Shown one piece after another: positions 1-64,000 of a stretch of DNA of 64,000 nucleotides. The position numbers and the translations under genes were made by a program. The notes beneath the pieces were generated by a model that did not search any database, was not told the origin of the DNA, and saw only the letters and a program-made list of their open reading frames with translations. The DNA lies in the NCBI RefSeq assembly GCF_023022965.1, contig NZ_CP095462.1:868001-932000 (forward strand), read 5' to 3'. Every line of letters starts with the position of its first letter. The stretch's first letter is position 1. Source of the DNA: Ectobacillus sp. JY-23. GTDB lineage: Bacteria; Bacillota; Bacilli; Bacillales; Bacillaceae_G.

Positions 1-721
1 CCTCCTCTGCATGGTCATGAACAATCAGCTTCCCTTCCTCTTCATATACATTACCCGCTACATCAACAGCGCGTAAAACAAGGTGGTATTCACCTATATC
101 TTCTTTCGTAAATGTATAAGTTGTAACCCAAGAACCTTGCTCTTCTTTTAAACACAAAATGGTCTGCTCTTCTCCACCTGTCACCACAGCAGAGACTTCC
201 TGTAAACCAGATTCGTTGTCCGCTACCGTTTCTAAACGGAGTGCATTGCCAACTGTAGCTTCTAGCGTATTTGGTGCTGTAATAATCGGAGGTATTTCGT
301 CTATTAATTCCGGTTCATCGGATTTTACAAATGCATTGATGGTTTTTCTTTTCCATTCCTGTGTATAGTAGTACAATTCTAGATTCCATTGCCCCTCGCT
401 ATCATAAGGTCCTATCTCATATATAGCACTCCAGCTGCCGTTCTTTTGCTGTACAAGTTCCAACAATCTCTGTTGCTTTACATCGCTTGTCAATTCGCTG
501 GGATGTAGCGCCGCCGATACTGCGCGAGATGAGATGTCCTCGGAAAATATTACTGTTATGTTTACTGAATCTCCAGTGTGTACGTCTTGATCGGAAACTT
601 GAATTTGCACATCTTCTTCTGCTGATTTCATTATGTCGTATTGGCAAAGATGAGAGACTTGTACTATCTCCGACGGCTGTAACAGGGCTGTAAACAAAGT
701 AAAGGCAAGAAAAAACTTCAT
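1..721 (-). CDS. Secreted Ig-like-domain protein, truncated by window edge
   Basis: The frame is open from an ATG at 721 to the left edge, about 240 codons, so the C-terminus is missing. The start overlaps the stop of the FliY gene (ATGA), with an AAGGGTGA site inside fliY, which points to translational coupling. The N-terminus (MKFFLAFTLFTALLQPSE) looks like a signal peptide. The rest is acidic and beta-rich, with two repeats of the type seen in bacterial Ig or cadherin-like modules, including ITAPNTLEATVG and VRAVDVAGNVYEE. No catalytic motif is visible. Its place at the end of the chemotaxis cluster suggests a surface or flagella-related role, which is inference only. Confidence 0.7.
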   Translation of the reverse strand, partial: MKFFLAFTLFTALLQPSEIVQVSHLCQYDIMKSAEEDVQIQVSDQDVHTGDSVNITVIFSEDISSRAVSAALHPSELTSDVKQQRLLELVQQKNGSWSAIYEIGPYDSEGQWNLELYYYTQEWKRKTINAFVKSDEPELIDEIPPIITAPNTLEATVGNALRLETVADNESGLQEVSAVVTGGEEQTILCLKEEQGSWVTTYTFTKEDIGEYHLVLRAVDVAGNVYEEEGKLIVHDHAEE

Positions 722-2310
722 AGCGTTTTCGTCACCCTTACACCAAAATATCCATTCACATTAACTAACTCACCAAATCCAATAAGAATACCGTTTGCCA
801 TGATTTGAATCGGATCTTCTACCTCTTCTTCTAAAGATACAACTTCTTTATCCGTCAGCTTTAGAATTTCATCAATGGTTTTTGTTGTACTACCAAATAT
901 AAACTCAAGCCGTACTTCAACATTGCTTAATGTTTCATCTGACATAAGGCCTGTAACAATGCGTTCTTGTGATACAAAATTTTCTAATTGAACGGTTTCT
1001 ATGACTTCGACCGCAGTAGTTGCGTCAGGCGCTTCAAAGTCTTCCGTATAAGAGGATAGTTTGCCAATCATTACTCGTGCTTCATGTAACGGTAAAAATT
1101 GATACATGGTAGAACGAATTAATTCCCCAATCTCTAATTCAAAAGTAATCTGCACTAAACCATCTTTAGCTGCCTCTTTAGGAAACTGATTCAATTCTTC
1201 TGCCAATGTTACCACTTTTAAAACAGGTGGTGTAATATCCACAACGTCACCAAACAACTCCGACATGGATGTAGCAGCATGTCCCATCATTTGATTCATG
1301 ACTTCTTGTGTAGCGCTCAATTCAAATTCTGTAAGCTCTTTACCTTCCTCAATATCCCCTGTTCCCATCATCATTAAATCAACCATCACTAATGCTACTT
1401 CTTTAGATAACACAAATACATTTTGATGGTTAACAGCATGAATGAAATCTACATTCAGCACAACAAAAGGAATAAGTTGTTCGTCATACGCATGTGCAGA
1501 AATAACATCTACCGCTGGTACACTAATATGCACTTTTTGATTTAAAAGCGTAGATAACACCGTGGAAGCTGAACCAATAGAAATGTTTGCAATCTCACCA
1601 AGCGCATCTCTTTCATATTGACTGAGTGCTGGAATTGATGGCGTTTCGCTCGTTTTATTAGTTTCACCGGATAGTGCATAAAGTTTATGAATCATTTTTT
1701 TGGCGTTCTCTAGTGATACAATTTGCACAAGCTTTGACTTGACAAGATTATCAATTGTTAAATTAAATGCTACACGAATGAAAACATTGCTGCCCTCTAT
1801 GCCTGGATTTTTTTCTAGTTCTTCAATCAATTTCACCACTTGAATTGTAGGAGGTGACATATCAACCGTTTCTTGGAAAAACTCTGACATGGAAGTAGCC
1901 GCAAAGCCCATCATTTGATTCATAGCCTCTTGTACTGCGCTAAGCTCCAATTCAGTCAATTCTTTTCCTTTGATATCACCATCCCCCATCATCATTAAAT
2001 CAGCAATGGCTAGCGCTACGTTTTGATTCATAACCAACAGGTTGTCCATATCCAACCCTTTCGTGAAATGAATATTAAGGACAACATGAGGAATTTCAAC
2101 ATCTCGATTATCTATCAAGCTAACTACATCTACTTGCGGGGCTGTAATGGTAACCGTTTTATTTAAAAGTGTAGACAAAATAGTGGAAGCTGAACCGAAC
2201 GATATATTGGCAATTTCCCCTAAAATATCCTTCTCTTCTTGGCTTAATATATGGGCGTATGTGTTATCTACTTCATCTGCCAATATATCTTGCTTCTGAT
2301 CATAGACCAT
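718..2310 (-). CDS. fliY: Flagellar motor switch phosphatase FliY with duplicated CheC module
   Basis: 530 residues. FliY sits in the flagellar switch and dephosphorylates CheY-P. The N-terminus has a FliM-like LSQEE peptide. It is followed by two full CheC-type modules (about 22-205 and 228-412) and a C-terminal FliN/SpoA domain (about 445-530). Each module carries both phosphatase motifs (D/S-x3-E-x2-N-x22-P): D28/E32/N35/P58, S124/E128/N131/P154, D235/E239/N242/P265 and S332/E336/N339/P362. B. subtilis FliY is shorter, with one module and two motifs. The ATG is preceded by AGGAGAG. It lies downstream of cheA and overlaps the next gene by four bases. Confidence 0.9.
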   Translation of the reverse strand: MVYDQKQDILADEVDNTYAHILSQEEKDILGEIANISFGSASTILSTLLNKTVTITAPQVDVVSLIDNRDVEIPHVVLNIHFTKGLDMDNLLVMNQNVALAIADLMMMGDGDIKGKELTELELSAVQEAMNQMMGFAATSMSEFFQETVDMSPPTIQVVKLIEELEKNPGIEGSNVFIRVAFNLTIDNLVKSKLVQIVSLENAKKMIHKLYALSGETNKTSETPSIPALSQYERDALGEIANISIGSASTVLSTLLNQKVHISVPAVDVISAHAYDEQLIPFVVLNVDFIHAVNHQNVFVLSKEVALVMVDLMMMGTGDIEEGKELTEFELSATQEVMNQMMGHAATSMSELFGDVVDITPPVLKVVTLAEELNQFPKEAAKDGLVQITFELEIGELIRSTMYQFLPLHEARVMIGKLSSYTEDFEAPDATTAVEVIETVQLENFVSQERIVTGLMSDETLSNVEVRLEFIFGSTTKTIDEILKLTDKEVVSLEEEVEDPIQIMANGILIGFGELVNVNGYFGVRVTKTL

Positions 2311-2361
2311 AATGACGTCTCTCCTGTCATAGTACCTGTAAAATTATATTACTGATTTAAA

Positions 2362-2388
2362 ATGTCCCTCGCTCACGCTAAGGGACAT
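2362..2388 (-). terminator. Hairpin between cheA and fliY
   Basis: Perfect 8-bp stem (ATGTCCCT / AGGGACAT) with an 11-base loop just after the cheA stop. Only three T residues follow, so it is more likely an attenuating or mRNA-stabilising hairpin than a full terminator. Confidence 0.5.
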
Positions 2389-2392
2389 CTTC

Positions 2393-4297
2393 TTAAAAAC
2401 TGTCCGGATTTAAGATTAAGACAACTTTACCGTCTCCTAAAATCGTTGCGCCGGAAAAATATGCAGAGCTATCTGCGAAGAAATCTCCTAGTGACTTTAA
2501 TACAATTTCACGCTGTCCGATAATATTTTTCACAATGAGTCCGTACACTCTTCTGGCATTTTTTACAATTAACACTGGAACCATTTTCTCTTCCTTATTT
2601 TGTAGTAAAAAACCTTTTTCACCTTCTCCAAAAACAGCACCCAGATCTATAATCTCAATAATTTGATCTCGGTAATTTAAAACATCTCGTCCTTGTAATA
2701 TTTGAATATCTTCCTTTTGAATACGTACGGCTTCTACGATATTGCCTAGAGGTATTGCATAGCGTGTTTGCTCTGTTTGGATAAGCATGGATTGAATAAT
2801 AGATAGAGTAAGAGGTAATTCAATTCTGAATGTACTTCCTTTCCCCTCTTCAGAATCAATTAGAAGTTGCCCCCCTAATGAGTGAATCGTATGCTTTACG
2901 ACATCTAGCCCAACCCCTCGTCCTGACAAATCAGAAACTACTTCAGCTGTGCTAAATCCAGGGCGTAAAATCAATTCGTAAATTTCGCGTTCAGATAGTT
3001 TTGCACCTTCTGTTTCTGAAATGATACCTTTGCTGATTGCACGTTGCAGCACTTTCGCTTTGTGAATACCGCGGCCATCCTCCGAGATTTGAATCATAAC
3101 GTGATTGCCACTGTGAAAAGCTTCTAACGTAAGCTTACCAGTCTCTGGCTTTCCGACTTTTTGTCGTTCTTCAACAGTTTCAATACCATGATCAACTGCA
3201 TTGCGAACAAGATGTACAAGAGAATCACCAATCTCGTCAATTACAATCTTATCTACTTCCGTTTCTTCTCCGATAATCTCTAAATCTATCTTTTTACCTA
3301 AGTCCTTTGCTAGGGAACGAACCATGCGAGGAAAACGTTTGAATACCGTTTCAATTGGAACCATGCGCATATTCAAAAGTAGGTTTTGGATGTCTTTTGA
3401 AATATCTCCAAGTCGATTTAGGTGCTCTAATAATTCTTTATTTTGGATGGCATGTGCTAATTCATCTATACGTCCTCTTTCAATTACACTTTCTTCAAAC
3501 ATATTCATCAGTTTTTCAATTCTCTCAAGCGGAACACGGATAGAACGGCTCTCGACTTTAGTACTAATGGTTTGTGTCGCTTTTTCTTGCACATCAACAA
3601 CTTTTTCTTCCTTTTTTTCTGGCACAATAATATCAATCTTTTCAACGTCAGAAATGTCTAACAAAATCTCTTTAATATCATCAACTGTTTTTTCTGTCGC
3701 ATACTCCAGCATAAGATAATTTCCGAACTCATCCGCTTCAATGCACTCCAAATCCGGAACTGTTTTAACAATATTTCCATGTCCTCTCAACGCTTCCATG
3801 CACATAACCGCGCGAACTGCTTTCAGCATCGCATCTTCACGAATCCATATGTGAATTTGCAAAGCGTCTCCTTCTTTCTGTGTAGCTGTATCTTCTGATA
3901 TAACCAATTCTTCTAAGGTTGTTCCGGAGAGGATGGCTTCAATTTTATTCGTTGTTTGCCTGGCATCTATATTTCCCCATCCACCAGCCTGTACATCTGC
4001 AACCATTTCCTCTAAATTATCTATACATTCAAATATAATATCTATAATTGCAGGCGTTACCGGTAAATTACCGCTTCTTACTTCATCTAATACATTTTCC
4101 ATCTTATGTGTTAAATCAGCCATTTCAGTGTACCCCATTGTTGCTGACATACCTTTAAAAGTATGAGCAGAGCGGAATATTTCACTAACAACAGCTAGAT
4201 TTGCAGGATTATTTTCAAGCACTAAAACATTTTCATTTAACGCCTGTAAATGCTCCTGTGACTCTTCAAAGAAAATATTTAATAAATCATTATCCAT
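2393..4297 (-). CDS. cheA: Chemotaxis sensor histidine kinase CheA
   Basis: 634 residues from the ATG at 4297, which has an AAAGGTGAT site. The frame extends 16 codons further up without a good site. Domains in order: HPt with phosphorylated His45 (SAHTFKG); a P2 CheY-binding domain around 155-235; P3 dimerisation helices from about 255; the P4 ATPase with N box (LVHLVRNAVDHG), G1 (EDGRGI), G2 (GRGVGLDVV) and GKGSTF; and a P5 CheW-like domain at the end. CheA autophosphorylates and passes phosphate to CheY, encoded just upstream. No cheW lies in the window. Confidence 0.95.
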   Translation of the reverse strand: MDNDLLNIFFEESQEHLQALNENVLVLENNPANLAVVSEIFRSAHTFKGMSATMGYTEMADLTHKMENVLDEVRSGNLPVTPAIIDIIFECIDNLEEMVADVQAGGWGNIDARQTTNKIEAILSGTTLEELVISEDTATQKEGDALQIHIWIREDAMLKAVRAVMCMEALRGHGNIVKTVPDLECIEADEFGNYLMLEYATEKTVDDIKEILLDISDVEKIDIIVPEKKEEKVVDVQEKATQTISTKVESRSIRVPLERIEKLMNMFEESVIERGRIDELAHAIQNKELLEHLNRLGDISKDIQNLLLNMRMVPIETVFKRFPRMVRSLAKDLGKKIDLEIIGEETEVDKIVIDEIGDSLVHLVRNAVDHGIETVEERQKVGKPETGKLTLEAFHSGNHVMIQISEDGRGIHKAKVLQRAISKGIISETEGAKLSEREIYELILRPGFSTAEVVSDLSGRGVGLDVVKHTIHSLGGQLLIDSEEGKGSTFRIELPLTLSIIQSMLIQTEQTRYAIPLGNIVEAVRIQKEDIQILQGRDVLNYRDQIIEIIDLGAVFGEGEKGFLLQNKEEKMVPVLIVKNARRVYGLIVKNIIGQREIVLKSLGDFFADSSAYFSGATILGDGKVVLILNPDSF

Positions 4298-4411
4298 CCC
4301 AAGATCACCTTTTTCTTTGTTATCCAAAAAAGCACCTGAACACATTCATACAATATCCGGACTGTTTTTGAGATGGTTCAGGTACTTTATATAATTAATT
4401 TGTGTTTCCTT

Positions 4412-4777
4412 TTAATTGGCTACTTTTGTCAGTGCTTCGATTACACGATCAGCTTGAAACGGCTTTACGATGAAATCTTTCGCACCATTTTTAATCGCAT
4501 CTAATACCATTGCCTGCTGCCCCATTGCAGAACAAATCACTACTTTCGCATTTGGATCTATCTTCATGATCTCCTTTAATGCTTCAAGGCCATCCATTTC
4601 AGGCATTGTAATATCGAGCGTAACAATATCAGGTTGCAACTCTTTATATTTTTGAATTGCTTCTAGACCATTTTGTGCTTCACCAATTACTTCAAAGCTT
4701 TCTTGCCCTTTTAATAGATTTTTAATCATTGTTCTCATAAACATCGCATCGTCTACTACCAAAATCTTATGTGCCAT
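4412..4777 (-). CDS. cheY: Chemotaxis response regulator CheY
   Basis: 121-residue stand-alone receiver domain. The acidic pocket is D9/D10, the phosphoacceptor is D55 (VTLDITMPEMDG), the conserved hydroxyl residue is S83 and the conserved lysine is K105 (FIVKPF). CheY-P binds the flagellar switch to change rotation. The ATG follows AAAGGAG. It is the first gene of a leftward cheY-cheA-fliY-secreted protein unit. Confidence 0.95.
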   Translation of the reverse strand: MAHKILVVDDAMFMRTMIKNLLKGQESFEVIGEAQNGLEAIQKYKELQPDIVTLDITMPEMDGLEALKEIMKIDPNAKVVICSAMGQQAMVLDAIKNGAKDFIVKPFQADRVIEALTKVAN

Positions 4778-5061
4778 ATGTATACGCTCCTTTAAATTCT
4801 ATATTATTACCTGTCGAATAATTATTTAGATTTTAATAATTCCATACTAATTATATATATTTTTATATTATATAAGCAAGATGTATTGTTTGTTTTTTTT
4901 GTTTTTTGTTTTTATATCAAAAAATAAATTTTTTCTTTTGTTTTGAAACTCTATCCATGTTTGCTTCAAGCTTGCATATCTATTTCTTATAGTTGATATA
5001 AATCATTACATTTTACAACCATAGATTTGTATCAAATTTAACGAATTGTTTATTTGCAGTC
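4778..5061. other. AT-rich intergenic region upstream of cheY
   Basis: About 280 very AT-rich bases between the actP terminator and cheY. It must hold the cheY promoter on the minus strand. A possible SigA-like site (TTGCTT about 17 bases before an AT-rich -10) lies near 4870. I found no clear SigD site and no gene. Confidence 0.4.
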
Positions 5062-5093
5062 TAAAAAAAACAAAGCCCGAAATTGGGCTTTGT
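5062..5093 (-). terminator. Intrinsic terminator of the actP operon
   Basis: Stem ACAAAGCCC / GGGCTTTGT (5070-5093) followed on the minus strand by eight T residues, directly after the actP stop. Confidence 0.9.
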
Positions 5094-6644
5094 TTAATGA
5101 GAAGACACTCCCTGTATACCATGTCCTGTGTTTGATTTAACAAGAATTTCATCAAACTTCGCTTCATTTTCTTTTTTGGAGGAGAGAACTGTACCAAGAA
5201 AAGCTGCTAAAAACCCAAGTGGAATTGAAATGATACCTGGGTTCGTTAAGGTGATGAGAGGTTCTCCCACAAAAATTGCTTTTCCTACTTCAGGATTCCA
5301 TACATTAGGACTAATTGCTACAAGAACAATAGCGGAAATTAGCCCCGTCAACATACCTGCGATAGCGCCAGTTGTATTAAAACGTTTCCAATAAATAGTG
5401 AATAAAATAACCGGTAAATTTGCACTAGCCGCGACGGCAAAAGCCAACGCCACAAGAAACGCAACATTTAAGGTTTGTGCAAACAGTGCAAGGATAACAG
5501 ATAAGATTGCTACTCCGATTGCAGCATAGCGTGCCATAGATACCTGTTCCTTTTCCGTTGCCTTTCCTTTTCGTAAAATTTCATTATAAAAATCATGCGC
5601 AAATGCGGAAGCGGCAGTTAAAACAAGTCCAGCAACAACCGCCAAAATGGTAGCAAACGCAACTGCCGATACAAAGGCAAATAATAAATTTCCACCCAGC
5701 TCCTGTGCCAATAAAGGTGCTGCCATATTTCCAGCCGGATTCGCTTTAATGATCTCAGCATTTCCAACAAATGCAGCTGCTCCAAACCCTAAGAAAATTG
5801 TCATAATATAAAAAGCACCAATCATCCAAGTTGCATAAACCACAGATTGACGAGCCGTCTTTGCATCACGTACTGTGAAAAAACGAACTAAAATATGAGG
5901 AAGTCCAGCTGTTCCCAATACCAATGCTAAATTAAGCGATAACGTATCCAAACCATTTTTATATTTCACGCCAGGATTTAAAAATGTCTCTTTCAGCGGT
6001 GTAGCTGTTTTCATTTGAGCAAACATCTCTGTCACACTAAAGCCGAACTTTGCAAATACAATAATAGATATGATTAACGTACCGCCCATCAACAGCACAG
6101 CCTTTACAATTTGAACCCAGCTCGTAGCTGTCATGCCGCCAAAAATAACGTACACCGTCATTAATGTTCCCACGATTAAAACAGATGTGGTATACTCGAT
6201 TCCCAATAACAGCTTGATTAAGGCGCCAGCTCCAACTAACTGCGCAATCATATAAAAAATAGAGATTGTCATTGTGTTCAGAGCCGCTACACCTCGTACC
6301 TTACGCTGTTCAAATCGAGCTGCAATCATGTCCGCAAGTGTAAATTTCCCTAAGTTTCGAAGCGGTTCTGCAACTAAATATAAGACAACTAGATATGCTA
6401 CAAGAAAGCCAATACTGTAAAAAAAACCATCAAATCCCGTCAATGCTATTGCACCCGCAATACCTAGAAAGGAGGCAGCTGACATATAGTCCCCGGCGAT
6501 AGCCAAACCATTTTGCCAACCTGTTAAGCCCCCGCCTGCTGTATAAAAGTCGTTGGCATTTTTCGTTTTTTTAGATGCATAATATGTAATAACAAGTGTT
6601 CCCAATACAATAACCAAAAAGAGTGCAAATGCAGTTCCGTTCAA
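5094..6644 (-). CDS. actP: Cation/acetate symporter, SSS family (ActP-like)
   Basis: 516 residues, 13 or so membrane segments, typical sodium:solute symporter length and pattern (AGGGLTGWQNGLAIAGDYMS, then the conserved FGGMTATSWVQ region). Family members import acetate and other short carboxylates with a cation. The start is a TTG with a GGGAGG site, two bases after the stop of the DUF485 gene. DUF485-ActP pairs are a common acetate-uptake operon. Substrate is inferred from this pairing. Confidence 0.85.
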   Translation of the reverse strand: MNGTAFALFLVIVLGTLVITYYASKKTKNANDFYTAGGGLTGWQNGLAIAGDYMSAASFLGIAGAIALTGFDGFFYSIGFLVAYLVVLYLVAEPLRNLGKFTLADMIAARFEQRKVRGVAALNTMTISIFYMIAQLVGAGALIKLLLGIEYTTSVLIVGTLMTVYVIFGGMTATSWVQIVKAVLLMGGTLIISIIVFAKFGFSVTEMFAQMKTATPLKETFLNPGVKYKNGLDTLSLNLALVLGTAGLPHILVRFFTVRDAKTARQSVVYATWMIGAFYIMTIFLGFGAAAFVGNAEIIKANPAGNMAAPLLAQELGGNLLFAFVSAVAFATILAVVAGLVLTAASAFAHDFYNEILRKGKATEKEQVSMARYAAIGVAILSVILALFAQTLNVAFLVALAFAVAASANLPVILFTIYWKRFNTTGAIAGMLTGLISAIVLVAISPNVWNPEVGKAIFVGEPLITLTNPGIISIPLGFLAAFLGTVLSSKKENEAKFDEILVKSNTGHGIQGVSSH

Positions 6645-6646
6645 CC

Positions 6647-6979
6647 TTACTCCCTCCCTTTTTCTAAGCTTGCTAAAATACGATCTGACATTTTATCAAA
6701 AGATGTAGCCTTTTTGCTGTAAATCATACATAGTGCCCAGGTCATGATAAATTGAGCAAAAGCAAATACCCAGGCCCACGTAATATCTCCTAAAGCCGAT
6801 GTATTTAAAATTTTTGAATACGACGTCATAAGCGGTAAGGCGATGTAAAAACAAAAGAAAAATAATGACATTGGAATAATAAATCTTTTCTTAGCCTGTA
6901 AAAGCCGTTGGAAATCAGCAGAGTTCGCCACAGCAGTATAATTCACTTCTTTCTTTATTTGTTTGGCATGTTGGTTCAT
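6647..6979 (-). CDS. DUF485 family membrane protein
   Basis: 110 residues with two predicted membrane segments (about 35-57 and 68-90) and charged ends. DUF485 proteins are small partners of ActP-type symporters, usually encoded just upstream as here (similar to B. subtilis YwcB). ATG with a GGGGG site. First gene of the two-gene unit. Confidence 0.8.
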   Translation of the reverse strand: MNQHAKQIKKEVNYTAVANSADFQRLLQAKKRFIIPMSLFFFCFYIALPLMTSYSKILNTSALGDITWAWVFAFAQFIMTWALCMIYSKKATSFDKMSDRILASLEKGRE

Positions 6980-7346
6980 TTCTATAACCCCCTATCAAAT
7001 TAGTTAAAATATTCTGAAACTTAAGTTCATTTTATGTAATTTGTCCCATTAATGGAAGCTGTTTCTTTAGACAAATTTTGCTAGTTTGATTGATTTTAGT
7101 AATATAACTTACTGATAAAACAAAAGCTTTTACCTATCTATGTGTATGTAATTTTGCATTGTCGTTTTTCTATTCTTATGTAGCAGTTATTATTTATACA
7201 TTTTAAAGTAATAAAAGTACACGCTTAAATTCCGACAAATATGTACATTTTTCTGAGAATAAAGAAAATATGTCTTATGCGGATATAGTCATATTTTTCG
7301 AAAAATGAGCAACCTATTCTTACCGCTAACACTTTAGCGTACTCAT
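6980..7346. other. Intergenic region upstream of the acetate operon
   Basis: About 370 AT-rich bases between the DUF485 start and the terminator of the 7378-7674 gene. It should contain the operon promoter on the minus strand. A partial palindrome (TGAAAC TTAAG TTCA) lies at about 7017-7032. I see no gene. Confidence 0.35.
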
Positions 7347-7378
7347 AAAAAAACAACAGCTACATATGGCTGTCGTTT
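7347..7378 (-). terminator. Intrinsic terminator
   Basis: Ten-pair stem, AAACAACAGC with GCTGTCGTTT (one G-T pair), followed on the minus strand by a run of seven T. Ends the 7687-8319 / 7378-7674 transcript. Confidence 0.8.
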
Positions 7379-7674
7379 TATGAATTTGCTTCGCGTTCTA
7401 TTTCTTCTGTTACGTGTTTTTCTCCAAAAATATGGCTTTTTTCAATAATGTGCTCCACTGCAAATACTGTAATAGCACCTCGTTGCACTTCCCCGATAAT
7501 TAGACCTAAATTTGCATCATTTACCGCAAAGCTGATTTGCTGAGGGTGAATCAGTACACGCGGAGCCACAGATTTCACAGCTTCATACACCGGTACACGA
7601 TCATGTACGTCACGTTGCAATTTGGTTGATAGCTTAATGATAATTTCTTGTTCGTTTACGTATGTACGATACAT
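7378..7674 (-). CDS. Hypothetical protein, 98 aa
   Basis: I do not recognise it. The protein is soluble, with mixed alpha/beta pattern (IIIKLSTKLQRDVHDRVPVY, then RVLIHPQQISFAV). No cysteines, signal peptide or membrane segment. An AGGGGAGA site precedes the ATG by a few bases. It lies 12 bases downstream of a LysE-type exporter gene, so it is probably cotranscribed, and a terminator follows. Confidence 0.65.
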   Translation of the reverse strand: MYRTYVNEQEIIIKLSTKLQRDVHDRVPVYEAVKSVAPRVLIHPQQISFAVNDANLGLIIGEVQRGAITVFAVEHIIEKSHIFGEKHVTEEIEREANS

Positions 7675-7686
7675 GTATCTCTCCCC

Positions 7687-8319
7687 TTAAATCATAAGTT
7701 CGATAGCTTTATAAGCAAAATGGATAGAATAGCCTACTAGTACAACCCCAGCCGCAGCCGTAACCCATCCCAGCATGCGCGGCTTTAGTAACATACGACC
7801 AAAATGAATGGAAAATGCTATATTTAAGTTCCACAAAACGATCCCTAAAATAATACAAAAACTGTACAATATCGCCTCCTGTTGGCTGACTCTTGTTAGT
7901 AGAGAACTAAGCGTGCTACCATAAACACCAAACCAAAAAATTAAGTTAATGGGATTGGAAAGGGCGATAAAGAACCCTGTCAAATAGGACTCCTTAACTC
8001 CTCCAATCTCTTCTTTTACATATTCCATCTCTCCCTTTGAAATTCCTTGTTTGATGCTCATAAAACCGAGATGAAACAACAAAAAAAATCCTACACCATA
8101 CATGAATAATTGTACTGGTGTATATGTAAAGAAAGATGATAGACCGCAATAAATTAAAATCATAAATAGAAGATCTGCCGTCATGCCCCCAAGACCAACA
8201 GCCCAAGCATGCCAAAAGCCTTTCTCGATGCCCCTTTTCAACATTTCAATATTAATTGGGCCAACAGGTGCTGCCAAAGAAACCCCCAAAACGATTTGCT
8301 GCACAATTACCAAAAACAT
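7687..8319 (-). CDS. LysE/RhtB family amino-acid exporter
   Basis: 210 residues from the ATG at 8319 (AAAGGAAG site). A longer frame starts at 8403 but lacks family similarity there. The N-terminus MFLVIVQQIVLGVSLAAPVG and the following PINIEMLKRGIEKGF are typical of LysE-type translocators, with about six membrane segments. The family exports amino acids and related metabolites; the substrate cannot be told. Followed by a hypothetical gene in the same unit. Confidence 0.8.
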   Translation of the reverse strand: MFLVIVQQIVLGVSLAAPVGPINIEMLKRGIEKGFWHAWAVGLGGMTADLLFMILIYCGLSSFFTYTPVQLFMYGVGFFLLFHLGFMSIKQGISKGEMEYVKEEIGGVKESYLTGFFIALSNPINLIFWFGVYGSTLSSLLTRVSQQEAILYSFCIILGIVLWNLNIAFSIHFGRMLLKPRMLGWVTAAAGVVLVGYSIHFAYKAIELMI

Positions 8320-8542
8320 ATGTCTTCCTTTCTTCTTCGTTTTACTATAATAAATGAAAGTTGTCCTACTTTTAGAACGTTGATATATGCCCTCTCTGCG
8401 CATAGCAACAACGCTCTCTCCACTTATACCTTGTCCTATTCAAAGAAATTTATGTAAGTATTCATATACAATTTCCATTGCACCTTATCTCATTATGGAA
8501 CACACCCTGGATATCCTTTAAAGAGGCAGTATCCATATACAT

Positions 8543-8575
8543 AAAAAGTGACCCTGCGCTGCAGGATCACTTTTT
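8543..8575 (-). terminator. Intrinsic terminator overlapping a stop codon
   Basis: Fifteen-base arms, AAAAAGTGACCCTGC with GCAGGATCACTTTTT (one wobble). The TGA of the YqcI/YcgG gene lies inside the stem. Confidence 0.85.
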
Positions 8576-9292
8576 ATGATGAAATGGACATTGCCCCATA
8601 ATAGGTTTTATATCATCACCTATAAAATATTGTTTCCATTCCCGATGTTCGGGATCACCATAATGGCTAATATTTGGGTGCTTAGGCAGACCATCCCACT
8701 TCTCTACGCGCTCTCTTACCATTTGTCTAGAATAGGCGCCTTTGGGCATATTTCCTTCTAATCCCTCAAAAATCATGCGCGGTTGAAAGCCAATTACAAG
8801 ACAATTTCCCAAATCTCTCGTTTTCCTTTGCTTATAAGCAGATGTATTGCCAAACGCAAAAATAGGTTCCCCGCCAAACGAAAACTCCCATAAATAGTGT
8901 TCTGGATTTTTAGGAATATGAGCAGGCCACGGATGTTCATCAGCTTCATGAAGATATTGAAGAATGTTCCAAAAGTAATTCCGATAATACTCTAGCGTCT
9001 TTTCCTCTTTTTCTGGCTCTACAAATACGAATAATCCTCTCCGTACAAGAGGTCTTTCCTTCATCAATTCCAAAAAAGCAAGCATGGTCACCGGCAATGT
9101 ACTCCAATCATCATGTGTGATAAAAGAATAACGCAATTCATTCTTTTTTAATCCAGTCATACCAAAGTAACAAGGGAAAGTCGGATCCGAAACTACGTTC
9201 ACAAACGTCATGAATTCATCACTCAGCCAGGAAGGCAGATTCTGCCCTTTCATAATACTGTTATTGTCAAGCAAATAAGATGTAGGTTGCAT
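8567..9292 (-). CDS. YqcI/YcgG family protein
   Basis: 241 residues from the second of two adjacent ATGs, at 9292; AAGGAGG lies six bases before it and only three before the first. The family signature is clear: an N-terminal PSWLSDEFMTFVNVV block, FPCYFG, and a C-terminal GQCPFHHKK end. These proteins are found in Bacillus and actinomycetes; their function is unknown. Conserved Cys and His residues near both ends suggest metal or haem binding (inference). Monocistronic. Confidence 0.75.
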   Translation of the reverse strand: MQPTSYLLDNNSIMKGQNLPSWLSDEFMTFVNVVSDPTFPCYFGMTGLKKNELRYSFITHDDWSTLPVTMLAFLELMKERPLVRRGLFVFVEPEKEEKTLEYYRNYFWNILQYLHEADEHPWPAHIPKNPEHYLWEFSFGGEPIFAFGNTSAYKQRKTRDLGNCLVIGFQPRMIFEGLEGNMPKGAYSRQMVRERVEKWDGLPKHPNISHYGDPEHREWKQYFIGDDIKPIMGQCPFHHKK

Positions 9293-9417
9293 CATCTTCC
9301 TCCTTATGTATGGGTACAATTTAAGCATATTGATAAAGAGGAGACCTTATAACCATTTTGTATATTTGTATAGATAGTAACAAACACTACAACTGATATA
9401 AAAAGGAGGGCTTTTAC

Positions 9418-9666
9418 ATGAGCAGACCATTTAACGGATTCGAACAAGTTTCAATGAAAGTAGAAGCTGCGCAGCAAATGGTAGGATCCGCTACAGTTTC
9501 CTTGGACCCTGAGTTTTTAGAGCATGCAGCTACTGCTGTATCTGAAGCTCGTGCACAGCTCGAAAGTATGAAACAACAGGCTACAGAGCTTGACACATCT
9601 TTCTTACAAGAACAAGAAACAAAATTGGCCAGTGTGGAACATCAACTGCGCGAGGCCAACCATTAA
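9418..9666 (+). CDS. DUF2564 family protein
   Basis: 82 residues, almost entirely helical and acidic, with Gln/Glu/Ala-rich heptads (EARAQLESMKQQATEL). It fits the small Bacillus DUF2564 family, whose role is unknown. ATG with AAAGGAGGG site, own promoter region, strong terminator after the stop. It faces the ypeQ-like gene. Confidence 0.75.
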   Translation: MSRPFNGFEQVSMKVEAAQQMVGSATVSLDPEFLEHAATAVSEARAQLESMKQQATELDTSFLQEQETKLASVEHQLREANH

Positions 9667-9690
9667 AAGCATCCCCTGGGATGCTTTTAA
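9664..9690. terminator. Bidirectional terminator
   Basis: Stem AAAAGCATCCC / GGGATGCTTTT between the convergent DUF2564 and zinc-finger genes. T-rich on both exits. Confidence 0.85.
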
Positions 9691-9695
9691 TGGTA

Positions 9696-9872
9696 TTATG
9701 ACAGCTGTTTTCCTAATTCTTTCAACTGTTCTCCTACTGTACACTGCTGGATACAATAAGAATGCGCATACAATTTTCCATACTCTTTGCGAAAATGGCG
9801 ATTTATAAAACAACCAGTACAATATGTTTCAATAAGATTATGCACTTGTGAAATTAAGACTTTCTTACCCAG
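9696..9872 (-). CDS. YpeQ-like small zinc-finger protein (CTG start)
   Basis: 58-residue gene in the minus frame. The protein has CTGC followed by HFRKEYGKLYAHSYCIQQC, giving four Cys and nearby His suited to one zinc site, and ends in a helix. This matches the short zinc-finger proteins next to ypeP in Bacillus. The only upstream candidate start is a CTG at 9872, nine bases after GAGGAG; a stop lies two codons further up. The Shine-Dalgarno site overlaps the end of the RNase H-like gene, so the two are probably coupled. Confidence 0.7.
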   Translation of the reverse strand: MGKKVLISQVHNLIETYCTGCFINRHFRKEYGKLYAHSYCIQQCTVGEQLKELGKQLS

Positions 9873-9878
9873 CTTTTT

Positions 9879-10541
9879 TCACTCCTCGCTTACAATAGAA
9901 TGACTGTCAATTGCTGTTCCTTCGAGCGCTTGCTTTGCCAATTGATGTGCTTCTTTATTATTTTTTCGTGACAATGGCTCACATGTATACTTTAACTTTA
10001 AGGATTTCGCTACGTTTTCAATTCTATCCAAATACTTACTCAGTTCTTTTTCGTAACACGGCCACTCACCTGCTAACTGATTTAATACAACTTGTGAGTC
10101 ACCCCGAAGTGTAACCGTTTGATATTTCACGCCCAGCTCCTCTAGTATGTATATGCCAAATTGCAAAGCTGCGTACTCTGCTTCATTATTATTTTCAATT
10201 TCTGTAATTTCTTTATTACGTCTCATTCGATAACTTTGACCATTTTGCGTATAGTACAAACTAACCCCTAATCCCGCTCGCTGTGTATGGGGTTCGTAAC
10301 CGCCATCAAAATATAAAATAATATCATGTGGCTCTTCTTGTACTTTTTTCGTCAATTTTGCCGCCTCTTTTTTATTCCAATATGTTCCCATTTCATCATA
10401 AAATATAATCTCTTTTGTTCGACCCGTTTTTTCAAAATCATCGGCAAAACGAAGTGCTTCTTCTAAACGCATATAATCACTCTGCAGCACAAGTTGTGAA
10501 CCGCTTTTGGTTTTATAGATCCATTCTAAACGAAACTTCAT
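9879..10541 (-). CDS. ypeP: RNase H-fold protein YpeP
   Basis: 220 residues from the ATG at 10541 (AAGGAG eight bases before); a GTG three codons up is less likely. The N-terminal 70 residues are a separate small domain. The rest is an RNase HI fold with D79 (YFDGG), E122 (NNNEAEY) and D148 (LRGDSQ), but the fourth acidic position is H199 (NKEAHQLA). That fits reports that YpeP-type proteins lack normal RNase H activity. Followed immediately by the small zinc-finger gene. Confidence 0.8.
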   Translation of the reverse strand: MKFRLEWIYKTKSGSQLVLQSDYMRLEEALRFADDFEKTGRTKEIIFYDEMGTYWNKKEAAKLTKKVQEEPHDIILYFDGGYEPHTQRAGLGVSLYYTQNGQSYRMRRNKEITEIENNNEAEYAALQFGIYILEELGVKYQTVTLRGDSQVVLNQLAGEWPCYEKELSKYLDRIENVAKSLKLKYTCEPLSRKNNKEAHQLAKQALEGTAIDSHSIVSEE

Positions 10542-10639
10542 ATGAGTCACTCCTTATCTCTACAAGTATCTTATATACAGGAAACTTGCCTTTCTTACAT
10601 AATGACTGTGTTAAAGCCTGATGTTTCTAACTAGCACTT

Positions 10640-10735
10640 GTTGATTGGAGCCAAGGGGGGCGGACTCCTGCTAGAAAGGCGAGTCAAAGGGAGACACCCT
10701 GGAAAGCGAACCCTCGTAACAGAAATCAACAACGA
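10640..10735 (+). repeat. Degenerate Bacillus-type dispersed repeat
   Basis: Contains the pattern GGAGCC...CGGACTCCTGC...GGCGAGTC...GGGAGACACCC...GGAAAGCGAA. This is shared in order with 44090-44240 (opposite strand) and, more weakly, 61365-61470. The pattern resembles a common non-coding repeat of Bacillus genomes. No coding potential. Confidence 0.5.
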
Positions 10736-10894
10736 ACTTTAACAGAGCCTATATAATAAAACTGCTTGCTCTTCATAGTTTACATCATCTGAACTTTCCT
10801 ATATGTATTTATTTATAGAATTGCTATAATGAGACTATTCCATACAAAACGCAGTTATACAATTATATATTATAAGCATAATTTAAAAACGACA

Positions 10895-11030
10895 CTCTTT
10901 TTTAAACAGAAGTTAAGCGATTTTCTGCTACGTTTAGTGCCTAAAAGGAGCCGTGTTAGTCAGAACGTAAGCGTGTATCCTTGCGCTTTCGTTATACTAG
11001 CATGTTAGGAAAATTGTTTGTACTTATACA
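10895..11030 (+). repeat. Dispersed repeat element, copy A
   Basis: About 136 bases alignable end to end with 14560-14700: shared CTCTTTTTTA start, AAGCGAT, AGTRCCTA, GTAAGCRTG, CGCTTTYGTT and TGTTAG-AAAA-TTTGTA-TTATA end. A central hairpin (AACGTAAGCG / CGCTTTCGTT, one mismatch) is visible. Size and structure are similar to bcr-type repeats of the B. cereus group; family membership not shown. Confidence 0.55.
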
Positions 11031-11038
11031 TTATAGAA

Positions 11039-11446
11039 ATGAGGAATCAACCATTGATTGAAGTATATATTGACGGTGCTACAAAAGGAAATCCGGGTCC
11101 CTCCGGTGCAGGTATTTTTATAAAAGGCATTGCAAATCCGGTTTTGCTTTCTATTCCACTTGGTGTCATGAGCAATCATGAAGCGGAATATCAAGCTTTA
11201 CTAGCTGCATTAAAGTATTGTCTGTCTCATAACTATAAAGTGGTATCTTTTCGTACGGATTCGCAGCTTGTTGATCGCGCTATTGAAAAGCAGTTTGCTA
11301 AAAACAAAGCGTATGCCCCTTTGCTTGATGAAGCATTGCAGTTAATTGCACAATTTGATTTGTTTTTTATGAAGTGGATTCCAAGCTCACAAAATAAAGT
11401 TGCTGATGAACTAGCTCGAAAAGCGCTTCAAGGAGAAGAAAAATGA
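11039..11446 (+). CDS. Ribonuclease HI-type protein (YpdQ-like)
   Basis: 135 residues from the ATG at 11039; a TTG at 11018 with a weak AGGAAAA site is the alternative. All four RNase HI acidic residues are present: D12 (YIDGATKGNPGPSG), E in NHEAEYQ, D in RTDSQLV and D in KVADELARKAL. Expected to cut RNA in RNA-DNA hybrids. The start lies right after repeat copy A, so that element is in or before the 5' leader. Its stop overlaps the EamA start (ATGA). Confidence 0.8.
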   Translation: MRNQPLIEVYIDGATKGNPGPSGAGIFIKGIANPVLLSIPLGVMSNHEAEYQALLAALKYCLSHNYKVVSFRTDSQLVDRAIEKQFAKNKAYAPLLDEALQLIAQFDLFFMKWIPSSQNKVADELARKALQGEEK

Positions 11447-12336
11447 ATAGATCAGTAATAGCACATGTTGGATTATTATTTGTTGCTCTTATTTGGGGAA
11501 CCACCTTCATTATCGTACAAAACGCAATTTCAATAGTTGAACCGTTTACTTTCAATAGCATTCGTTTTTTACTGGCCGGTACAATTCTTGTAGTTGTTCT
11601 TTTCTGTAGACAACAACAAGAACGACAGCAACCAGTTGGTGGTGGAATAGTAGTAGGTCTTTTTTTATTTGCTGGCTATCTGTTTCAAACATTCGGTTTA
11701 CTATATACCACCTCCTCGAAAGCCGGCTTTTTAACCGGTCTTAGCATTGTAATGATTCCTGTAATCTCCTTTGTATTTTTACGGCAAAAAACAGGATTGC
11801 TTGCCGTAATTGGTGTTATGATAGCTACCGTTGGTTTATTTTTACTCACGGCTGATCAAGCATTTACTTTAAATCAAGGCGATGTACTTGTGCTTTGTTG
11901 TGCGATTTCCTTTGCAGTACATATTTTGCTAAACGGCTACTATTCTAAACGGTATACACCACTTTTCCTAAGTACAGTGCAAATTTTGTCTGTAGGTATA
12001 TTCTCCGGCATATGCGCTTTTTTGTTTGAAGACTGGCAACGAATACTATCGATAGATTTATGGCTTAATATGTCGTTTTTATTCGCTCTATTATTAACGG
12101 CTCTTTTTGCAACTGCGCTTGCCTTCTTCATTCAGACGGCTGCTCAAACTTATGTTTCTCCTACTAGAGTAGCCATTATCTTGGCAATGGAGCCTGTGTT
12201 TGCCGCTCTGACCGGTGTATTTATTGCGGGAGAAACGTTAACCACAGCTGCCATTGCAGGTTGTGCACTCATCTTGCTCGGTATGGTTTTTGCCGAATTA
12301 CCAAGCAAACCACAAAAAAAAGCCAAAGCGGCTTAA
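11443..12336 (+). CDS. EamA/DMT family transporter
   Basis: 297 residues with ten membrane segments and the two EamA halves: the first opens with VGLLFVALIWGTTFIIVQNA and the second contains VAIILAMEPVFAALTGV. The family exports metabolites and drugs; substrate unknown. Coupled to the RNase H gene by a four-base overlap. The stop overlaps the stop of the converging gene (TTAA), and the C-terminus is basic (KPQKKAKAA). Confidence 0.85.
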   Translation: MNRSVIAHVGLLFVALIWGTTFIIVQNAISIVEPFTFNSIRFLLAGTILVVVLFCRQQQERQQPVGGGIVVGLFLFAGYLFQTFGLLYTTSSKAGFLTGLSIVMIPVISFVFLRQKTGLLAVIGVMIATVGLFLLTADQAFTLNQGDVLVLCCAISFAVHILLNGYYSKRYTPLFLSTVQILSVGIFSGICAFLFEDWQRILSIDLWLNMSFLFALLLTALFATALAFFIQTAAQTYVSPTRVAIILAMEPVFAALTGVFIAGETLTTAAIAGCALILLGMVFAELPSKPQKKAKAA

Positions 12337-12596
12337 TAAAAGGTTGCAAAAGCACGTACATAGTTGCGTGCGCTTTTTTTATTTATAAGCTGTTCTTTTT
12401 GTAGTCTCTCTAATACTTCTATAAAATAACTGCCATCAAAACAAAACTGCTGTTTAAGCGTTGTTTCAATTGCAATATTAACCAGCTCATCTGATGCTGC
12501 TGTATACCCCTGTCCAAACGCGATAAACCCTAGTGCTTCTTTTGGGAGTTTAAAACCCTTTGTTTGTAAAAAAGCAATATATTCTTGTGTTGTCAC
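12333..12596 (-). CDS. Small conserved protein, DUF6123-like
   Basis: 87 residues from a GTG at 12596 preceded by GGTGGGGAG; the ATG at 12632 has no site. Helical and soluble, with the block GFIAFGQGYTAASDELVNIA. It resembles a short conserved Bacillus family (DUF6123), but I am unsure of the name. Convergent with the EamA gene, sharing the stop bases. Confidence 0.6.
   Translation of the reverse strand: MTTQEYIAFLQTKGFKLPKEALGFIAFGQGYTAASDELVNIAIETTLKQQFCFDGSYFIEVLERLQKEQLINKKSARNYVRAFATFY
12348..12382 (+). terminator. Imperfect hairpin, probable terminator of the ypdQ-EamA unit
   Basis: AAAAGCACG...CGTGCGCTTTTTTT within the 3' end of the opposing small gene. The stem has a bulge but is followed by seven T on the plus strand. 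Confidence 0.4.
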
Positions 12597-12748
12597 TGTC
12601 TCCCCACCCTTACGTTCTCTCACATATATCATACCGTTTTTTATGAAAGGTGAACATAAAAAAGTACAGACGCCAGATGGTGAAATAGGAGATTTCCGAA
12701 TGTTAACTTACGCTCGCTGGAAAAAGATTTCTTCACTAACATAATAAA

Positions 12749-12769
12749 AAGAGCGCGAATGCGCTCTTA
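12749..12769 (-). terminator. Intrinsic terminator
   Basis: AAGAGCGC GAAT GCGCTCTT with T-run on the minus strand. The stop codon of the GDYXXLXY gene is in the stem. Confidence 0.85.
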
Positions 12770-13246
12770 CGGCAAAATTTGTGTTACAAATTGATGATAG
12801 GGAGAGGTTTTAATATAAACGTGCCATTTTCGCTCTCCCGATTCAATTTTTGTATTCGGAGAGAAACGATAACGTTCCATACCATAGGTGACATGCATAA
12901 ATCCGGTGTCATCGTATTGATACTTCGCTCGCAATACAACGCCTTTCATTTTCTCGCGTGAAACACGGGCAGGCTCATAGATGTTGCCGTTTTTTTCAAA
13001 CAACACATATATAGCTTCACCATCTTTTAACCTTGCTTTCCCTTCCCATTTACTCCATGGGATACGCTGAGCATCATACGTAAGATATACGGTATCTTCA
13101 TATACCATTTGCTTTAAATCTACAGGCTCTGTCAATAAAATAAGATTGGTTCCATTTTCTTTTGTATAATAACGTAGCCCTGCCATTACAAGTAGCACCA
13201 TGAGTTGCATAGCAACAAGGACGATAAGAATAACACTCTTTTTCAT
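12767..13246 (-). CDS. GDYXXLXY domain protein
   Basis: 159 residues. One N-terminal membrane segment (about 5-24) then an extracytoplasmic beta-rich domain containing VTYGMERYRF, the family's hallmark region. Genes of this family are usually paired with DUF2157 membrane proteins, as here: it overlaps the DUF2157 stop by four bases. Function unknown; the pair probably forms an envelope complex. Confidence 0.7.
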   Translation of the reverse strand: MKKSVILIVLVAMQLMVLLVMAGLRYYTKENGTNLILLTEPVDLKQMVYEDTVYLTYDAQRIPWSKWEGKARLKDGEAIYVLFEKNGNIYEPARVSREKMKGVVLRAKYQYDDTGFMHVTYGMERYRFSPNTKIESGERKWHVYIKTSPYHQFVTQILP

Positions 13247-14466
13247 CGTTTCTTCTCCTCTTTAAGAATTTGTTTTTCCTTCCGTGAAAGAAACAGATAC
13301 AAGCCTGTCAGCAATATGGCACCAATCAAAAAGAAGGCTGATTTGGACATGTAAGAGAAGCCGAACTGAAAATACGCTGCAAACATGCTAACGATAAATA
13401 AACGCGACCCGACTGCTACTTTGTGTTGCTGTGCATGTGCGTAGCCATCAAGCAACATACTAACTGGATACAAAACAACAATTAGCAGTATCATCCACTC
13501 CGCCACGGTCTCATTGGTTATAAATAAAACAGGTAAAAACAAGAGCCATTCATATATCTTAAACGTACGCCATTTACGATGTACATATATAAGTAAAGCA
13601 CCGACTGCTATGATATGAGTCATAATGACAAACGACTTCACTTCCACCGTCACGACTTCTGGCAACAACACATTAAACACATGATAGAAATATAGACTTA
13701 TAAGAACAATTTTTTCACATACATCTATCTTTCTAACATAACTAAACAGTATGAGCAGTATTAAAACAAAAAATGGTATTGTACATTGCACAAGCTGCCC
13801 AGCTATGTTGGTTTCTTCATGCAGACTGACTGGCAGTAAAATACACCATTGCAAAATTAGAAGCAGTGCGCCTACTAAATCGTATCCCCATTGCTTCTCT
13901 TTATACATAAGATATAAAATCCCTAAAGTAGAAGCTAGTAGTATTCCTACATGCACAGTTTGAAATGCTGATATACTGTAAATTTGCCCTATGCCACTTA
14001 ACAGAACCGCCGTTCCAATCAATAACATATGCCTATATAAACAAGCGAATAAAAACGCAAACAACGACCAAAAGAAAAATAACGAAGCGCTATATGCCAT
14101 ATATTGAAACATATCTGAAATAAGCAGCATTGCTACACCGAAGCTCACAACACCAAGAAATAAGCCTCCTATACCGATTGAGTCCTTACCTTTATGATAA
14201 AACAAAGCTCCAGCTATATAAAAAGTTGGTACACATATAAAAATAATCACTAATTTCACTTCATTGCTCATGCCATCCCAGTTTGACGCTAAAAAGGTCA
14301 ATAAACTAAGTCCCAGCAGTATAGATACAAATAACGGCAACAATCGCAATAACATCCCACGATCTTCTGTTTGAAAAGTAGATAGCATCCTTTCCTTCTG
14401 CTCCGCAGAAATAATGCCATCACCCTCCCACTTATTGAGCCACGATAATAACTCTTTATGTTTCAC
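13243..14466 (-). CDS. DUF2157 multi-span membrane protein
   Basis: 407 residues. An N-terminal cytosolic segment typical of DUF2157 (LNKWEGDGIISAEQKERML) is followed by about 12 membrane helices. No transporter or enzyme motif. It is the first gene of a two-gene unit with the GDYXXLXY gene. ATG with an AGGAGAGG site. Confidence 0.75.
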   Translation of the reverse strand: MKHKELLSWLNKWEGDGIISAEQKERMLSTFQTEDRGMLLRLLPLFVSILLGLSLLTFLASNWDGMSNEVKLVIIFICVPTFYIAGALFYHKGKDSIGIGGLFLGVVSFGVAMLLISDMFQYMAYSASLFFFWSLFAFLFACLYRHMLLIGTAVLLSGIGQIYSISAFQTVHVGILLASTLGILYLMYKEKQWGYDLVGALLLILQWCILLPVSLHEETNIAGQLVQCTIPFFVLILLILFSYVRKIDVCEKIVLISLYFYHVFNVLLPEVVTVEVKSFVIMTHIIAVGALLIYVHRKWRTFKIYEWLLFLPVLFITNETVAEWMILLIVVLYPVSMLLDGYAHAQQHKVAVGSRLFIVSMFAAYFQFGFSYMSKSAFFLIGAILLTGLYLFLSRKEKQILKEEKKR

Positions 14467-14797
14467 AAAACCTCTCCTCCTTTTCTACAGTCATAACAAA
14501 CGATTATTACCAGTCTATGAATACAAAAGAACAAGTATATAAATACAAATAAAAAATTGCTCTTTTTTAGCAGAACAAGCGATGCATCGCTATAGCTAGT
14601 ACCTAGAGATGTTTGGTAAAATCATAAGCATGCAGGAAAGACTTCTTCCGCTTTTGTTCTTCTGTTGCTATTATGTTAGAAAACCATTTGTATTTATATA
14701 TTTATGCAAGTATTAAAGCAAGCACCTTCATAGTGTAATTTTACACACCGATAACTGAATTGTATATAGTTATTTATTCTGAAAATAGACTAAAAAT
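14467..14797. other. Intergenic region with repeat copy B
   Basis: About 330 bases between the DUF2157 start and the ypcP terminator. Holds the second copy of the dispersed repeat (14560-14700). No gene seen. Confidence 0.5.
14560..14700 (+). repeat. Dispersed repeat element, copy B
   Basis: Same family and orientation as 10895-11030, with conserved ends and diverged centre. Its counterpart of the copy A hairpin is weaker. Unlike copy A it does not sit in front of a plus-strand gene. Confidence 0.55.
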
Positions 14798-14826
14798 AAA
14801 AGCTTGCGTTTACATACGCAAGCTTT
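14798..14826 (-). terminator. Intrinsic terminator of ypcP
   Basis: Perfect 11-bp stem AAAGCTTGCGT / ACGCAAGCTTT then TTATTTTTA on the minus strand. Confidence 0.9.
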
Positions 14827-14841
14827 ACTCCACTCTCGTTT

Positions 14842-15708
14842 TTATAACATACTCAAAAGCGGCTCTGGTCGACTCCATTCTAGTGATAAACATAATTCAC
14901 GAATATGTGATTCTTCTATACACAAAACAGCTTCACTCAATTCACATGCAATTGGAACTTCGCAATGAATCTTCGCAAGCTCTAAAGAAAGTAGCAATTG
15001 TTCTAAGTTTTCTTCGATCTTTGTTCGCTGTGCCTTTGTTAAGAGAGATAAGTTATCTAATACGCCATGTACACTACCGAACTGTTGAATCAATTTATAA
15101 GCGGTCTTCTCTCCAATGCCTTTCACACCAGGGTAATTATCGCTCGTGTCTCCCATAAACGCTTTTACGTGAACAATTTGTTTTGGCATTACACCTTTTT
15201 CTTCTAAAATGCGATCCGGTGTATATAAATCATAATTGCCAATGCCTTTACGCATAAGCATAATCGTTACCCGTTGGTCTGCCAGCTGAAGCAAATCTGT
15301 ATCCCCTGTTAAAATAAATACCTCATGTTCCATTCCATATACTTTGGCTAATGTTCCAATACAATCGTCCGCTTCATATCTAGTTAAACCTATATTCGGT
15401 ATACCAAGTTGTGCAGAGGCTTCTTTGACAAGATCAAACTGCGGTTTTAGCTCATCAGGCGGTGCAACACGATTTGCTTTGTATTGTTCAAATGATTCTG
15501 TACGAAATGTTGTACTTCCCATATCCCAACAGGCAATAACGTGTGTAGGCTGTACCGTATGAATCGCAGCCAGAATATGCTTCACATAGCCATGAACACC
15601 ATTTGTCGGTATTCCATTTTTCATCTTCATAAACTGTCCGTATACACTTGTCGCATAAAAAGCACGAAACAAAAGTGCCATACCATCAATCAATAATACT
15701 TTTGTCAC
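14842..15708 (-). CDS. ypcP: 5'-3' exonuclease (YpcP)
   Basis: 288 residues from a GTG at 15708 after a G-rich site. The frame runs 11 codons further up but family members begin at VTKVLLIDGMALLFRAF. PIN/FEN-type nuclease with acidic metal-binding clusters (D8 in LLIDG, YEADDCIG, TGDTDLLQL, GDTSDNYPG) and a helix-hairpin-helix (GVKGIGEKTA). It is related to the N-terminal nuclease domain of DNA polymerase I and removes RNA primers or flaps. It follows the small gene at 15758. Confidence 0.85.
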   Translation of the reverse strand: MTKVLLIDGMALLFRAFYATSVYGQFMKMKNGIPTNGVHGYVKHILAAIHTVQPTHVIACWDMGSTTFRTESFEQYKANRVAPPDELKPQFDLVKEASAQLGIPNIGLTRYEADDCIGTLAKVYGMEHEVFILTGDTDLLQLADQRVTIMLMRKGIGNYDLYTPDRILEEKGVMPKQIVHVKAFMGDTSDNYPGVKGIGEKTAYKLIQQFGSVHGVLDNLSLLTKAQRTKIEENLEQLLLSLELAKIHCEVPIACELSEAVLCIEESHIRELCLSLEWSRPEPLLSML

Positions 15709-15731
15709 CTTGTCCCCCCCCAAAAATGAAA

Positions 15732-15759
15732 AAAACCTCACAGATGGTGTGAAGTTTTT
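15732..15759 (-). terminator. Intrinsic terminator of the 50-aa gene
   Basis: AAAAACTTCACA / TGTGAGGTTTTT on the minus strand (one mismatch), T-rich exit. It falls at the stop codon of the small gene, just before ypcP. Confidence 0.75.
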
Positions 15760-15910
15760 ATGCCCACTGTGCCGTCACTTCCCGATGTCCATAAACCTGC
15801 TCTCGCAGGTGGATATCCACACAAATGCTCTCATCTTCCTCAAACCATGCAGCTCGCAGGCCTACATAAGCAGAAGGCATGATGGTGGCATTTAAATATT
15901 GGAATTCCAT
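15758..15910 (-). CDS. Small hypothetical protein, 50 aa
   Basis: Frame from ATG 15908-15910 to TAA at 15758. The 50-residue product (starts MEFQYLNATIMPSAYVGLRA, then acidic, ends VTAQWA) has protein-like composition and a single Cys. A stop precedes the ATG and I see no good Shine-Dalgarno site, so the start is doubtful. The terminator placed exactly at the stop is the main support. Confidence 0.5.
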   Translation of the reverse strand: MEFQYLNATIMPSAYVGLRAAWFEEDESICVDIHLREQVYGHREVTAQWA

Positions 15911-16003
15911 TTAAACAATGTTGGTTTAAGACATAAACAAGCAACGCACACAGCAGGACGTTTTAGTTATCATTTTACCACAAAATAGGCTGAGATGTAA
16001 TAC

Positions 16004-16840
16004 TTACTGCTTCTGCGCAATCGGATTATCTTCATAAGAAATCCAATCGCTCCAGCTGCCCGCATACAGCTTTATATTTTGAAATCCCGCTTCTTTTAAA
16101 GCCAAGATATTAGGGCAAGCTGTAACACCAGAGCCACAGTATACAATCACTTCCTCATCTTTATGAATATCGGCAAACCGAGCCTCTTGTTGAGAGACAG
16201 CATGGAACATTCCCTCAGCTGTAACTCCTTCTTTCCAGAAATAATTGCGAGCCATTGGAATATGTCCGGCTTTTTTGTCAATAGGTTCTTCTATTCCTTT
16301 ATATCGGTTAGGTTCGCGCGAGTCAATTAATACAAACGCACTTCCATCGTCAATTCTGTTTTTTATATCCTGCATCTGTACAAGCATATCATGCTGCGGA
16401 TAAGCAATAAAGTTCTTTCTTGTAAACACGGGCACTTGATGTGTTGTAGGAAGATTTAATTGCTTCCATTGCAGAAATCCTCCGTTTAGGACATATACCT
16501 TTTTATGTCCCAGATAAGTAAGCAACCACCACAGCCTAGAAGCCATCGTCCCATGTTGACTATCATATGCGACAACAGTCGTATCCTCATCGATACCGGC
16601 ATCAGAAAGCTTATCAATAAACAATTCTAAGTCCGGCAGGGGATGACGTCCACCGTAAGTGCCAACCGGTCCCGACAAATCGCGCTCTAGATGCATATAC
16701 AAAGCATTTACAATGTGTTCTTCTTGATATGCCTCTTCCCCGTCCCCAGCATTTGCAAGATTAAAACGACAATCTATAATGCGAACAGATTCATCCTGCA
16801 GATGCTTCTTTAGCCAGGTTGCTTCTACTGTATACTGCAT
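16004..16840 (-). CDS. Sulfurtransferase with two rhodanese domains
   Basis: 278 residues from the ATG at 16840 (AGGAG site). Tandem rhodanese domains; the second carries the active cysteine loop YCGSGVTACPN, the first is inactive but has the HIVNALYMHLERDLSGP motif. Typical thiosulfate or 3-mercaptopyruvate sulfurtransferase. CGSGVTA favours the broader sulfurtransferase group rather than a strict assignment. The start region lies six bases after the ypbS-like stop. Confidence 0.85.
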   Translation of the reverse strand: MQYTVEATWLKKHLQDESVRIIDCRFNLANAGDGEEAYQEEHIVNALYMHLERDLSGPVGTYGGRHPLPDLELFIDKLSDAGIDEDTTVVAYDSQHGTMASRLWWLLTYLGHKKVYVLNGGFLQWKQLNLPTTHQVPVFTRKNFIAYPQHDMLVQMQDIKNRIDDGSAFVLIDSREPNRYKGIEEPIDKKAGHIPMARNYFWKEGVTAEGMFHAVSQQEARFADIHKDEEVIVYCGSGVTACPNILALKEAGFQNIKLYAGSWSDWISYEDNPIAQKQ

Positions 16841-16845
16841 GCCAT

Positions 16846-17112
16846 TCACTCCTGACGATTCAGACGTTCTACATATTCCTTTACCATTTCAAGCGTTACA
16901 TATTTACGCTCAGGTACTACTCCATCTTTAGCAAACATATTAATTTCTTTTGTCACAGCATTGATTGCATCTACCGAAAATGGTTGATTATTTCTACACA
17001 ACATCACTGCTGTTTCAATCGCTGCTTCTCGGCGCGCTTCGAGCTGCAGAAACTCGCTAACTGCTGCCTGCTGTTTTTTTGAATGTGCTGTAATCGCCTT
17101 ATGTACTTCCAT
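16846..17112 (-). CDS. ypbS: DUF2533 family protein (YpbS-like)
   Basis: 88 residues from the ATG at 17112 (GAGGTG six bases before); a GTG lies three codons up. Highly helical (VHKAITAHSKKQQAAVSEF). The family is restricted to Bacillus and relatives; function unknown. Sits between a GNAT gene and the sulfurtransferase in one unit. Confidence 0.75.
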   Translation of the reverse strand: MEVHKAITAHSKKQQAAVSEFLQLEARREAAIETAVMLCRNNQPFSVDAINAVTKEINMFAKDGVVPERKYVTLEMVKEYVERLNRQE

Positions 17113-17124
17113 TTCCTTCACCTC

Positions 17125-17577
17125 TTATAAGTCTATAGCAAGACGAATCATATCGCGGCAATGTATCCCATTTTCCACAATTTCTTCATCATAGTGCCTA
17201 GTAAAATAATTATGCTCGATTCCTATCATACGAAAACCGCTTTTTTGATACAAGGCCAATTGACTGATGCTTGAATTTCCTGTTCCAATTTCAAGTTTGT
17301 ACATACCTTGTCTACGAGCCATTTGGATCGCATGCATTAGTAGTTGCTTGCCAATACCTTGTCCTTGGTGTTCATCGACAACTGCAATATTCATAATCTC
17401 CATGGTACGCGGACGTGTTTCTAAGAGTATATATGCACCGACCACCTGCTCAACTGACACAGCAATAAATAATGTTCCGCGTTCTAAATATGTCCTAATT
17501 TGTGCTTCGCTCGGATCAGCCAACAACAGCAAGTCCATGGGTACTTGTGCTGATTTTTTTATGATAATCTCTTTCAT
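17125..17577 (-). CDS. GNAT family N-acetyltransferase
   Basis: 150 residues from the ATG at 17577 after GGATGGGGAG; the upstream open frame (to 17715) overlaps a divergent gene and is not used. Acetyl-CoA loop HQGQGIGKQLL and the following helix are clear. Substrate unknown. First gene of the GNAT-ypbS-sulfurtransferase unit. Confidence 0.8.
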   Translation of the reverse strand: MKEIIIKKSAQVPMDLLLLADPSEAQIRTYLERGTLFIAVSVEQVVGAYILLETRPRTMEIMNIAVVDEHQGQGIGKQLLMHAIQMARRQGMYKLEIGTGNSSISQLALYQKSGFRMIGIEHNYFTRHYDEEIVENGIHCRDMIRLAIDL

Positions 17578-17643
17578 CTCCCCATCCTTTCCTGTTCTAA
17601 ACTTTTCAATCAGCCAATATGTAATACAAAGGGGGGATAAGCA

Positions 17644-17907
17644 ATGACCGAACATGACAACAAGAATAAATGCAATATTATCGCGATTGACGGTGGAAAA
17701 GGAAAAGAAAAGCATACAGAAAAATATGCAACTTTAATTATGGAAGGAAAAACGTATGAATTAACTTCCTTTATCTTATCCGGCGAAACCCCTGAAGGAA
17801 AGCGACTTGTGCTTTCGCATATGGTATCCACAGATGAATACGCCGGACTTGTTAAAACACTGGATATGGTATTGCAAAAACGCATTGAACGCTTATTTTT
17901 TTCCTAG
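17644..17907 (+). CDS. Hypothetical protein, 87 aa
   Basis: ATG with a GGGGGG site. Charged and soluble, a lysine-rich start (IDGGKGKEKHTEKYATLIMEG is the junction with the first beta strand). I do not recognise the family. Divergent from the GNAT gene and ends against dynA with a shared hairpin. Confidence 0.6.
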   Translation: MTEHDNKNKCNIIAIDGGKGKEKHTEKYATLIMEGKTYELTSFILSGETPEGKRLVLSHMVSTDEYAGLVKTLDMVLQKRIERLFFS

Positions 17908-17927
17908 CTCTGACCTTGGTCAGAGCT
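17906..17927. terminator. Hairpin between convergent genes
   Basis: AGCTCTGACC / GGTCAGAGCT, ten perfect pairs with a two-base loop, between the 87-aa gene and dynA. The T run is weak on the plus side. Confidence 0.6.
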
Positions 17928-17928
17928 A

Positions 17929-20900
17929 TTATATCATGTTTAGCTCTTTCTCTAACCCTTTTCGAATCTTTTCAATTTGCTCTTTTGTATGTTCGTATGA
18001 AATTACGTCCACATTGTCTGACAACGCATGAAGCAAACCCTCAAAGTAGGCTGCTATATCCGTTTCTAACTCCTCCTTGAGTTGCTGCCAAGCATTTTTC
18101 CATTCCTTCGTATAATGCTGCCTTAGCTGCTCTGCTTCTTCTTCTATATAGCGGGACGCCTCAGGTTCTAACACATTCTTCATTTCTTCTTGGAACAGTG
18201 CTTTCTCATTTTTCTCAAAAAAGCTTTTTGCATTTTTAAAGTATGTCATGGCCTTCTTAAAACGTATTGGTTCCATCTCTAGAAAAGGCTCGCCTTGCTC
18301 GGAAGGTTTATATGATCGACTGTGCTCGGAAAATCCTATACCTGGATGAATTGCTAAGCACTCTTCCACAATAGCTCGCTTGGAAAACATTAAACGTTTA
18401 TCCATCCAATTTTCAATACGAAGTGAAGTTGCACGAATTTCCTGCATAAAATCATGCCTTAAGAAGTCTAGCATTTCGATAATGCACTCGCGTAAGCGTT
18501 GTTTCGAATCGCTATCATTCCGTAAAACAGCAGGGTTAAAAATCTCAGAAAAGACATCATTATACCGGAAAAAAACACGTTGTTTCACATAATACAGTAA
18601 ATCTTGAATTTCTTGTGCCAAGGCTTGCTCCTCAGTTAACACACTGTACGCATGAATAACATGCTGAATGGTCTCTTGTTCTTTTTTATAACGACGACGC
18701 TTTTCTTCTTTTTTATCCATGCTCTCCTTCGCATCTGTCACAATCGTATGCAATAGGTTTTCTGCAGATCGTACAACGCCTGTAAGAGCTGTTAAAGACA
18801 CCATCATCAAATCACGTGTTACAAACGTATGGAAAGCTTCTTCAAAAGCATTCATGCCGGAATTCATTAGAATACCGTAGTTTCCTTTCTTACCTAGTTT
18901 TTCATCAAGTGCAAACAGACTGGAAATTGGGAACATGCGCGGATTGCGAATACCATATTGAAGAAGCTGTTCTTTAATATAGCTTTGGACTGTTTGTAGC
19001 TCTTGTTCATCCGCCGCAAGATCCGCAGCGTTAATAAGAAAGAACATTTTGTCCATAGCAAATGAATCTTTCACACGACCAAGTTGAATTAAAAATTCTC
19101 GATCTGCTTTTGAAAAGACATGATTGTAGTAAGTTACAAATAAAATCGCATCAGCATTTTTAATATATTGAAATGCTACATCGGTATGACGTGCATTGAC
19201 AGAATCTGCTCCTGGTGTATCAACTAATGTAATGCCGTTTTGAGTAAATGCACAATCATAATAGAGCTCCATATATTCTACAAAACAGGATTTTTCCTCT
19301 TCAGCCACATAGGAAGCGAATTGTGAAAGTTCACTCTTACATTTACAGCCAAGTTGCTGCTTAAATACCATGTAGCCAGATTGCACCGCCCGAAGAAAGC
19401 TTAGTGTTGTTTTTTGCCTTGGATTCGGTGACGATTGCGCCAATAACGCCGGAATTCCGGCAATAGCTTCTTCTAAAGTCGTTACTTTTTGTTCAAATAA
19501 CTTATAAATCTGCTGTAAATCCCCCAAAAGTGCATCGGCCGTCTTGAATTGTACGACTACAGTGCCGTGTGGATGCTCCTGTGTAACCGGCATAATTTTA
19601 TTAATTGCCGCTGTCGTTGGGTTGGGTGATACAGGTAACACCTTATTTCCAAGCAAAGCATTAGCAAAGGAAGATTTACCTGCACTGAATGCGCCGAATA
19701 ATGCAACTGTAAATTGCTTGGTCTCTGCTCTCTGTCTTTTTTCTACAGCTTCCTCATATAAATGTTTTAATGCAGGAATGCTCTTCATCCATTCTTCTGC
19801 TTGCTTAATATATTGAATAACCGTTGCGATATCGCCTGAAGGAGCATTCGAAACTGTTTCTATGACTTCTACCTCTTCTGTATTCTTTACCTTAATCAAC
19901 ATTTGCTCGGATGTAATATAAGATTCGCTTGGTAGCGATTCTACTGTGATTTCCGGCTGCTTTTCTCCTGCAAAAACTTCGTACAACTCTCGTATATGCT
20001 TATGCACCCTTTGCTCTTGCTCTTTTATCAGCATTTCCGAAGTTTTTTTATTTTCAGTCTGAATAATTTCATTTTGGATTGCTGCCAGATTCTTCTCGAT
20101 ATTTTGAGCAAGTAAAAGAAACTGTTCCTCCATTAGTTGCAAAGCCATTTGTTTAATCTGTCTTTTCACAGCTGTTGCGACATCATTTGTGTAATTTAAT
20201 ACGTAATCACCTGTTAACCCCGCACCACGCTTTACATTATCAATTAAAAGTGAGGTGCTGAATGTTGCTGAAATGCCATAGATTTGCTTTCCGATCTCTT
20301 CTGTGTATATCTTTTGCTCTTGTAAAAAAGTCAAGAGATATTGCCTTACATGAAAGTCAAGCTGCGTTTGTGCTGTCTCACGAAATTTTTCATAAAACAA
20401 CTGCAAACGCTTTTCTTTTTCCTTTTGTGTTTTAGTCTTAGAAAAAAACCATCCTACTTTAAAATTGGAAAGCTCGGTCTCTAGATAGCTTTCGGCTAAA
20501 CTTCGCACTTCAAACGGCAACAAGTATGCATTTTCCAGCAATTGGTCCAAACCCTTTAAAAAATTACTTTTTATCGTTTGCTTTTGAAGCAATAATTGCT
20601 CTTCTTTACGATACAAGTCCGTTAAAATCTGTTCAACCTCTTGTATATCCACATTATCAGCACCTACAGATGTTTCCTCATGTTTGTGTAGCAAGAAGGC
20701 TCTATGTTTCTCCAGCAGATATGCAACTTCTCTCTCGGTACTCGTTTCGATATACGTAGCTCGTTGTTCCATAAGACTGGCAATTAACGACTTTAACGCT
20801 TGAAATTCGTTATACTTATAATTGGTACTTCGAAGTGATGTATAGAATATACCATCCACATGAATATTCCAGTTCGAGAAGGACGCTGCCACACTTTCCT

Positions 20901-21540
20901 GGTACGATGAAAAGCTTAATTCATCCTCTTTATGCTTATCAATTTGATTTATAACAAGATATACACATTTGTTGCGCTCTTTTAGCTCTTTAACAAATTG
21001 CAGGTTAACTTCCGATTGTACATGATTATAATCCATCATATAAAAAATAATGTCCGCCAAATGAAGCGTTGACTCAGTAGCTAATCTATGCGCATCATCT
21101 GTAGAGTCAATACCAGGTGTATCAACTAACATTACACCTTCTGGAAGCGGCGCATCTTCTCTTACAATTTCAATTCCAATAACTTCATCTCCATTTTTGC
21201 AAAGTGCCTTCAGCTGCTCGTCTGTATAAATGCCGTCATAAGAATGGCGCTCTCCTGACAATAAAGTTGCGACTACTTGATTTTTACCACGGCGCACCTT
21301 GACTACATTTGCACTTGTAGGAATAGGACTTGTCGGTAATAAGTCTTCCCCGTACAGTGCGTTCATCATGGTTGATTTCCCAGCAGAAAAATGTCCGCAA
21401 AATGCGATCATAAATTCTCCTTTTTCATATTTGCGGATTACATCAGCTAGTCGCTCACTGCTCTCTGCATCTTCTTTTTGCTTCCACATACTGTATAGAT
21501 ACAGATAGGATTGCATTTTAGATTGTATAATTTTAACCAT
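17929..21540 (-). CDS. dynA: Double dynamin-like GTPase DynA (YpbR)
   Basis: 1203 residues, two fused dynamin units as in B. subtilis DynA (about 1193). First GTPase: P-loop GHFSAGKST (49-57), DTPGIDST, NQID. Second, near residue 617: GAFSAGKSS, DTPGADSV, NAAD. Long coiled-coil stalks follow each. DynA tethers and fuses membranes and protects against phage and membrane stress. ATG after a GGGGA-type site. It is monocistronic and its upstream region faces the Fur-peptide gene's terminator. Confidence 0.93.
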   Translation of the reverse strand: MVKIIQSKMQSYLYLYSMWKQKEDAESSERLADVIRKYEKGEFMIAFCGHFSAGKSTMMNALYGEDLLPTSPIPTSANVVKVRRGKNQVVATLLSGERHSYDGIYTDEQLKALCKNGDEVIGIEIVREDAPLPEGVMLVDTPGIDSTDDAHRLATESTLHLADIIFYMMDYNHVQSEVNLQFVKELKERNKCVYLVINQIDKHKEDELSFSSYQESVAASFSNWNIHVDGIFYTSLRSTNYKYNEFQALKSLIASLMEQRATYIETSTEREVAYLLEKHRAFLLHKHEETSVGADNVDIQEVEQILTDLYRKEEQLLLQKQTIKSNFLKGLDQLLENAYLLPFEVRSLAESYLETELSNFKVGWFFSKTKTQKEKEKRLQLFYEKFRETAQTQLDFHVRQYLLTFLQEQKIYTEEIGKQIYGISATFSTSLLIDNVKRGAGLTGDYVLNYTNDVATAVKRQIKQMALQLMEEQFLLLAQNIEKNLAAIQNEIIQTENKKTSEMLIKEQEQRVHKHIRELYEVFAGEKQPEITVESLPSESYITSEQMLIKVKNTEEVEVIETVSNAPSGDIATVIQYIKQAEEWMKSIPALKHLYEEAVEKRQRAETKQFTVALFGAFSAGKSSFANALLGNKVLPVSPNPTTAAINKIMPVTQEHPHGTVVVQFKTADALLGDLQQIYKLFEQKVTTLEEAIAGIPALLAQSSPNPRQKTTLSFLRAVQSGYMVFKQQLGCKCKSELSQFASYVAEEEKSCFVEYMELYYDCAFTQNGITLVDTPGADSVNARHTDVAFQYIKNADAILFVTYYNHVFSKADREFLIQLGRVKDSFAMDKMFFLINAADLAADEQELQTVQSYIKEQLLQYGIRNPRMFPISSLFALDEKLGKKGNYGILMNSGMNAFEEAFHTFVTRDLMMVSLTALTGVVRSAENLLHTIVTDAKESMDKKEEKRRRYKKEQETIQHVIHAYSVLTEEQALAQEIQDLLYYVKQRVFFRYNDVFSEIFNPAVLRNDSDSKQRLRECIIEMLDFLRHDFMQEIRATSLRIENWMDKRLMFSKRAIVEECLAIHPGIGFSEHSRSYKPSEQGEPFLEMEPIRFKKAMTYFKNAKSFFEKNEKALFQEEMKNVLEPEASRYIEEEAEQLRQHYTKEWKNAWQQLKEELETDIAAYFEGLLHALSDNVDVISYEHTKEQIEKIRKGLEKELNMI

Positions 21541-21606
21541 CCCCTATGGTCCCCTTTATCTCAAGATGTTCTTTGTTCATTTTACTAAATTTTCATTGTA
21601 TTAACA

Positions 21607-21647
21607 AAACAAAAAACTCCCTTTCACTTGGAAAAAGGGAGTTTTAT
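21607..21647 (-). terminator. Intrinsic terminator of the Fur-controlled peptide gene
   Basis: AAAACTCCC / GGGAGTTTT stem then TTTGTTTTG on the minus strand, eight bases after the peptide stop. Confidence 0.85.
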
Positions 21648-21653
21648 AAAAAT

Positions 21654-21743
21654 TTATTTTGCCGCTCCGGCGACATGTTGTAATACGTATTTGGTAATAA
21701 TGGTATAGATAACGATGGTGCCTCCAATAAAGCCTGTCAGCAT
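21654..21743 (-). CDS. 29-residue membrane peptide under Fur-box control
   Basis: ATG at 21743, TAA at 21654. The product starts MLTGFIGGTIVIYTIITKY and ends VAGAAK: one hydrophobic segment, net basic. A stop nine codons up excludes a longer form; AAGGGA lies 11 bases before the ATG. The unit has its own promoter, two Fur boxes and a terminator, so it is a monocistronic iron-controlled transcript of about 170 bases. Size, charge and control recall the small basic B. subtilis FbpA/B/C proteins, FbpC in particular. I cannot confirm homology. It could also act as an RNA. Confidence 0.65.
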   Translation of the reverse strand: MLTGFIGGTIVIYTIITKYVLQHVAGAAK

Positions 21744-21761
21744 AGTTTTCGCCGTCCCTTC

Positions 21762-21776
21762 TGATAACGATTATCA
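21762..21776. promoter_or_regulatory. Fur box, downstream copy
   Basis: TGATAACGATTATCA matches the 7-1-7 Fur consensus at all but one position. It lies just after the predicted transcription start of the 29-aa peptide gene, where bound Fur would block elongation or initiation. Confidence 0.8.
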
Positions 21777-21787
21777 ATATTAAACCA

Positions 21788-21816
21788 ATTGTATCATAAT
21801 AGAGAATCATTATCAA
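21788..21816 (-). promoter_or_regulatory. SigA promoter of the 29-aa peptide gene
   Basis: TTGATA, 17-base spacer, TACAAT on the minus strand. The -35 box is overlapped by the upstream Fur box. Directly upstream is the stop of ypbQ. Confidence 0.75.
21801..21815. promoter_or_regulatory. Fur box, upstream copy
   Basis: AGAGAATCATTATCA, 13 of 15 matches to TGATAATNATTATCA, over the -35 region. Confidence 0.65.
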
Positions 21817-21821
21817 CAGCA

Positions 21822-22367
21822 TTAAGGCGTAAAACGCGAAATTTCGTTAAATTCATTTTGATACGTTGTACTTTCTACTAGAGCTTTTTCTTCTTCCTTA
21901 ATACGCACTCGCAACATCGCGATATTTAAAGCTGTAAATAAAAAGGTGGTGATATACGCTTGAAACAACAATGGGATAACTAAAATTTCAACGATGACAA
22001 CTAAGTAATTCGGATGCCGAATGAAGCGGTAAGGACCCTTCTTTACTACTGTAGCTCCCGGTAGCACGATAATTTTCGTATTCCAATAGACCCCAAGAGA
22101 CGAGATGGCCCATATACGTAAGATTTGTGTGATGATGAATATACATAAAAGCATAGGCCATAATCGAGAAGGGGATTTATGAAGCCATATTACCTCTGTC
22201 ACTGTACATAATAAAAATGATACATGCATAAGCACCATATACGTATAGTGCGCTTGTCCAAATTCAAGCGCACCGCGTTCTTTCATATGGCGTTCATTCT
22301 TCTTTGCAATCACAAGTTCCCCTACGCGCTGTAACACAATAAATATGAAAAAGACAACAAAGCTCAT
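21822..22367 (-). CDS. ypbQ: Isoprenylcysteine methyltransferase-like YpbQ (BpsB)
   Basis: 181 residues from the ATG at 22367 (GGGAGGA site). Four to five membrane segments and the ICMT signature KKGPYRFIRHPNYLVVI. In B. subtilis the homologue BpsB methylates alkylpyrones made by BpsA. It overlaps bcsA by four bases, so the pair is one unit. Confidence 0.85.
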   Translation of the reverse strand: MSFVVFFIFIVLQRVGELVIAKKNERHMKERGALEFGQAHYTYMVLMHVSFLLCTVTEVIWLHKSPSRLWPMLLCIFIITQILRIWAISSLGVYWNTKIIVLPGATVVKKGPYRFIRHPNYLVVIVEILVIPLLFQAYITTFLFTALNIAMLRVRIKEEEKALVESTTYQNEFNEISRFTP

Positions 22368-23452
22368 ACTTCCTCCCACTCCACCAAAATAAGTTCCGAG
22401 CTAAAGCCCGGTCCAAGAGCTGCGATGAGCCCGGTTTCACCAGGTGTTTGTACCATTTGCATATACTTAGAAAGAACGTATAAAACCGTGGCTGAAGACA
22501 TATTTCCATATTGTCGCAGGATATCAAGTGATATTTGTGTTTTTTCCTCATGCATATCAAGTGCTTCCTCATATGCCTGCAATACCTTTTTCCCACCCGG
22601 ATGGGCAACAAAATGTGCAATATCTTGTACAGTCATATTATATCTCGCAAGAAAACCTTCCACATTTGGACGTAGCCAATTTTTGATAATAGTTGGAATG
22701 TCTTTTGAAAAGATAACGTATAAACCATTATTTCGTATATCCCACCCCATAACATCCTCAGCATCCTTCATAAGTGTCGATTGTGAATCGCGATAAACTG
22801 GGAGCACTGGTAAAGAAGAGTCATATGCTGCATTGTTTCCTGTAATGAGTACACAAGCCGCGCCATCTGCGAATAAAGATGTGCCGATAAGGTTGCTTTT
22901 AGATATATCGTTGCGCTGAAAGGTCAGGCTGCAAAGTTCAATGGCCAATACCAGTACTTTTGCTTTTGGGAACGCTTTGCAATATTCAAATGCACGTGAA
23001 AGGCCCACAGCACCACCTGCACAGCCAAGCCCCCAAATTGGAATTCGTTTGGTATGCGGGTGAAAGGGAAGCACATTCATAATTTTAGCATCAATAGTTG
23101 GTGTAGCTATACCTGTTGAAGAAATAAAAAAAATGGCTTCAATTTCCTCAGGCGCACCAGCAGTTTTTAAAAATGTTTGATTTTGTAAGCATTCCTGGAT
23201 TGCAGTTACACCTAATGATACCGAATTTTCGATGTAGGCATTGTTGCGTTCTTCAAATGTATGATCGCGCTCAAACCAAGAAAGATCTTTAACAAAGTGT
23301 CGCTTTTCTACCTGACCATTCTCAAACACGCGTAACAGACGGTTGATATCCTTGAAGGTGTCACCAAACAACTCTTTGGCAAATCGCACGACAGTATCTT
23401 GTGAAACAACATGCGGCGGCGGGGCGATACCGACAGATACAATTTTAGGCAT
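22364..23452 (-). CDS. bcsA: Type III polyketide synthase BcsA (BpsA)
   Basis: 362 residues, chalcone/stilbene synthase family. The catalytic triad is visible: Cys in GLGCAGGAVGLSR, His in VAHPGGKKVL, Asn in YGNMSSATVL. The B. subtilis homologue extends long acyl-CoAs with malonyl-CoA to alkylpyrones. The following methyltransferase gene caps the product. Function here is inferred from that pair. Confidence 0.9.
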   Translation of the reverse strand: MPKIVSVGIAPPPHVVSQDTVVRFAKELFGDTFKDINRLLRVFENGQVEKRHFVKDLSWFERDHTFEERNNAYIENSVSLGVTAIQECLQNQTFLKTAGAPEEIEAIFFISSTGIATPTIDAKIMNVLPFHPHTKRIPIWGLGCAGGAVGLSRAFEYCKAFPKAKVLVLAIELCSLTFQRNDISKSNLIGTSLFADGAACVLITGNNAAYDSSLPVLPVYRDSQSTLMKDAEDVMGWDIRNNGLYVIFSKDIPTIIKNWLRPNVEGFLARYNMTVQDIAHFVAHPGGKKVLQAYEEALDMHEEKTQISLDILRQYGNMSSATVLYVLSKYMQMVQTPGETGLIAALGPGFSSELILVEWEEV

Positions 23453-23679
23453 TTATTTCACTTCCAATTCTCTCCATTTCCCTTAATTTACCTTATTATA
23501 AGCAAAGTATGCACGAAACAAATAAAAGCTCCGCATCGGGAGCTTTCTCGGGATTTATTGCCTGTTTTGAAGAGTATTGCTGTGCCCTTTTATTATATCG
23601 CAGGAGAAGCACGTTAAAAGTAAAAAAATCTGGAAATTACTTTCTCATATCCTATAATAATGATGAAGGGAGAGATAGA

Positions 23680-24810
23680 ATGACTTTACATACGCGCATT
23701 CAGGCAATAGACATTATACGGGGATTTGCTGTTTTCGGTATCTTTTTTGTCAATTGGCCGTCTTTAGTAGGAATAGAAGTTCCTGGTCAAGAGCGAGCTT
23801 ATATGGGCATTGACGCATGGGTTCGCTGCTTGTACGACTTAGTAATTCAAACGAAATTCTACACCATGTTTTCTTTTTTGTTCGGTCTTGGTTTTTATAT
23901 TTTTATGAAACGAGCTGAAGAAAAAACACATAAACCAAAGCTACTATTTTTACGACGCTTATTTTTCTTATTTGTTATTGGTACACTACACTTTATTTTT
24001 CTGTGGAGCGGCGATATTCTCCATTCCTACGCAATTGCAGGTTGCTTTCTTTTATTCTTTTACAATCGCAAACCAAACACAATTTTAGTCTGGTCTGTTA
24101 GTTTACTTTCTTTATTCATGCTGTTTGTATTTTTTGCTTATAGCTTAACACCGCATAATGGCAGCCTAGCGAGCACATCTTCTTATGCTACACCATTAAC
24201 AGAGTGGATTAAGCAAGTAAATGAACGTTCTATTGCCTTTGTGAGCGAACAAATTGTAGTTAACATTGTTTACATTCCAGAAACATTAGGCCTCTTTCTA
24301 CTGGGATTATATGCAGGTAAAAAGAATGTTTTTGGTCGCGCCCAAGAACTTGATAGCAAACTAAAACAGTTGCAAATTATTTCATTCTTATTGACGATTC
24401 CAAGTTGGTATAAAATTATTTCTTACTTTACAGTAAATGAAATTTACAATTCGGGTGCCGTATTCCCTTATATAGTAGCAAGCGGGAAAACATTGTTCAT
24501 TTTTTATGTAGTAACACTTCTGCGTTCACATCAAACTTGGCAACACCTGCTTACACCTCTTCAATATGTGGGCCGAATGGCGCTAACGAACTACTTGTTA
24601 CAAAATATTACAACACTTACACTGTTTAGCTTATTCCTAACGAACAGCAACAACCTGCCACTTTACACAGGCATCCCATTTTGTATTGGGTTTTATATGC
24701 TGCAGGCATGGGCGAGCAAGCTTTGGCTCAACCGCTTTTCACAAGGGCCTATGGAATACATATGGCGCCTAGGAACATATGGTTTTCAAAAGCAAAAATC
24801 ACCGGATTAA
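23680..24810 (+). CDS. DUF418 family membrane protein (YeiB-like)
   Basis: 376 residues from the ATG at 23680 with an AGGGAGAG site; the 57 codons upstream in frame look non-coding. Begins with the family block RIQAIDIIRGFAVFGIFFVN and ends with GPMEYIWRLGTYG. About ten membrane helices. DUF418 proteins resemble membrane acyltransferases; role unknown. Divergent from bcsA with 227 bases between, and closed by a strong terminator. Confidence 0.85.
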   Translation: MTLHTRIQAIDIIRGFAVFGIFFVNWPSLVGIEVPGQERAYMGIDAWVRCLYDLVIQTKFYTMFSFLFGLGFYIFMKRAEEKTHKPKLLFLRRLFFLFVIGTLHFIFLWSGDILHSYAIAGCFLLFFYNRKPNTILVWSVSLLSLFMLFVFFAYSLTPHNGSLASTSSYATPLTEWIKQVNERSIAFVSEQIVVNIVYIPETLGLFLLGLYAGKKNVFGRAQELDSKLKQLQIISFLLTIPSWYKIISYFTVNEIYNSGAVFPYIVASGKTLFIFYVVTLLRSHQTWQHLLTPLQYVGRMALTNYLLQNITTLTLFSLFLTNSNNLPLYTGIPFCIGFYMLQAWASKLWLNRFSQGPMEYIWRLGTYGFQKQKSPD

Positions 24811-24824
24811 CCGGTGATTTTTAA
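24795..24824 (+). terminator. Intrinsic terminator of the DUF418 gene
   Basis: AAAATCACCGG ATTAA CCGGTGATTTTTAAT; the TAA stop is in the loop. Confidence 0.88.
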
Positions 24825-24834
24825 TATAGAGGTC

Positions 24835-24905
24835 TGTTTGCCGCAGGAGGTCAATGGACCTTCTCCCTCTACGCTAATCAATAAGTGCCCATGATTTAGC
24901 TGTAA
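24835..24905 (+). repeat. Remnant of Bacillus-type dispersed repeat
   Basis: Shares TAAGTGCCCATGATTTAGC and flanks, in the same order, with the end of the element at 44195-44240 (TAACAAGTGGCCATGATCAGC), and a CCGCAG core before it. Much shorter than the 44-kb copy. Confidence 0.4.
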
Positions 24906-24911
24906 CACAGG

Positions 24912-25664
24912 CTATTGTAAAAGTAATATCAATTGCAAAACGAGCTGTAAATCCATAATTCCGTGTGCAATAACAATAGGGAGAAGACGTTTCGTTTTTG
25001 TAAATATCACACCAAGTACAATTGCCAAGGGAACAAACGCTAGGAAGCGCCATATCATATAAGGCACATCAAATACGAGGGGCAATGTAATATGTTGCAA
25101 TGCCAATCCTAAGCCAGCCAGCCATACAGCGAGCCAGATGTTGCGAGTTGCTGCATATATTCTCGGTAAAGCATAACCAATATATAAAGGAGTTTCAGCA
25201 AGGGCATTTGATAAAGGAAACAAAATTACCGCTACACCAACTACCCAAACAGGAAGTTCTTGAAACATAATAGGCGGGGGAATTAGTGATCCTAATAGTA
25301 AATAAGAAAAAATATATAATGAAGCACCACCTATTATAAAGCCGACAAGCACGAGCCACAGTACTTCAAACACATTCTTTTTTATTGATCTTGGTTGCGT
25401 ACAAAATAAACTTTGATATGTTAGTCCTTCGTTTTTCATAAATAATCGCAACACAAAAAATGTAACGACGTTGGCAAAAATAGCTTGAAACGGCCACCAC
25501 CTTTCCGCTGCTTGCAAAGGACTCGTATGTCCCTCAAAAAAAAAGTATAGGACGAATATGCAGCCAAAAAGAGCGAATAAAATGGTACGCATAAATAATG
25601 ATATAATAACCTTTGTATGAATCCGATTTCGCATCCCATGATGGATTCTGGACTCTCCTTTCAT
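24912..25664 (-). CDS. CPBP-family membrane protein with degenerate motif 1
   Basis: 250 residues from the ATG at 25664 (GGGGGA, six-base spacer); a TTG lies just before. Eight or so membrane helices. CPBP (Abi/CAAX-like) motifs are recognisable but altered: motif 1 reads AETPLYIGY, lacking the second Glu and the Arg; motif 2 has ALQH; motif 3 is HGIMD. Probably not an active Rce1-type protease. Expressed from the operator-bearing promoter at 25879-25907 through a 215-base leader. Confidence 0.65.
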   Translation of the reverse strand: MKGESRIHHGMRNRIHTKVIISLFMRTILFALFGCIFVLYFFFEGHTSPLQAAERWWPFQAIFANVVTFFVLRLFMKNEGLTYQSLFCTQPRSIKKNVFEVLWLVLVGFIIGGASLYIFSYLLLGSLIPPPIMFQELPVWVVGVAVILFPLSNALAETPLYIGYALPRIYAATRNIWLAVWLAGLGLALQHITLPLVFDVPYMIWRFLAFVPLAIVLGVIFTKTKRLLPIVIAHGIMDLQLVLQLILLLQ

Positions 25665-25962
25665 CAAACATCCCCCTTTTCACTGTAAAGATGTGTTCTT
25701 CAGTCGTTTTCTTTACTTTACCTTCCCTATACTTTCGAATCATCAGTCACCTTTTATAACAGCACAGTCGTATCTAGTAAATTTGAAAGAATAATTTTGC
25801 TTTTGCTGATGGTCTTACGGGACATGAGCTGTTCATAGGCTCTAAATGATCTGCTATATCATGTGTTTTTACACTTACATATTAACTAACGTACGTTAAT
25901 GTGTCAATTGTTTTATAATTATATATAACAAGATGAGTAATACTATCTGATATCACATAAAA
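25665..25962. other. Long leader and upstream region of the CPBP gene
   Basis: About 300 bases. A good promoter with a palindrome is at 25879-25907. A 69-codon open frame (25743-25534) with a plausible AAAGGTGA site overlaps the CPBP start out of frame; it could be a leader peptide or non-coding. No regulator gene is present. Confidence 0.45.
25879..25907 (-). promoter_or_regulatory. Consensus promoter with TetR-type operator in the spacer
   Basis: TTGACA, 17 bases, TAATAT on the minus strand. The spacer contains the perfect 12-base palindrome TAACGTACGTTA (25887-25898). A repressor there would block RNA polymerase. It reads toward the CPBP gene. Confidence 0.7.
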
Positions 25963-26008
25963 AAGTTGCATCTCAGTCAGGAATTTGCCCTGACTGAGAT
26001 GCAACTTA
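25963..26008 (-). terminator. Intrinsic terminator of xpt-pbuX
   Basis: Perfect 19-bp stem (25963-25981 with 25989-26007), seven-base loop, T-rich minus-strand exit, four bases after the pbuX stop. Confidence 0.95.
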
Positions 26009-26011
26009 TAC

Positions 26012-28097
<2,086 letters not shown>

Positions 28098-28119
28098 CTC
28101 GTATTTAATTCACACGTAT

Positions 28120-28147
28120 ATTATACCCCAATTTTCACAACTTGAAA
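28120..28147 (-). promoter_or_regulatory. Promoter of xpt-pbuX
   Basis: TTTCAA, 16-base spacer, TATAAT on the minus strand, just upstream of the riboswitch aptamer. Confidence 0.65.
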
Positions 28148-28264
28148 AGAGTTTTCAGCTTTTTTCCGTACAAACAAAAATAAAACGTCTTGAATGTTCG
28201 ACTTTATTAAACTTTTCCTATTGCTACTCTTTCCTCAGTACAATTCTCTCTTTTCACAATGTTT

Positions 28265-29767
28265 TTATGTAAGCTGATAAATTGCTTTATATTTTTCTTC
28301 TAAATAATCCGCTAAATACGTAGCATTCAACCCTTCTCCTGTTACATCATGCAAGATATCAAGCGGCTTCTTTAATTTCCCATATTGATGAATGCGGTTT
28401 GTTAACCACTCACGAATGGGCTTAATGTCCCCTGCAGCAAGTAATTCATCAAAATGGGGTAAATCCTGCAGCATTTTATGTTTAAACTGCGCCGCATACA
28501 TATAACCAAGGGCATAGGAAGGAAAATAACCAAAATCACCGCCGGCCCAGTGCACGTCTTGCAATACACCTTGCGCATCAGTTTGCGGGCGAATGCCCAA
28601 ATATTGTTCCATTTTCTCATTCCAAACACGCGGCAAATCTTTCACTTCTAAATCTCCGTCAAACAGACCTTTTTCAATTTCATAACGTACCATAATATGT
28701 AGCGCATACGTCAGTTCATCTGCTTCAATTCGGATTAAAGACGGCTTCGATTCATTAATTGCATCGTAAAAATCATCTATTGACATATCATCAAACTGAC
28801 CTGAGCTATACGATTTTAACAGGCTGTAATTCTTATGCCAAAACTGTTTATTACGCCCGATAAAGTTTTCAAAAAATAATGACTGCGACTCATGAATCCC
28901 CATTGAGGTACCATCACAAAGCGGTGTTCCAACAAGTTCAGATGAGATATTCTGTTCGTATACCGCATGTCCACATTCATGAATAGTTCCAAATACAGCG
29001 GTACGAAAATCAGACTCGTCGTACTTCGTTGTAATACGCACATCTCCCGGGTTTAATGTAATAGCAAATGGATGTACCGTTTCATCCAGTCTACCTGCAT
29101 CAAAGTTGTAGTCCAATTGTCGAAGCAGTTCTAAGCTAAGTTCGCGCTGTTTCTCTTTTGGAAAGTATTCTTGCAAAGGCTTTGTTTTTAACATCTTGTT
29201 AGACGTTGCAATTTGTTTCACAAGCGGTACAATCCGCTCACGCAATTGACCAAACACACGGTCTAGCACCTCTGTTGTCATGCCTGGCTCATACATATCA
29301 AGAAGCGTATCATATTTATAGGTGTTATAGCCCCAATATTCAATAAACTTCTTCTTATAAGCAACAATTTCTTCTAAATAAGGTTGAAACATAGCAAAGT
29401 CCGATTGTTCCTTTGCTGTTTCCCATACACTCTCCGTCTTAGCCTGCAATTTAACATATGCTGTATATTCAGACTCTGGAATTTTCTTGTTCCGATCATA
29501 ATCTTTTTTACACTCTTCTAGCATTTTTTGTGTGTTAACAGACAATTCCTGTCCTTCTAGAGCGTTAAGATAGCCTTTCATCTCTTCAGAGGTTGACATA
29601 GCAAATATCTCTGTTGAAAGCATACTGATCACTTCAGAGCGTTGTTCTACACCATTTTTCGGAGCCCCTGTGCGCAGATCCCAAAACATTAGGTTTAACG
29701 CTTCTTCATAATTCATCATTTTTTTTACATAAGCTAAGAATTGTTGCTCTATTTCGTATATATTCAT
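28265..29767 (-). CDS. ypwA: M32 family carboxypeptidase (YpwA)
   Basis: 500 residues from the ATG at 29767 (AAAGGGGAG). Zinc motif HECGH within GTIHECGHAVYEQ, then HESQSLFFENF, both diagnostic of thermostable carboxypeptidase Taq-type enzymes. Cytosolic broad-specificity carboxypeptidase. Follows ypvA with a terminator between. Confidence 0.93.
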   Translation of the reverse strand: MNIYEIEQQFLAYVKKMMNYEEALNLMFWDLRTGAPKNGVEQRSEVISMLSTEIFAMSTSEEMKGYLNALEGQELSVNTQKMLEECKKDYDRNKKIPESEYTAYVKLQAKTESVWETAKEQSDFAMFQPYLEEIVAYKKKFIEYWGYNTYKYDTLLDMYEPGMTTEVLDRVFGQLRERIVPLVKQIATSNKMLKTKPLQEYFPKEKQRELSLELLRQLDYNFDAGRLDETVHPFAITLNPGDVRITTKYDESDFRTAVFGTIHECGHAVYEQNISSELVGTPLCDGTSMGIHESQSLFFENFIGRNKQFWHKNYSLLKSYSSGQFDDMSIDDFYDAINESKPSLIRIEADELTYALHIMVRYEIEKGLFDGDLEVKDLPRVWNEKMEQYLGIRPQTDAQGVLQDVHWAGGDFGYFPSYALGYMYAAQFKHKMLQDLPHFDELLAAGDIKPIREWLTNRIHQYGKLKKPLDILHDVTGEGLNATYLADYLEEKYKAIYQLT

Positions 29768-29814
29768 CTCAATCTCCCCTTTCATCTATGTTTAAGCATG
29801 AAAACAATTATAAA

Positions 29815-29842
29815 AAGAGCTTGGCAAGTCTACCAAGCTTAT
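29815..29842 (-). terminator. Intrinsic terminator of ypvA
   Basis: AAGCTTGG TAGACTTG CCAAGCTCTTTTTA on the minus strand, at the ypvA stop. Confidence 0.8.
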
Positions 29843-31767
29843 TGTAGCATTTCTCCAGCAACAGGCAATGCTTTCTTTACCGCTTCGGTTACTGCAGGCA
29901 ATTCATCTGCACCCAAGAAAATGGAAATTTTCCCCTCATCTTCACTTGTTCTGATAAGACGACCAATACCTTGACGCAAGCGTAAAATCATATACGGTAA
30001 ATCCACTTCTAAGAACGAGTTGGTGACACTGCTTCGCTTCGCTTCAAATACTGGATCATTCGGTGGATACGGTAATGACCAAATAATAACATGTGATAAT
30101 GAAGAACCCGGTATATCAAGTCCTTCCCATAAGTGAACTGCGCACAGCACTGTTTCTTCTTCGTTTTGGAAGCGAGAAACAAGCTGACTGATCTCTTGGT
30201 CACCTTCATACAAAAATGGTACGGTAACGTTATGTTGATCTATTTCCTGTTTAAACCGCTGCAATTCCTCTTTTGTGCGGAATAGGATTAATGTTCGTCC
30301 CTTTATTTTTTCAATCTCTCTGACTGCATAAGATACTTTCGCTGCAAAGGTTTCATTGTTTGGTAAATATACCTTCATTTGCTCCTCATAGTCAAACGGA
30401 GAGGCAACCGAGAAAGATAAGTAATCTGTCACGCCCATTGTTTTTGCCATAAAATCAAATGATGCATTTTCAGAAAGAGTGGCCGATGAGAAAATGTACG
30501 GAATATTTTTAGCAAATACTTTTTCACGAAGTACTTCCTCCACGGCACGCGGCATAATAATTAAAGTGAGTGCACCTTCACTTTCTTCTGCCCATGAAAT
30601 GACTTTATCTTCATGTATAAAAAGCTTTAGGGAGTGCTCCAACATATCTAAATGCTCGTCCACAATATTTAAATCATATTGATCAACTGTATACAACTCA
30701 CTTTCAAATACCAGCGCGTCGCCAATCTCTTCTACCTTTTTATAAAGACGTTTTGCTTCTCGAATTAAATTGTCTGTTCTAGCAATCTCTAAACGGTGCG
30801 AATCAGTTGCATTTGTATGTTGTTTTAGAGTGTAAAAGAAATCACTTGCTTGTGCAATCGAGTCTTCAATAAGCTCCGCAAACTCTTGGCGAATATCATT
30901 TTGCAGCAAGCGCGTCAATAAATCTTCCATCATAGTTTCTTTTAAACGATATGTTAATGCTTTTTGCGCTGCATATTCAACTAGATGACCCTCATCAAAA
31001 ATTACACAACTTCCTTCCGGCAGCAACGGGATTTGTCCTTCTCGCTTTCTTGCTTCAAACGTCCACACATGCTCCATAAAAAAGTCTTGTGAGCATATGA
31101 TAAGATCTGTCGCCTTACGATAGTAATCACGAGATAACGTTTGACCGCAGCGATGTCTTTTATCACAAGTGGAGCAATCCTGGAAATAATCAAAAGAAAC
31201 CTGTGACCACTCTTCATCGTTTAAAAGTGGATATTCTTTACGATCACCATACGGCTCAAAAGTCTGTAATGTGCCATGATCAAATACAAATTCTGGTAAA
31301 GTATCGTATGCATCCTCAATGGCTTCAGAAGGCATCCCTTCCATGACACCTTCAATTTTCTTTAAGCAAAGATAATTTTCCATCGATTTTGCTAAACGAA
31401 CATCTATATTTAAGTTAAGAGCACGCGATAATTTTGCGATATCTCCCTCTTCCTTCACCAATTGCTCTATCAGCGTTTCATCTGCACAAGCAATAATAGC
31501 AGGCTTTCCTGTATAACGCGCATAACAAATAGCATACAGCAAGTAAACAATCGTTTTTCCAGTGCCTACACCCGCTTCCGCAAACATGACTTTTTTCTCT
31601 CGAAATGCACGATCTAACTGGAACGCCATGAAAATTTGTTCATCACGAAGTTCAAATCCCGTTTCAGGTAAAATATCATAAAATACATCGCCAATCCACT
31701 CATTCAATTTTTCATAAAAGTTGTCTTGTTTTCCAACTTCAAATGGAAGCTTTTCTCGTATCACCAT
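29839..31767 (-). CDS. ypvA: XPD/DinG-family ATP-dependent DNA helicase YpvA
   Basis: 642 residues. Walker A AEAGVGTGKTI, DEGH box, motif VI RQGIGRLIRTSEDEG. Four cysteines in XPD-like order (one in NYLCLKK, three in DCSTCDKRHRCG) suggest an iron-sulphur cluster. It lacks the exonuclease domain of the second DinG-like gene (47801). ATG with GGAGGAG. Confidence 0.88.
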   Translation of the reverse strand: MVIREKLPFEVGKQDNFYEKLNEWIGDVFYDILPETGFELRDEQIFMAFQLDRAFREKKVMFAEAGVGTGKTIVYLLYAICYARYTGKPAIIACADETLIEQLVKEEGDIAKLSRALNLNIDVRLAKSMENYLCLKKIEGVMEGMPSEAIEDAYDTLPEFVFDHGTLQTFEPYGDRKEYPLLNDEEWSQVSFDYFQDCSTCDKRHRCGQTLSRDYYRKATDLIICSQDFFMEHVWTFEARKREGQIPLLPEGSCVIFDEGHLVEYAAQKALTYRLKETMMEDLLTRLLQNDIRQEFAELIEDSIAQASDFFYTLKQHTNATDSHRLEIARTDNLIREAKRLYKKVEEIGDALVFESELYTVDQYDLNIVDEHLDMLEHSLKLFIHEDKVISWAEESEGALTLIIMPRAVEEVLREKVFAKNIPYIFSSATLSENASFDFMAKTMGVTDYLSFSVASPFDYEEQMKVYLPNNETFAAKVSYAVREIEKIKGRTLILFRTKEELQRFKQEIDQHNVTVPFLYEGDQEISQLVSRFQNEEETVLCAVHLWEGLDIPGSSLSHVIIWSLPYPPNDPVFEAKRSSVTNSFLEVDLPYMILRLRQGIGRLIRTSEDEGKISIFLGADELPAVTEAVKKALPVAGEMLQ

Positions 31768-31790
31768 AGTCTCCTCCAGCTACATAAAAT

Positions 31791-31824
31791 GTAAAAAGTT
31801 TTCCGCAACAGGAAAACTTTTTAC
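31791..31824 (-). terminator. Intrinsic terminator of the 57-aa gene
   Basis: Perfect 14-bp stem GTAAAAAGTTTTCC / GGAAAACTTTTTAC around GCAACA, beginning at the gene's stop. Confidence 0.88.
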
Positions 31825-31994
31825 TCTATGATATATTTTAAATATTGGGCCTCCACAAGTGTTTCATGTGATAGCGCCATTAAGTATTGCTCCTTAGCAA
31901 TCTCTAGCTCATGACAAGCATTTTCTGTAATAACACGCTGCGTATGATGAATGGCCCTCTGAATCATATCAAATTCAATAAAACGATCTCGCAT
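31821..31994 (-). CDS. Small helical protein, 57 aa (yptA position)
   Basis: ATG at 31994 with a strong AAGGGAGGA site. Product starts MRDRFIEFDMIQRAIHHTQR, is rich in Glu/His/Tyr and wholly helical. It occupies the place of yptA in B. subtilis, between ypvA and ypsC; I cannot confirm homology. Bounded by a terminator. Confidence 0.7.
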   Translation of the reverse strand: MRDRFIEFDMIQRAIHHTQRVITENACHELEIAKEQYLMALSHETLVEAQYLKYIIE

Positions 31995-32057
31995 CAAACA
32001 ATCCTCCCTTACAAGTAAGCATAATAAACAGTATACGTACTTTTCGGGAGTCTTATG

Positions 32058-33194
32058 CTATTGCTTTGGTGGTCGTTTTCCAAAGTATTGATAGTAATCG
32101 GTACGTATAAACCCGTTAAATAATTTGCGCTTCTTGGAAGCGGCTTTTCCATAAAACGCTTCGAACTGTTCATGACTGGTCAATACATATACAGACCATG
32201 TATCAAGTGCTGTAAAGACACGACCAAAATCGGTATATAGTTTTTCCACAAGGGGCTTTTCACTTAAACGTTCTCCATATGGGGGATTCGTCACAACATA
32301 GCCGTATTCCTCTTTTGTTGTAAAATCCTTAACCTGCATTTGTTTAAAACTGATAGAGTCACCGAGCCCAATTTCATCTGCATTATCTTGCGACACGCGG
32401 ACCATGCGATGATCAATATCAGAGCCGATAATTTCAAGAGGTTGATCATATTTGGCCAAATCTTCTGCCTCTTGGCGAGCAAGGTTCCATCGCTCCTTAC
32501 CAATCCAATCCCAATTTTCAGATGCAAATGTTCTATTGGAACCCGGTGCAATATTTTGTCCAATCATGGCCGCCTCGATAGGGATTGTACCAGATCCACA
32601 AAACGGATCGACAAACGGCCTATCTGCTTGCCAGTTGGTGAGCATAATTAAAGCCGATGCAAGCGTTTCTTTCAGTGGTGCTTCGCCTTGTCCAACTCGA
32701 TAGCCACGCTTATGTAACCCAATGCCACTCGCATCGATTGTCAGTGTAGCCACATCTTTTAAAAGAGCTACTTCAATGCGATATAAAGGCCCTGTCTCTT
32801 CAAACCATGTAGAGCGCTTATACGTATGGCGTAACTTTTCTACTACTGCCTTTTTCACAATACCTTGACAATCCGGGACACTAAATAATTTTGATTTAAC
32901 AGACTTTCCGATAACAGGAAACTCAGCGTTTTCCGGGATATAATCGTCCCAGTTCAAAGCTTTTGTTTTTTCAAACAACTCATCAAAGGTAGTAGCTTTA
33001 AACTCTCCTACTTTAATTTTAATACGATCTGCCGTACGCAACCACAAATTGGCACGGCAAATAGCATCTATATTAGCTTCAAACGTAACTTTGCCATTAT
33101 CTACTTGACACTCATAACCAAGATCACGAACTTCACGAGCAACAAGTGCTTCTAAGCCCATAGCAGCTGTTGCAATTAATGTAATTTTATTCAT
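32058..33194 (-). CDS. ypsC: RlmL-type RNA guanine-N2 methyltransferase YpsC
   Basis: 378 residues from the ATG at 33194 (TAGGAGA); upstream in-frame codons are ignored. N-terminal ferredoxin-like/THUMP region (about 40-150) then a Rossmann methyltransferase with FVDPFCGSGTIPIEAA and catalytic NPPYGERL. Family members methylate G2445 of 23S rRNA. It precedes the RNase P RNA gene's terminator. Confidence 0.9.
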   Translation of the reverse strand: MNKITLIATAAMGLEALVAREVRDLGYECQVDNGKVTFEANIDAICRANLWLRTADRIKIKVGEFKATTFDELFEKTKALNWDDYIPENAEFPVIGKSVKSKLFSVPDCQGIVKKAVVEKLRHTYKRSTWFEETGPLYRIEVALLKDVATLTIDASGIGLHKRGYRVGQGEAPLKETLASALIMLTNWQADRPFVDPFCGSGTIPIEAAMIGQNIAPGSNRTFASENWDWIGKERWNLARQEAEDLAKYDQPLEIIGSDIDHRMVRVSQDNADEIGLGDSISFKQMQVKDFTTKEEYGYVVTNPPYGERLSEKPLVEKLYTDFGRVFTALDTWSVYVLTSHEQFEAFYGKAASKKRKLFNGFIRTDYYQYFGKRPPKQ

Positions 33195-33263
33195 GTACAG
33201 TCTCCTAACAACCAAAACTTCTTTACCATTGTAACTCAATATGTACGTATTCATACAGCGCAC

Positions 33264-33290
33264 AAAAAGCTCTCCTTTAGGAGAGCTGTA
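33264..33290 (-). terminator. Terminator of rnpB
   Basis: AGCTCTCCT / AGGAGAGCT stem then TTTTTG on the minus strand. Confidence 0.85.
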
Positions 33291-33306
33291 TTTCGTGATG
33301 TTGGTT

Positions 33307-33699
33307 TCATAACGTTTTGTAAGCCATGTTCTGTACCTTAGTACTGCAAGCGGCTCCCGCCTCGTACGCCAGTGGTGATCATCTATCTACAGATGAAGTA
33401 TCTGTTCTTCTTCCTCGTTCATTTCCTTGAAGAAGATGCCCCTACCATAATTTGGGTTTCTCGCTCGTGGGGTTTACCTCGTTCCACTCCCTTCATTTCT
33501 TCTGGGACTACGTCACTGTGGCACTTTAAGGGTAGTCTAACCATATCCAAAGACTTAGGTTATTTTCCCGCCGTTAGCCTTAAAGGCTACCCTAGCTTAT
33601 GACTTCGCTAGGCACGAACACTACGATCATCTCAGACCGTGCGAGCATGGACTTTCCTCTACAGCTTGCGCTGCAGCGATCACCCAAACGTCATGACAA
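33307..33699 (-). ncRNA. rnpB: RNase P RNA, type B
   Basis: Catalytic RNA of tRNA 5' processing. On the minus strand it has the conserved blocks GAGGAAAGTCCATGCTCGC, AGCGAAGTCATAAGCTAGG, GAAACCC, and ATGGCTTACAAAACGTTATG at the 3' end. The 5' CATGACGTTT pairs with 3' AAACGTTATG to form P1. About 393 bases, the usual type B size and position between ypsC and gpsB. Ends are approximate to a few bases. Confidence 0.95.
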
Positions 33700-33750
33700 C
33701 AGTTATTATAGCGCAAGAACAAATAAATTGCAACCTCATTTTTATACCTG

Positions 33751-34065
33751 TTAATCGTATAGCTTACTACCAAATACAGCCTTCTCCAAATTCGATAGTC
33801 TACGCAGAATATCAGTATTAGTATTATTGTACACAGGAGGGGTAGATGCGACTGGTGATGGCTTTAATTTCTGTTCTTCAAGCAATCGCTTCAATCTGGC
33901 ATTTTCCTGTTGCAAACTCTCCAATTCCTGATGAAATGTTTCATAATCTTTAATAACCATATCCAAGAATTTATCAACTTCTTCTTGTTGATAGCCGCGA
34001 ATTCCTGTTTTAAATTCTTTTTCTAAAATTTCTTTCGCTGTTAATTTTAATTTATCGGAAAGCAT
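33751..34065 (-). CDS. gpsB: Cell division protein GpsB
   Basis: 104 residues from the ATG at 34065 (GAGGTG, six bases). DivIVA-like N-terminus: [20 protein letters not shown] and [12 protein letters not shown], then coiled coil (about 40-70) and a short C-terminal helix. GpsB shuttles PBP1 (ponA, in this window) between septum and side wall. Confidence 0.95.
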
Positions 34066-34160
34066 TTCTCTCACCTCAAATCATCAAAACTTAAATATGT
34101 AACGTACTCAAGCATATTTTACCATTCTGGCAGTTGTTTGTACAATCTCTTCTTATTATG

Positions 34161-34712
34161 TTACTCCCATTCTTGCTGTTTCCATTGTTCCTCTTCCATA
34201 ATACTTTGCAGCTCTGCAAAGTCAATTAAGTAGCACGGATAATTCTGTTGCTTACGGGCTTCTTGTACCATAAACTTAGGACTGCCTTCCTTTTCTTCAT
34301 CGTACACCGCTACAAGCGCTTCACTCTTTTCAATAAAAAAGCGGGTTTTCATTTGAAATTGTTGGGGATGCTCATATTTCTTCTTCGTAATACTATCTAT
34401 ATGATCTACTTGCGACATCACGAATTCGTAGTATTCTTTATTTGCTTCATTCCATTTTTCCTCCTGCTCTAAAAAAGGAGTAAACACACCCACCTTTAAT
34501 TCAGGAAAATCCATTTGCAACTCAAATACCACTTCTGCAGCCCAAAGCTCTACACCTAACTGTCCGCTAATTATCACCCACTCTAAGCCCTCTTCAAGAA
34601 AAGAAAGCAAAGCATGACGAATTGCTGTTTTTATATATGCTATTGCGGGATGCTTTTGAGAAAAAATACCTATTTCAAATGGTTTATACCCTGTTACTGC
34701 AAGTATTCTCAT
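34161..34712 (-). CDS. ypsA: SLOG-family protein YpsA (DUF1273)
   Basis: 183 residues, Rossmann-like SLOG fold ([26 protein letters not shown], then [19 protein letters not shown]). Related to DprA/LOG; in Bacillus and Staphylococcus it affects cell division. ATG with GGGGAG. Follows gpsB in the opposite order from expression: ypsA is upstream. Confidence 0.88.
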
Positions 34713-34849
34713 ACATACTCCCCTTCTTTAATATAGTAAGGGCTCTAAAGTTCTCTGCTAATTTCTACTATAAGGGTTCGCCTATTCACTTCAAACAACA
34801 AGTTCCCATTATTAATACTAAACCTTAACATAACCGTTTTAAAAAGGAA

Positions 34850-34876
34850 AAGAACCAGCGATGCTGGCTCTTTCTG
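34850..34876 (-). terminator. Intrinsic terminator of cotD
   Basis: AGAGCCAGC ATC GCTGGTTCT then TTTCCTTTTT on the minus strand. Confidence 0.82.
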
Positions 34877-34878
34877 TT

Positions 34879-35358
34879 TTACTTTTTAAACATACCGCCA
34901 ACCATGTTTGCATTTGGGCCCATATTTCCTGTTGCGGCACCTGCTACTTGACCACCAGGACCAAAACCAGGACCGAAACCAGGACCGAAGCCAGGACCGA
35001 AGCCAGGCGCCATAGCACCTGCTACTTGACCACCAGGACCGAAGCCAGGACCGAAGCCAGGCGCCATAGCACCTGCTACTTGACCTGGTACAAACGGTGC
35101 TGGACCAAAACCAGGAACGTTTGTCTGTTGCACTTGCGTCACAGCTGATTGTGTTTGCGGGAAGTAATGTTGGTTTTGAATAGTTTGATTATTAACAATT
35201 GTCGTGTGTGTTGGATGAATGTGTGGTACAACTGTTGTAGAAAATGTGTTTGTGACACAATGCTTTGTCGGATGGACGACAGGTGGCAATGTGTTTACCG
35301 GCCCTGTTACAGCCGGAGAAACGAAGGAAGGCCCTCCAAAACAAGGATTACAATACAT
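34879..35358 (-). CDS. cotD: CotD-family spore coat protein with GFGPG repeats
   Basis: 159 residues. The N-terminal half has the CotD pattern (VVHPTKHCVTNTF, VVPHIHPTHTTIVNNQ, HYFP). The C-terminal half is repetitive: GGQVAGA three times and GFGPG at least seven times. This tail is absent from B. subtilis CotD, which is about 75 residues. Strong GGAGAGGAG site. Expected late, mother-cell expression (known for cotD). Confidence 0.85.
   Translation of the reverse strand: MYCNPCFGGPSFVSPAVTGPVNTLPPVVHPTKHCVTNTFSTTVVPHIHPTHTTIVNNQTIQNQHYFPQTQSAVTQVQQTNVPGFGPAPFVPGQVAGAMAPGFGPGFGPGGQVAGAMAPGFGPGFGPGFGPGFGPGGQVAGAATGNMGPNANMVGGMFKK
34928..35085. repeat. In-gene tandem repeat in cotD
   Basis: Units of GGACCGAAGCCA (plus strand) and a longer unit ending GGCGCCATAGCACCTGCTAC recur several times, encoding GFGPG and GGQVAGAMAP. 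Copy number probably varies between strains. Confidence 0.85.
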
Positions 35359-35442
35359 ATTTTTTTCTCCTCTCCATCAAATGTACTTACACTTTACAAT
35401 ATGACAGAGTTCTGATGCTTGCCTGATACAAACACCTATTTC

Positions 35443-35541
35443 TTAAGAGAAAATAGTGTACAAAACATGTTTAAAGTTCGTAAATACCAAAAACGTCAGC
35501 GTTATCATCGCAAAGAACATGTATAAGATTGCTTTCTTCAC
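35443..35541 (-). CDS. 32-residue single-span membrane peptide
   Basis: GTG at 35541 with GGAGAGG six bases before; TAA at 35443. Starts KKAILYMFFAMITLTFLVF after the initiator and ends YTIFS: basic N-terminus then one membrane helix. Lies between two spore coat-type genes (cotD and yppG), so a sporulation role is possible but unproven. Confidence 0.6.
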   Translation of the reverse strand: MKKAILYMFFAMITLTFLVFTNFKHVLYTIFS

Positions 35542-35793
35542 GTTTTCCCTCTCCATTTATAAATAGTCTACACAAGATATAATTTTAAAACGTAATAAGA
35601 TGACAGACAACCTTTTTATAGAACGAAAAAATAAATTTATTTATTTAGAATTTTCAAAAAATAAATATAAAACCCCCATCGTTTTTATATTCTATAATAT
35701 TAATTATATAATTTAAGTTCTTTTTTAAGAACAAAATTTGTTATAACTCTATGTTATTTGTTAATTCTTTACATGCATAGTTACTTTATAAAA

Positions 35794-35816
35794 ATAAAGG
35801 GCAGGTATTGCCCTTT
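35794..35816 (-). terminator. Intrinsic terminator of the yppG-like gene
   Basis: AAAGGGCA ATACC TGCCCTTT then ATTTTTATAAAG on the minus strand. Confidence 0.78.
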
Positions 35817-36169
35817 TACTTAATAAAAAATCCCCCTACCTGCTTGACAAGCCCAGTAACTTGATTCATTGCATTCATCATTTGCCCTGCTGTATTCATC
35901 ATTTTATTAATGTCATAATTACCATCAGCCGTTTTGAATTGAGATACTACACTGGAAAATTGCCCTTGTTGTTGTTTTTTATAATTTTGTTTGTTCATGG
36001 TTGGATACGGTGTATAGGGATTCCAAGCGGCTTGAGGCTGCGGCGGATAAAACATAGGTGAATTCATCTGCGATATTTGAAAGGGCTGATAATAGTTAAC
36101 TTGTGGGGCTTGATACGGTTCGAATGGGTGCATATTGTACATATAAGGACCTTGTTGATGCGGAAACAT
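35816..36169 (-). CDS. yppG: YppG-like spore coat protein
   Basis: 117 residues from the ATG at 36169 (GGGAGGGA). Pro/Tyr/Gln-rich first half (PYMYNMHPFEPYQAPQ) and a conserved helical tail (FKTADGNYDINKMM, QVTGLVKQVGGFF). Fits YppG-like coat proteins of Bacillus; the related YqfQ/VrrA family is an alternative. Same position as yppG. Confidence 0.75.
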   Translation of the reverse strand: MFPHQQGPYMYNMHPFEPYQAPQVNYYQPFQISQMNSPMFYPPQPQAAWNPYTPYPTMNKQNYKKQQQGQFSSVVSQFKTADGNYDINKMMNTAGQMMNAMNQVTGLVKQVGGFFIK

Positions 36170-36508
36170 ACTCTTCCCTCCCATTGTCATATTTATAATT
36201 AGAATATGAAAAAAGGGCGGATAGGTAACTGTATGTAAGGAATTTTTCAAAGGAAATCCTATAACTAGAACTATTGTTTTTACGTACATGTAGGAAACTC
36301 AAGAACAAGTTATTTTAGCCTGTAACTTTACAATAGATTTTGTCGTCATACAATTTATAATCTAAAATTCATCTTGATGCATATATTACATATGAGTTGC
36401 TATATATGTCTATCCTTGTCGGAATTCTAAATTTTTAAAATTTATTTAATAATAGCGTTTTCATGTTACGATACATATGAAAGTCAATTCTTTAAGGGGG
36501 TTAAAAGA
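36170..36508. other. Divergent promoter region yppG/yppF
   Basis: About 340 AT-rich bases. It must hold promoters for both genes. I could not settle on a good -35/-10 pair, and see no gene or repeat. Confidence 0.35.
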
Positions 36509-36718
36509 ATGACATTGGGAGAGCTTCGTACATTATTTATTGGATTAAAGCAATATGAGCCTGTAGATTCAAACGAATTGCTCGATTTTGCACGACAACG
36601 CTATTTAAAGGGAGAGATAGCTTTACTTCAATATCGTGATATGATTCGTGAATTGGAAGCATTAGGTGCAAAAAAGCCAGACTATGAATTAGAAGGTATC
36701 ATTCACTCACACATATAA
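36509..36718 (+). CDS. yppF: YppF-like protein
   Basis: 69 residues, helical (GELRTLFIGLKQYEPVD, LEALGAKKPDYELE). Small Bacillus family, function unknown. AAGGGGGT site seven or so bases before the ATG. A shared terminator separates it from yppE. Confidence 0.75.
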   Translation: MTLGELRTLFIGLKQYEPVDSNELLDFARQRYLKGEIALLQYRDMIRELEALGAKKPDYELEGIIHSHI

Positions 36719-36748
36719 AAAACTTTGCGCGTACGCGCAAAGTTTTTT
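36717..36748. terminator. Bidirectional terminator yppF/yppE
   Basis: AAAAAACTTTGCGCG TA CGCGCAAAGTTTTTT, perfect, T-run on both exits. Confidence 0.92.
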
Positions 36749-36752
36749 ACTG

Positions 36753-37097
36753 TTAATTCACTTCGTCAATGATGTTGTTTAGAACATATGCAATAGCTCT
36801 ATGTGTTTCTAAAAACCGCCTTACCTTCGTATGGGGCATAAAGCATTCTAATGCGTTTCGCTGCAAATTTTCATAGGCCTGCTCAATCTGTATAATATGA
36901 ATAAAACGAGGTTTTTCTGCACGCACCCATTCCACAGCTTCTTTTTTCCATTTTTTTACCAATTCATCAGTTTGCTCTACAAAAGGCTTAATATCTGTAT
37001 AAAAATCTGCTGTTTGTTCCATTCTTTTATAAAATATCTTTAGTATTTCCTCATTCTTTTGAAAAACTTCATTCGTATAAAATAATAATTGACTCAC
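36753..37097 (-). CDS. yppE: YppE-like protein (DUF1798)
   Basis: 114 residues from a GTG at 37097 after AAAGGTGA. Four-helix bundle pattern (QLLFYTNEVFQKNEEILKIF; VRAEKPRFIHIIQIEQAYEN). DUF1798, unknown function. Follows the 80-aa gene by 13 bases. Confidence 0.8.
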   Translation of the reverse strand: MSQLLFYTNEVFQKNEEILKIFYKRMEQTADFYTDIKPFVEQTDELVKKWKKEAVEWVRAEKPRFIHIIQIEQAYENLQRNALECFMPHTKVRRFLETHRAIAYVLNNIIDEVN

Positions 37098-37110
37098 ATT
37101 CTCACCTTTT

Positions 37111-37353
37111 CTATACAACAGGCAGGGCATGCATATATGTTTTGAGCCACCAACCTTCCTCGGAATGACGTGTTAGCTTCTCTTCCATGTGGTTGACCCG
37201 TACTGCAATAATTTCAGCATACTCCAAAACCTGATTTTCTTTATATTGTAACGCATGATTAACACGCAATGCTATGTTTGTTTCTAATAGATCAAAGCTG
37301 CTAATTAGCTCCTCCATTTGTTGCAGTGCACTTTCTTTAGGAACTACCTTCAT
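37111..37353 (-). CDS. Small helical protein, 80 aa (yppD position)
   Basis: ATG at 37353 with GGGAGG. Starts MKVVPKESALQQMEELISSF; then helices and a Trp pair (EEGWWLKTYM). Sits where yppD lies in B. subtilis, likely cotranscribed with yppE. I cannot verify the family. Confidence 0.65.
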   Translation of the reverse strand: MKVVPKESALQQMEELISSFDLLETNIALRVNHALQYKENQVLEYAEIIAVRVNHMEEKLTRHSEEGWWLKTYMHALPVV

Positions 37354-37511
37354 AATCGATACCTCCCTTAACTTGTTATTATTCATATTCTGTCTACACA
37401 AATGCACTCCCTTCATGTATGACAAAACTAGTTTCCATTCGGCAAAGAAAGTGTTTTTTCTCCGCATGTTTTACAACCAATCGGCAAAAATACATACAGG
37501 AGGTGTTTAAC

Positions 37512-37619
37512 ATGGCAAAAAACAAGTCTGAAAACAAAAAAAAGCAAGATAAAAGCAAACAACAAGCACCACACACAGGCGACAAAAAGCTAGATGGACC
37601 TAACTTCCCAGCAACCTAG
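37512..37619 (+). CDS. sspM: Acid-soluble spore protein SspM
   Basis: 35 residues, Lys/Gln-rich, ending DKKLDGPNFPAT; the KKLxGPNxPxT end is that of SspM, a minor spore-core protein. Strong AGGAGGT site. Divergent from the 80-aa gene, same neighbours as in B. subtilis. Confidence 0.85.
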   Translation: MAKNKSENKKKQDKSKQQAPHTGDKKLDGPNFPAT

Positions 37620-37696
37620 ACAAGCGAAGGTGACAACTTAGACACATATCCGAGGTTCTCAAACCGATGGAGCTAGTCACTTCAAACAAACCTTGC

Positions 37697-37728
37697 AAAA
37701 AAGCAAGAGCACCTGCTCTTGCTTTTTA
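37697..37728. terminator. Terminator between sspM and yppC
   Basis: AAAAAGCAAGAGC ACCT GCTCTTGCTTTTT, T-run on both sides. Confidence 0.85.
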
Positions 37729-37779
37729 CATATTACGAAAGAAGTCTTCCCTTCAAGAGCTGGCTAATTGGTGGGGAGT

Positions 37780-38787
37780 TCACTCATCCCGATAGAGAAA
37801 TTGTTCAAAAGCAGAAAATACATGCAGTTGCTTTTGTTTAATTAAAAACCAGTCTGTTAGATCAAACTGCTTTTGTTCTTCTACAGGTTCAAATAATGCA
37901 AGTACTTCATTGGTGCTAAACCAATCCTCCATTTTATGACGCTGATGTGGGATAATGGGATACACATCTCGCAGAATCGGTGTATCCGGCTCTTTTACGA
38001 ATGGAAAATATTGTTCATAATCCATTCTGGAACCTGTATGAACCGTTTCCGTGGCAAACACCTCAAATTGCTGGTTATATTGCGGATGAAACAGTAGCCA
38101 TGCTAAACGTTTACCAAGCTCTATCCTTTTGTGTACATCGACAAATTCATGCACTGAAAACCCATACAGCTTTCCGCTTACAGTCGGAAATAATACTGCA
38201 CTAAAGTGCAGCAACTCTTGAAACTTAAATAGTACTGAATTAAATACATGTTTTTTAAAATAAGGATGTTCGATTACAGGCTTTTGAATCATATGTTGCT
38301 CATTTATAATAAGTGCTGTCATCATTCTATTTTCATTTCCTTCTTTCCAAAACAACTCCCACTCTCGTTCCATAAAAACAGAAACGGAAAACGCTTGAAG
38401 CAGATAAAATAAGGCCTTATTAGCACGTACTGAATACGCATACACTAACAGTTGCGGATAAGCATCTGAAAAAATAAACCAATTAGCGCGTTCATATGTT
38501 AAAAACAAACGCTTTCTTACATCCTTTGAAAGCATTTTTGGATAGTACTTACCTTCTAAGTCAGCCATATTCCATCCCGCATTGCGAGACACCATGCTGG
38601 CCAAAAACGCCCACTGTACATGCGGATATTGTAAGTAATACTCTTGATACGCGTGTGTACGTGCAATATTATCAACATTTCCTTTCCATGTTAAAGCTTC
38701 TATTTCATTAATTATTGCTTTATCTTGCTCAGTCCACAATGTGTTATTTCTACGCTTTTGAATTGCTTCGTACTCACCTCCATGCAC
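37780..38787 (-). CDS. yppC: YppC-like DUF2515 protein
   Basis: 335 residues from a GTG at 38787 (GGGGAGGG, six bases); the ATG at 38823 has no site. Soluble, helix-rich with many aromatic residues (HVQWAFLASMVSRNAGWNM). DUF2515, function unknown. Divergent from recU. Confidence 0.8.
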   Translation of the reverse strand: MHGGEYEAIQKRRNNTLWTEQDKAIINEIEALTWKGNVDNIARTHAYQEYYLQYPHVQWAFLASMVSRNAGWNMADLEGKYYPKMLSKDVRKRLFLTYERANWFIFSDAYPQLLVYAYSVRANKALFYLLQAFSVSVFMEREWELFWKEGNENRMMTALIINEQHMIQKPVIEHPYFKKHVFNSVLFKFQELLHFSAVLFPTVSGKLYGFSVHEFVDVHKRIELGKRLAWLLFHPQYNQQFEVFATETVHTGSRMDYEQYFPFVKEPDTPILRDVYPIIPHQRHKMEDWFSTNEVLALFEPVEEQKQFDLTDWFLIKQKQLHVFSAFEQFLYRDE

Positions 38788-38914
38788 ATGCTTCCCTCCC
38801 CGCTCATTATTTAAATCCACCATTATTGTGCTAGTAAAATTTTATAAACTACTGATGCTATTTTTTTGATATAATCACCTGTAGTACCTTATTTTAGTTT
38901 GGAGTGAAAGTGTA

Positions 38915-39511
38915 ATGACCATTCGCTATCCCAACGGTAAAATATATAACAATGTCACTCATAATACACCCGTAAAAAACCATACTTATAGTAACAGAGG
39001 AATGTCGCTGGAAGAAGAGTTAAACGAAACCAATGCTTATTACACAGAGCATAGCATTGCCTGTATACATAAAAAGCCCGTTCCTATTCAAATTGTAAAA
39101 GTGGATTATCCGCAAAGAAGCGCGGCCGTTATTAAAGAGGCATATTTCAAACAACCTTCTACAACCGATTATAACGGGGTGTATAAAGGTCGATATATTG
39201 ACTTTGAAGCAAAAGAAACACAGAATAAGACCAGCTTCCCATTACAAAATATTCATCCCCACCAAATTCAACATATTAAGCAAGTGCTTGCTCATAATGG
39301 CATAGCATTTTTTATCATTAAGTTTGCACACCATGATGAAACCTATTTTTTAAAGGGCCAAGATATCGTTCGATTTTGGACAAGACATGAAGAGGGTGGG
39401 CGCAAATCCATTACCAAACAGGAAATTGAGCTATGCGGACATCGAATTAAATCAGGGTTCCACCCCCGCATTGATTATATTCCTATACTAGACATGCTGT
39501 ATTTTTCGTGA
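38915..39511 (+). CDS. recU: Holliday junction resolvase RecU
   Basis: 198 residues. Family features: [11 protein letters not shown] start, [16 protein letters not shown], and the nuclease core [11 protein letters not shown]. Resolves recombination junctions. Followed by ponA after 64 bases, the conserved recU-ponA operon. Confidence 0.95.
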
Positions 39512-39575
39512 TACATTCATCAATAAAGTTCATGTCTTGACTTTTTTGAGATAGTGAAAGGTAGGAGAAAGGATA

Positions 39576-42071
39576 ATGTCGGATAATTATCGTTCTCGCG
39601 AAGAACGTAAGCAAGCTGAAAAAGCGAAGCAAGAACAAAAAAAACAAAAAAGCGAAAAACCTCGTAAAAAAGGATCGTTTTTTAAGAAGTTTCTTATTAC
39701 TTGCCTACTCCTTGGAATCATTGTATTAGGAGCAGGTGTTTCGACTTTTTATGCAATGATTAAGGATGCACCGAAAATTGATGAAGCTAAGTTAGCAGAT
39801 CCTGTTTCAACCAAATTTTATGATAAAGATGGCGGTTTTATACATGAGTATGGTGTAGAGCGACGTACTCCGATTACGTATGAGCAAATCCCAAAAGTGC
39901 TTGAAGACGCATTTCTCTCTACAGAGGATGCTAGATTTTATGAGCATCATGGCATTGATATTAAACGTACGGCGAAAGCGATTTTTGAAAACTTGACAAA
40001 CGGATTTGGATCACAAGGTGGTAGTACAATTACACAGCAGGTAATTAAAAACTCATTTTTATCACCTGACAAAAATTTAAAACGAAAAGTGCAAGAATGG
40101 TACCTCGCCTATAAGCTGGAGCAAAAATACTCTAAGCATGAAATTTTGGAAATGTACCTTAACAAAATTAACTTAGGGAACTATTCTTGGGGAATCGCTG
40201 CAGCTGCCAAGAACTATTATGGCATTGAAGTAAAAGATTTGAAAAATCTAACATTGCCACAAGCTGCTATGCTGGCAGGTTTGCCACAGCTACCAAATGC
40301 TTATAACCCTTCTAAACCGGAGAATGAAAAAGAAGCCACCAAGCGTAGAAATCTTGTGTTAACATTAATGCATCGACAAGGTGCTATTACGGAAAAAGAA
40401 ATGAAAGAAGCAATGCAGGTACCTGTTCGTGAAGGCGTTCGTGAACCAGCTCAAAATCCAATGCCTTATCAAGCATTTCTTGATGCAGTGGCTAAAGAGG
40501 TGGAAGGACAGCTAAAGGATGTAAACATTGGAACAGATGGCCTAGCAATCTATACGACACTTGATCCAAAAGCACAAGCGTATGCGGAACAATTAGCAGA
40601 GTCTGGAGACGGATTTAGATATCCAAACGATCAGTTCCAAACCGCATTTGTATTTCAAGACACAAAAACTGGAGAAGTACGCGCCATTGCAAGCGGTCGT
40701 AAGGAAAACAAAGGTTCTTTTAGAGGAAGTAACTATGCTATTGATTTAGATAGACAGCCGGGCTCTACATTTAAACCAATTCTCGCTTACGGTCCTGCTG
40801 TAGAGCATTTAAAATGGGCAACTTCTCACACAATTGAAGATAAAGAAACAAAGTATGATACAGGAGCTGAAATATCCAACTGGGATAATAAATATCATGG
40901 CTTAATCACTATTCGTAAGGCGTTGGAACAATCATATAACATTCCAGCTTTATTAACCATGAGAGAAGTAGGTAAACCTAAAGCAAAAGTATTTGCTGAA
41001 AATTTAGGTATCACTTTTGCTAACAATACAGTATTTGAATCATATGTAATTGGGGCGAATCAAGTCAGTCCGATTGAAATGTCCGGTGCCTACAGTGCAT
41101 TCGGTAATAACGGGGTATATATTAAACCACATTTTGTTACGAAAGTTGTATTTCCGGACGGAAAAGAAGTAAGCTTTAAACCAAAAGAAAAACGAGCAAT
41201 GGCGGACTACACATCATATATCATTACAGATATGTTACGCTCAGTTGTAAAAACGGGGACAGGAACAAACGCAAATGTATCTAGACTTGATGTGGCTGGT
41301 AAGACCGGTACCACAAACTTTGATAAAGATACGATGCGCAAATATGGCTATCCTGCCGATGCAACGAACGACAGTTGGTTTGTAGGATACACACCACAAT
41401 ATACGATGTCCGTTTGGACTGGATATGCAAAGAACGGGCAAGGTATGTATTTGAATAAAGAAACATCACGCATCGCGCAATATATCTTTAGAAATATGAT
41501 GAGCAAGTTTGGAACAGATACTTCTCCATTTGAGCAACCATCCACTGTATACCGCTTTGGCAATGAGCTTGGGGTAACAGGTGGCGAAAAAGTAGTACTA
41601 CCAAAAGAAAAACCTGATGCTCCAACCGGGGTGGCCGCAAAGTATGATGCCGCTTCTAATACTATTACTTTAAAATGGGCATATACAGCTTCAGAAGAGA
41701 TGAAAGATGTCTCATTTGACGTAGCATACTCACTAGATGGCGGCCCGAAAACAACATTAACAAACACCAAAAGTACAAGCATTACTCTTGGTAATGTAAA
41801 AGCAGGTGGTCGCTATACATTCTTTATTACTGCCGCAGCAAACGGTAAGGTCAGCGATGAAGCAAAAATTACGGTCGCTGTGACAAACGTGGCAAAGCCG
41901 GAAGAAAAGCCATCCCCACCAGATAACGGTGATGGTACAAATCAAGGTACACCACCTACAGAAACTCCCCCAGGTACAGGTACTGAAACTGAGACACCAC
42001 CAGGGTCCAGTAATCCAGGTGAAGCAAAACCACCGAAGCCACCGGCGCAATCGCCACTTGGTATTCCATAA
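39576..42071 (+). CDS. ponA: Penicillin-binding protein 1A/1B (PonA)
   Basis: 831 residues, class A PBP. Lys-rich cytosolic N-tail, one membrane helix (about 36-58), glycosyltransferase (catalytic Glu in STEDARFYEHHGID; GGSTITQQVIKN), transpeptidase (SxxK in PGSTFKP, SYN, KTGTTN), then a fibronectin-III-like domain (about 680-765) and a Pro/Thr/Gly tail. B. subtilis PonA is longer (914). Polymerises and crosslinks peptidoglycan. Confidence 0.95.
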   Translation: MSDNYRSREERKQAEKAKQEQKKQKSEKPRKKGSFFKKFLITCLLLGIIVLGAGVSTFYAMIKDAPKIDEAKLADPVSTKFYDKDGGFIHEYGVERRTPITYEQIPKVLEDAFLSTEDARFYEHHGIDIKRTAKAIFENLTNGFGSQGGSTITQQVIKNSFLSPDKNLKRKVQEWYLAYKLEQKYSKHEILEMYLNKINLGNYSWGIAAAAKNYYGIEVKDLKNLTLPQAAMLAGLPQLPNAYNPSKPENEKEATKRRNLVLTLMHRQGAITEKEMKEAMQVPVREGVREPAQNPMPYQAFLDAVAKEVEGQLKDVNIGTDGLAIYTTLDPKAQAYAEQLAESGDGFRYPNDQFQTAFVFQDTKTGEVRAIASGRKENKGSFRGSNYAIDLDRQPGSTFKPILAYGPAVEHLKWATSHTIEDKETKYDTGAEISNWDNKYHGLITIRKALEQSYNIPALLTMREVGKPKAKVFAENLGITFANNTVFESYVIGANQVSPIEMSGAYSAFGNNGVYIKPHFVTKVVFPDGKEVSFKPKEKRAMADYTSYIITDMLRSVVKTGTGTNANVSRLDVAGKTGTTNFDKDTMRKYGYPADATNDSWFVGYTPQYTMSVWTGYAKNGQGMYLNKETSRIAQYIFRNMMSKFGTDTSPFEQPSTVYRFGNELGVTGGEKVVLPKEKPDAPTGVAAKYDAASNTITLKWAYTASEEMKDVSFDVAYSLDGGPKTTLTNTKSTSITLGNVKAGGRYTFFITAAANGKVSDEAKITVAVTNVAKPEEKPSPPDNGDGTNQGTPPTETPPGTGTETETPPGSSNPGEAKPPKPPAQSPLGIP

Positions 42072-42073
42072 AG

Positions 42074-42108
42074 AAAAGACCATCACTTTGATGGTCTTTT
42101 CTTTTTTA
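42074..42108. terminator. Terminator between ponA and ypoC
   Basis: AAAAGACCATC ACTTT GATGGTCTTTT followed by CTTTTTT on the plus strand. Confidence 0.88.
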
Positions 42109-42595
42109 TCATCATCGCAGCAAATAATTTTTCTAGTTCTTCGTATAACTGGATAAGCTGTATAAATGCATGATAATGCCCGGGGCGATTAATGATAAAA
42201 ACAAAGCGTTCTTCTATATTGACCGGCTTGCTTGATAGCATATTTAGGTTTGATATTGCTAGTTGCGGAGTACGTACATATAGTCCGTTTAACCAATACA
42301 AACTTGATAAATAATGCGCTGTATAATGAACCATCAGCGGCTGCGCTTCATCTCTTTTTCGTTCCTTAAACAAGCGAGAAATAGAAGGCTTATTAGATTT
42401 CCAGCTTTCTAATACAAGAGGTATAGCATAATCTACATCAAGCCAAGGCTCATAGGCAGGTATGTCTTGCCCCTTTAATATGTCATAGGTAAAGTAGCCG
42501 TTTTGAATAGTGTATTCAATAGATGTCTCATCATAAATAAGCTCTTCATTAACAAATGGTGAGATTTGAAACGCTGCAGGTACCTTTATTCTCAT
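42083..42595 (-). CDS. ypoC: YpoC-like protein
   Basis: 170 residues, soluble, aromatic-rich with basic tail (MMIKKKRPSK). Conserved in the dnaD-nth-ypoC cluster; function unknown. Overlaps the nth stop by four bases. The stop lies within the ponA terminator. Confidence 0.8.
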   Translation of the reverse strand: MRIKVPAAFQISPFVNEELIYDETSIEYTIQNGYFTYDILKGQDIPAYEPWLDVDYAIPLVLESWKSNKPSISRLFKERKRDEAQPLMVHYTAHYLSSLYWLNGLYVRTPQLAISNLNMLSSKPVNIEERFVFIINRPGHYHAFIQLIQLYEELEKLFAAMMIKKKRPSK

Positions 42596-43245
42596 TGTGT
42601 CTTACCTTTCATTCGCTTCTTTCCTTCTCTACACAAATCGAGCAGCGGACATACTTCACATTGGGGACGTTGCGCTTTACAATGATAGCGGCCAAAGAAA
42701 ATCATGCGATGATGGGTAACACTCCATTCTTCCATAGGCACTTTCTTCATCAGCGTTTTTTCCACTTCTAATACAGAATCTTTCCACCTACAAAAAGCCA
42801 AGCGTTTACTAACGCGTTCAACATGTGTATCCACAGCAATTGCCGGAATACCAAAGGCTACTGAGACTACTACATTCGCTGTTTTACGCCCCACTCCTGG
42901 TAAGTTTATTAATTCATCACGGTCTTTCGGCACGTTTCCATCGTATCGTTCCAACAGCATTCGGCATAGACGTTGAATGTTTTTGGCTTTATTTCGATAC
43001 AAACCAATGGAACGAATATCCTGCTGTAGCTCATCCAAAGGTACAGCTAAATAATCTTCGGGTGTTTTATATTTTTGAAACAATTCTCTTGTTACTTTGT
43101 TTACTAATGCATCCGTACACTGAGCAGATAAAGCGACAGCAATCACTAGCTCAAACGGATTGGAATGATTTAATTCACAGTGTGCACTCGGATACATCTC
43201 TGCCATTGTATCCAAACAATGGCGAATCTGTTTAATGGTGAGCAC
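42592..43245 (-). CDS. nth: Endonuclease III
   Basis: 217 residues from a GTG after GGGGGGAG. Helix-hairpin-helix LPGVGRKTANVV with catalytic Lys, catalytic Asp in AVDTHVERVSKRL, and a C-x6-C-x2-C-x5-C iron-sulphur loop (CKAQRPQCEVCPLLDLC). Base-excision glycosylase/AP lyase. Between dnaD and ypoC. Confidence 0.95.
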   Translation of the reverse strand: MLTIKQIRHCLDTMAEMYPSAHCELNHSNPFELVIAVALSAQCTDALVNKVTRELFQKYKTPEDYLAVPLDELQQDIRSIGLYRNKAKNIQRLCRMLLERYDGNVPKDRDELINLPGVGRKTANVVVSVAFGIPAIAVDTHVERVSKRLAFCRWKDSVLEVEKTLMKKVPMEEWSVTHHRMIFFGRYHCKAQRPQCEVCPLLDLCREGKKRMKGKTQ

Positions 43246-43257
43246 GGTCTCCCCCCT

Positions 43258-43950
43258 TTACTGCTCCAGCCAATTATAAAAAGGCACTTTTCCTGTATAC
43301 GTAGTATCTGAGCGTGGTTGTTTTTGATGTTGTCTAAATTTCTTTCCATAGTTATGTGCTTGTTCAACCGTCTTGACACCATTTTTCTTCCATTCAAATA
43401 AAATTCGATCAATATAGCGGAAATTCAACTTACCGCTAATCACAGCTTCGCGAAGAGCTGCCTGAATTACAGTCCCATCGTGACCGTCTTGGTCCTGCCA
43501 CATCGCAAGAGTCTCACATTCAAATGGAGACAACGGACGCCCAAATTCCTGCTCAAAAATACTATATAAACTAGATTGCTGTGCTCTCTCTTCCTCCACT
43601 TCTTCTCCCAATGTTTCATTCATTAAAAGTTGCAACATTTTTTCCCATAGAGGCTGCAGTGAATACATTTCACAAATTAAATCGCCGTCCCGACGCCCCT
43701 CAATAGTTAAGAGGCCTCTTTGTAGCAATACGCGTAAAATGTCCGCACATTGCATAGGATTAATTGTCATACGCGCTGCAATCTCATTGGGCGTAGGGAA
43801 TAAATTCCCAGATTCTAAAAATGTGTGTACGTGTAACACAACCATAAACTCTGCTTCATTTAAACCGAGCTTTTGATAATTTGTCATCAATAACTTTGGA
43901 ATTGCTATGCTTCCTTGCTCAAGCCACTGCAACATTACTCTCTTTTTCAT
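43258..43950 (-). CDS. dnaD: Primosomal protein DnaD
   Basis: 230 residues. N-terminal winged helix (FPTPNEIAARMTINPMQCAD) and C-terminal DnaD domain ending YIDRILFEWKKNGVKTVEQA. Helicase loading in initiation and restart. First gene of dnaD-nth-ypoC. Confidence 0.93.
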   Translation of the reverse strand: MKKRVMLQWLEQGSIAIPKLLMTNYQKLGLNEAEFMVVLHVHTFLESGNLFPTPNEIAARMTINPMQCADILRVLLQRGLLTIEGRRDGDLICEMYSLQPLWEKMLQLLMNETLGEEVEEERAQQSSLYSIFEQEFGRPLSPFECETLAMWQDQDGHDGTVIQAALREAVISGKLNFRYIDRILFEWKKNGVKTVEQAHNYGKKFRQHQKQPRSDTTYTGKVPFYNWLEQ

Positions 43951-44260
43951 GCCAACACCTCGTTTCTAGTATACACAAGTTGTCCATTCCAAAGCCACGG
44001 AAAAGCGCAAACAGCTTGTTTTAATACCGGCCAAAAACTTTAGCCGGAGCTTTAGAGTCAAATCGCTAGCAGGGCTAGCTTTCTTCTTTTTGGTCGGCTC
44101 TGTCGAAGACCTTTGCACGCTTTCCACGGATGGTCAGGGAGCCTCCTCACCGCTATGCCCCTGTAGGGTCTCTTTTTCCCGCAGAAACTTCGCCACTTCC
44201 ACACTAGTTAACAAGTGGCCATGATCAGCACTAACATTTGACACCGCCTTTTCGTTAAAA
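43951..44260. other. Intergenic region with dispersed repeat
   Basis: 310 bases between dnaD and the asnS terminator, largely filled by the repeat at 44090-44240. No gene. Confidence 0.5.
44090..44240 (-). repeat. Bacillus-type dispersed repeat, longest copy
   Basis: On the minus strand: GAAGTGGCGAAGTTTCTGCGG, GAAAAAGAGACCCTACAGGG, GAGGAGGCTCCCTG, GGAAAGCGTGC. Related to 10640-10735, 24835-24905 and 61365-61470. Could fold into long imperfect hairpins. Confidence 0.55.
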
Positions 44261-44285
44261 AAACCCCCCATAAGCGGGAGGTCGA
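44261..44285 (-). terminator. Probable terminator of asnS
   Basis: ACCTCCC GCTTAT GGGGGGT then seven T on the minus strand; one mismatch. Confidence 0.6.
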
Positions 44286-44290
44286 GCCTA

Positions 44291-45583
44291 TTATGGATAC
44301 AGACGGTTTAATAAGCGAGGAAATGGAATTGTTTCACGAACGTGTTCTACGCCAGATAACCAAGCTACCGTTCTTTCTAAGCCAAGTCCAAAGCCTGAGT
44401 GAGGAACAGAACCATATTGACGCAATTCTAAATACCATTTATACGCATCTTCACTTAATTGATGCTCGTCTAAACGTTGCTTTAACAGTTCATAGTCATC
44501 AATACGCTGTGATCCACCAATAATTTCACCGTAGCCTTCCGGTGCAATCAAATCTGCGCACAATACAACTTCTGGACGATTTGGATCGGGCTTCATGTAG
44601 AATGACTTAATAGACGCCGGATAGTGTGTGATAAATACCGGTTTATCGTAATGCTCGGCAATTGCCGTTTCATGTGGCGCTCCAAAATCATCTCCCCATT
44701 GAATATCATCAAAACCTTTTTCATGGAGGAATGTAATCGCATCATCGTACGTGATACGAGGAAACGGTGCTTGAATGCTTTCAAGCTTCGCCGTATCACG
44801 GCCTAATGTTTTGAGTTCAAGCGCACAGTTTTGAAGTACGGATTGTACTAAATAAGAGACATATTGCTCTTGTACACGCAAGTTCTCTTCATGATCTGTA
44901 AAGGACATTTCTGGTTCAATCATCCAGAATTCGATTAAATGGCGTCGCGTCTTAGATTTTTCAGCACGGAACGTCGGACCAAATGAAAATACTTTTCCAA
45001 GCGCCATTGCGGCAGCTTCCATATAAAGCTGTCCACTTTGAGACAAGTATGCATCCTCGTCAAAATATTTCGTATGGAATAATTCTGTCGTTCCTTCCGG
45101 TGCACTCCCCGTCAAAATTGGTGGATCTACTTTCACAAATCCGTTTTCGTGAAAGAATTGGTATGTAGCACGGATAATCTCATGACGAATACGCAATACA
45201 GCATGCTGACGCTTAGAACGAATCCACAAATGGCGGTTGTCCATTAAAAACTCTGTACCATGCTCTTTTGGTGTAATTGGATAATCTGTTGCCGCATGAA
45301 TAACTTCTACATTCGTTACCGTTAATTCGTATCCGAATGGAGAACGTGCATCCTCGCGCACGATACCCGTTACATACAAAGAGGTTTCTTGTGTAAGGCC
45401 TTTCGCCTTTTGAAAAACTTCTTCTCCCACTTCTTCTTTTACAACGACACCTTGAATAAACCCTGACCCATCGCGCAATTGCAAAAATGCAATTTTACCG
45501 CTGGATCGTTTATTTGCAAGCCATGCGCCAATTGTTACTTCTTGATCTACATAGTGTTTTACTTGTCCAATAGTTGTTTTCAC
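44291..45583 (-). CDS. asnS: Asparaginyl-tRNA synthetase
   Basis: 430 residues from a GTG with GGAGGGACCAGGTAA before it. OB-fold anticodon domain (about 1-110) then class II core: motif 2 [16 protein letters not shown], motif 3 [12 protein letters not shown]. Charges tRNA-Asn. Follows aspB with 126 bases between; no T-box signature seen in that gap. Confidence 0.95.
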
Positions 45584-45686
45584 TTACCTGGTCCCTCCAA
45601 AAAGCTTCAATTCGATTGCGGAGCAAGCTCCTTCAAACAGAGCGAATTATATTGTCCATTATACATAGCAAAGCTTGCATATGTAA

Positions 45687-45710
45687 AGGAGGCTGATTGA
45701 TGTCAGCCTC
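45687..45710 (-). terminator. Hairpin after aspB
   Basis: GAGGCTGA CATCAA TCAGCCTC then CTTTACAT on the minus strand. Weak T run, so partial read-through into asnS is possible. Confidence 0.55.
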
Positions 45711-46894
45711 TAGTTTGCCATTTTCTTTTGCATAAAGTTCTGCATGCGCTCAATTGCCTTCTCTAATGATGTAAGAGAAGTTGCATAAGACAATCTAATG
45801 CAGTCGGGTGCACCAAAGCCAGAGCCCGGAACAACTGCTACTTTTTCTTCTTCTAAAAGCGCTTTTGCCCATTCATCTACCGAAGAAAAACCTGTCAATT
45901 TTGCGGCTTCCTTTACATTTGGGAATAAATAAAACGCTCCTTGCGGCTTAATACAAGAAAACCCTGGAATGTTGATTAGTTTATCGTAGACAATATGCAA
46001 ACGTTTTTCAAATTCCACTCGCATTTGCTCCACTGCATCTTGTGAATGCTCATAAGCAGCAATTGTAGCGTATTGTGCGACCGATGTTGGATTAGATGTA
46101 CTGTGGCTCGCTAAGTTCGTCATCGCTCCAATTAGTTGTTTATTTCCAGCTGCATACCCAATGCGCCAACCTGTCATAGCATGAGATTTAGAAACACCAT
46201 TAATGATAATTGTTTGTTCTTTTAGTTCAGGCGAGAGCTGTGCAATTGAAACGTGTGTTGCATCATATACCAGATGCTCATAAATTTCATCGGACACAAT
46301 GAGAACGTTGTGTTGTAAGCACACTTCACCGATAGCACGTAATTCATCTTCTGTATACACCATTCCTGTTGGGTTGCTAGGAGAATTGATAATTACTGCT
46401 TTTGTTTTTGCTGTAATTGCATTTTGCAACTGCTTTGGTGTAATTTTAAAATTATTTTCTTCAAAACCACAAACATACACAGGCTCGCCGCCAGCAAGTT
46501 TTACCTGTTCAGGATAACTTACCCAATAAGGTGTAGGGATAATAACCTCATCGCCTTCATCTAAAAGCGCCTGAAATAATGTATATAGTGCATGCTTTGC
46601 TCCGTTGCAAACAATGATTTCCGATGGTGCATACGTAATTTGCTGATCTGTTTTAAATTTAGCAATAATGGCGTTCTTAAGAGTCGCAAGTCCGCCTGTT
46701 GGTGTATATTTTGTATGACCTTCTAGCATAGATTTATACGCTGCTTCAATGATGTAATCCGGTGTATTGAAATCCGGTTCACCGGCTCCTAGACCGATAA
46801 CATCAAACCCTTGTGCTTTTAGCTCTTGTGCTTTGGCTGTGATTTCTAATGTTGAAGAAGGTGTTAATGCTGATACGCGCTTTGCTAACTTCAT
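45710..46894 (-). CDS. aspB: Aspartate aminotransferase
   Basis: 394 residues from the ATG at 46894 (GGGGGA). Fold-type I PLP enzyme: SNPTGMVY, SDEIYEHL, PLP lysine in NGVSKSHAMTGWRIGY, C-terminal IRLSYATS. Forms aspartate, precursor of asparagine and lysine. Between ypmB and asnS, as in B. subtilis. Confidence 0.95.
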   Translation of the reverse strand: MKLAKRVSALTPSSTLEITAKAQELKAQGFDVIGLGAGEPDFNTPDYIIEAAYKSMLEGHTKYTPTGGLATLKNAIIAKFKTDQQITYAPSEIIVCNGAKHALYTLFQALLDEGDEVIIPTPYWVSYPEQVKLAGGEPVYVCGFEENNFKITPKQLQNAITAKTKAVIINSPSNPTGMVYTEDELRAIGEVCLQHNVLIVSDEIYEHLVYDATHVSIAQLSPELKEQTIIINGVSKSHAMTGWRIGYAAGNKQLIGAMTNLASHSTSNPTSVAQYATIAAYEHSQDAVEQMRVEFEKRLHIVYDKLINIPGFSCIKPQGAFYLFPNVKEAAKLTGFSSVDEWAKALLEEEKVAVVPGSGFGAPDCIRLSYATSLTSLEKAIERMQNFMQKKMAN

Positions 46895-46917
46895 CCTGTG
46901 TTCCCCCTGCATATATT

Positions 46918-47397
46918 TTAAATGCTGTAATACCCCTCATATTTGCCATCAATAAAGTTTAGATAATAGTAGGAGTAGCGACTCTCTTCGTCAATATATG
47001 TAATTTCCCAAAGCGGTACACCCTTTTCGGCACCTAATTTTACTTTTTCAATACGCTTTACATTTCGTTTTCTATCGTTTAGTAAAATTCGAATCGCTTC
47101 TTGCTCTGTAATACCTTCACTTTTTCGTTTTGCTAATACTTTTTGCTTTTTATTATTGGGCACCCATACAAACCAACTCGTCCCATTCTCATCTTTTCCC
47201 TCAATGACGTGATAAGCCGTCATGCCATGGTAATAATCGGTACTCGCAATGGTGACTAAATTCGCTTTTTTACGTGCTAGTTCTTCTGCCTGTACGATTC
47301 CCTTATCTTTTGAATGTACAGACGTGTTGTATACATATACAACTGTTACCATTACACCTAAAAATATACAGAAAATTATAAAAATCCACTTTTTCAT
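46918..47397 (-). CDS. ypmB: YpmB-like exported PepSY/DUF5590 protein
   Basis: 159 residues from the ATG at 47397 (weak site). Signal anchor KWIFIIFCIFLGVMVTVVYV, then two PepSY-like units (EELARKKANLVTIASTDYY, EQEAIRILLNDRKRN). Envelope-associated, function unknown. Seven bases after ypmA. Confidence 0.82.
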   Translation of the reverse strand: MKKWIFIIFCIFLGVMVTVVYVYNTSVHSKDKGIVQAEELARKKANLVTIASTDYYHGMTAYHVIEGKDENGTSWFVWVPNNKKQKVLAKRKSEGITEQEAIRILLNDRKRNVKRIEKVKLGAEKGVPLWEITYIDEESRYSYYYLNFIDGKYEGYYSI

Positions 47398-47404
47398 TGT
47401 ATCA

Positions 47405-47575
47405 CTACGTTCTATATATCGTAAATATGGCTTTGTCTTTTTCTTTTTCGTCCAATGCAAGCCCAAACATTAAATCCTGTTTCTTTAAGGTTCTGTTTAA
47501 GCTGTCAACAACTTTATACAAGTCATTTGTATATTGAACACGTGTTGTGGCCAACACTTCAATTTTCTTTTCCAT
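47405..47575 (-). CDS. ypmA: YpmA-like small protein
   Basis: 56 residues from the ATG at 47575 (GGAGGGG). Starts MEKKIEVLATTRVQYTNDLY. Small conserved Bacillus protein, unknown role, first gene of ypmA-ypmB-aspB-asnS. Confidence 0.8.
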   Translation of the reverse strand: MEKKIEVLATTRVQYTNDLYKVVDSLNRTLKKQDLMFGLALDEKEKDKAIFTIYRT

Positions 47576-47665
47576 GCAAACCCCTCCATTACACAATATT
47601 GCTATTCATGAGAACAGCAAATCCAGTCTATAATATAGTTACATTCAGCACACGTCTCGCACCTT

Positions 47666-47693
47666 ATTATAACAGGTCATACTGTCCTGTAAA
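47666..47693 (-). promoter_or_regulatory. Promoter of ypmA-ypmB-aspB(-asnS)
   Basis: TTTACA, 16-base spacer, TATAAT on the minus strand, 91 bases before ypmA. An ACAGG...CCTGT inverted repeat spans the spacer. Confidence 0.6.
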
Positions 47694-47764
47694 AGTATGC
47701 GGACTAACTCAATGCAGTCATTTCCATTGCGTTATTAAAAAATTTTTCTTCTACCCACATTCTT

Positions 47765-47790
47765 AGCCTGTAGCAACTACAGGCTTTTTA
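47765..47790 (+). terminator. Terminator-like hairpin in plus orientation
   Basis: AGCCTGTAG CAA CTACAGGCT followed by TTTTTA on the plus strand only. On the minus strand, the direction of dinG, no T run follows. Confidence 0.6.
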
Positions 47791-47800
47791 TCGTAAATCC

Positions 47801-50503
47801 TCATTCCTTGATAGAACACAATAATTCTTGCAACGATTTTTCATAAACCGACAACTCCGGCAAAGAAGCAAGAAAATCTTTTCCATATGATTTTGTTGCT
47901 ATACGACGATCTAGTACAAAAAACAGCCCCCGATCACTTTCCTTACGTATAAGTCGACCAAAGCCCTGCTTAAAACGAATGATTGCTTGTGGTAAAGATA
48001 AAGCAGAAAAAGGATTCTCTCCTGCTTCTCGCAGAGCTTGACTCTTACGGCGCATTACAGGATCATTTGGTGGTGCAAATGGCAGGCGCACCATTATAAG
48101 ACAATCAAGGGGTATATCCACACCTTCCCATAGGCTACTAGTTCCAAATAAGATGGCCTTTTCAAACTGCTGAAAGTTTTTCACAACGCGATTACGACTA
48201 CCGGCGTTTGCGTTTAACACTGCAAACTGCGGCAAAGTGTCACTATCTTTCACTTCCGTATACAGACGTTTTTGCATGTCGTATGATGTACAAAGCACAA
48301 GTATGCGCCCTTGTACCGTTGCTGCAATCTCTATGATATGTGTAACCATTGCAGCTGTATACTCTTCAAATGACACCTCGTTAACATGCGGCAAATCGGT
48401 CGGAATCATGAGACTGACTTGATTTTTATAAGAAAACGGCGGAGGTACATACAACGTCGTTGGAAGAAAAGAAGACAGGCCTAAAGTATGCATCATATAA
48501 TCAAAATTTCCCTTTACAGTCATTGTGGCAGAAGTAAGAATAACGCTTTTGCGGCTAGTAAAGAAACGTTCTGCTAATACATCCCTCACATCAGTAGGTT
48601 GATGATATAATATTGTGGAATGCAATGTTCCTTTTACATCAGCTTCCATCCACGTTACACCATCTAATTTTTGAGTTAGCAGTCGCTTCAGTATCTCACA
48701 TTGCTTTTCTAGAGTCATTAAAGCGTTTTGCAAATCCTCGTATACAACAGACAGTGGCTCCTCTACTGTGTAAATTTTCATTATTTTATCTATTGAATGT
48801 GATAACCTATTTACCGCTTCTCTAATGGCGCGCCAAAGCTTTCCCTTTTCCATTTGTGCATCGTAGGCTTGTACGAGACGAACAGTGTCTATGTTTCCCT
48901 GCTTTTCAAATAAGAAAGCGCGAAGCATACGAAATAGCTCATCCGACTCAAATTTAATTTCTTTCAACCAATAATTGATTTCTTTAAATAAAGAAGAAGT
49001 TGTTTCTAAACGTTTACTTACTCTTGTTAAGGCTCCTTCTGTTTCTAAGGTTCCAATACGAGACAGTGTGGCCTGAAATTGTAAGCATGAAAACTTCTCA
49101 CCAAGTGCCTGACTTGCTGTTTCTTCAATATGATGTGCCTCATCCAAAATGACACGAGAATAACTTTTAAATAGCGCATCTTCCTTATACGTGTCGTGAA
49201 ATAAAAAAGCATGATTGGTGATGACAAGATCAGCAAAATATACTTGATGCTGAGCTCGTTTATAAAAGCAGCGATTTTCCCACCTCATGGAAGGTGCGCC
49301 CGTATTGCAAATTCTGTCCCATAAAAAGCGCCCTCCTGAAGGCAAATTCAGCTCATCCACATCTCCCGTTTCAGTCTGAAGTAACCACACAAGAATTTTC
49401 GCTTTTGTCAGTAGACTATCATAGTTTTTATCTTCTTCAAGCAAAGCCTGCTCAAATTTATGTAAACATAAGTAATGTTTACGTCCCTTCATTACAGCTA
49501 CTTTAAAAGAAAAAGGCAGGATTTTTTCCAGCAATGGGATTTCTTTATCTAGTATTTGCTGCTGGAGCTGTACAGTTTGTGTACTGACAAGTACAGGCTC
49601 TTCTTCTTGCACAGCATGAAACAAAGCAGGTATTAAATACCCTAGCGTCTTACCCGTTCCCGTTCCTGCTTCTATGAGACAAACACGATCTTCTATAAAA
49701 GCCTCATGTACCTTTTGCATCATCAGCATTTGACCGGTACGTGGCTCAAATGCTTTCATTTTCAGCTGTAAATTTGTGTTTACTTCCGCTAAATACGCTG
49801 AAAACGAAATGGACTCTTTATAGAAGCTTTTTGTGGAAATATACTTTTTAAGTGCTATTCCATGTTGAATATCATAGTGCTGTTCATATGGCGTTTGTTC
49901 TTTATGTAAAATATAAAACGAAATGAACTGTTCTAAGTCGGTCTGAAACCCTCTGCTTAATTCATGCAAAGAGCATAGTGTAACATACGGAAGCGACTTT
50001 AACTTCTCACAAAGAATCAGAAACAATTCTCCTGTTACCATTGCATCGCTGTCGGCACGATGAGGATTATCATGTTGTAATTGAAATTGCTTAGCTAAAT
50101 CGCTCAATTTGTAGCTTTCCGCTGTTGGAAACAGAATCCGTGCCAGTTCAACTGTGTCAATAACAGGACAATGCGGCACCGGCTGTCCTGCTTGTATAAA
50201 TTCCTCGCGCAAAAATCCCCAGTCAAAATGTACATTATGCGCAACAAAATAAGCATCTTCTAATAGATCGGCTATCATAGGTGCAATATCCGCAAAAGAT
50301 GGGGCCCGACTCACCATTTCGTCGTAAATACCAGTCAATTCGGAAATAAAGGGAGGAATTGACTTGCCTGGGTTTACGAAAGTTGATAAAACTTCCTGTA
50401 TCTCACCGTTTTCAATTACAACAGCTGCAAACTCAGTAATTTTATCGATGCCACCCTTAGCTCCATTCCCAGTTGTCTCTAAATCCACGACCACATATTT
50501 CAT
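47801..50503 (-). CDS. dinG: DinG-family helicase with N-terminal exonuclease
   Basis: 900 residues from the ATG at 50503 (GAGGTGATT). N-terminal DEDDh exonuclease: VVDLETTG, AHNVHFDWGF, HRADSDAM. Helicase: EAGTGTGKTLGYL, DEAHHIEE, FKQGFGRLIRKESD. Gram-positive DinG is known for the fused nuclease. Second XPD-like protein in the window. Confidence 0.92.
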   Translation of the reverse strand: MKYVVVDLETTGNGAKGGIDKITEFAAVVIENGEIQEVLSTFVNPGKSIPPFISELTGIYDEMVSRAPSFADIAPMIADLLEDAYFVAHNVHFDWGFLREEFIQAGQPVPHCPVIDTVELARILFPTAESYKLSDLAKQFQLQHDNPHRADSDAMVTGELFLILCEKLKSLPYVTLCSLHELSRGFQTDLEQFISFYILHKEQTPYEQHYDIQHGIALKKYISTKSFYKESISFSAYLAEVNTNLQLKMKAFEPRTGQMLMMQKVHEAFIEDRVCLIEAGTGTGKTLGYLIPALFHAVQEEEPVLVSTQTVQLQQQILDKEIPLLEKILPFSFKVAVMKGRKHYLCLHKFEQALLEEDKNYDSLLTKAKILVWLLQTETGDVDELNLPSGGRFLWDRICNTGAPSMRWENRCFYKRAQHQVYFADLVITNHAFLFHDTYKEDALFKSYSRVILDEAHHIEETASQALGEKFSCLQFQATLSRIGTLETEGALTRVSKRLETTSSLFKEINYWLKEIKFESDELFRMLRAFLFEKQGNIDTVRLVQAYDAQMEKGKLWRAIREAVNRLSHSIDKIMKIYTVEEPLSVVYEDLQNALMTLEKQCEILKRLLTQKLDGVTWMEADVKGTLHSTILYHQPTDVRDVLAERFFTSRKSVILTSATMTVKGNFDYMMHTLGLSSFLPTTLYVPPPFSYKNQVSLMIPTDLPHVNEVSFEEYTAAMVTHIIEIAATVQGRILVLCTSYDMQKRLYTEVKDSDTLPQFAVLNANAGSRNRVVKNFQQFEKAILFGTSSLWEGVDIPLDCLIMVRLPFAPPNDPVMRRKSQALREAGENPFSALSLPQAIIRFKQGFGRLIRKESDRGLFFVLDRRIATKSYGKDFLASLPELSVYEKSLQELLCSIKE

Positions 50504-50655
50504 ACCAATCACCTCACTAGCCTGCCAAAACAATACTTCTTGCTTATACTATACCACGAAAGTAATAAACTTAGATACGAAAAGGCAAAAACCGATTTCT
50601 TCTGTAATAAGAATGCTACTGTTTTGATCTGTGGATGATCGTCTGCCACTATAAA

Positions 50656-50690
50656 AGGTGTCCTTTAAAGAGGACACCTTTTATAAGCAG
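50656..50690 (-). terminator. Terminator of panBCD
   Basis: AAAAGGTGTCCT CTTTAA AGGACACCTTTTATA on the minus strand. Confidence 0.85.
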
Positions 50691-50694
50691 CTCT

Positions 50695-51078
50695 TTATAA
50701 AATTGTCGATGCAGGCTCATAGCCAAGCATTTGTTCAATATTGTTTTGTTCGTCAAGTACAGCAATTTTAGGCTGATGCTCGTGAACACGCTCTTCCGGA
50801 ACAAGGCCGTAAGCAATGATGATAACTTTGTCTCCTGGCTGTACAAGACGTGCAGCTGCGCCGTTTAAGCATACGACCTTGCTTCCACGTTTTCCTTTAA
50901 TAATATATGTTTCAAAACGTGCACCATTGTTGTTGTTTACAATCTGTACTTTTTCGTTCTCAACCACACCTACTGCATCCATTAAATCTTCATCAATCGT
51001 AATGCTGCCTACATAATTTAAGTTAGCTTCCGTTACTGTAGCGCGATGCAACTTCGCTCTCATCATCGTACGAAACAT
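50695..51078 (-). CDS. panD: Aspartate 1-decarboxylase
   Basis: 127 residues. Self-cleavage site Gly24-Ser25 (NYVGSITID) generates the pyruvoyl cofactor. Makes beta-alanine for pantothenate. Overlaps panC by 16 bases. Confidence 0.95.
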
Positions 51079-51926
51079 AGTGCTTCTCCCCTTATCGTGA
51101 TGTTATCTATTAGCCTTGCTTTGGAAAATTTAACTGCAATTGCAATGATAATTTCGTTTGTTACATCAGCTGGAATATGCAGTTCCGGATAAGACAGAAT
51201 CTCTACATAATCCACTTCACCGCTTGTATGGGAATGAATATGTTGCATTATGGCATTTTGAATGTTACTAAGGCTTCTCTCTCCCCCTGCGATCATCCGT
51301 TTTGCCAGTTCCAGACTTTCGTATAAACGCGGCGCTTCTTGACGCTCTTGCTCCGATAAATAGACGTTGCGAGAGCTTTTCGCCAAACCATCCTCTTCAC
51401 GAACTGTAGGTACCGGAACAAGTGTTACCGGAATATTATAATCGGTAATTAGTCCTTGCACCACTGCCACTTGTTGGGCATCCTTCATTCCAAAATAAGC
51501 TCGGTGCGGCATCGTGATATTAAACAGCTTTAATAAAACTGTTGCGACTCCATCAAAGTGACCTGGTCTTTTTTCACCACACAGCACATCAACACGCGAT
51601 GTAACTGTAATATGTGTTGTACGCTTGCCAGGATACATTTCTTGCACATCTGGATAAAAGAGATAATCTGCAAATGAAGCCGCCAATTGTTCATCTCTTT
51701 CGATGTCTCGTGGGTATTTATCAAAATCCTCATTTGGACCAAATTGAAGCGGATTGACAAATACACTGAGTACCACAATATCATTTTCCCGTCTTGCTTC
51801 TTGTAGCAAGGTCAGGTGCCCTTCATGTAAATAGCCCATGGTGGGCACAAAACCGATTGTTTTTCCTGCCGCACGCACTGCCTGCACGGTGTCTTGCATA
51901 CTTCTGATGCTTCGAATTATTTCCAT
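51063..51926 (-). CDS. panC: Pantothenate synthetase
   Basis: 287 residues. [16 protein letters not shown] with the HxGH motif, and [13 protein letters not shown]. Joins pantoate and beta-alanine. GGAGG site. Overlaps panB by ten bases. Confidence 0.95.
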
Positions 51927-52762
51927 GTTTGCTTGCCTCCGTATAAAGCGGCTAATTCTTCTTCTTTTATTGTAAAGGAATGTTCTACAGCAGGAAATTG
52001 CCTCGTTTTTACTTCTTGTGTATATTGACGAAGCCCACTCACAATAGCATCTTGTACAGAAGCGTATGCTTTAACGAATTTCGGAACGCGCTCTACACCG
52101 TATGTGATAAGGTCATGATACACGAGTACCTGACCGTCGGTTTGATTACCAGCTCCAATTCCAATTGTAGGGATTGATAGCATCGCGGCTATTTCAGCCG
52201 CCAACTGCATCGGCACACATTCGAGGACAAGGGCCATTGCCCCTGCTTCTTCACACTTCTTTGCATCCTCTATTAATTTACGTGCGCTTTCTGCATCTTT
52301 TCCTTGCACTTTATAGCCACCCAAAACGCCAACAGATTGAGGTGTTAATCCCAAATGTGCAACAACAGGTACACCGGCTTTCGTTAGGGAGTAGATAGTG
52401 TCTAATACTTCGTCTGCTCCCTCCACCTTTACTGCATCTGCATAACTTTCCTGAATAATCCGGCGCGCATTTTTCATCGTGTCTTCTTTTGAAACGTGAT
52501 AAGACATAAATGGCATATCTGTGACAATAAACGTGTTTTTCGCTCCGCGTCTTACTGCTTTCGTATGATGAATCATATCATCTACCGTAACAGGGACTGT
52601 TGATTCATAGCCTAGCACCACCATGCCAAGCGAATCTCCAACTAGAATCAAATCTACATCAGCCTGCTCAGCAAGACGAGCGGACGGATAATCATATGCG
52701 GTTACCATCACAATCGCTTCACCGCGCTCCTTCATTTGCAAAAAGTCTTTTGTCGTCTTCAT
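51917..52762 (-). CDS. panB: Ketopantoate hydroxymethyltransferase
   Basis: 281 residues. [26 protein letters not shown], and [12 protein letters not shown] barrel. First step of pantoate formation. AAGGAGGAG site, preceded by the structured leader. Confidence 0.95.
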
Positions 52763-52817
52763 AATTCTCCTCCTTAAATTCGGATAAGGAGAGGGATGGA
52801 AAATAAATCGTTTCTTA

Positions 52818-52847
52818 CAAAAAAACTTCTTTCCATGCGGAAAGAAG
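52818..52847 (-). terminator. Leader terminator before panB
   Basis: CTTCTTTCC GCAT GGAAAGAAG then seven T on the minus strand, 56 bases before the panB start. It lies in the 5' leader, so it is an attenuator unless birA is cotranscribed. Confidence 0.8.
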
Positions 52848-52859
52848 GATTCTACACAA

Positions 52860-52917
52860 CATTCATCCCTCTGTCCCAGTCCATTTGGATCCAGGCAGAA
52901 ACCTGTTTACGTGAATG
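52860..52917 (-). ncRNA. Structured panBCD leader, pan-motif-like
   Basis: Closed by CATTCA / TGAATG. Inside (52870-52899) is a hairpin TCTG-CAGA, CC-GG, wobble pairs, TCC AAAT GGA with two bulged A residues. The published pan RNA motif upstream of panB is a stem-loop with two conserved bulged adenines. The match is by eye, not by covariance model. Confidence 0.5.
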
Positions 52918-53035
52918 ACACAAATACACCTTGACTAAAAATAATACTGCTTGTATCTGTTTACGTAAGGTGCAGTTCTTTGAAGATACTGCCCATGTTC
53001 GCATTCATTATAACAAGCGATGCAACATTTTTCCA

Positions 53036-54010
53036 CTAAATTTCAATATCGGCAGAATGGATATAATGAATGCTTCCGTTCTTTTCCTCCAATATTAGCA
53101 CACCATCGTCTGTAATACCTATTGCTGTTCCAATCAAGGTTTCGTGCATGGTACGAGCTTTGATTTCTTTGCCGATACTAATTGCATAGCTCTCCCACAA
53201 CACTTTAATCACCGTAAATCCATTTTGTAAATACTCCTTATACAGCTTTTCCATGTTAGCAAAAATTCGTTGCATAAGAGTGGCCCGGTTGACATGCGTT
53301 CCTTTTTCAATACAAAGAGATGTTGCAATGTTCTCAATCTCACTCGCAAAATGATACGACTGTTGATTCACATTAATACCAATACCAACAATCACTGCAT
53401 GAATACGATCGGGATCAGCTTGTAGCTCTGTTAAAATTCCTACTGCTTTTTTACCGCCAATCAAGATATCATTCGGCCATTTAATCCCTACGGTAACACC
53501 AATCTCTTCAATTGCCTGTGCCACGCTAACAGCAGCCAACAGGGTAAGCTGCGGTGCTTGATGAACTGGGATGTTGGGTCTTAATAGTATGCTCATCCAA
53601 ATCCCCGTTCCAGGCGGTGAGTACCATTGTCGATTTAATCGTCCTCTTCCCGCTGTCTGTTCCTCAGCCACAACCACTGTTCCCTCGGGTGCACCTTCAT
53701 ATCCGAGGCGTGCGGCGATTCTTTGTGTAGAATCTACTGTTTCTTGAAAATGAATATGACGCCCAATATACTCTGTCTCAAGCCCGAGATGAATCTCATT
53801 CGCAGTCACTTTGTCCGGTTTTTGCGCAATGCGATAACCGAGACGCCTTACTGCCTCCAGCTCATATCCTTCTTTTCGCAAATCCTCAATATGCTTCCAC
53901 ACAGCCGTACGCGAACACCCTAGTTTTTCACTAATCATTTGCCCTGATAGAAAGTCCCCATTAGCTTTTGAAAACAACTCCAAAAGCTGCTTTCTTATTG
54001 AAGTTTGCAC
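53036..54010 (-). CDS. birA: Biotin ligase/repressor BirA
   Basis: 324 residues from a GTG at 54010 (AAGGAG, eight bases). Winged helix (LSGQMISEKLGCSRTAVWKH), ligase domain GRGRLNRQWYSPPGTGIW and KWPNDILIGGKKAVGIL, C-terminal SH3-like domain. Biotinylates carboxylases and represses biotin genes. Overlaps cca by 16 bases. Confidence 0.94.
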   Translation of the reverse strand: MQTSIRKQLLELFSKANGDFLSGQMISEKLGCSRTAVWKHIEDLRKEGYELEAVRRLGYRIAQKPDKVTANEIHLGLETEYIGRHIHFQETVDSTQRIAARLGYEGAPEGTVVVAEEQTAGRGRLNRQWYSPPGTGIWMSILLRPNIPVHQAPQLTLLAAVSVAQAIEEIGVTVGIKWPNDILIGGKKAVGILTELQADPDRIHAVIVGIGINVNQQSYHFASEIENIATSLCIEKGTHVNRATLMQRIFANMEKLYKEYLQNGFTVIKVLWESYAISIGKEIKARTMHETLIGTAIGITDDGVLILEEKNGSIHYIHSADIEI

Positions 54011-55173
54011 CTCACCCACTCCTTTATATGTTCCCGGATATTGCTAACGTTTGCGTGTAACACAGCATGCTCAATTTCATTCAATAGCTGCGCTGTCCAT
54101 GGCCCACCTGGTTGGCCTGTCCATTTTAATAAGTCTTTTCCCGATACTTGCAATTGCTGACGGTTCTGTATAGGTAAACCATTATACGTCGCTATCACGT
54201 CTTCAATTGCAGGCGCCTGTCTATGTAACACCGCATATATTGTTTCCACTAGAGCAATAGTCTCTTTCCCTGCTCCATATAGCATCTCAACACTCCAATT
54301 TGTAATGAGACGCTGTTGTAAAAACACAAGTGCTTCAGTCACCGCTTTTACTTTTTTATTAGAAAGCTTCCACTGCTTTAATACACCCGCATCCAAACCT
54401 GCTAGATATAATAACAAGGTCCATGCGCCAATATCATTTTGTACATACTTCCAGGTGTAGGACGCCGCTTGCAATAACTCTGCTTCTTTTTTCTCAAACC
54501 CTGGCAAGTAAAGATACAAATTCGTTTCCACCAGAAGCGATAAAGCTCGTTCCGGATATGTTCCTAGCAATAACTTCTCAAACTCTACCGCAATACGTTC
54601 TATGGAAATATGAGACAAAAGAGGAGCATGCTGCAAAATAGCTTGCTGCGTTTCTTGCTCCAGTGTAAAACCCAGTGTACTAACAAATCGAACGCCACGC
54701 ATCATACGCAGAGCATCCTCTTGAAACCTTTCGCTCGGCGCTCCCACTGTTGTGATGATTTTGTGGTCAAGCGCCCGTTTGCCTTGAAACGGATCTACAA
54801 TTCTCCCGTCCTCCGCCATAGCAATCGCGTTCATCGTAAAGTCACGACGCTGTAAATCTTCTTGTAATGATCGAACAAATGTCACTTCGGTCGGCCTTCT
54901 GAAATCTTCATAGCCTGACTCTGTACGGTACGTTGTAACTTCATAAGGTGTGTTGTGATACAGTACAATTACCGTGCCGTGTTGCAGCCCAACAGGAATA
55001 TGTCTTGGAAACAACAGCATCACTTCTTCAGGAAGAGCGGATGTGGCAATATCAATATCCCCGATTGGGCGACCAAGCATATAGTCCCGGACACTTCCTC
55101 CTACAAAATAAGCTTCATGACCCGCTTCCTTTAGTTTGCGAATAATTGTGCCCGCTTCCTCAAACTGCTTCAT
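53995..55173 (-). CDS. cca: CCA-adding tRNA nucleotidyltransferase
   Basis: 392 residues from the ATG at 55173 (AGGTGATG). Class II nucleotidyltransferase: [21 protein letters not shown], then [10 protein letters not shown] and [11 protein letters not shown]. Adds CCA to tRNA 3' ends. Overlaps bshA by 14 bases. Confidence 0.93.
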
Positions 55174-56302
55174 GACCATCACCTAGCAGCTCACGATACA
55201 AGAATTCGTACTGGGCTAAAATACTCGCGGAACTAAATTTTTCTAGTACGGCTTGTTGCGCCTTTTCCTTCATTTGTGTATACAATAGTTCATTTTGTAA
55301 AAGCGCAATCGCTTTAGCAGCAACTTCGGCCACGTTTCCCACCGAACAAATATATCCTGTTTCACCATCTTCAATTACTTCCGGTATCCCCCCAATATCG
55401 GTTCCGATACACGGCACACCACAAGCCATTGCTTCCAATAACACAAGTCCAAAACTCTCCTTTTCAGATAAAAGCAGCATCAAATCACTGATAGAAAGCA
55501 GGTCTTCCACATTTTCCTGTTTTCCTAAAAACAGGACCTTTTCATCCAATTCAAGCTTCTTAACCAACTTTGTCATCGCGCAAAGTTCAGGTCCATCACC
55601 AACCAACAAAAGTTTAGCAGCTATTTCTTGTTCTATTTTAGCAAACGATTGGATAACATCATCTACCCTTTTTACTTTTCGGAAGTTAGAGATATGGATA
55701 AGTACCTTCTCTTCTGGTTTAATACCATACTCTTGTTTTAAATGATCTCTGTCTCGCCGCTTATATACACGTTCATCAATAAAATTATGTACCGTGCGAA
55801 TTTCTTGCTGTGGTGCAATTTGACTCATTGTTTCTTGCGCTAAAGAATGTGATACGGCCGTTACAATATCGGACTGTTCAATTCCAAAGCGAATTAAGTT
55901 TTTTAAAGAGTCATCATAACCGAGTATAGTAATATCTGTTCCATGAAGAGTTGTCATAATTTTCACGTCGCGCTGTGCCATTTGCTTTGCTAAAATGGCG
56001 CAGATGGCATGAGGAATAGCATAGTGTACATGCAAAATATCTAGTTTTTCACGATCTACGACCTCAGCCATTTTGCTTGCAAGCGCTAAATCGTACGGAG
56101 GATATTGAAATACCGAATATTGGTTCACCTCTACTTCATGAAAATAGATGTTTGGATAGAATTTGTTCAAACGAAATGGCATGCTAGACGTAATAAAATG
56201 AATCTCATGACCTTGCTCTGCCAACAGTTTTCCAAGCTCTGTACCCACAACACCCGAGCCGCCTACAGACGGATAACATGTGATTCCAATTTTCAGTTTC
56301 AT
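55160..56302 (-). CDS. bshA: Bacillithiol glycosyltransferase BshA
   Basis: 380 residues, GT4 family: [44 protein letters not shown]. Joins GlcNAc to L-malate, first step of bacillithiol. Overlaps bshB1 by four bases. Confidence 0.94.
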
Positions 56303-56985
56303 TGTATCCCTCCCAACACATCATGTAACAATACACTGCTAGTCATAAATCCTTCCGCATAGGCAACCCCTACCTCTTTGCCAAACAACTTATCCCTTGC
56401 AATAACAGATTCAATGTAACCGTCTGTTAGCGGCGTTGACACTTCTCCATCTAAAAACTGACTCTTATACGCCTGCAATGTGCGAATCTTGTCTTCCATA
56501 TGTGCACTCACATCAATACAAAAAGAAGGCTTATGAAAACCATTAATCATATAAAAATATAAAGCAGTTGCTTTATGAGCAGGAAGGTGAGGCATATACT
56601 TGCGAATGCCTGCAGAAAACATTGCTTCCTCCACAAGACGTGCGCATGAAGCGTGATCGGGATGACGATCTTCCTGATACGGCGCAAATACAAATGTAGG
56701 TTTGTATGTACGGATGACTTCTGTTATTTGTTCCAAATACTCTTCTCTCCAATGCAAGCCGCGATCAGGCATTGCTAAATTAATTCGCTTTGTTAGTCCC
56801 ATCACCTTAGCAGCATCTTGTGCCTCTTGTTTTCGTAACTCCACGTTACCGTTAGAAGAAAGTTCCGCTTGTGTGAGATCGCAAATACCAACTTTGTATC
56901 CCAGTGCTGTATATTTACGAATTGTAGCAGCCATACCGATTTCTACATCATCGGCGTGTGCTCCAAATGCCAATATATCTAACAT
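56299..56985 (-). CDS. bshB1: Bacillithiol deacetylase BshB1
   Basis: 228 residues, PIG-L fold: zinc ligands in AHADDVEIG and DRHPDHASC. Removes acetyl from GlcNAc-malate. Eleven bases after mgsA. Confidence 0.94.
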
Positions 56986-56995
56986 AATGTTCTCC

Positions 56996-57385
56996 TTACA
57001 AATCTCTGTAATTTAAGTCTCCTCGCTTTAAGCCATGCATTAGAAGCTCTGCGCTCGCCATATTGGTAGCAAGCGGTATAGCGTACACATCGCACAGGCG
57101 AAGCAGTGCATTTACATCGGGTTCATGCGGCTGTGCCGTCAAAGGATCTCTAAAGAAAATAACCATGTCCATGTCGTTTTTAGCAATCATTGCACCAATT
57201 TCTTGATCTCCCCCAAGCGGTCCTGATTGAAAACGTGTTACATGTAATCCTGTAGCTTCCATAATCCGTAAACCGGTTGTTCCCGTAGCAAATAATTCAT
57301 GCTTTTCAAACACAGGCTTATATGCAAAGGCAAAGGTAACCATATCTTGTTTTTTTTGATCGTGAGCAATTAAGGCAATTTTCAT
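56996..57385 (-). CDS. mgsA: Methylglyoxal synthase
   Basis: 129 residues. [32 protein letters not shown] (catalytic Asp), and [15 protein letters not shown]. Converts DHAP to methylglyoxal; bacillithiol from the next genes helps detoxify it. Confidence 0.94.
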
Positions 57386-57404
57386 CTCCGTCTCCCCTTT
57401 ACTC

Positions 57405-58205
57405 TTAGTCTATAATATTTTCTAAGCCGTATACCAAAGTCTCGATACCCATTACTGTTTCAATCGCAACTTGCACCCCTGACATAAAAGAAGCCCGGTT
57501 AAATGAGTCATGTCTGATTGTCAGCATCTGACCGTCTCCTCCAAATAACACTTCTTGATGAGCGATTAAACCGGGCAATCTCACACTGTGCACACGAATA
57601 CCGTCCAACTCAGCTCCACGTGCGCCAGGTAACTGTTCTACCTCACTTGGATGACCTTGTTGCTTCGGCTGGCGAACAGAGCGAATAAGGTCTACCGTTT
57701 TTAAGGCTGTTCCCGAAGGCGCATCAAGCTTTTGATCATGATGAAGTTCAATAATTTCCACATCATTAAAGTATTTAGCAGCCATTCGCGCAAATTTCAT
57801 CATTAAAACGGCGCCTACCGCAAAGTTTGGGGCGATAATCGTACCTACTTTTTTCTCCTCGGCAGTTGCAGTTAAATTCGCAATTTCTTCCTCTGTAAAT
57901 CCAGTTGTACCAATAACGGATCGTAAATTATGCTTGAGCGCGGTATGTATATGTAACTTTCCTGTTTCAGGATTTGTTAGATCCAACAAAACGTCAGCTC
58001 TTATTTCTTGTAAACAAGCTTCTAGCGTATCGTATACTGGTACAGCAAGCGCCGGCATACCTTCTATATCACGCAGTTTTGTACCGCCATGCTTATAGTC
58101 CACTGCCCCGACCAATTCAAAATGCGGCGTGTTTTCCATTAATGATACAGCTTCTCTTCCCATTCTCCCTCTGGGACCAGCAAGAATAACACGAATTGTT
58201 TGCAT
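57405..58205 (-). CDS. dapB: Dihydrodipicolinate reductase
   Basis: 266 residues. NAD(P) loop [22 protein letters not shown]; catalytic [16 protein letters not shown]. Lysine, diaminopimelate and spore dipicolinate supply. Between the MazG-like gene and mgsA. Confidence 0.95.
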
Positions 58206-58207
58206 CT

Positions 58208-58540
58208 TTATTCCTCCTCTTTCCTTGTCCAGCGATCTTTATCTCTTGTATTGAATTTATGCATCACCCTATTATGCGCTTCTTCTAAGTCAATGTTCAA
58301 GCTATTGGCCATACAAATCGTCACAAACAATACATCTCCAAGCTCTTCTTCAATCGTACGTGCCTCTTCGTTCTTTTTTTTGGGCTTTTCGCCGTAATAA
58401 TGATTAACTTCGCGAGCAAGCTCTCCCAGCTCTTCTGTTAATCTTGCCATCATCGCAAGCGGACTAAAGTACCCTTCTTTAAATTGACCAATATAAGCAT
58501 CAACTTCTTGCTGCATCTCTTGCATTGTTTTTCTTTGCAT
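58208..58540 (-). CDS. ypjD: MazG-like pyrophosphohydrolase YpjD
   Basis: 110 residues from the ATG at 58540 (GAGGTGATT). [15 protein letters not shown] and [16 protein letters not shown] give the ExxE12-28ExxD metal site. Probably a nucleotide house-cleaning enzyme. First gene of the dapB run. Confidence 0.88.
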
Positions 58541-58690
58541 CTTAATCACCTCAAACATACTAAAAATTTCTGTACCACAAAAAAGCGGCAAATCTATTCT
58601 GTCAAACCCTATCACTGCAACATCATTTGCTTTAAAATCTTCTTTCTTTTATAGCACCGCTATCTCTCATGTTAGCCAATTCCCCCATGT

Positions 58691-58719
58691 TTGACAAATT
58701 TTTTAGCCCCTTGTACATA
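58691..58719 (+). promoter_or_regulatory. SigA promoter of the YitT gene
   Basis: TTGACA, 17 bases, TACATA, about 70 bases before the start. Confidence 0.75.
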
Positions 58720-58787
58720 ATTTGCCACGTTCGAGCGGATACATTATAATAGGTTGTTGTTGTAATACATAACAGGGGGCACATATT

Positions 58788-59666
58788 ATGATTAATATCC
58801 ATATCCGCAACATTGTATTTATTCTCATCGGTTCCGCTATTTTTTCGTTTGGAATTGTGAATATCAACATTGAAAACCACTTGGCGGAAGGTGGTTTTAC
58901 AGGGATTACACTGCTGTTGTATTTCTTATTTGAACTCGATCCGTCATATACGAACTTACTGTTAAACATTCCGTTGTTTTTTGTAGGGTGGAAATTGCTT
59001 GGTCGTACTACTTTTATTTACACGCTTATCGGTACAATAAGCGTATCTGTATTTCTATGGATCTTCCAGCGTTATGAAGCATTCAACCTACACCTTAACT
59101 TACAAAAAGATATGACTTTAGCTGCTTTGTTTGCTGGTATCTTCATCGGAGTAGGTCTCGGTATTATTTTCCGCTTTGGCGGGACAACAGGCGGTGTAGA
59201 TATTATCGCGAGACTGGCACATAAATATGCTGGCTGGAGCATGGGAAAAACAATGTTTTTATTTGATGCAGTAGTCATTGCGTTATCTATTTTAACCTAT
59301 CTTTCCTACACACAAGGTATGTATACACTTGTAGCCGTGTTTGTCGGCGCGCGCGTCATCGACTTTATGCAAGAAGGGGCGTATGCAGCCAAGGGAGCTA
59401 CAATTATCTCAGACAAAAACGAAGAAATTGCACAGAAAATCTTATCAGAGATGGACAGAGGAGCTACTTTCTTAAAGGGCATCGGTACTTATACAAAGAT
59501 TGAACGAAATGTACTATATTGTGTTGTTGCGAAAAATGAGATTGTGAAACTAAAAAATATTATCGTATCTGTAGACCCTCATGCCTTTGTTGCTGTTAGC
59601 GATGTGCATGATGTTGTCGGCGAAGGATTTACTTTGGATGAAAATAAAAATCCTTTACATAATTAA
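58788..59666 (+). CDS. ypjC: YitT/DUF2179 family membrane protein (YpjC)
   Basis: 292 residues. Five or six membrane helices (start IHIRNIVFILIGSAIFSFG, then EGGFTGITLLLYF, FRFGGTTGGVDI) and a C-terminal DUF2179 domain (about 215-280, VYCVVAKNEIVKL-like). Function unknown. GGGGG site. Confidence 0.85.
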   Translation: MINIHIRNIVFILIGSAIFSFGIVNINIENHLAEGGFTGITLLLYFLFELDPSYTNLLLNIPLFFVGWKLLGRTTFIYTLIGTISVSVFLWIFQRYEAFNLHLNLQKDMTLAALFAGIFIGVGLGIIFRFGGTTGGVDIIARLAHKYAGWSMGKTMFLFDAVVIALSILTYLSYTQGMYTLVAVFVGARVIDFMQEGAYAAKGATIISDKNEEIAQKILSEMDRGATFLKGIGTYTKIERNVLYCVVAKNEIVKLKNIIVSVDPHAFVAVSDVHDVVGEGFTLDENKNPLHN

Positions 59667-59697
59667 AAGCAGGGTGGAATTCCACCCTGCTTTTATT
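59665..59697. terminator. Bidirectional terminator
   Basis: AAAAGCAGGGTGGAATTCCACCCTGCTTTTA, perfect, between convergent genes. Confidence 0.92.
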
Positions 59698-60373
59698 CGT
59701 CACTACGCTGCATTCCTGTGTAAATTAAAACCAAGCGAAGTAGCTCAAATACTGCAACTGCTGCTGCAGCTACGTATGTAAGTGCTGCAGCGTTCAATAC
59801 CTTTTTCGCACTTCTAGATTCACCTGGGTCAATGATACCAAGCGCATCTATTTGCTTCATTGCACGGCTCGATGCATCAAATTCAACGGGAAGTGTTACT
59901 AATTGAAACAGCACTCCAGCTGCCATTAATACGATTCCGAGCAACAACATGTTTGATAATTGTGCAAAGATACCAATCATAATAAATACCCATGACATAT
60001 TGGAACCGATGTTTGCAACCGGCACAAGCGCGTGACGGAAACGCATAAATCCATAGTCCTTAGCATCTTGAATTGCGTGGCCCACTTCATGTGCAGCTAC
60101 TGCTGTTCCTGCTACAGAATGACCGTAGTAGTTGTTCGTTGATAAACGAACCGTTTTAGAACGAGGGTCATAATGATCTGATAAGTAACCCGGTGTTTCT
60201 TCTACTGCAACATCATACAAGCCGTTTGCATCCAAAATTTTACGCGCAACCTGCGCACCTGTCATACCAGATGTAGAATATACTTGTGAATACTTACTGT
60301 ATGCGCTCCTTACTTTCGCCTGCGCTATAAGCGGCACAATCAAAATAATGGCAAAATAAATTAAATACAGCAT
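59693..60373 (-). CDS. Zinc metallopeptidase, YugP family
   Basis: 226 residues. HExxH in VAAHEVGHAIQD, an N-terminal and two or more C-terminal membrane helices, and RLSTNNYYGHSVAG before the zinc motif. Membrane-anchored protease of unknown target. Confidence 0.87.
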   Translation of the reverse strand: MLYLIYFAIILIVPLIAQAKVRSAYSKYSQVYSTSGMTGAQVARKILDANGLYDVAVEETPGYLSDHYDPRSKTVRLSTNNYYGHSVAGTAVAAHEVGHAIQDAKDYGFMRFRHALVPVANIGSNMSWVFIMIGIFAQLSNMLLLGIVLMAAGVLFQLVTLPVEFDASSRAMKQIDALGIIDPGESRSAKKVLNAAALTYVAAAAVAVFELLRLVLIYTGMQRSDE

Positions 60374-60455
60374 TGATATCCTCCCATGATGTAGTTGTAT
60401 ATTAATTGTATTTTTTCAGCCATTTCGTTGTCAAATGAAACGCCTTACGTATATC

Positions 60456-61205
60456 TTAACCGTTTTTTGATTTTCTGCGCTTTTTTTCTTGCTCGCCTTT
60501 ATATTTTCGAAAACCCACGTAAGTAAGTGTTGCAATAATAATAAGCCCGGTCGTAATCATCACCCATATTGTTGAACCTGCCAGCACATCAGCCTTCGGA
60601 TATTGAAACACTTGCTGTACATCATGCTTAATTGCGCTTAATTGTTGCTTACTGCTTTCATTAGCCATTACCGTTTTCGCATGTTCTAAATACACAAAGT
60701 GTTTATCCAGGCGCTGTACCTCTCCTTTAGGTAAATCTACTAACAAACTAGGATAGATGATGTTCATTTCATATAAAAAGTCGTTAATGGCCGTGCGAAA
60801 TGATTCGGCATTTTCATCCTTATTAGCCTGCTCAATTCGATCAAATGCGCTCATGACAGCTGTTTCTCTACTCAACCATAACGGTTGGAAATGAGAGCTC
60901 TCTGCGTCAATTACAAGACGTAGCGCCAACATATCACTTTCGACCTCCTGCGGACTTACCACATCTCCCATTGTTTCAATTGCCTTGTTATATGCTGTGG
61001 AAATAACTTGCACGTGCTGCGGAAGCTTAGCGTGAATTTGCTGCTGAGATGCATACAGCAATATCTGCCTTGCCTTATCATACTCCTGCTGTTTCACCAA
61101 TTGCCACGACTCGTCCAACAGATGATTTATTTCATCCTCCGCTGCCGCACGAAGCGGCACAATTGAGATTATTAACCAAATCAGGCAGATTATGATTTTT
61201 TTCAT
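60456..61205 (-). CDS. ypjB: Sporulation protein YpjB
   Basis: 249 residues from the ATG at 61205 (GGGGGGAC). Signal peptide (KKIIICLIWLIISIVPLRAA), helical domain with EVESDMLALRLVIDAESS, and one C-terminal membrane segment with a basic tail. Family known from sporulation screens; mechanism unknown. Confidence 0.82.
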   Translation of the reverse strand: MKKIIICLIWLIISIVPLRAAAEDEINHLLDESWQLVKQQEYDKARQILLYASQQQIHAKLPQHVQVISTAYNKAIETMGDVVSPQEVESDMLALRLVIDAESSHFQPLWLSRETAVMSAFDRIEQANKDENAESFRTAINDFLYEMNIIYPSLLVDLPKGEVQRLDKHFVYLEHAKTVMANESSKQQLSAIKHDVQQVFQYPKADVLAGSTIWVMITTGLIIIATLTYVGFRKYKGEQEKKRRKSKNG

Positions 61206-61364
61206 TCTTGTCCCCCCTAAAACATCTACTAGAGTGTATGAGAAATGGGACAAGAATAGAACAAAACGAGAAAGGCTTTTTATTAATAGAAAACACACCA
61301 CTTACTTTCAAATAATATGAGTAGCTTTGTATTAAATCTTAATATTGATACTGGGCATTTGTTT

Positions 61365-61470
61365 ATGGAAGTTGAATGAGACTCCTGTAAGGAAAGCAAA
61401 TCCAAGGAGACATATAGCTACTTGAAGGAATAATTCGTGTAACGGAAAGCAATAGAGACATGTAACAACG
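61365..61470 (+). repeat. Weak copy of Bacillus-type dispersed repeat
   Basis: GAGACTCCTGTAAGGAAAGC, GGAGACATATAG, GGAAAGCAATAG follow the order seen at 10640-10735. Strongly degenerate, between YpjB and YpjA. Confidence 0.35.
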
Positions 61471-61486
61471 CCTTATATTATATAAG

Positions 61487-62071
61487 TTACAGACTCATTC
61501 GCTTCTTTTTCATTCCATATACATAGGCAATTAAAATCGACAAGATGCTTAGCCAAAATGTAAAATAACCAATAGGCTGGTAATACATATCCAATACGCC
61601 GTACCTTGGCATTTGTCTAAACACATAATCAATCACATCATTATGTAGTGTCCAAATCGCAGCCATCGCCAGATGCCACCCTTTGATACGATAAAATGGT
61701 GCGTACAGCAAGCCCTGTACTGCCATTGCTCCATGCGAGAGCATCAGCATATAACCTGTCCAATGCAAGTCTCCCTCTACAAGTAGCAATAACAGGTTCA
61801 TGACCACAGCCCAAATTCCATATTTAAATAGGGTTACAACAGCAAACGCTTCCACCAGCCCCCAATTTTTATGAAGTAAAAAGGCCAATAGGACAAACAC
61901 AAAAAATAAGCTTGCAGTTGGACTATCCGGTACAAATAATAAAAATTGTGGCTCTGTTTCAACCAATTGATATTGATACCAAATATATCCATAAACAGTC
62001 CCTAATACGTTTACAATAAAAAGTAGCTTCAATATGGTTCGATCACGTAAAAAATAATATAACAATGCCAT
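61487..62071 (-). CDS. ypjA: YpjA-like DUF1405 membrane protein
   Basis: 194 residues, about six membrane helices. LKLLFIVNVLGTVYGYIWY, SPTASLFFVFVLLAF and DVIDYVFRQMPRY fit DUF1405. Function unknown. Confidence 0.83.
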   Translation of the reverse strand: MALLYYFLRDRTILKLLFIVNVLGTVYGYIWYQYQLVETEPQFLLFVPDSPTASLFFVFVLLAFLLHKNWGLVEAFAVVTLFKYGIWAVVMNLLLLLVEGDLHWTGYMLMLSHGAMAVQGLLYAPFYRIKGWHLAMAAIWTLHNDVIDYVFRQMPRYGVLDMYYQPIGYFTFWLSILSILIAYVYGMKKKRMSL

Positions 62072-62127
62072 GCGTTTTCCTCCCTTTTATACACTTCTCA
62101 TTATAGCAAAATTTCATATATACAATA

Positions 62128-62156
62128 AAAAAATCCCGGCACATTCCGGGATTTTT
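62128..62156. terminator. Terminator downstream of the ABC permease genes
   Basis: AAATCCCGG CACATT CCGGGATTT, T-rich on both exits, at the permease stop. Confidence 0.88.
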
Positions 62157-63046
62157 TATGATTTCTGTGTAGTCGTTCCTATTTTCTTACGTAAAAGCCA
62201 TTTAGCAATCAATCCATGCTTTGGTGAGAAAAAGAACGCTAAGCAAAATAAGAAGCCTGACGCTGTGGCCATTGCACCGGCAATGGAAGCATTGATTTGA
62301 TAAGCTACAAAGTAACCGATAATCGCTGACAGTACGCCTACACCCGCACTAATAATTAACATCGAAAATAAGCGATCTGTGAGTAAATATGCCGTTGCAG
62401 CCGGTACAATCAGCATAGCCACTACAAGAATAGCACCCACACTATCAAATGCAGCTACCGTTGTCAGTGATAACATTCCCATCAGCAAATAATGAATAAC
62501 TACGACAGGAATTCCTATGGCTACAGCCATTTCCGGATCAAACGATGATATTTTAATTTCTTTATAAAGTAACGTAATTAACACAACATTAATCAAAAGA
62601 ACAAACCCTAGAATCCATACTGCTTTCGGCCCTAGCTCCATACCGTTAATGACAAGAACATCCCAAGGAATAAACGTAATTTCTCCCATTAAGGCATGAT
62701 CCGCATCTAAGTGGATGCGACCTGCAAATACAGAAAGTAAGATGACTCCAACCGCGAACAAGGACGTGAAAACTACCCCAATCGCCGCATCCGCTTGCAC
62801 ACCGCTTTCGTTTAAGAGTTGCACAAAGAAAGCCGTGAGCATGCCTACAAGTACAGCTCCGATTAGCATATAGATACCTTCCATACTTTGACTCACTAGA
62901 TACGCTCCTACAATCCCAAGCAAAACAGTGTGACTGATGGCATCCGCTAACATAGCCATTTTACGCAAAACAAGAAAGCAGCCGACCATGCCACAGCAAA
63001 TACCAACAAGTGCACCTGTCAATAAAATCCAGGCTTCATAGCTCAT
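62156..63046 (-). CDS. Manganese-type ABC transporter permease (MntD-like)
   Basis: 296 residues from the ATG at 63046 (GGGAGGGG, five bases). Eight or nine membrane helices, ABC-3 family (GCFLVLRKMAMLADAISHTV, MALAVAIG-type SSFDPEMAVAIGIP). Imports Mn, Zn or Fe; the DtxR-tailed partner favours Mn. Last gene of the operon, overlapping its partner by four bases. Confidence 0.85.
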   Translation of the reverse strand: MSYEAWILLTGALVGICCGMVGCFLVLRKMAMLADAISHTVLLGIVGAYLVSQSMEGIYMLIGAVLVGMLTAFFVQLLNESGVQADAAIGVVFTSLFAVGVILLSVFAGRIHLDADHALMGEITFIPWDVLVINGMELGPKAVWILGFVLLINVVLITLLYKEIKISSFDPEMAVAIGIPVVVIHYLLMGMLSLTTVAAFDSVGAILVVAMLIVPAATAYLLTDRLFSMLIISAGVGVLSAIIGYFVAYQINASIAGAMATASGFLFCLAFFFSPKHGLIAKWLLRKKIGTTTQKS

Positions 63047-64000
63047 TTGTTCCCCTCCCATCCGGCTCTATATCCGGCTTTGTGCCTTTTATCACTTCGG
63101 GGAATAATGAGCGGCTCCTTATCATGTAATTTTAACATCTTTATCAGTTCCACAAGAACATCTTCTGACACATGCAATATATCATCTTCTCTGATATTGA
63201 TATGATCATACAAAGACTCGTTGGCCAGGTAGATTTCCATCAAGCGATTACGAAGCGTAACATCATAAGCTTCCTCTAGTCCCGCTGGCGTCAACCTCAG
63301 CGCACTGTGATGGATGTACACATGCTTTTCTTTTCTAAGTTGGGATAACACCCGATGAACCACATTAGTATTCATAGGCTTACATGCAATAATTTCATCT
63401 AACTTGATGCTTTTCACATATTTTCCACTGGAAACACGGCGTTCCAATATATCATACATCGCCTCCAGCACATGTTCTCGTTCTACACGCCGTCTTGTTT
63501 TTCGTTCACGTATATACTTGCTGAGCAACCCTCTTCTAGGTGCACATATGAGCGAAAATAGAAACAGCAATGTAGCTGCTACGATAATCAGTGGACCTGT
63601 TGGCATGCCATTTGCTAACGTGCTTAAAATAGTTCCGCATACACCGGAAATAGCCCCAATTGCCCCGGAAATGAGAACCATATATTCAAGGCGTTCCGTC
63701 CAATACCGTGCTGCAATAGCCGGTGTAATAAGCATAGCTGACATTAAAATAACTCCCACTGCCTGCAAACCTATCACAACTGCAGCTACAATACCGCTCA
63801 TTAAAATACCATTTAATACGCCAACCGGTAGCCCGATTCCTTTCGCAAACTGCGGATCAAAGGTTAGTATCTTCATTTCTTTAAAGAGAAGTATGCTTCC
63901 TACTAAAAGCAACAATGCAATGCCACTGATAATCCTTACGTCACTTCCTACTAAGGAAGCAGCCTTTCCGAAAATAAAATCCGTCAACCCGCTCTGATTG
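63043..64000 (-). CDS. ABC-3 permease fused to DtxR-like domain (MntC-like), partial
   Basis: The frame is open past the right edge, so the N-terminus is missing; about 319 residues are visible. Membrane part continues MKILTFDPQFAKGIGLP, then a soluble tail from about residue 170 with a winged helix (SIKLDEIIACKPMNTNVVHR) and a DtxR-like metal/dimer region. B. subtilis MntC (about 435) has the same layout. The tail may sense the metal. Confidence 0.82.
   Translation of the reverse strand, partial: NQSGLTDFIFGKAASLVGSDVRIISGIALLLLVGSILLFKEMKILTFDPQFAKGIGLPVGVLNGILMSGIVAAVVIGLQAVGVILMSAMLITPAIAARYWTERLEYMVLISGAIGAISGVCGTILSTLANGMPTGPLIIVAATLLFLFSLICAPRRGLLSKYIRERKTRRRVEREHVLEAMYDILERRVSSGKYVKSIKLDEIIACKPMNTNVVHRVLSQLRKEKHVYIHHSALRLTPAGLEEAYDVTLRNRLMEIYLANESLYDHINIREDDILHVSEDVLVELIKMLKLHDKEPLIIPRSDKRHKAGYRAGWEGNK

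Follow-up and report, generated by a model that had tools for sequence, protein, structure and literature searches.

The founding paper on FbpC is said to be that of Gaballa et al. 2008. Fur control of fbpC has been reported in Bacillus subtilis, and the literature describes FbpA and FbpB (PF13040) of this bacterium likewise as small, Fur-controlled, iron-sparing helpers. In two reviews, the FbpA, FbpB and FbpC proteins are postulated to be chaperones of FsrA, with a role that is still to be shown (PMC8464778, PMC7430163); the first of these terms B. subtilis FbpC a basic protein of 29 residues and a postulated RNA chaperone, and states that RNA binding is unconfirmed for every Fbp (PMC8464778). 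The accessible portions of the open-access literature contained neither a description of FbpC as a membrane protein nor any tracing of it beyond B. subtilis. The gene considered here, from a 64 kb window of an Ectobacillus genome (by which we mean the whole stretch of DNA that was analysed), is a divergent and previously unrecognised member of the known FbpC family. The reach of that family, its regular two-box promoter and a membrane reading that contradicts the usual label are, to our knowledge, new.

The fbpC-like gene lies on the minus strand, as do its flanking genes: ypbQ upstream (21822..22379; ICMT family, PF04140) and the dynamin gene dynA/ypbR downstream (17929..21540; 825 bits with NF052648, below that model's cut-off of 1600). 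Only 6 bp separate the ypbQ stop from a compact block of Fur boxes and promoter, in which a sigma-A-type promoter, TTGATA-N17-TACAAT, can be read over 21816-21788. Its -35 element TTGATA (21811..21816) is overlapped by the distal Fur box TGATAATGATTCTCT (21801..21815; 12/14 fixed positions), its -10 element TACAAT (21788..21793) follows a spacer of 17 and is preceded by TG, and the proximal Fur box TGATAATCGTTATCA (21762..21776; 13/14) is situated just 3' of the inferred transcription start. A Shine-Dalgarno-like AAGGGA (21755..21760), 11 nt 5' of the ATG, introduces the ORF MLTGFIGGTIVIYTIITKYVLQHVAGAAK (21654..21743; 29 codons and stop), which is predicted to encode a single transmembrane peptide; past it stands an intrinsic terminator of 13 pairs, T-rich thereafter (21613..21645). 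Sequences like AAGGNNGGTG were seen by eye at a comparable position in many relatives. An earlier note on this DNA had recognised the two boxes around the promoter (its scores of 14/15 and 13/15 are our 13/14 for the proximal and 12/14 for the distal one) as well as the 29-codon frame and its strong terminator, all of which we recover. It also called the unit monocistronic; this is right in that the gene has a promoter and a terminator of its own, but the stretch from the ypbQ stop (21822) to the ORF showed no terminator-like site, so that transcription of bcsA-ypbQ may read through to the terminator behind the ORF and part of the fbpC-like transcripts may originate at the bcsA-ypbQ promoter. 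The listing of ypbQ among Fur-regulated genes in PMC12943173 would be compatible either with such read-through or with a mis-assigned fbpC site.

With respect to chance, the window holds three Fur-like sites with at most two mismatches where 0.80 would be expected (3 of 100 shuffles reach three), and two of the three are the pair at the fbpC-like gene, their centres 39 bp apart. The 3.9 Mb genome has 10 places that depart from a Fur box by no more than one mismatch (3 in the control), and the proximal box is one of them; several of the others precede or lie near ORFs that, named by inspection, we read as genes for the transport of iron-siderophores, for a group of iron permeases and for a ferredoxin. 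All 19 loci of the bacterium's own family, that of Ectobacillus included, have an upstream Fur box matching at 13 or 14 of 14 positions. When the set is widened to 95 distinct upstream regions, a box scoring 12/14 or better occurs within 130 nt in 92 (0.5% in a Markov control), and 80 carry a pair of boxes that each score 11/14 or better (control 0.2%). The commonest spacing of the two boxes, 39 or 40 bp, accounts for 48 of the 80 two-box loci, and a -35/-10 pair falls between or overlaps the boxes at 77 of them, as against 470/1600 when the spacer is shuffled; a terminator-like hairpin within 120 nt past the stop is present in 82/99 distinct regions versus 14/99 for the Markov control. The Ectobacillus locus has, at the level of sequence, the Fur-box promoter expected of FbpC, with boxes nearer to the consensus (13 and 12 of 14) than those of B. 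spizizenii (12 and 11; locus L100), and the sequence thus supports the predicted placement of the gene under Fur and iron control.

The identity of the peptide is less simple to establish from its sequence. The NCBIfam model for FbpC, NF033217, which has a cut-off of 60 bits, gives 76 bits to the B. spizizenii peptide from the ypbQ-dynA slot and 74 to that of the B. nakamurai/velezensis type, and the slot ORF of B. spizizenii and B. inaquosorum has 29 codons when counted from the ATG where the model begins. The Ectobacillus peptide does not match this model at E<=1 or E<=10, and so stays short of the 60-bit membership score. It is 24% identical to the B. spizizenii peptide, and a profile made from the subtilis type only does not place it among the best 8 of the 2032 small ORFs in the window. 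The gap is bridged by graded intermediates: of 10 peptides from other loci NF033217 matches 6, its score sinking from 63 bits for the best to 10 for the weakest, and at E<=10 it recognises 11 members of the family out of 43. The earlier note had proposed an alignment with FbpC, and when the own-family profile is set against the subtilis type, hhalign returns a probability of 94 and a score of 29.4 over 28 ungapped columns, the best of 200 column shuffles reaching 16.8; this is homology to FbpC at the profile level. Common to both are the 29 residues, the Fur-box promoter, the slot between ypbQ and dynA (as it is found in subtilis-group genomes), the ungapped 28 columns with Y13, V20 and L21, and a net basic charge, whereas the C-terminus of the Ectobacillus peptide differs. 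Sequence alone would not prove orthology, but because position, two-box promoter layout, intermediates of falling score and the profile-profile score combine, we hold it to be very probable that the gene is a divergent fbpC ortholog. A resemblance to the FbpA/B/C helpers, suggested previously, thus resolves through slot, promoter and shared peptide motif into kinship with FbpC in particular. A profile of the family itself detects the gene where NF033217 fails.

FbpB belongs to a separate family: PF13040 is matched by no member of the FbpC-like alignment, and the two FbpB-family matches in the Ectobacillus genome are located elsewhere. A search of the PDB gave no match up to E 10, and those of PHROGs and Pfam gave weak matches only. 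Single members of the family did resemble PetL of the cytochrome b6f complex weakly, with E 0.0034 against Pfam and 0.027 against NCBIfam; this is probably a generic helix similarity.

Over residues 1-16 of the peptide, K, R, D and E are absent from all of the 75 unique cores (24 residues each, equivalent to about 24 effective sequences; L196 was omitted for an alignment offset), while the net charge past residue 16 averages +2.8 and is zero or less in only 3 of the 75. The peptide that had been called hydrophobic and basic is accordingly both, an uncharged helix being followed by a basic C-terminus. Weighted conservation reaches 100% at Y13, 99% at V20, 94% at T9, 87% at L21 and 81% at K18, values in which the strength of the conserved motif is inflated, the cores having been gathered with a profile that favours it. 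Conservation is helix-periodic at 100 degrees (permutation P 0.010), and F5, T9, Y13, L16, V20 and V24 point towards one helix face. This pattern fits a predicted single transmembrane helix, N-out and C-in, with a contact face. For a 56-residue long-tailed homolog, AlphaFold2 proposes one helix over residues 2-25 and an unstructured tail, with a mean pLDDT of 67 (approximately 90 over residues 1-10 and 85 over 11-20) and a pTM of 0.31. The alignment, which takes in the B. subtilis group as well as a second order, thus suggests which part of FbpC has been preserved, namely a putative membrane helix. Small regulators or subunits of membrane complexes with one helix of some 25-40 residues include KdpF, CydX, AcrZ and MgtS; the FbpC-like peptide is like them in having one short helix, with no sequence relation shown.

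The homolog modelled above belongs to a long-tailed branch of 47-56 residues, whose extra length consists of a basic, variable linker and, in many members, an [LF]IPxxxTR-like C-terminus; the charge of the tail past residue 24 averages +3.5 (21 unique sequences). Variants of 52-56 aa were noted at L105, L118, L120, L121, L125, L127, L132, L142, L149, L153 and L160, and also at L162, L164, L179, L182 and L197, with LIPTETTR, FIPASQTR and LIPAYDR as recurring ends.

Our best explanation overall, to which we assign a probability of about 0.6, is that the gene is an fbpC ortholog, silenced by Fur, and that its product is an iron-starvation membrane peptide that binds a partner helix. With iron plentiful, Fur would occupy the two boxes that flank or overlap the promoter and keep the gene silent. 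Once iron is exhausted, derepression would follow and the 29-residue peptide, whose reading frame is under selection, would be translated. According to the prediction, the peptide spans the membrane once as a helix and leaves its basic C-terminus on the cytosolic side. The helix face formed by F5, T9, Y13, L16, V20 and V24 would then bind a transmembrane helix of the partner, perhaps changing the activity or stability of that partner within the iron-sparing response. Candidate partners are iron-using respiratory complexes (succinate dehydrogenase, cytochrome oxidase), an iron transporter or the membrane-anchored RNase Y; by way of the latter, the peptide could still aid FsrA-type regulation. 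A broader proposition has in our judgement an even chance of being correct: that FbpC has been misclassified as a soluble RNA chaperone and in fact founds a family of membrane peptides made in iron starvation, which extends over two orders of Bacilli and uses a T-x3-Y-x6-V face to bind a conserved partner in the membrane, and that the cytosolic [LF]IPxxxTR-like tail of the long branch could be a second, soluble contact. The membrane-helix reading makes the function of FbpC a matter of simple tests.

The classical alternative sees in FbpC a small, basic chaperone of RNA by which an FsrA-type sRNA is helped to act on its mRNA targets; the Ectobacillus peptide would do likewise with a local FsrA-like RNA. 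This view has the published postulate on its side, together with a candidate RNA of the Ectobacillus genome that has a Fur box and a hairpin with a C6 loop (L256, z -4.89), the Fur boxes followed by C-rich sequence in relatives of genus g2, and the basic tail of the long-tailed branch, which could contact RNA. Yet conservation falls mostly on residues that are hydrophobic and carry no charge, the short form would put an estimated 10 or so residues into the cytosol, RNA binding is by the review's own account unconfirmed for any Fbp, and the near-universal FbpB family, found in 195 of the 199 genomes of the order, is the better candidate for a chaperone. An uncharged, conserved helix with a T9-Y13-V20 face argues for a peptide that lies in the membrane and binds a partner there, and against the postulated chaperone. 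A soluble chaperone seems unlikely to us, composition, conservation and the predicted helix favouring a transmembrane peptide; a better fit would be a peptide that sits in the membrane and regulates a transporter, RNase Y or a complex that uses iron. A link of the peptide to FsrA-type regulation nevertheless stays conceivable.

As to FsrA itself, the Rfam model RF02273 finds none in the Ectobacillus genome and is above its cut-off in only 3 of the 199 genomes of the order. That FsrA is absent outside these three was considered and then discarded in view of Fur-boxed C-rich sequences at L246, at L256 and in genus g2; since these are diverged candidates, absence must not be inferred from Rfam. 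Weak RF02273 matches at L176-L178 have no Fur box in the preceding 130 nt and were treated as chance. A search with a C-rich pattern gave 0/60, a result that is uninformative because the pattern also misses the three true FsrA loci (0/3). Near ykuJ, the gene that FsrA adjoins, a single one of the 26 loci from outside genus g46 shows a Fur box; this is L246, where a perfect box upstream of ykuJ is followed by C-rich sequence and a hairpin (approximately 1260-1450) that the Rfam model does not report. The candidate in the Ectobacillus genome itself (L256:1488-1597, contig position ~997438, outside the 64 kb window) has a Fur box of 13/14 overlapping TTGACG-17-TATCAT and then about 80 nt with the C6-loop hairpin, a possible FsrA-like sRNA missed by RF02273. 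It matches a sister genome at 89% over 112 bases, and a 39-codon GTG frame at the same place is not retained there (9 codons in L261); alternatively, the hairpin could simply end the opposing gene. Eight loci of genus g2, which is of the same family (L262-L265, L268, L269, L272 and L273), carry at around position 1500 a Fur box and then TTTCCCCATTCCC ... AAGCTTGACTAGTCCCCAAGCTTTTTTT, likely a diverged FsrA-type sRNA.

The position of the gene, whose conservation between dynA and ypbQ had been suggested as a test, is well kept. The ypbQ-fbpC-dynA slot is occupied in Ectobacillus, in B. spizizenii (L100) and in others: ypbQ and dynA are both on the 3-kb locus in 17 of 19 own-family cases, the exceptions being L004 (neither) and L020 (dynA only). 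In the 80 named loci, kept from 102 that were found with the YpbQ of a subtilis-group genome as query, a profile-matching ORF lies downstream of ypbQ in 57; dynA is further downstream in 54 of these, and the other three are ended by contig ends. The remaining 23 have no profile match, 7 of them with dynA downstream and 16 without. Among the latter are two Pontibacillus loci, L159 (3577 onward) and L163 (2477 onward), with a Fur box of 13/14 and a 57-codon ORF that starts MVLLIMLTVVVYS or MVLFIILTVCVYS; these ORFs are a further diverged branch missed by the profile. In the order as a whole, profile A2 matches 82 of 199 genomes at E<=0.05 and 78 at E<=1e-3 (four with a best E of 0.008-0.045 are excluded from the 78), and 26 of the 28 additional loci from this search have both ypbQ and dynA. 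A class-wide sample gave 20 matches in 299, five of them in one family outside the order; each of these five shows a 12-13/14 Fur box between -35 and -40 and keeps dynA on its 3-kb locus, ypbQ not being found there.

Such constancy raises the question of whether the peptide serves its neighbour, recruiting or tuning the membrane dynamin DynA in iron-starved cells. The association in the named loci (54/57, with contig ends for the rest), the rarity of similar ORFs where both dynA and a profile match are lacking (only the two of Pontibacillus among 16) and the retention of dynA but not ypbQ outside the order would all agree with it. Seven named loci, however, have dynA downstream of ypbQ and no peptide was found in them; L215, L216 and L219 have the peptide and ypbQ with no dynA near, and L004 has neither neighbour. 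Moreover, dynA is 1-2 kb off in several loci, and the peptide's own promoter and terminator divide the genes. A service to DynA therefore seems to us improbable, more so than a chaperone role.

There is still less room for the idea that the active molecule is the transcript, a Fur-controlled sRNA, and that the peptide is not the agent. The RNA is short (about 170 nt from the inferred start), it ends in a strong terminator and its layout resembles that of FsrA, and action by the RNA itself had been raised in the earlier note. With its terminator included, the transcript folds modestly better than its shuffles (z -1.97, 7/200 as good), and Rfam gave sub-threshold matches over 16000-28000, none above the gathering score. 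What is preserved is instead the protein: with ORF starts picked by profile, pooled pN/pS is 0.17 (33 disjoint close pairs), and codon positions 1, 2 and 3 have mean entropies of 1.06, 0.66 and 1.57 bits (92 unique gapless cores), figures that indicate strong selection on the amino-acid sequence. With third positions varying freely and so modest a fold, the suggestion of an acting RNA is left unsupported and an sRNA as the agent is very improbable; the ORF, as judged from its pattern of substitution, is protein-coding. Loss of the frame in relatives that keep its flanks had been named beforehand as what would speak against the gene, and the frame is retained in 18/18 sampled same-family relatives (search of 40 genomes including that of Ectobacillus; E 4.4e-13 to 0.4), matches inside long frames (363-383 aa in L021-L028, some 200-400 aa in L030 and others) and the one at L029 (E 0.94) not being counted as family. 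A chance ORF next to a genuine Fur site, to which its very short frame and long Shine-Dalgarno spacing of 11 nt might have pointed, can be dismissed, given this retention in all 18 relatives and the purifying selection that we regard as refuting it.
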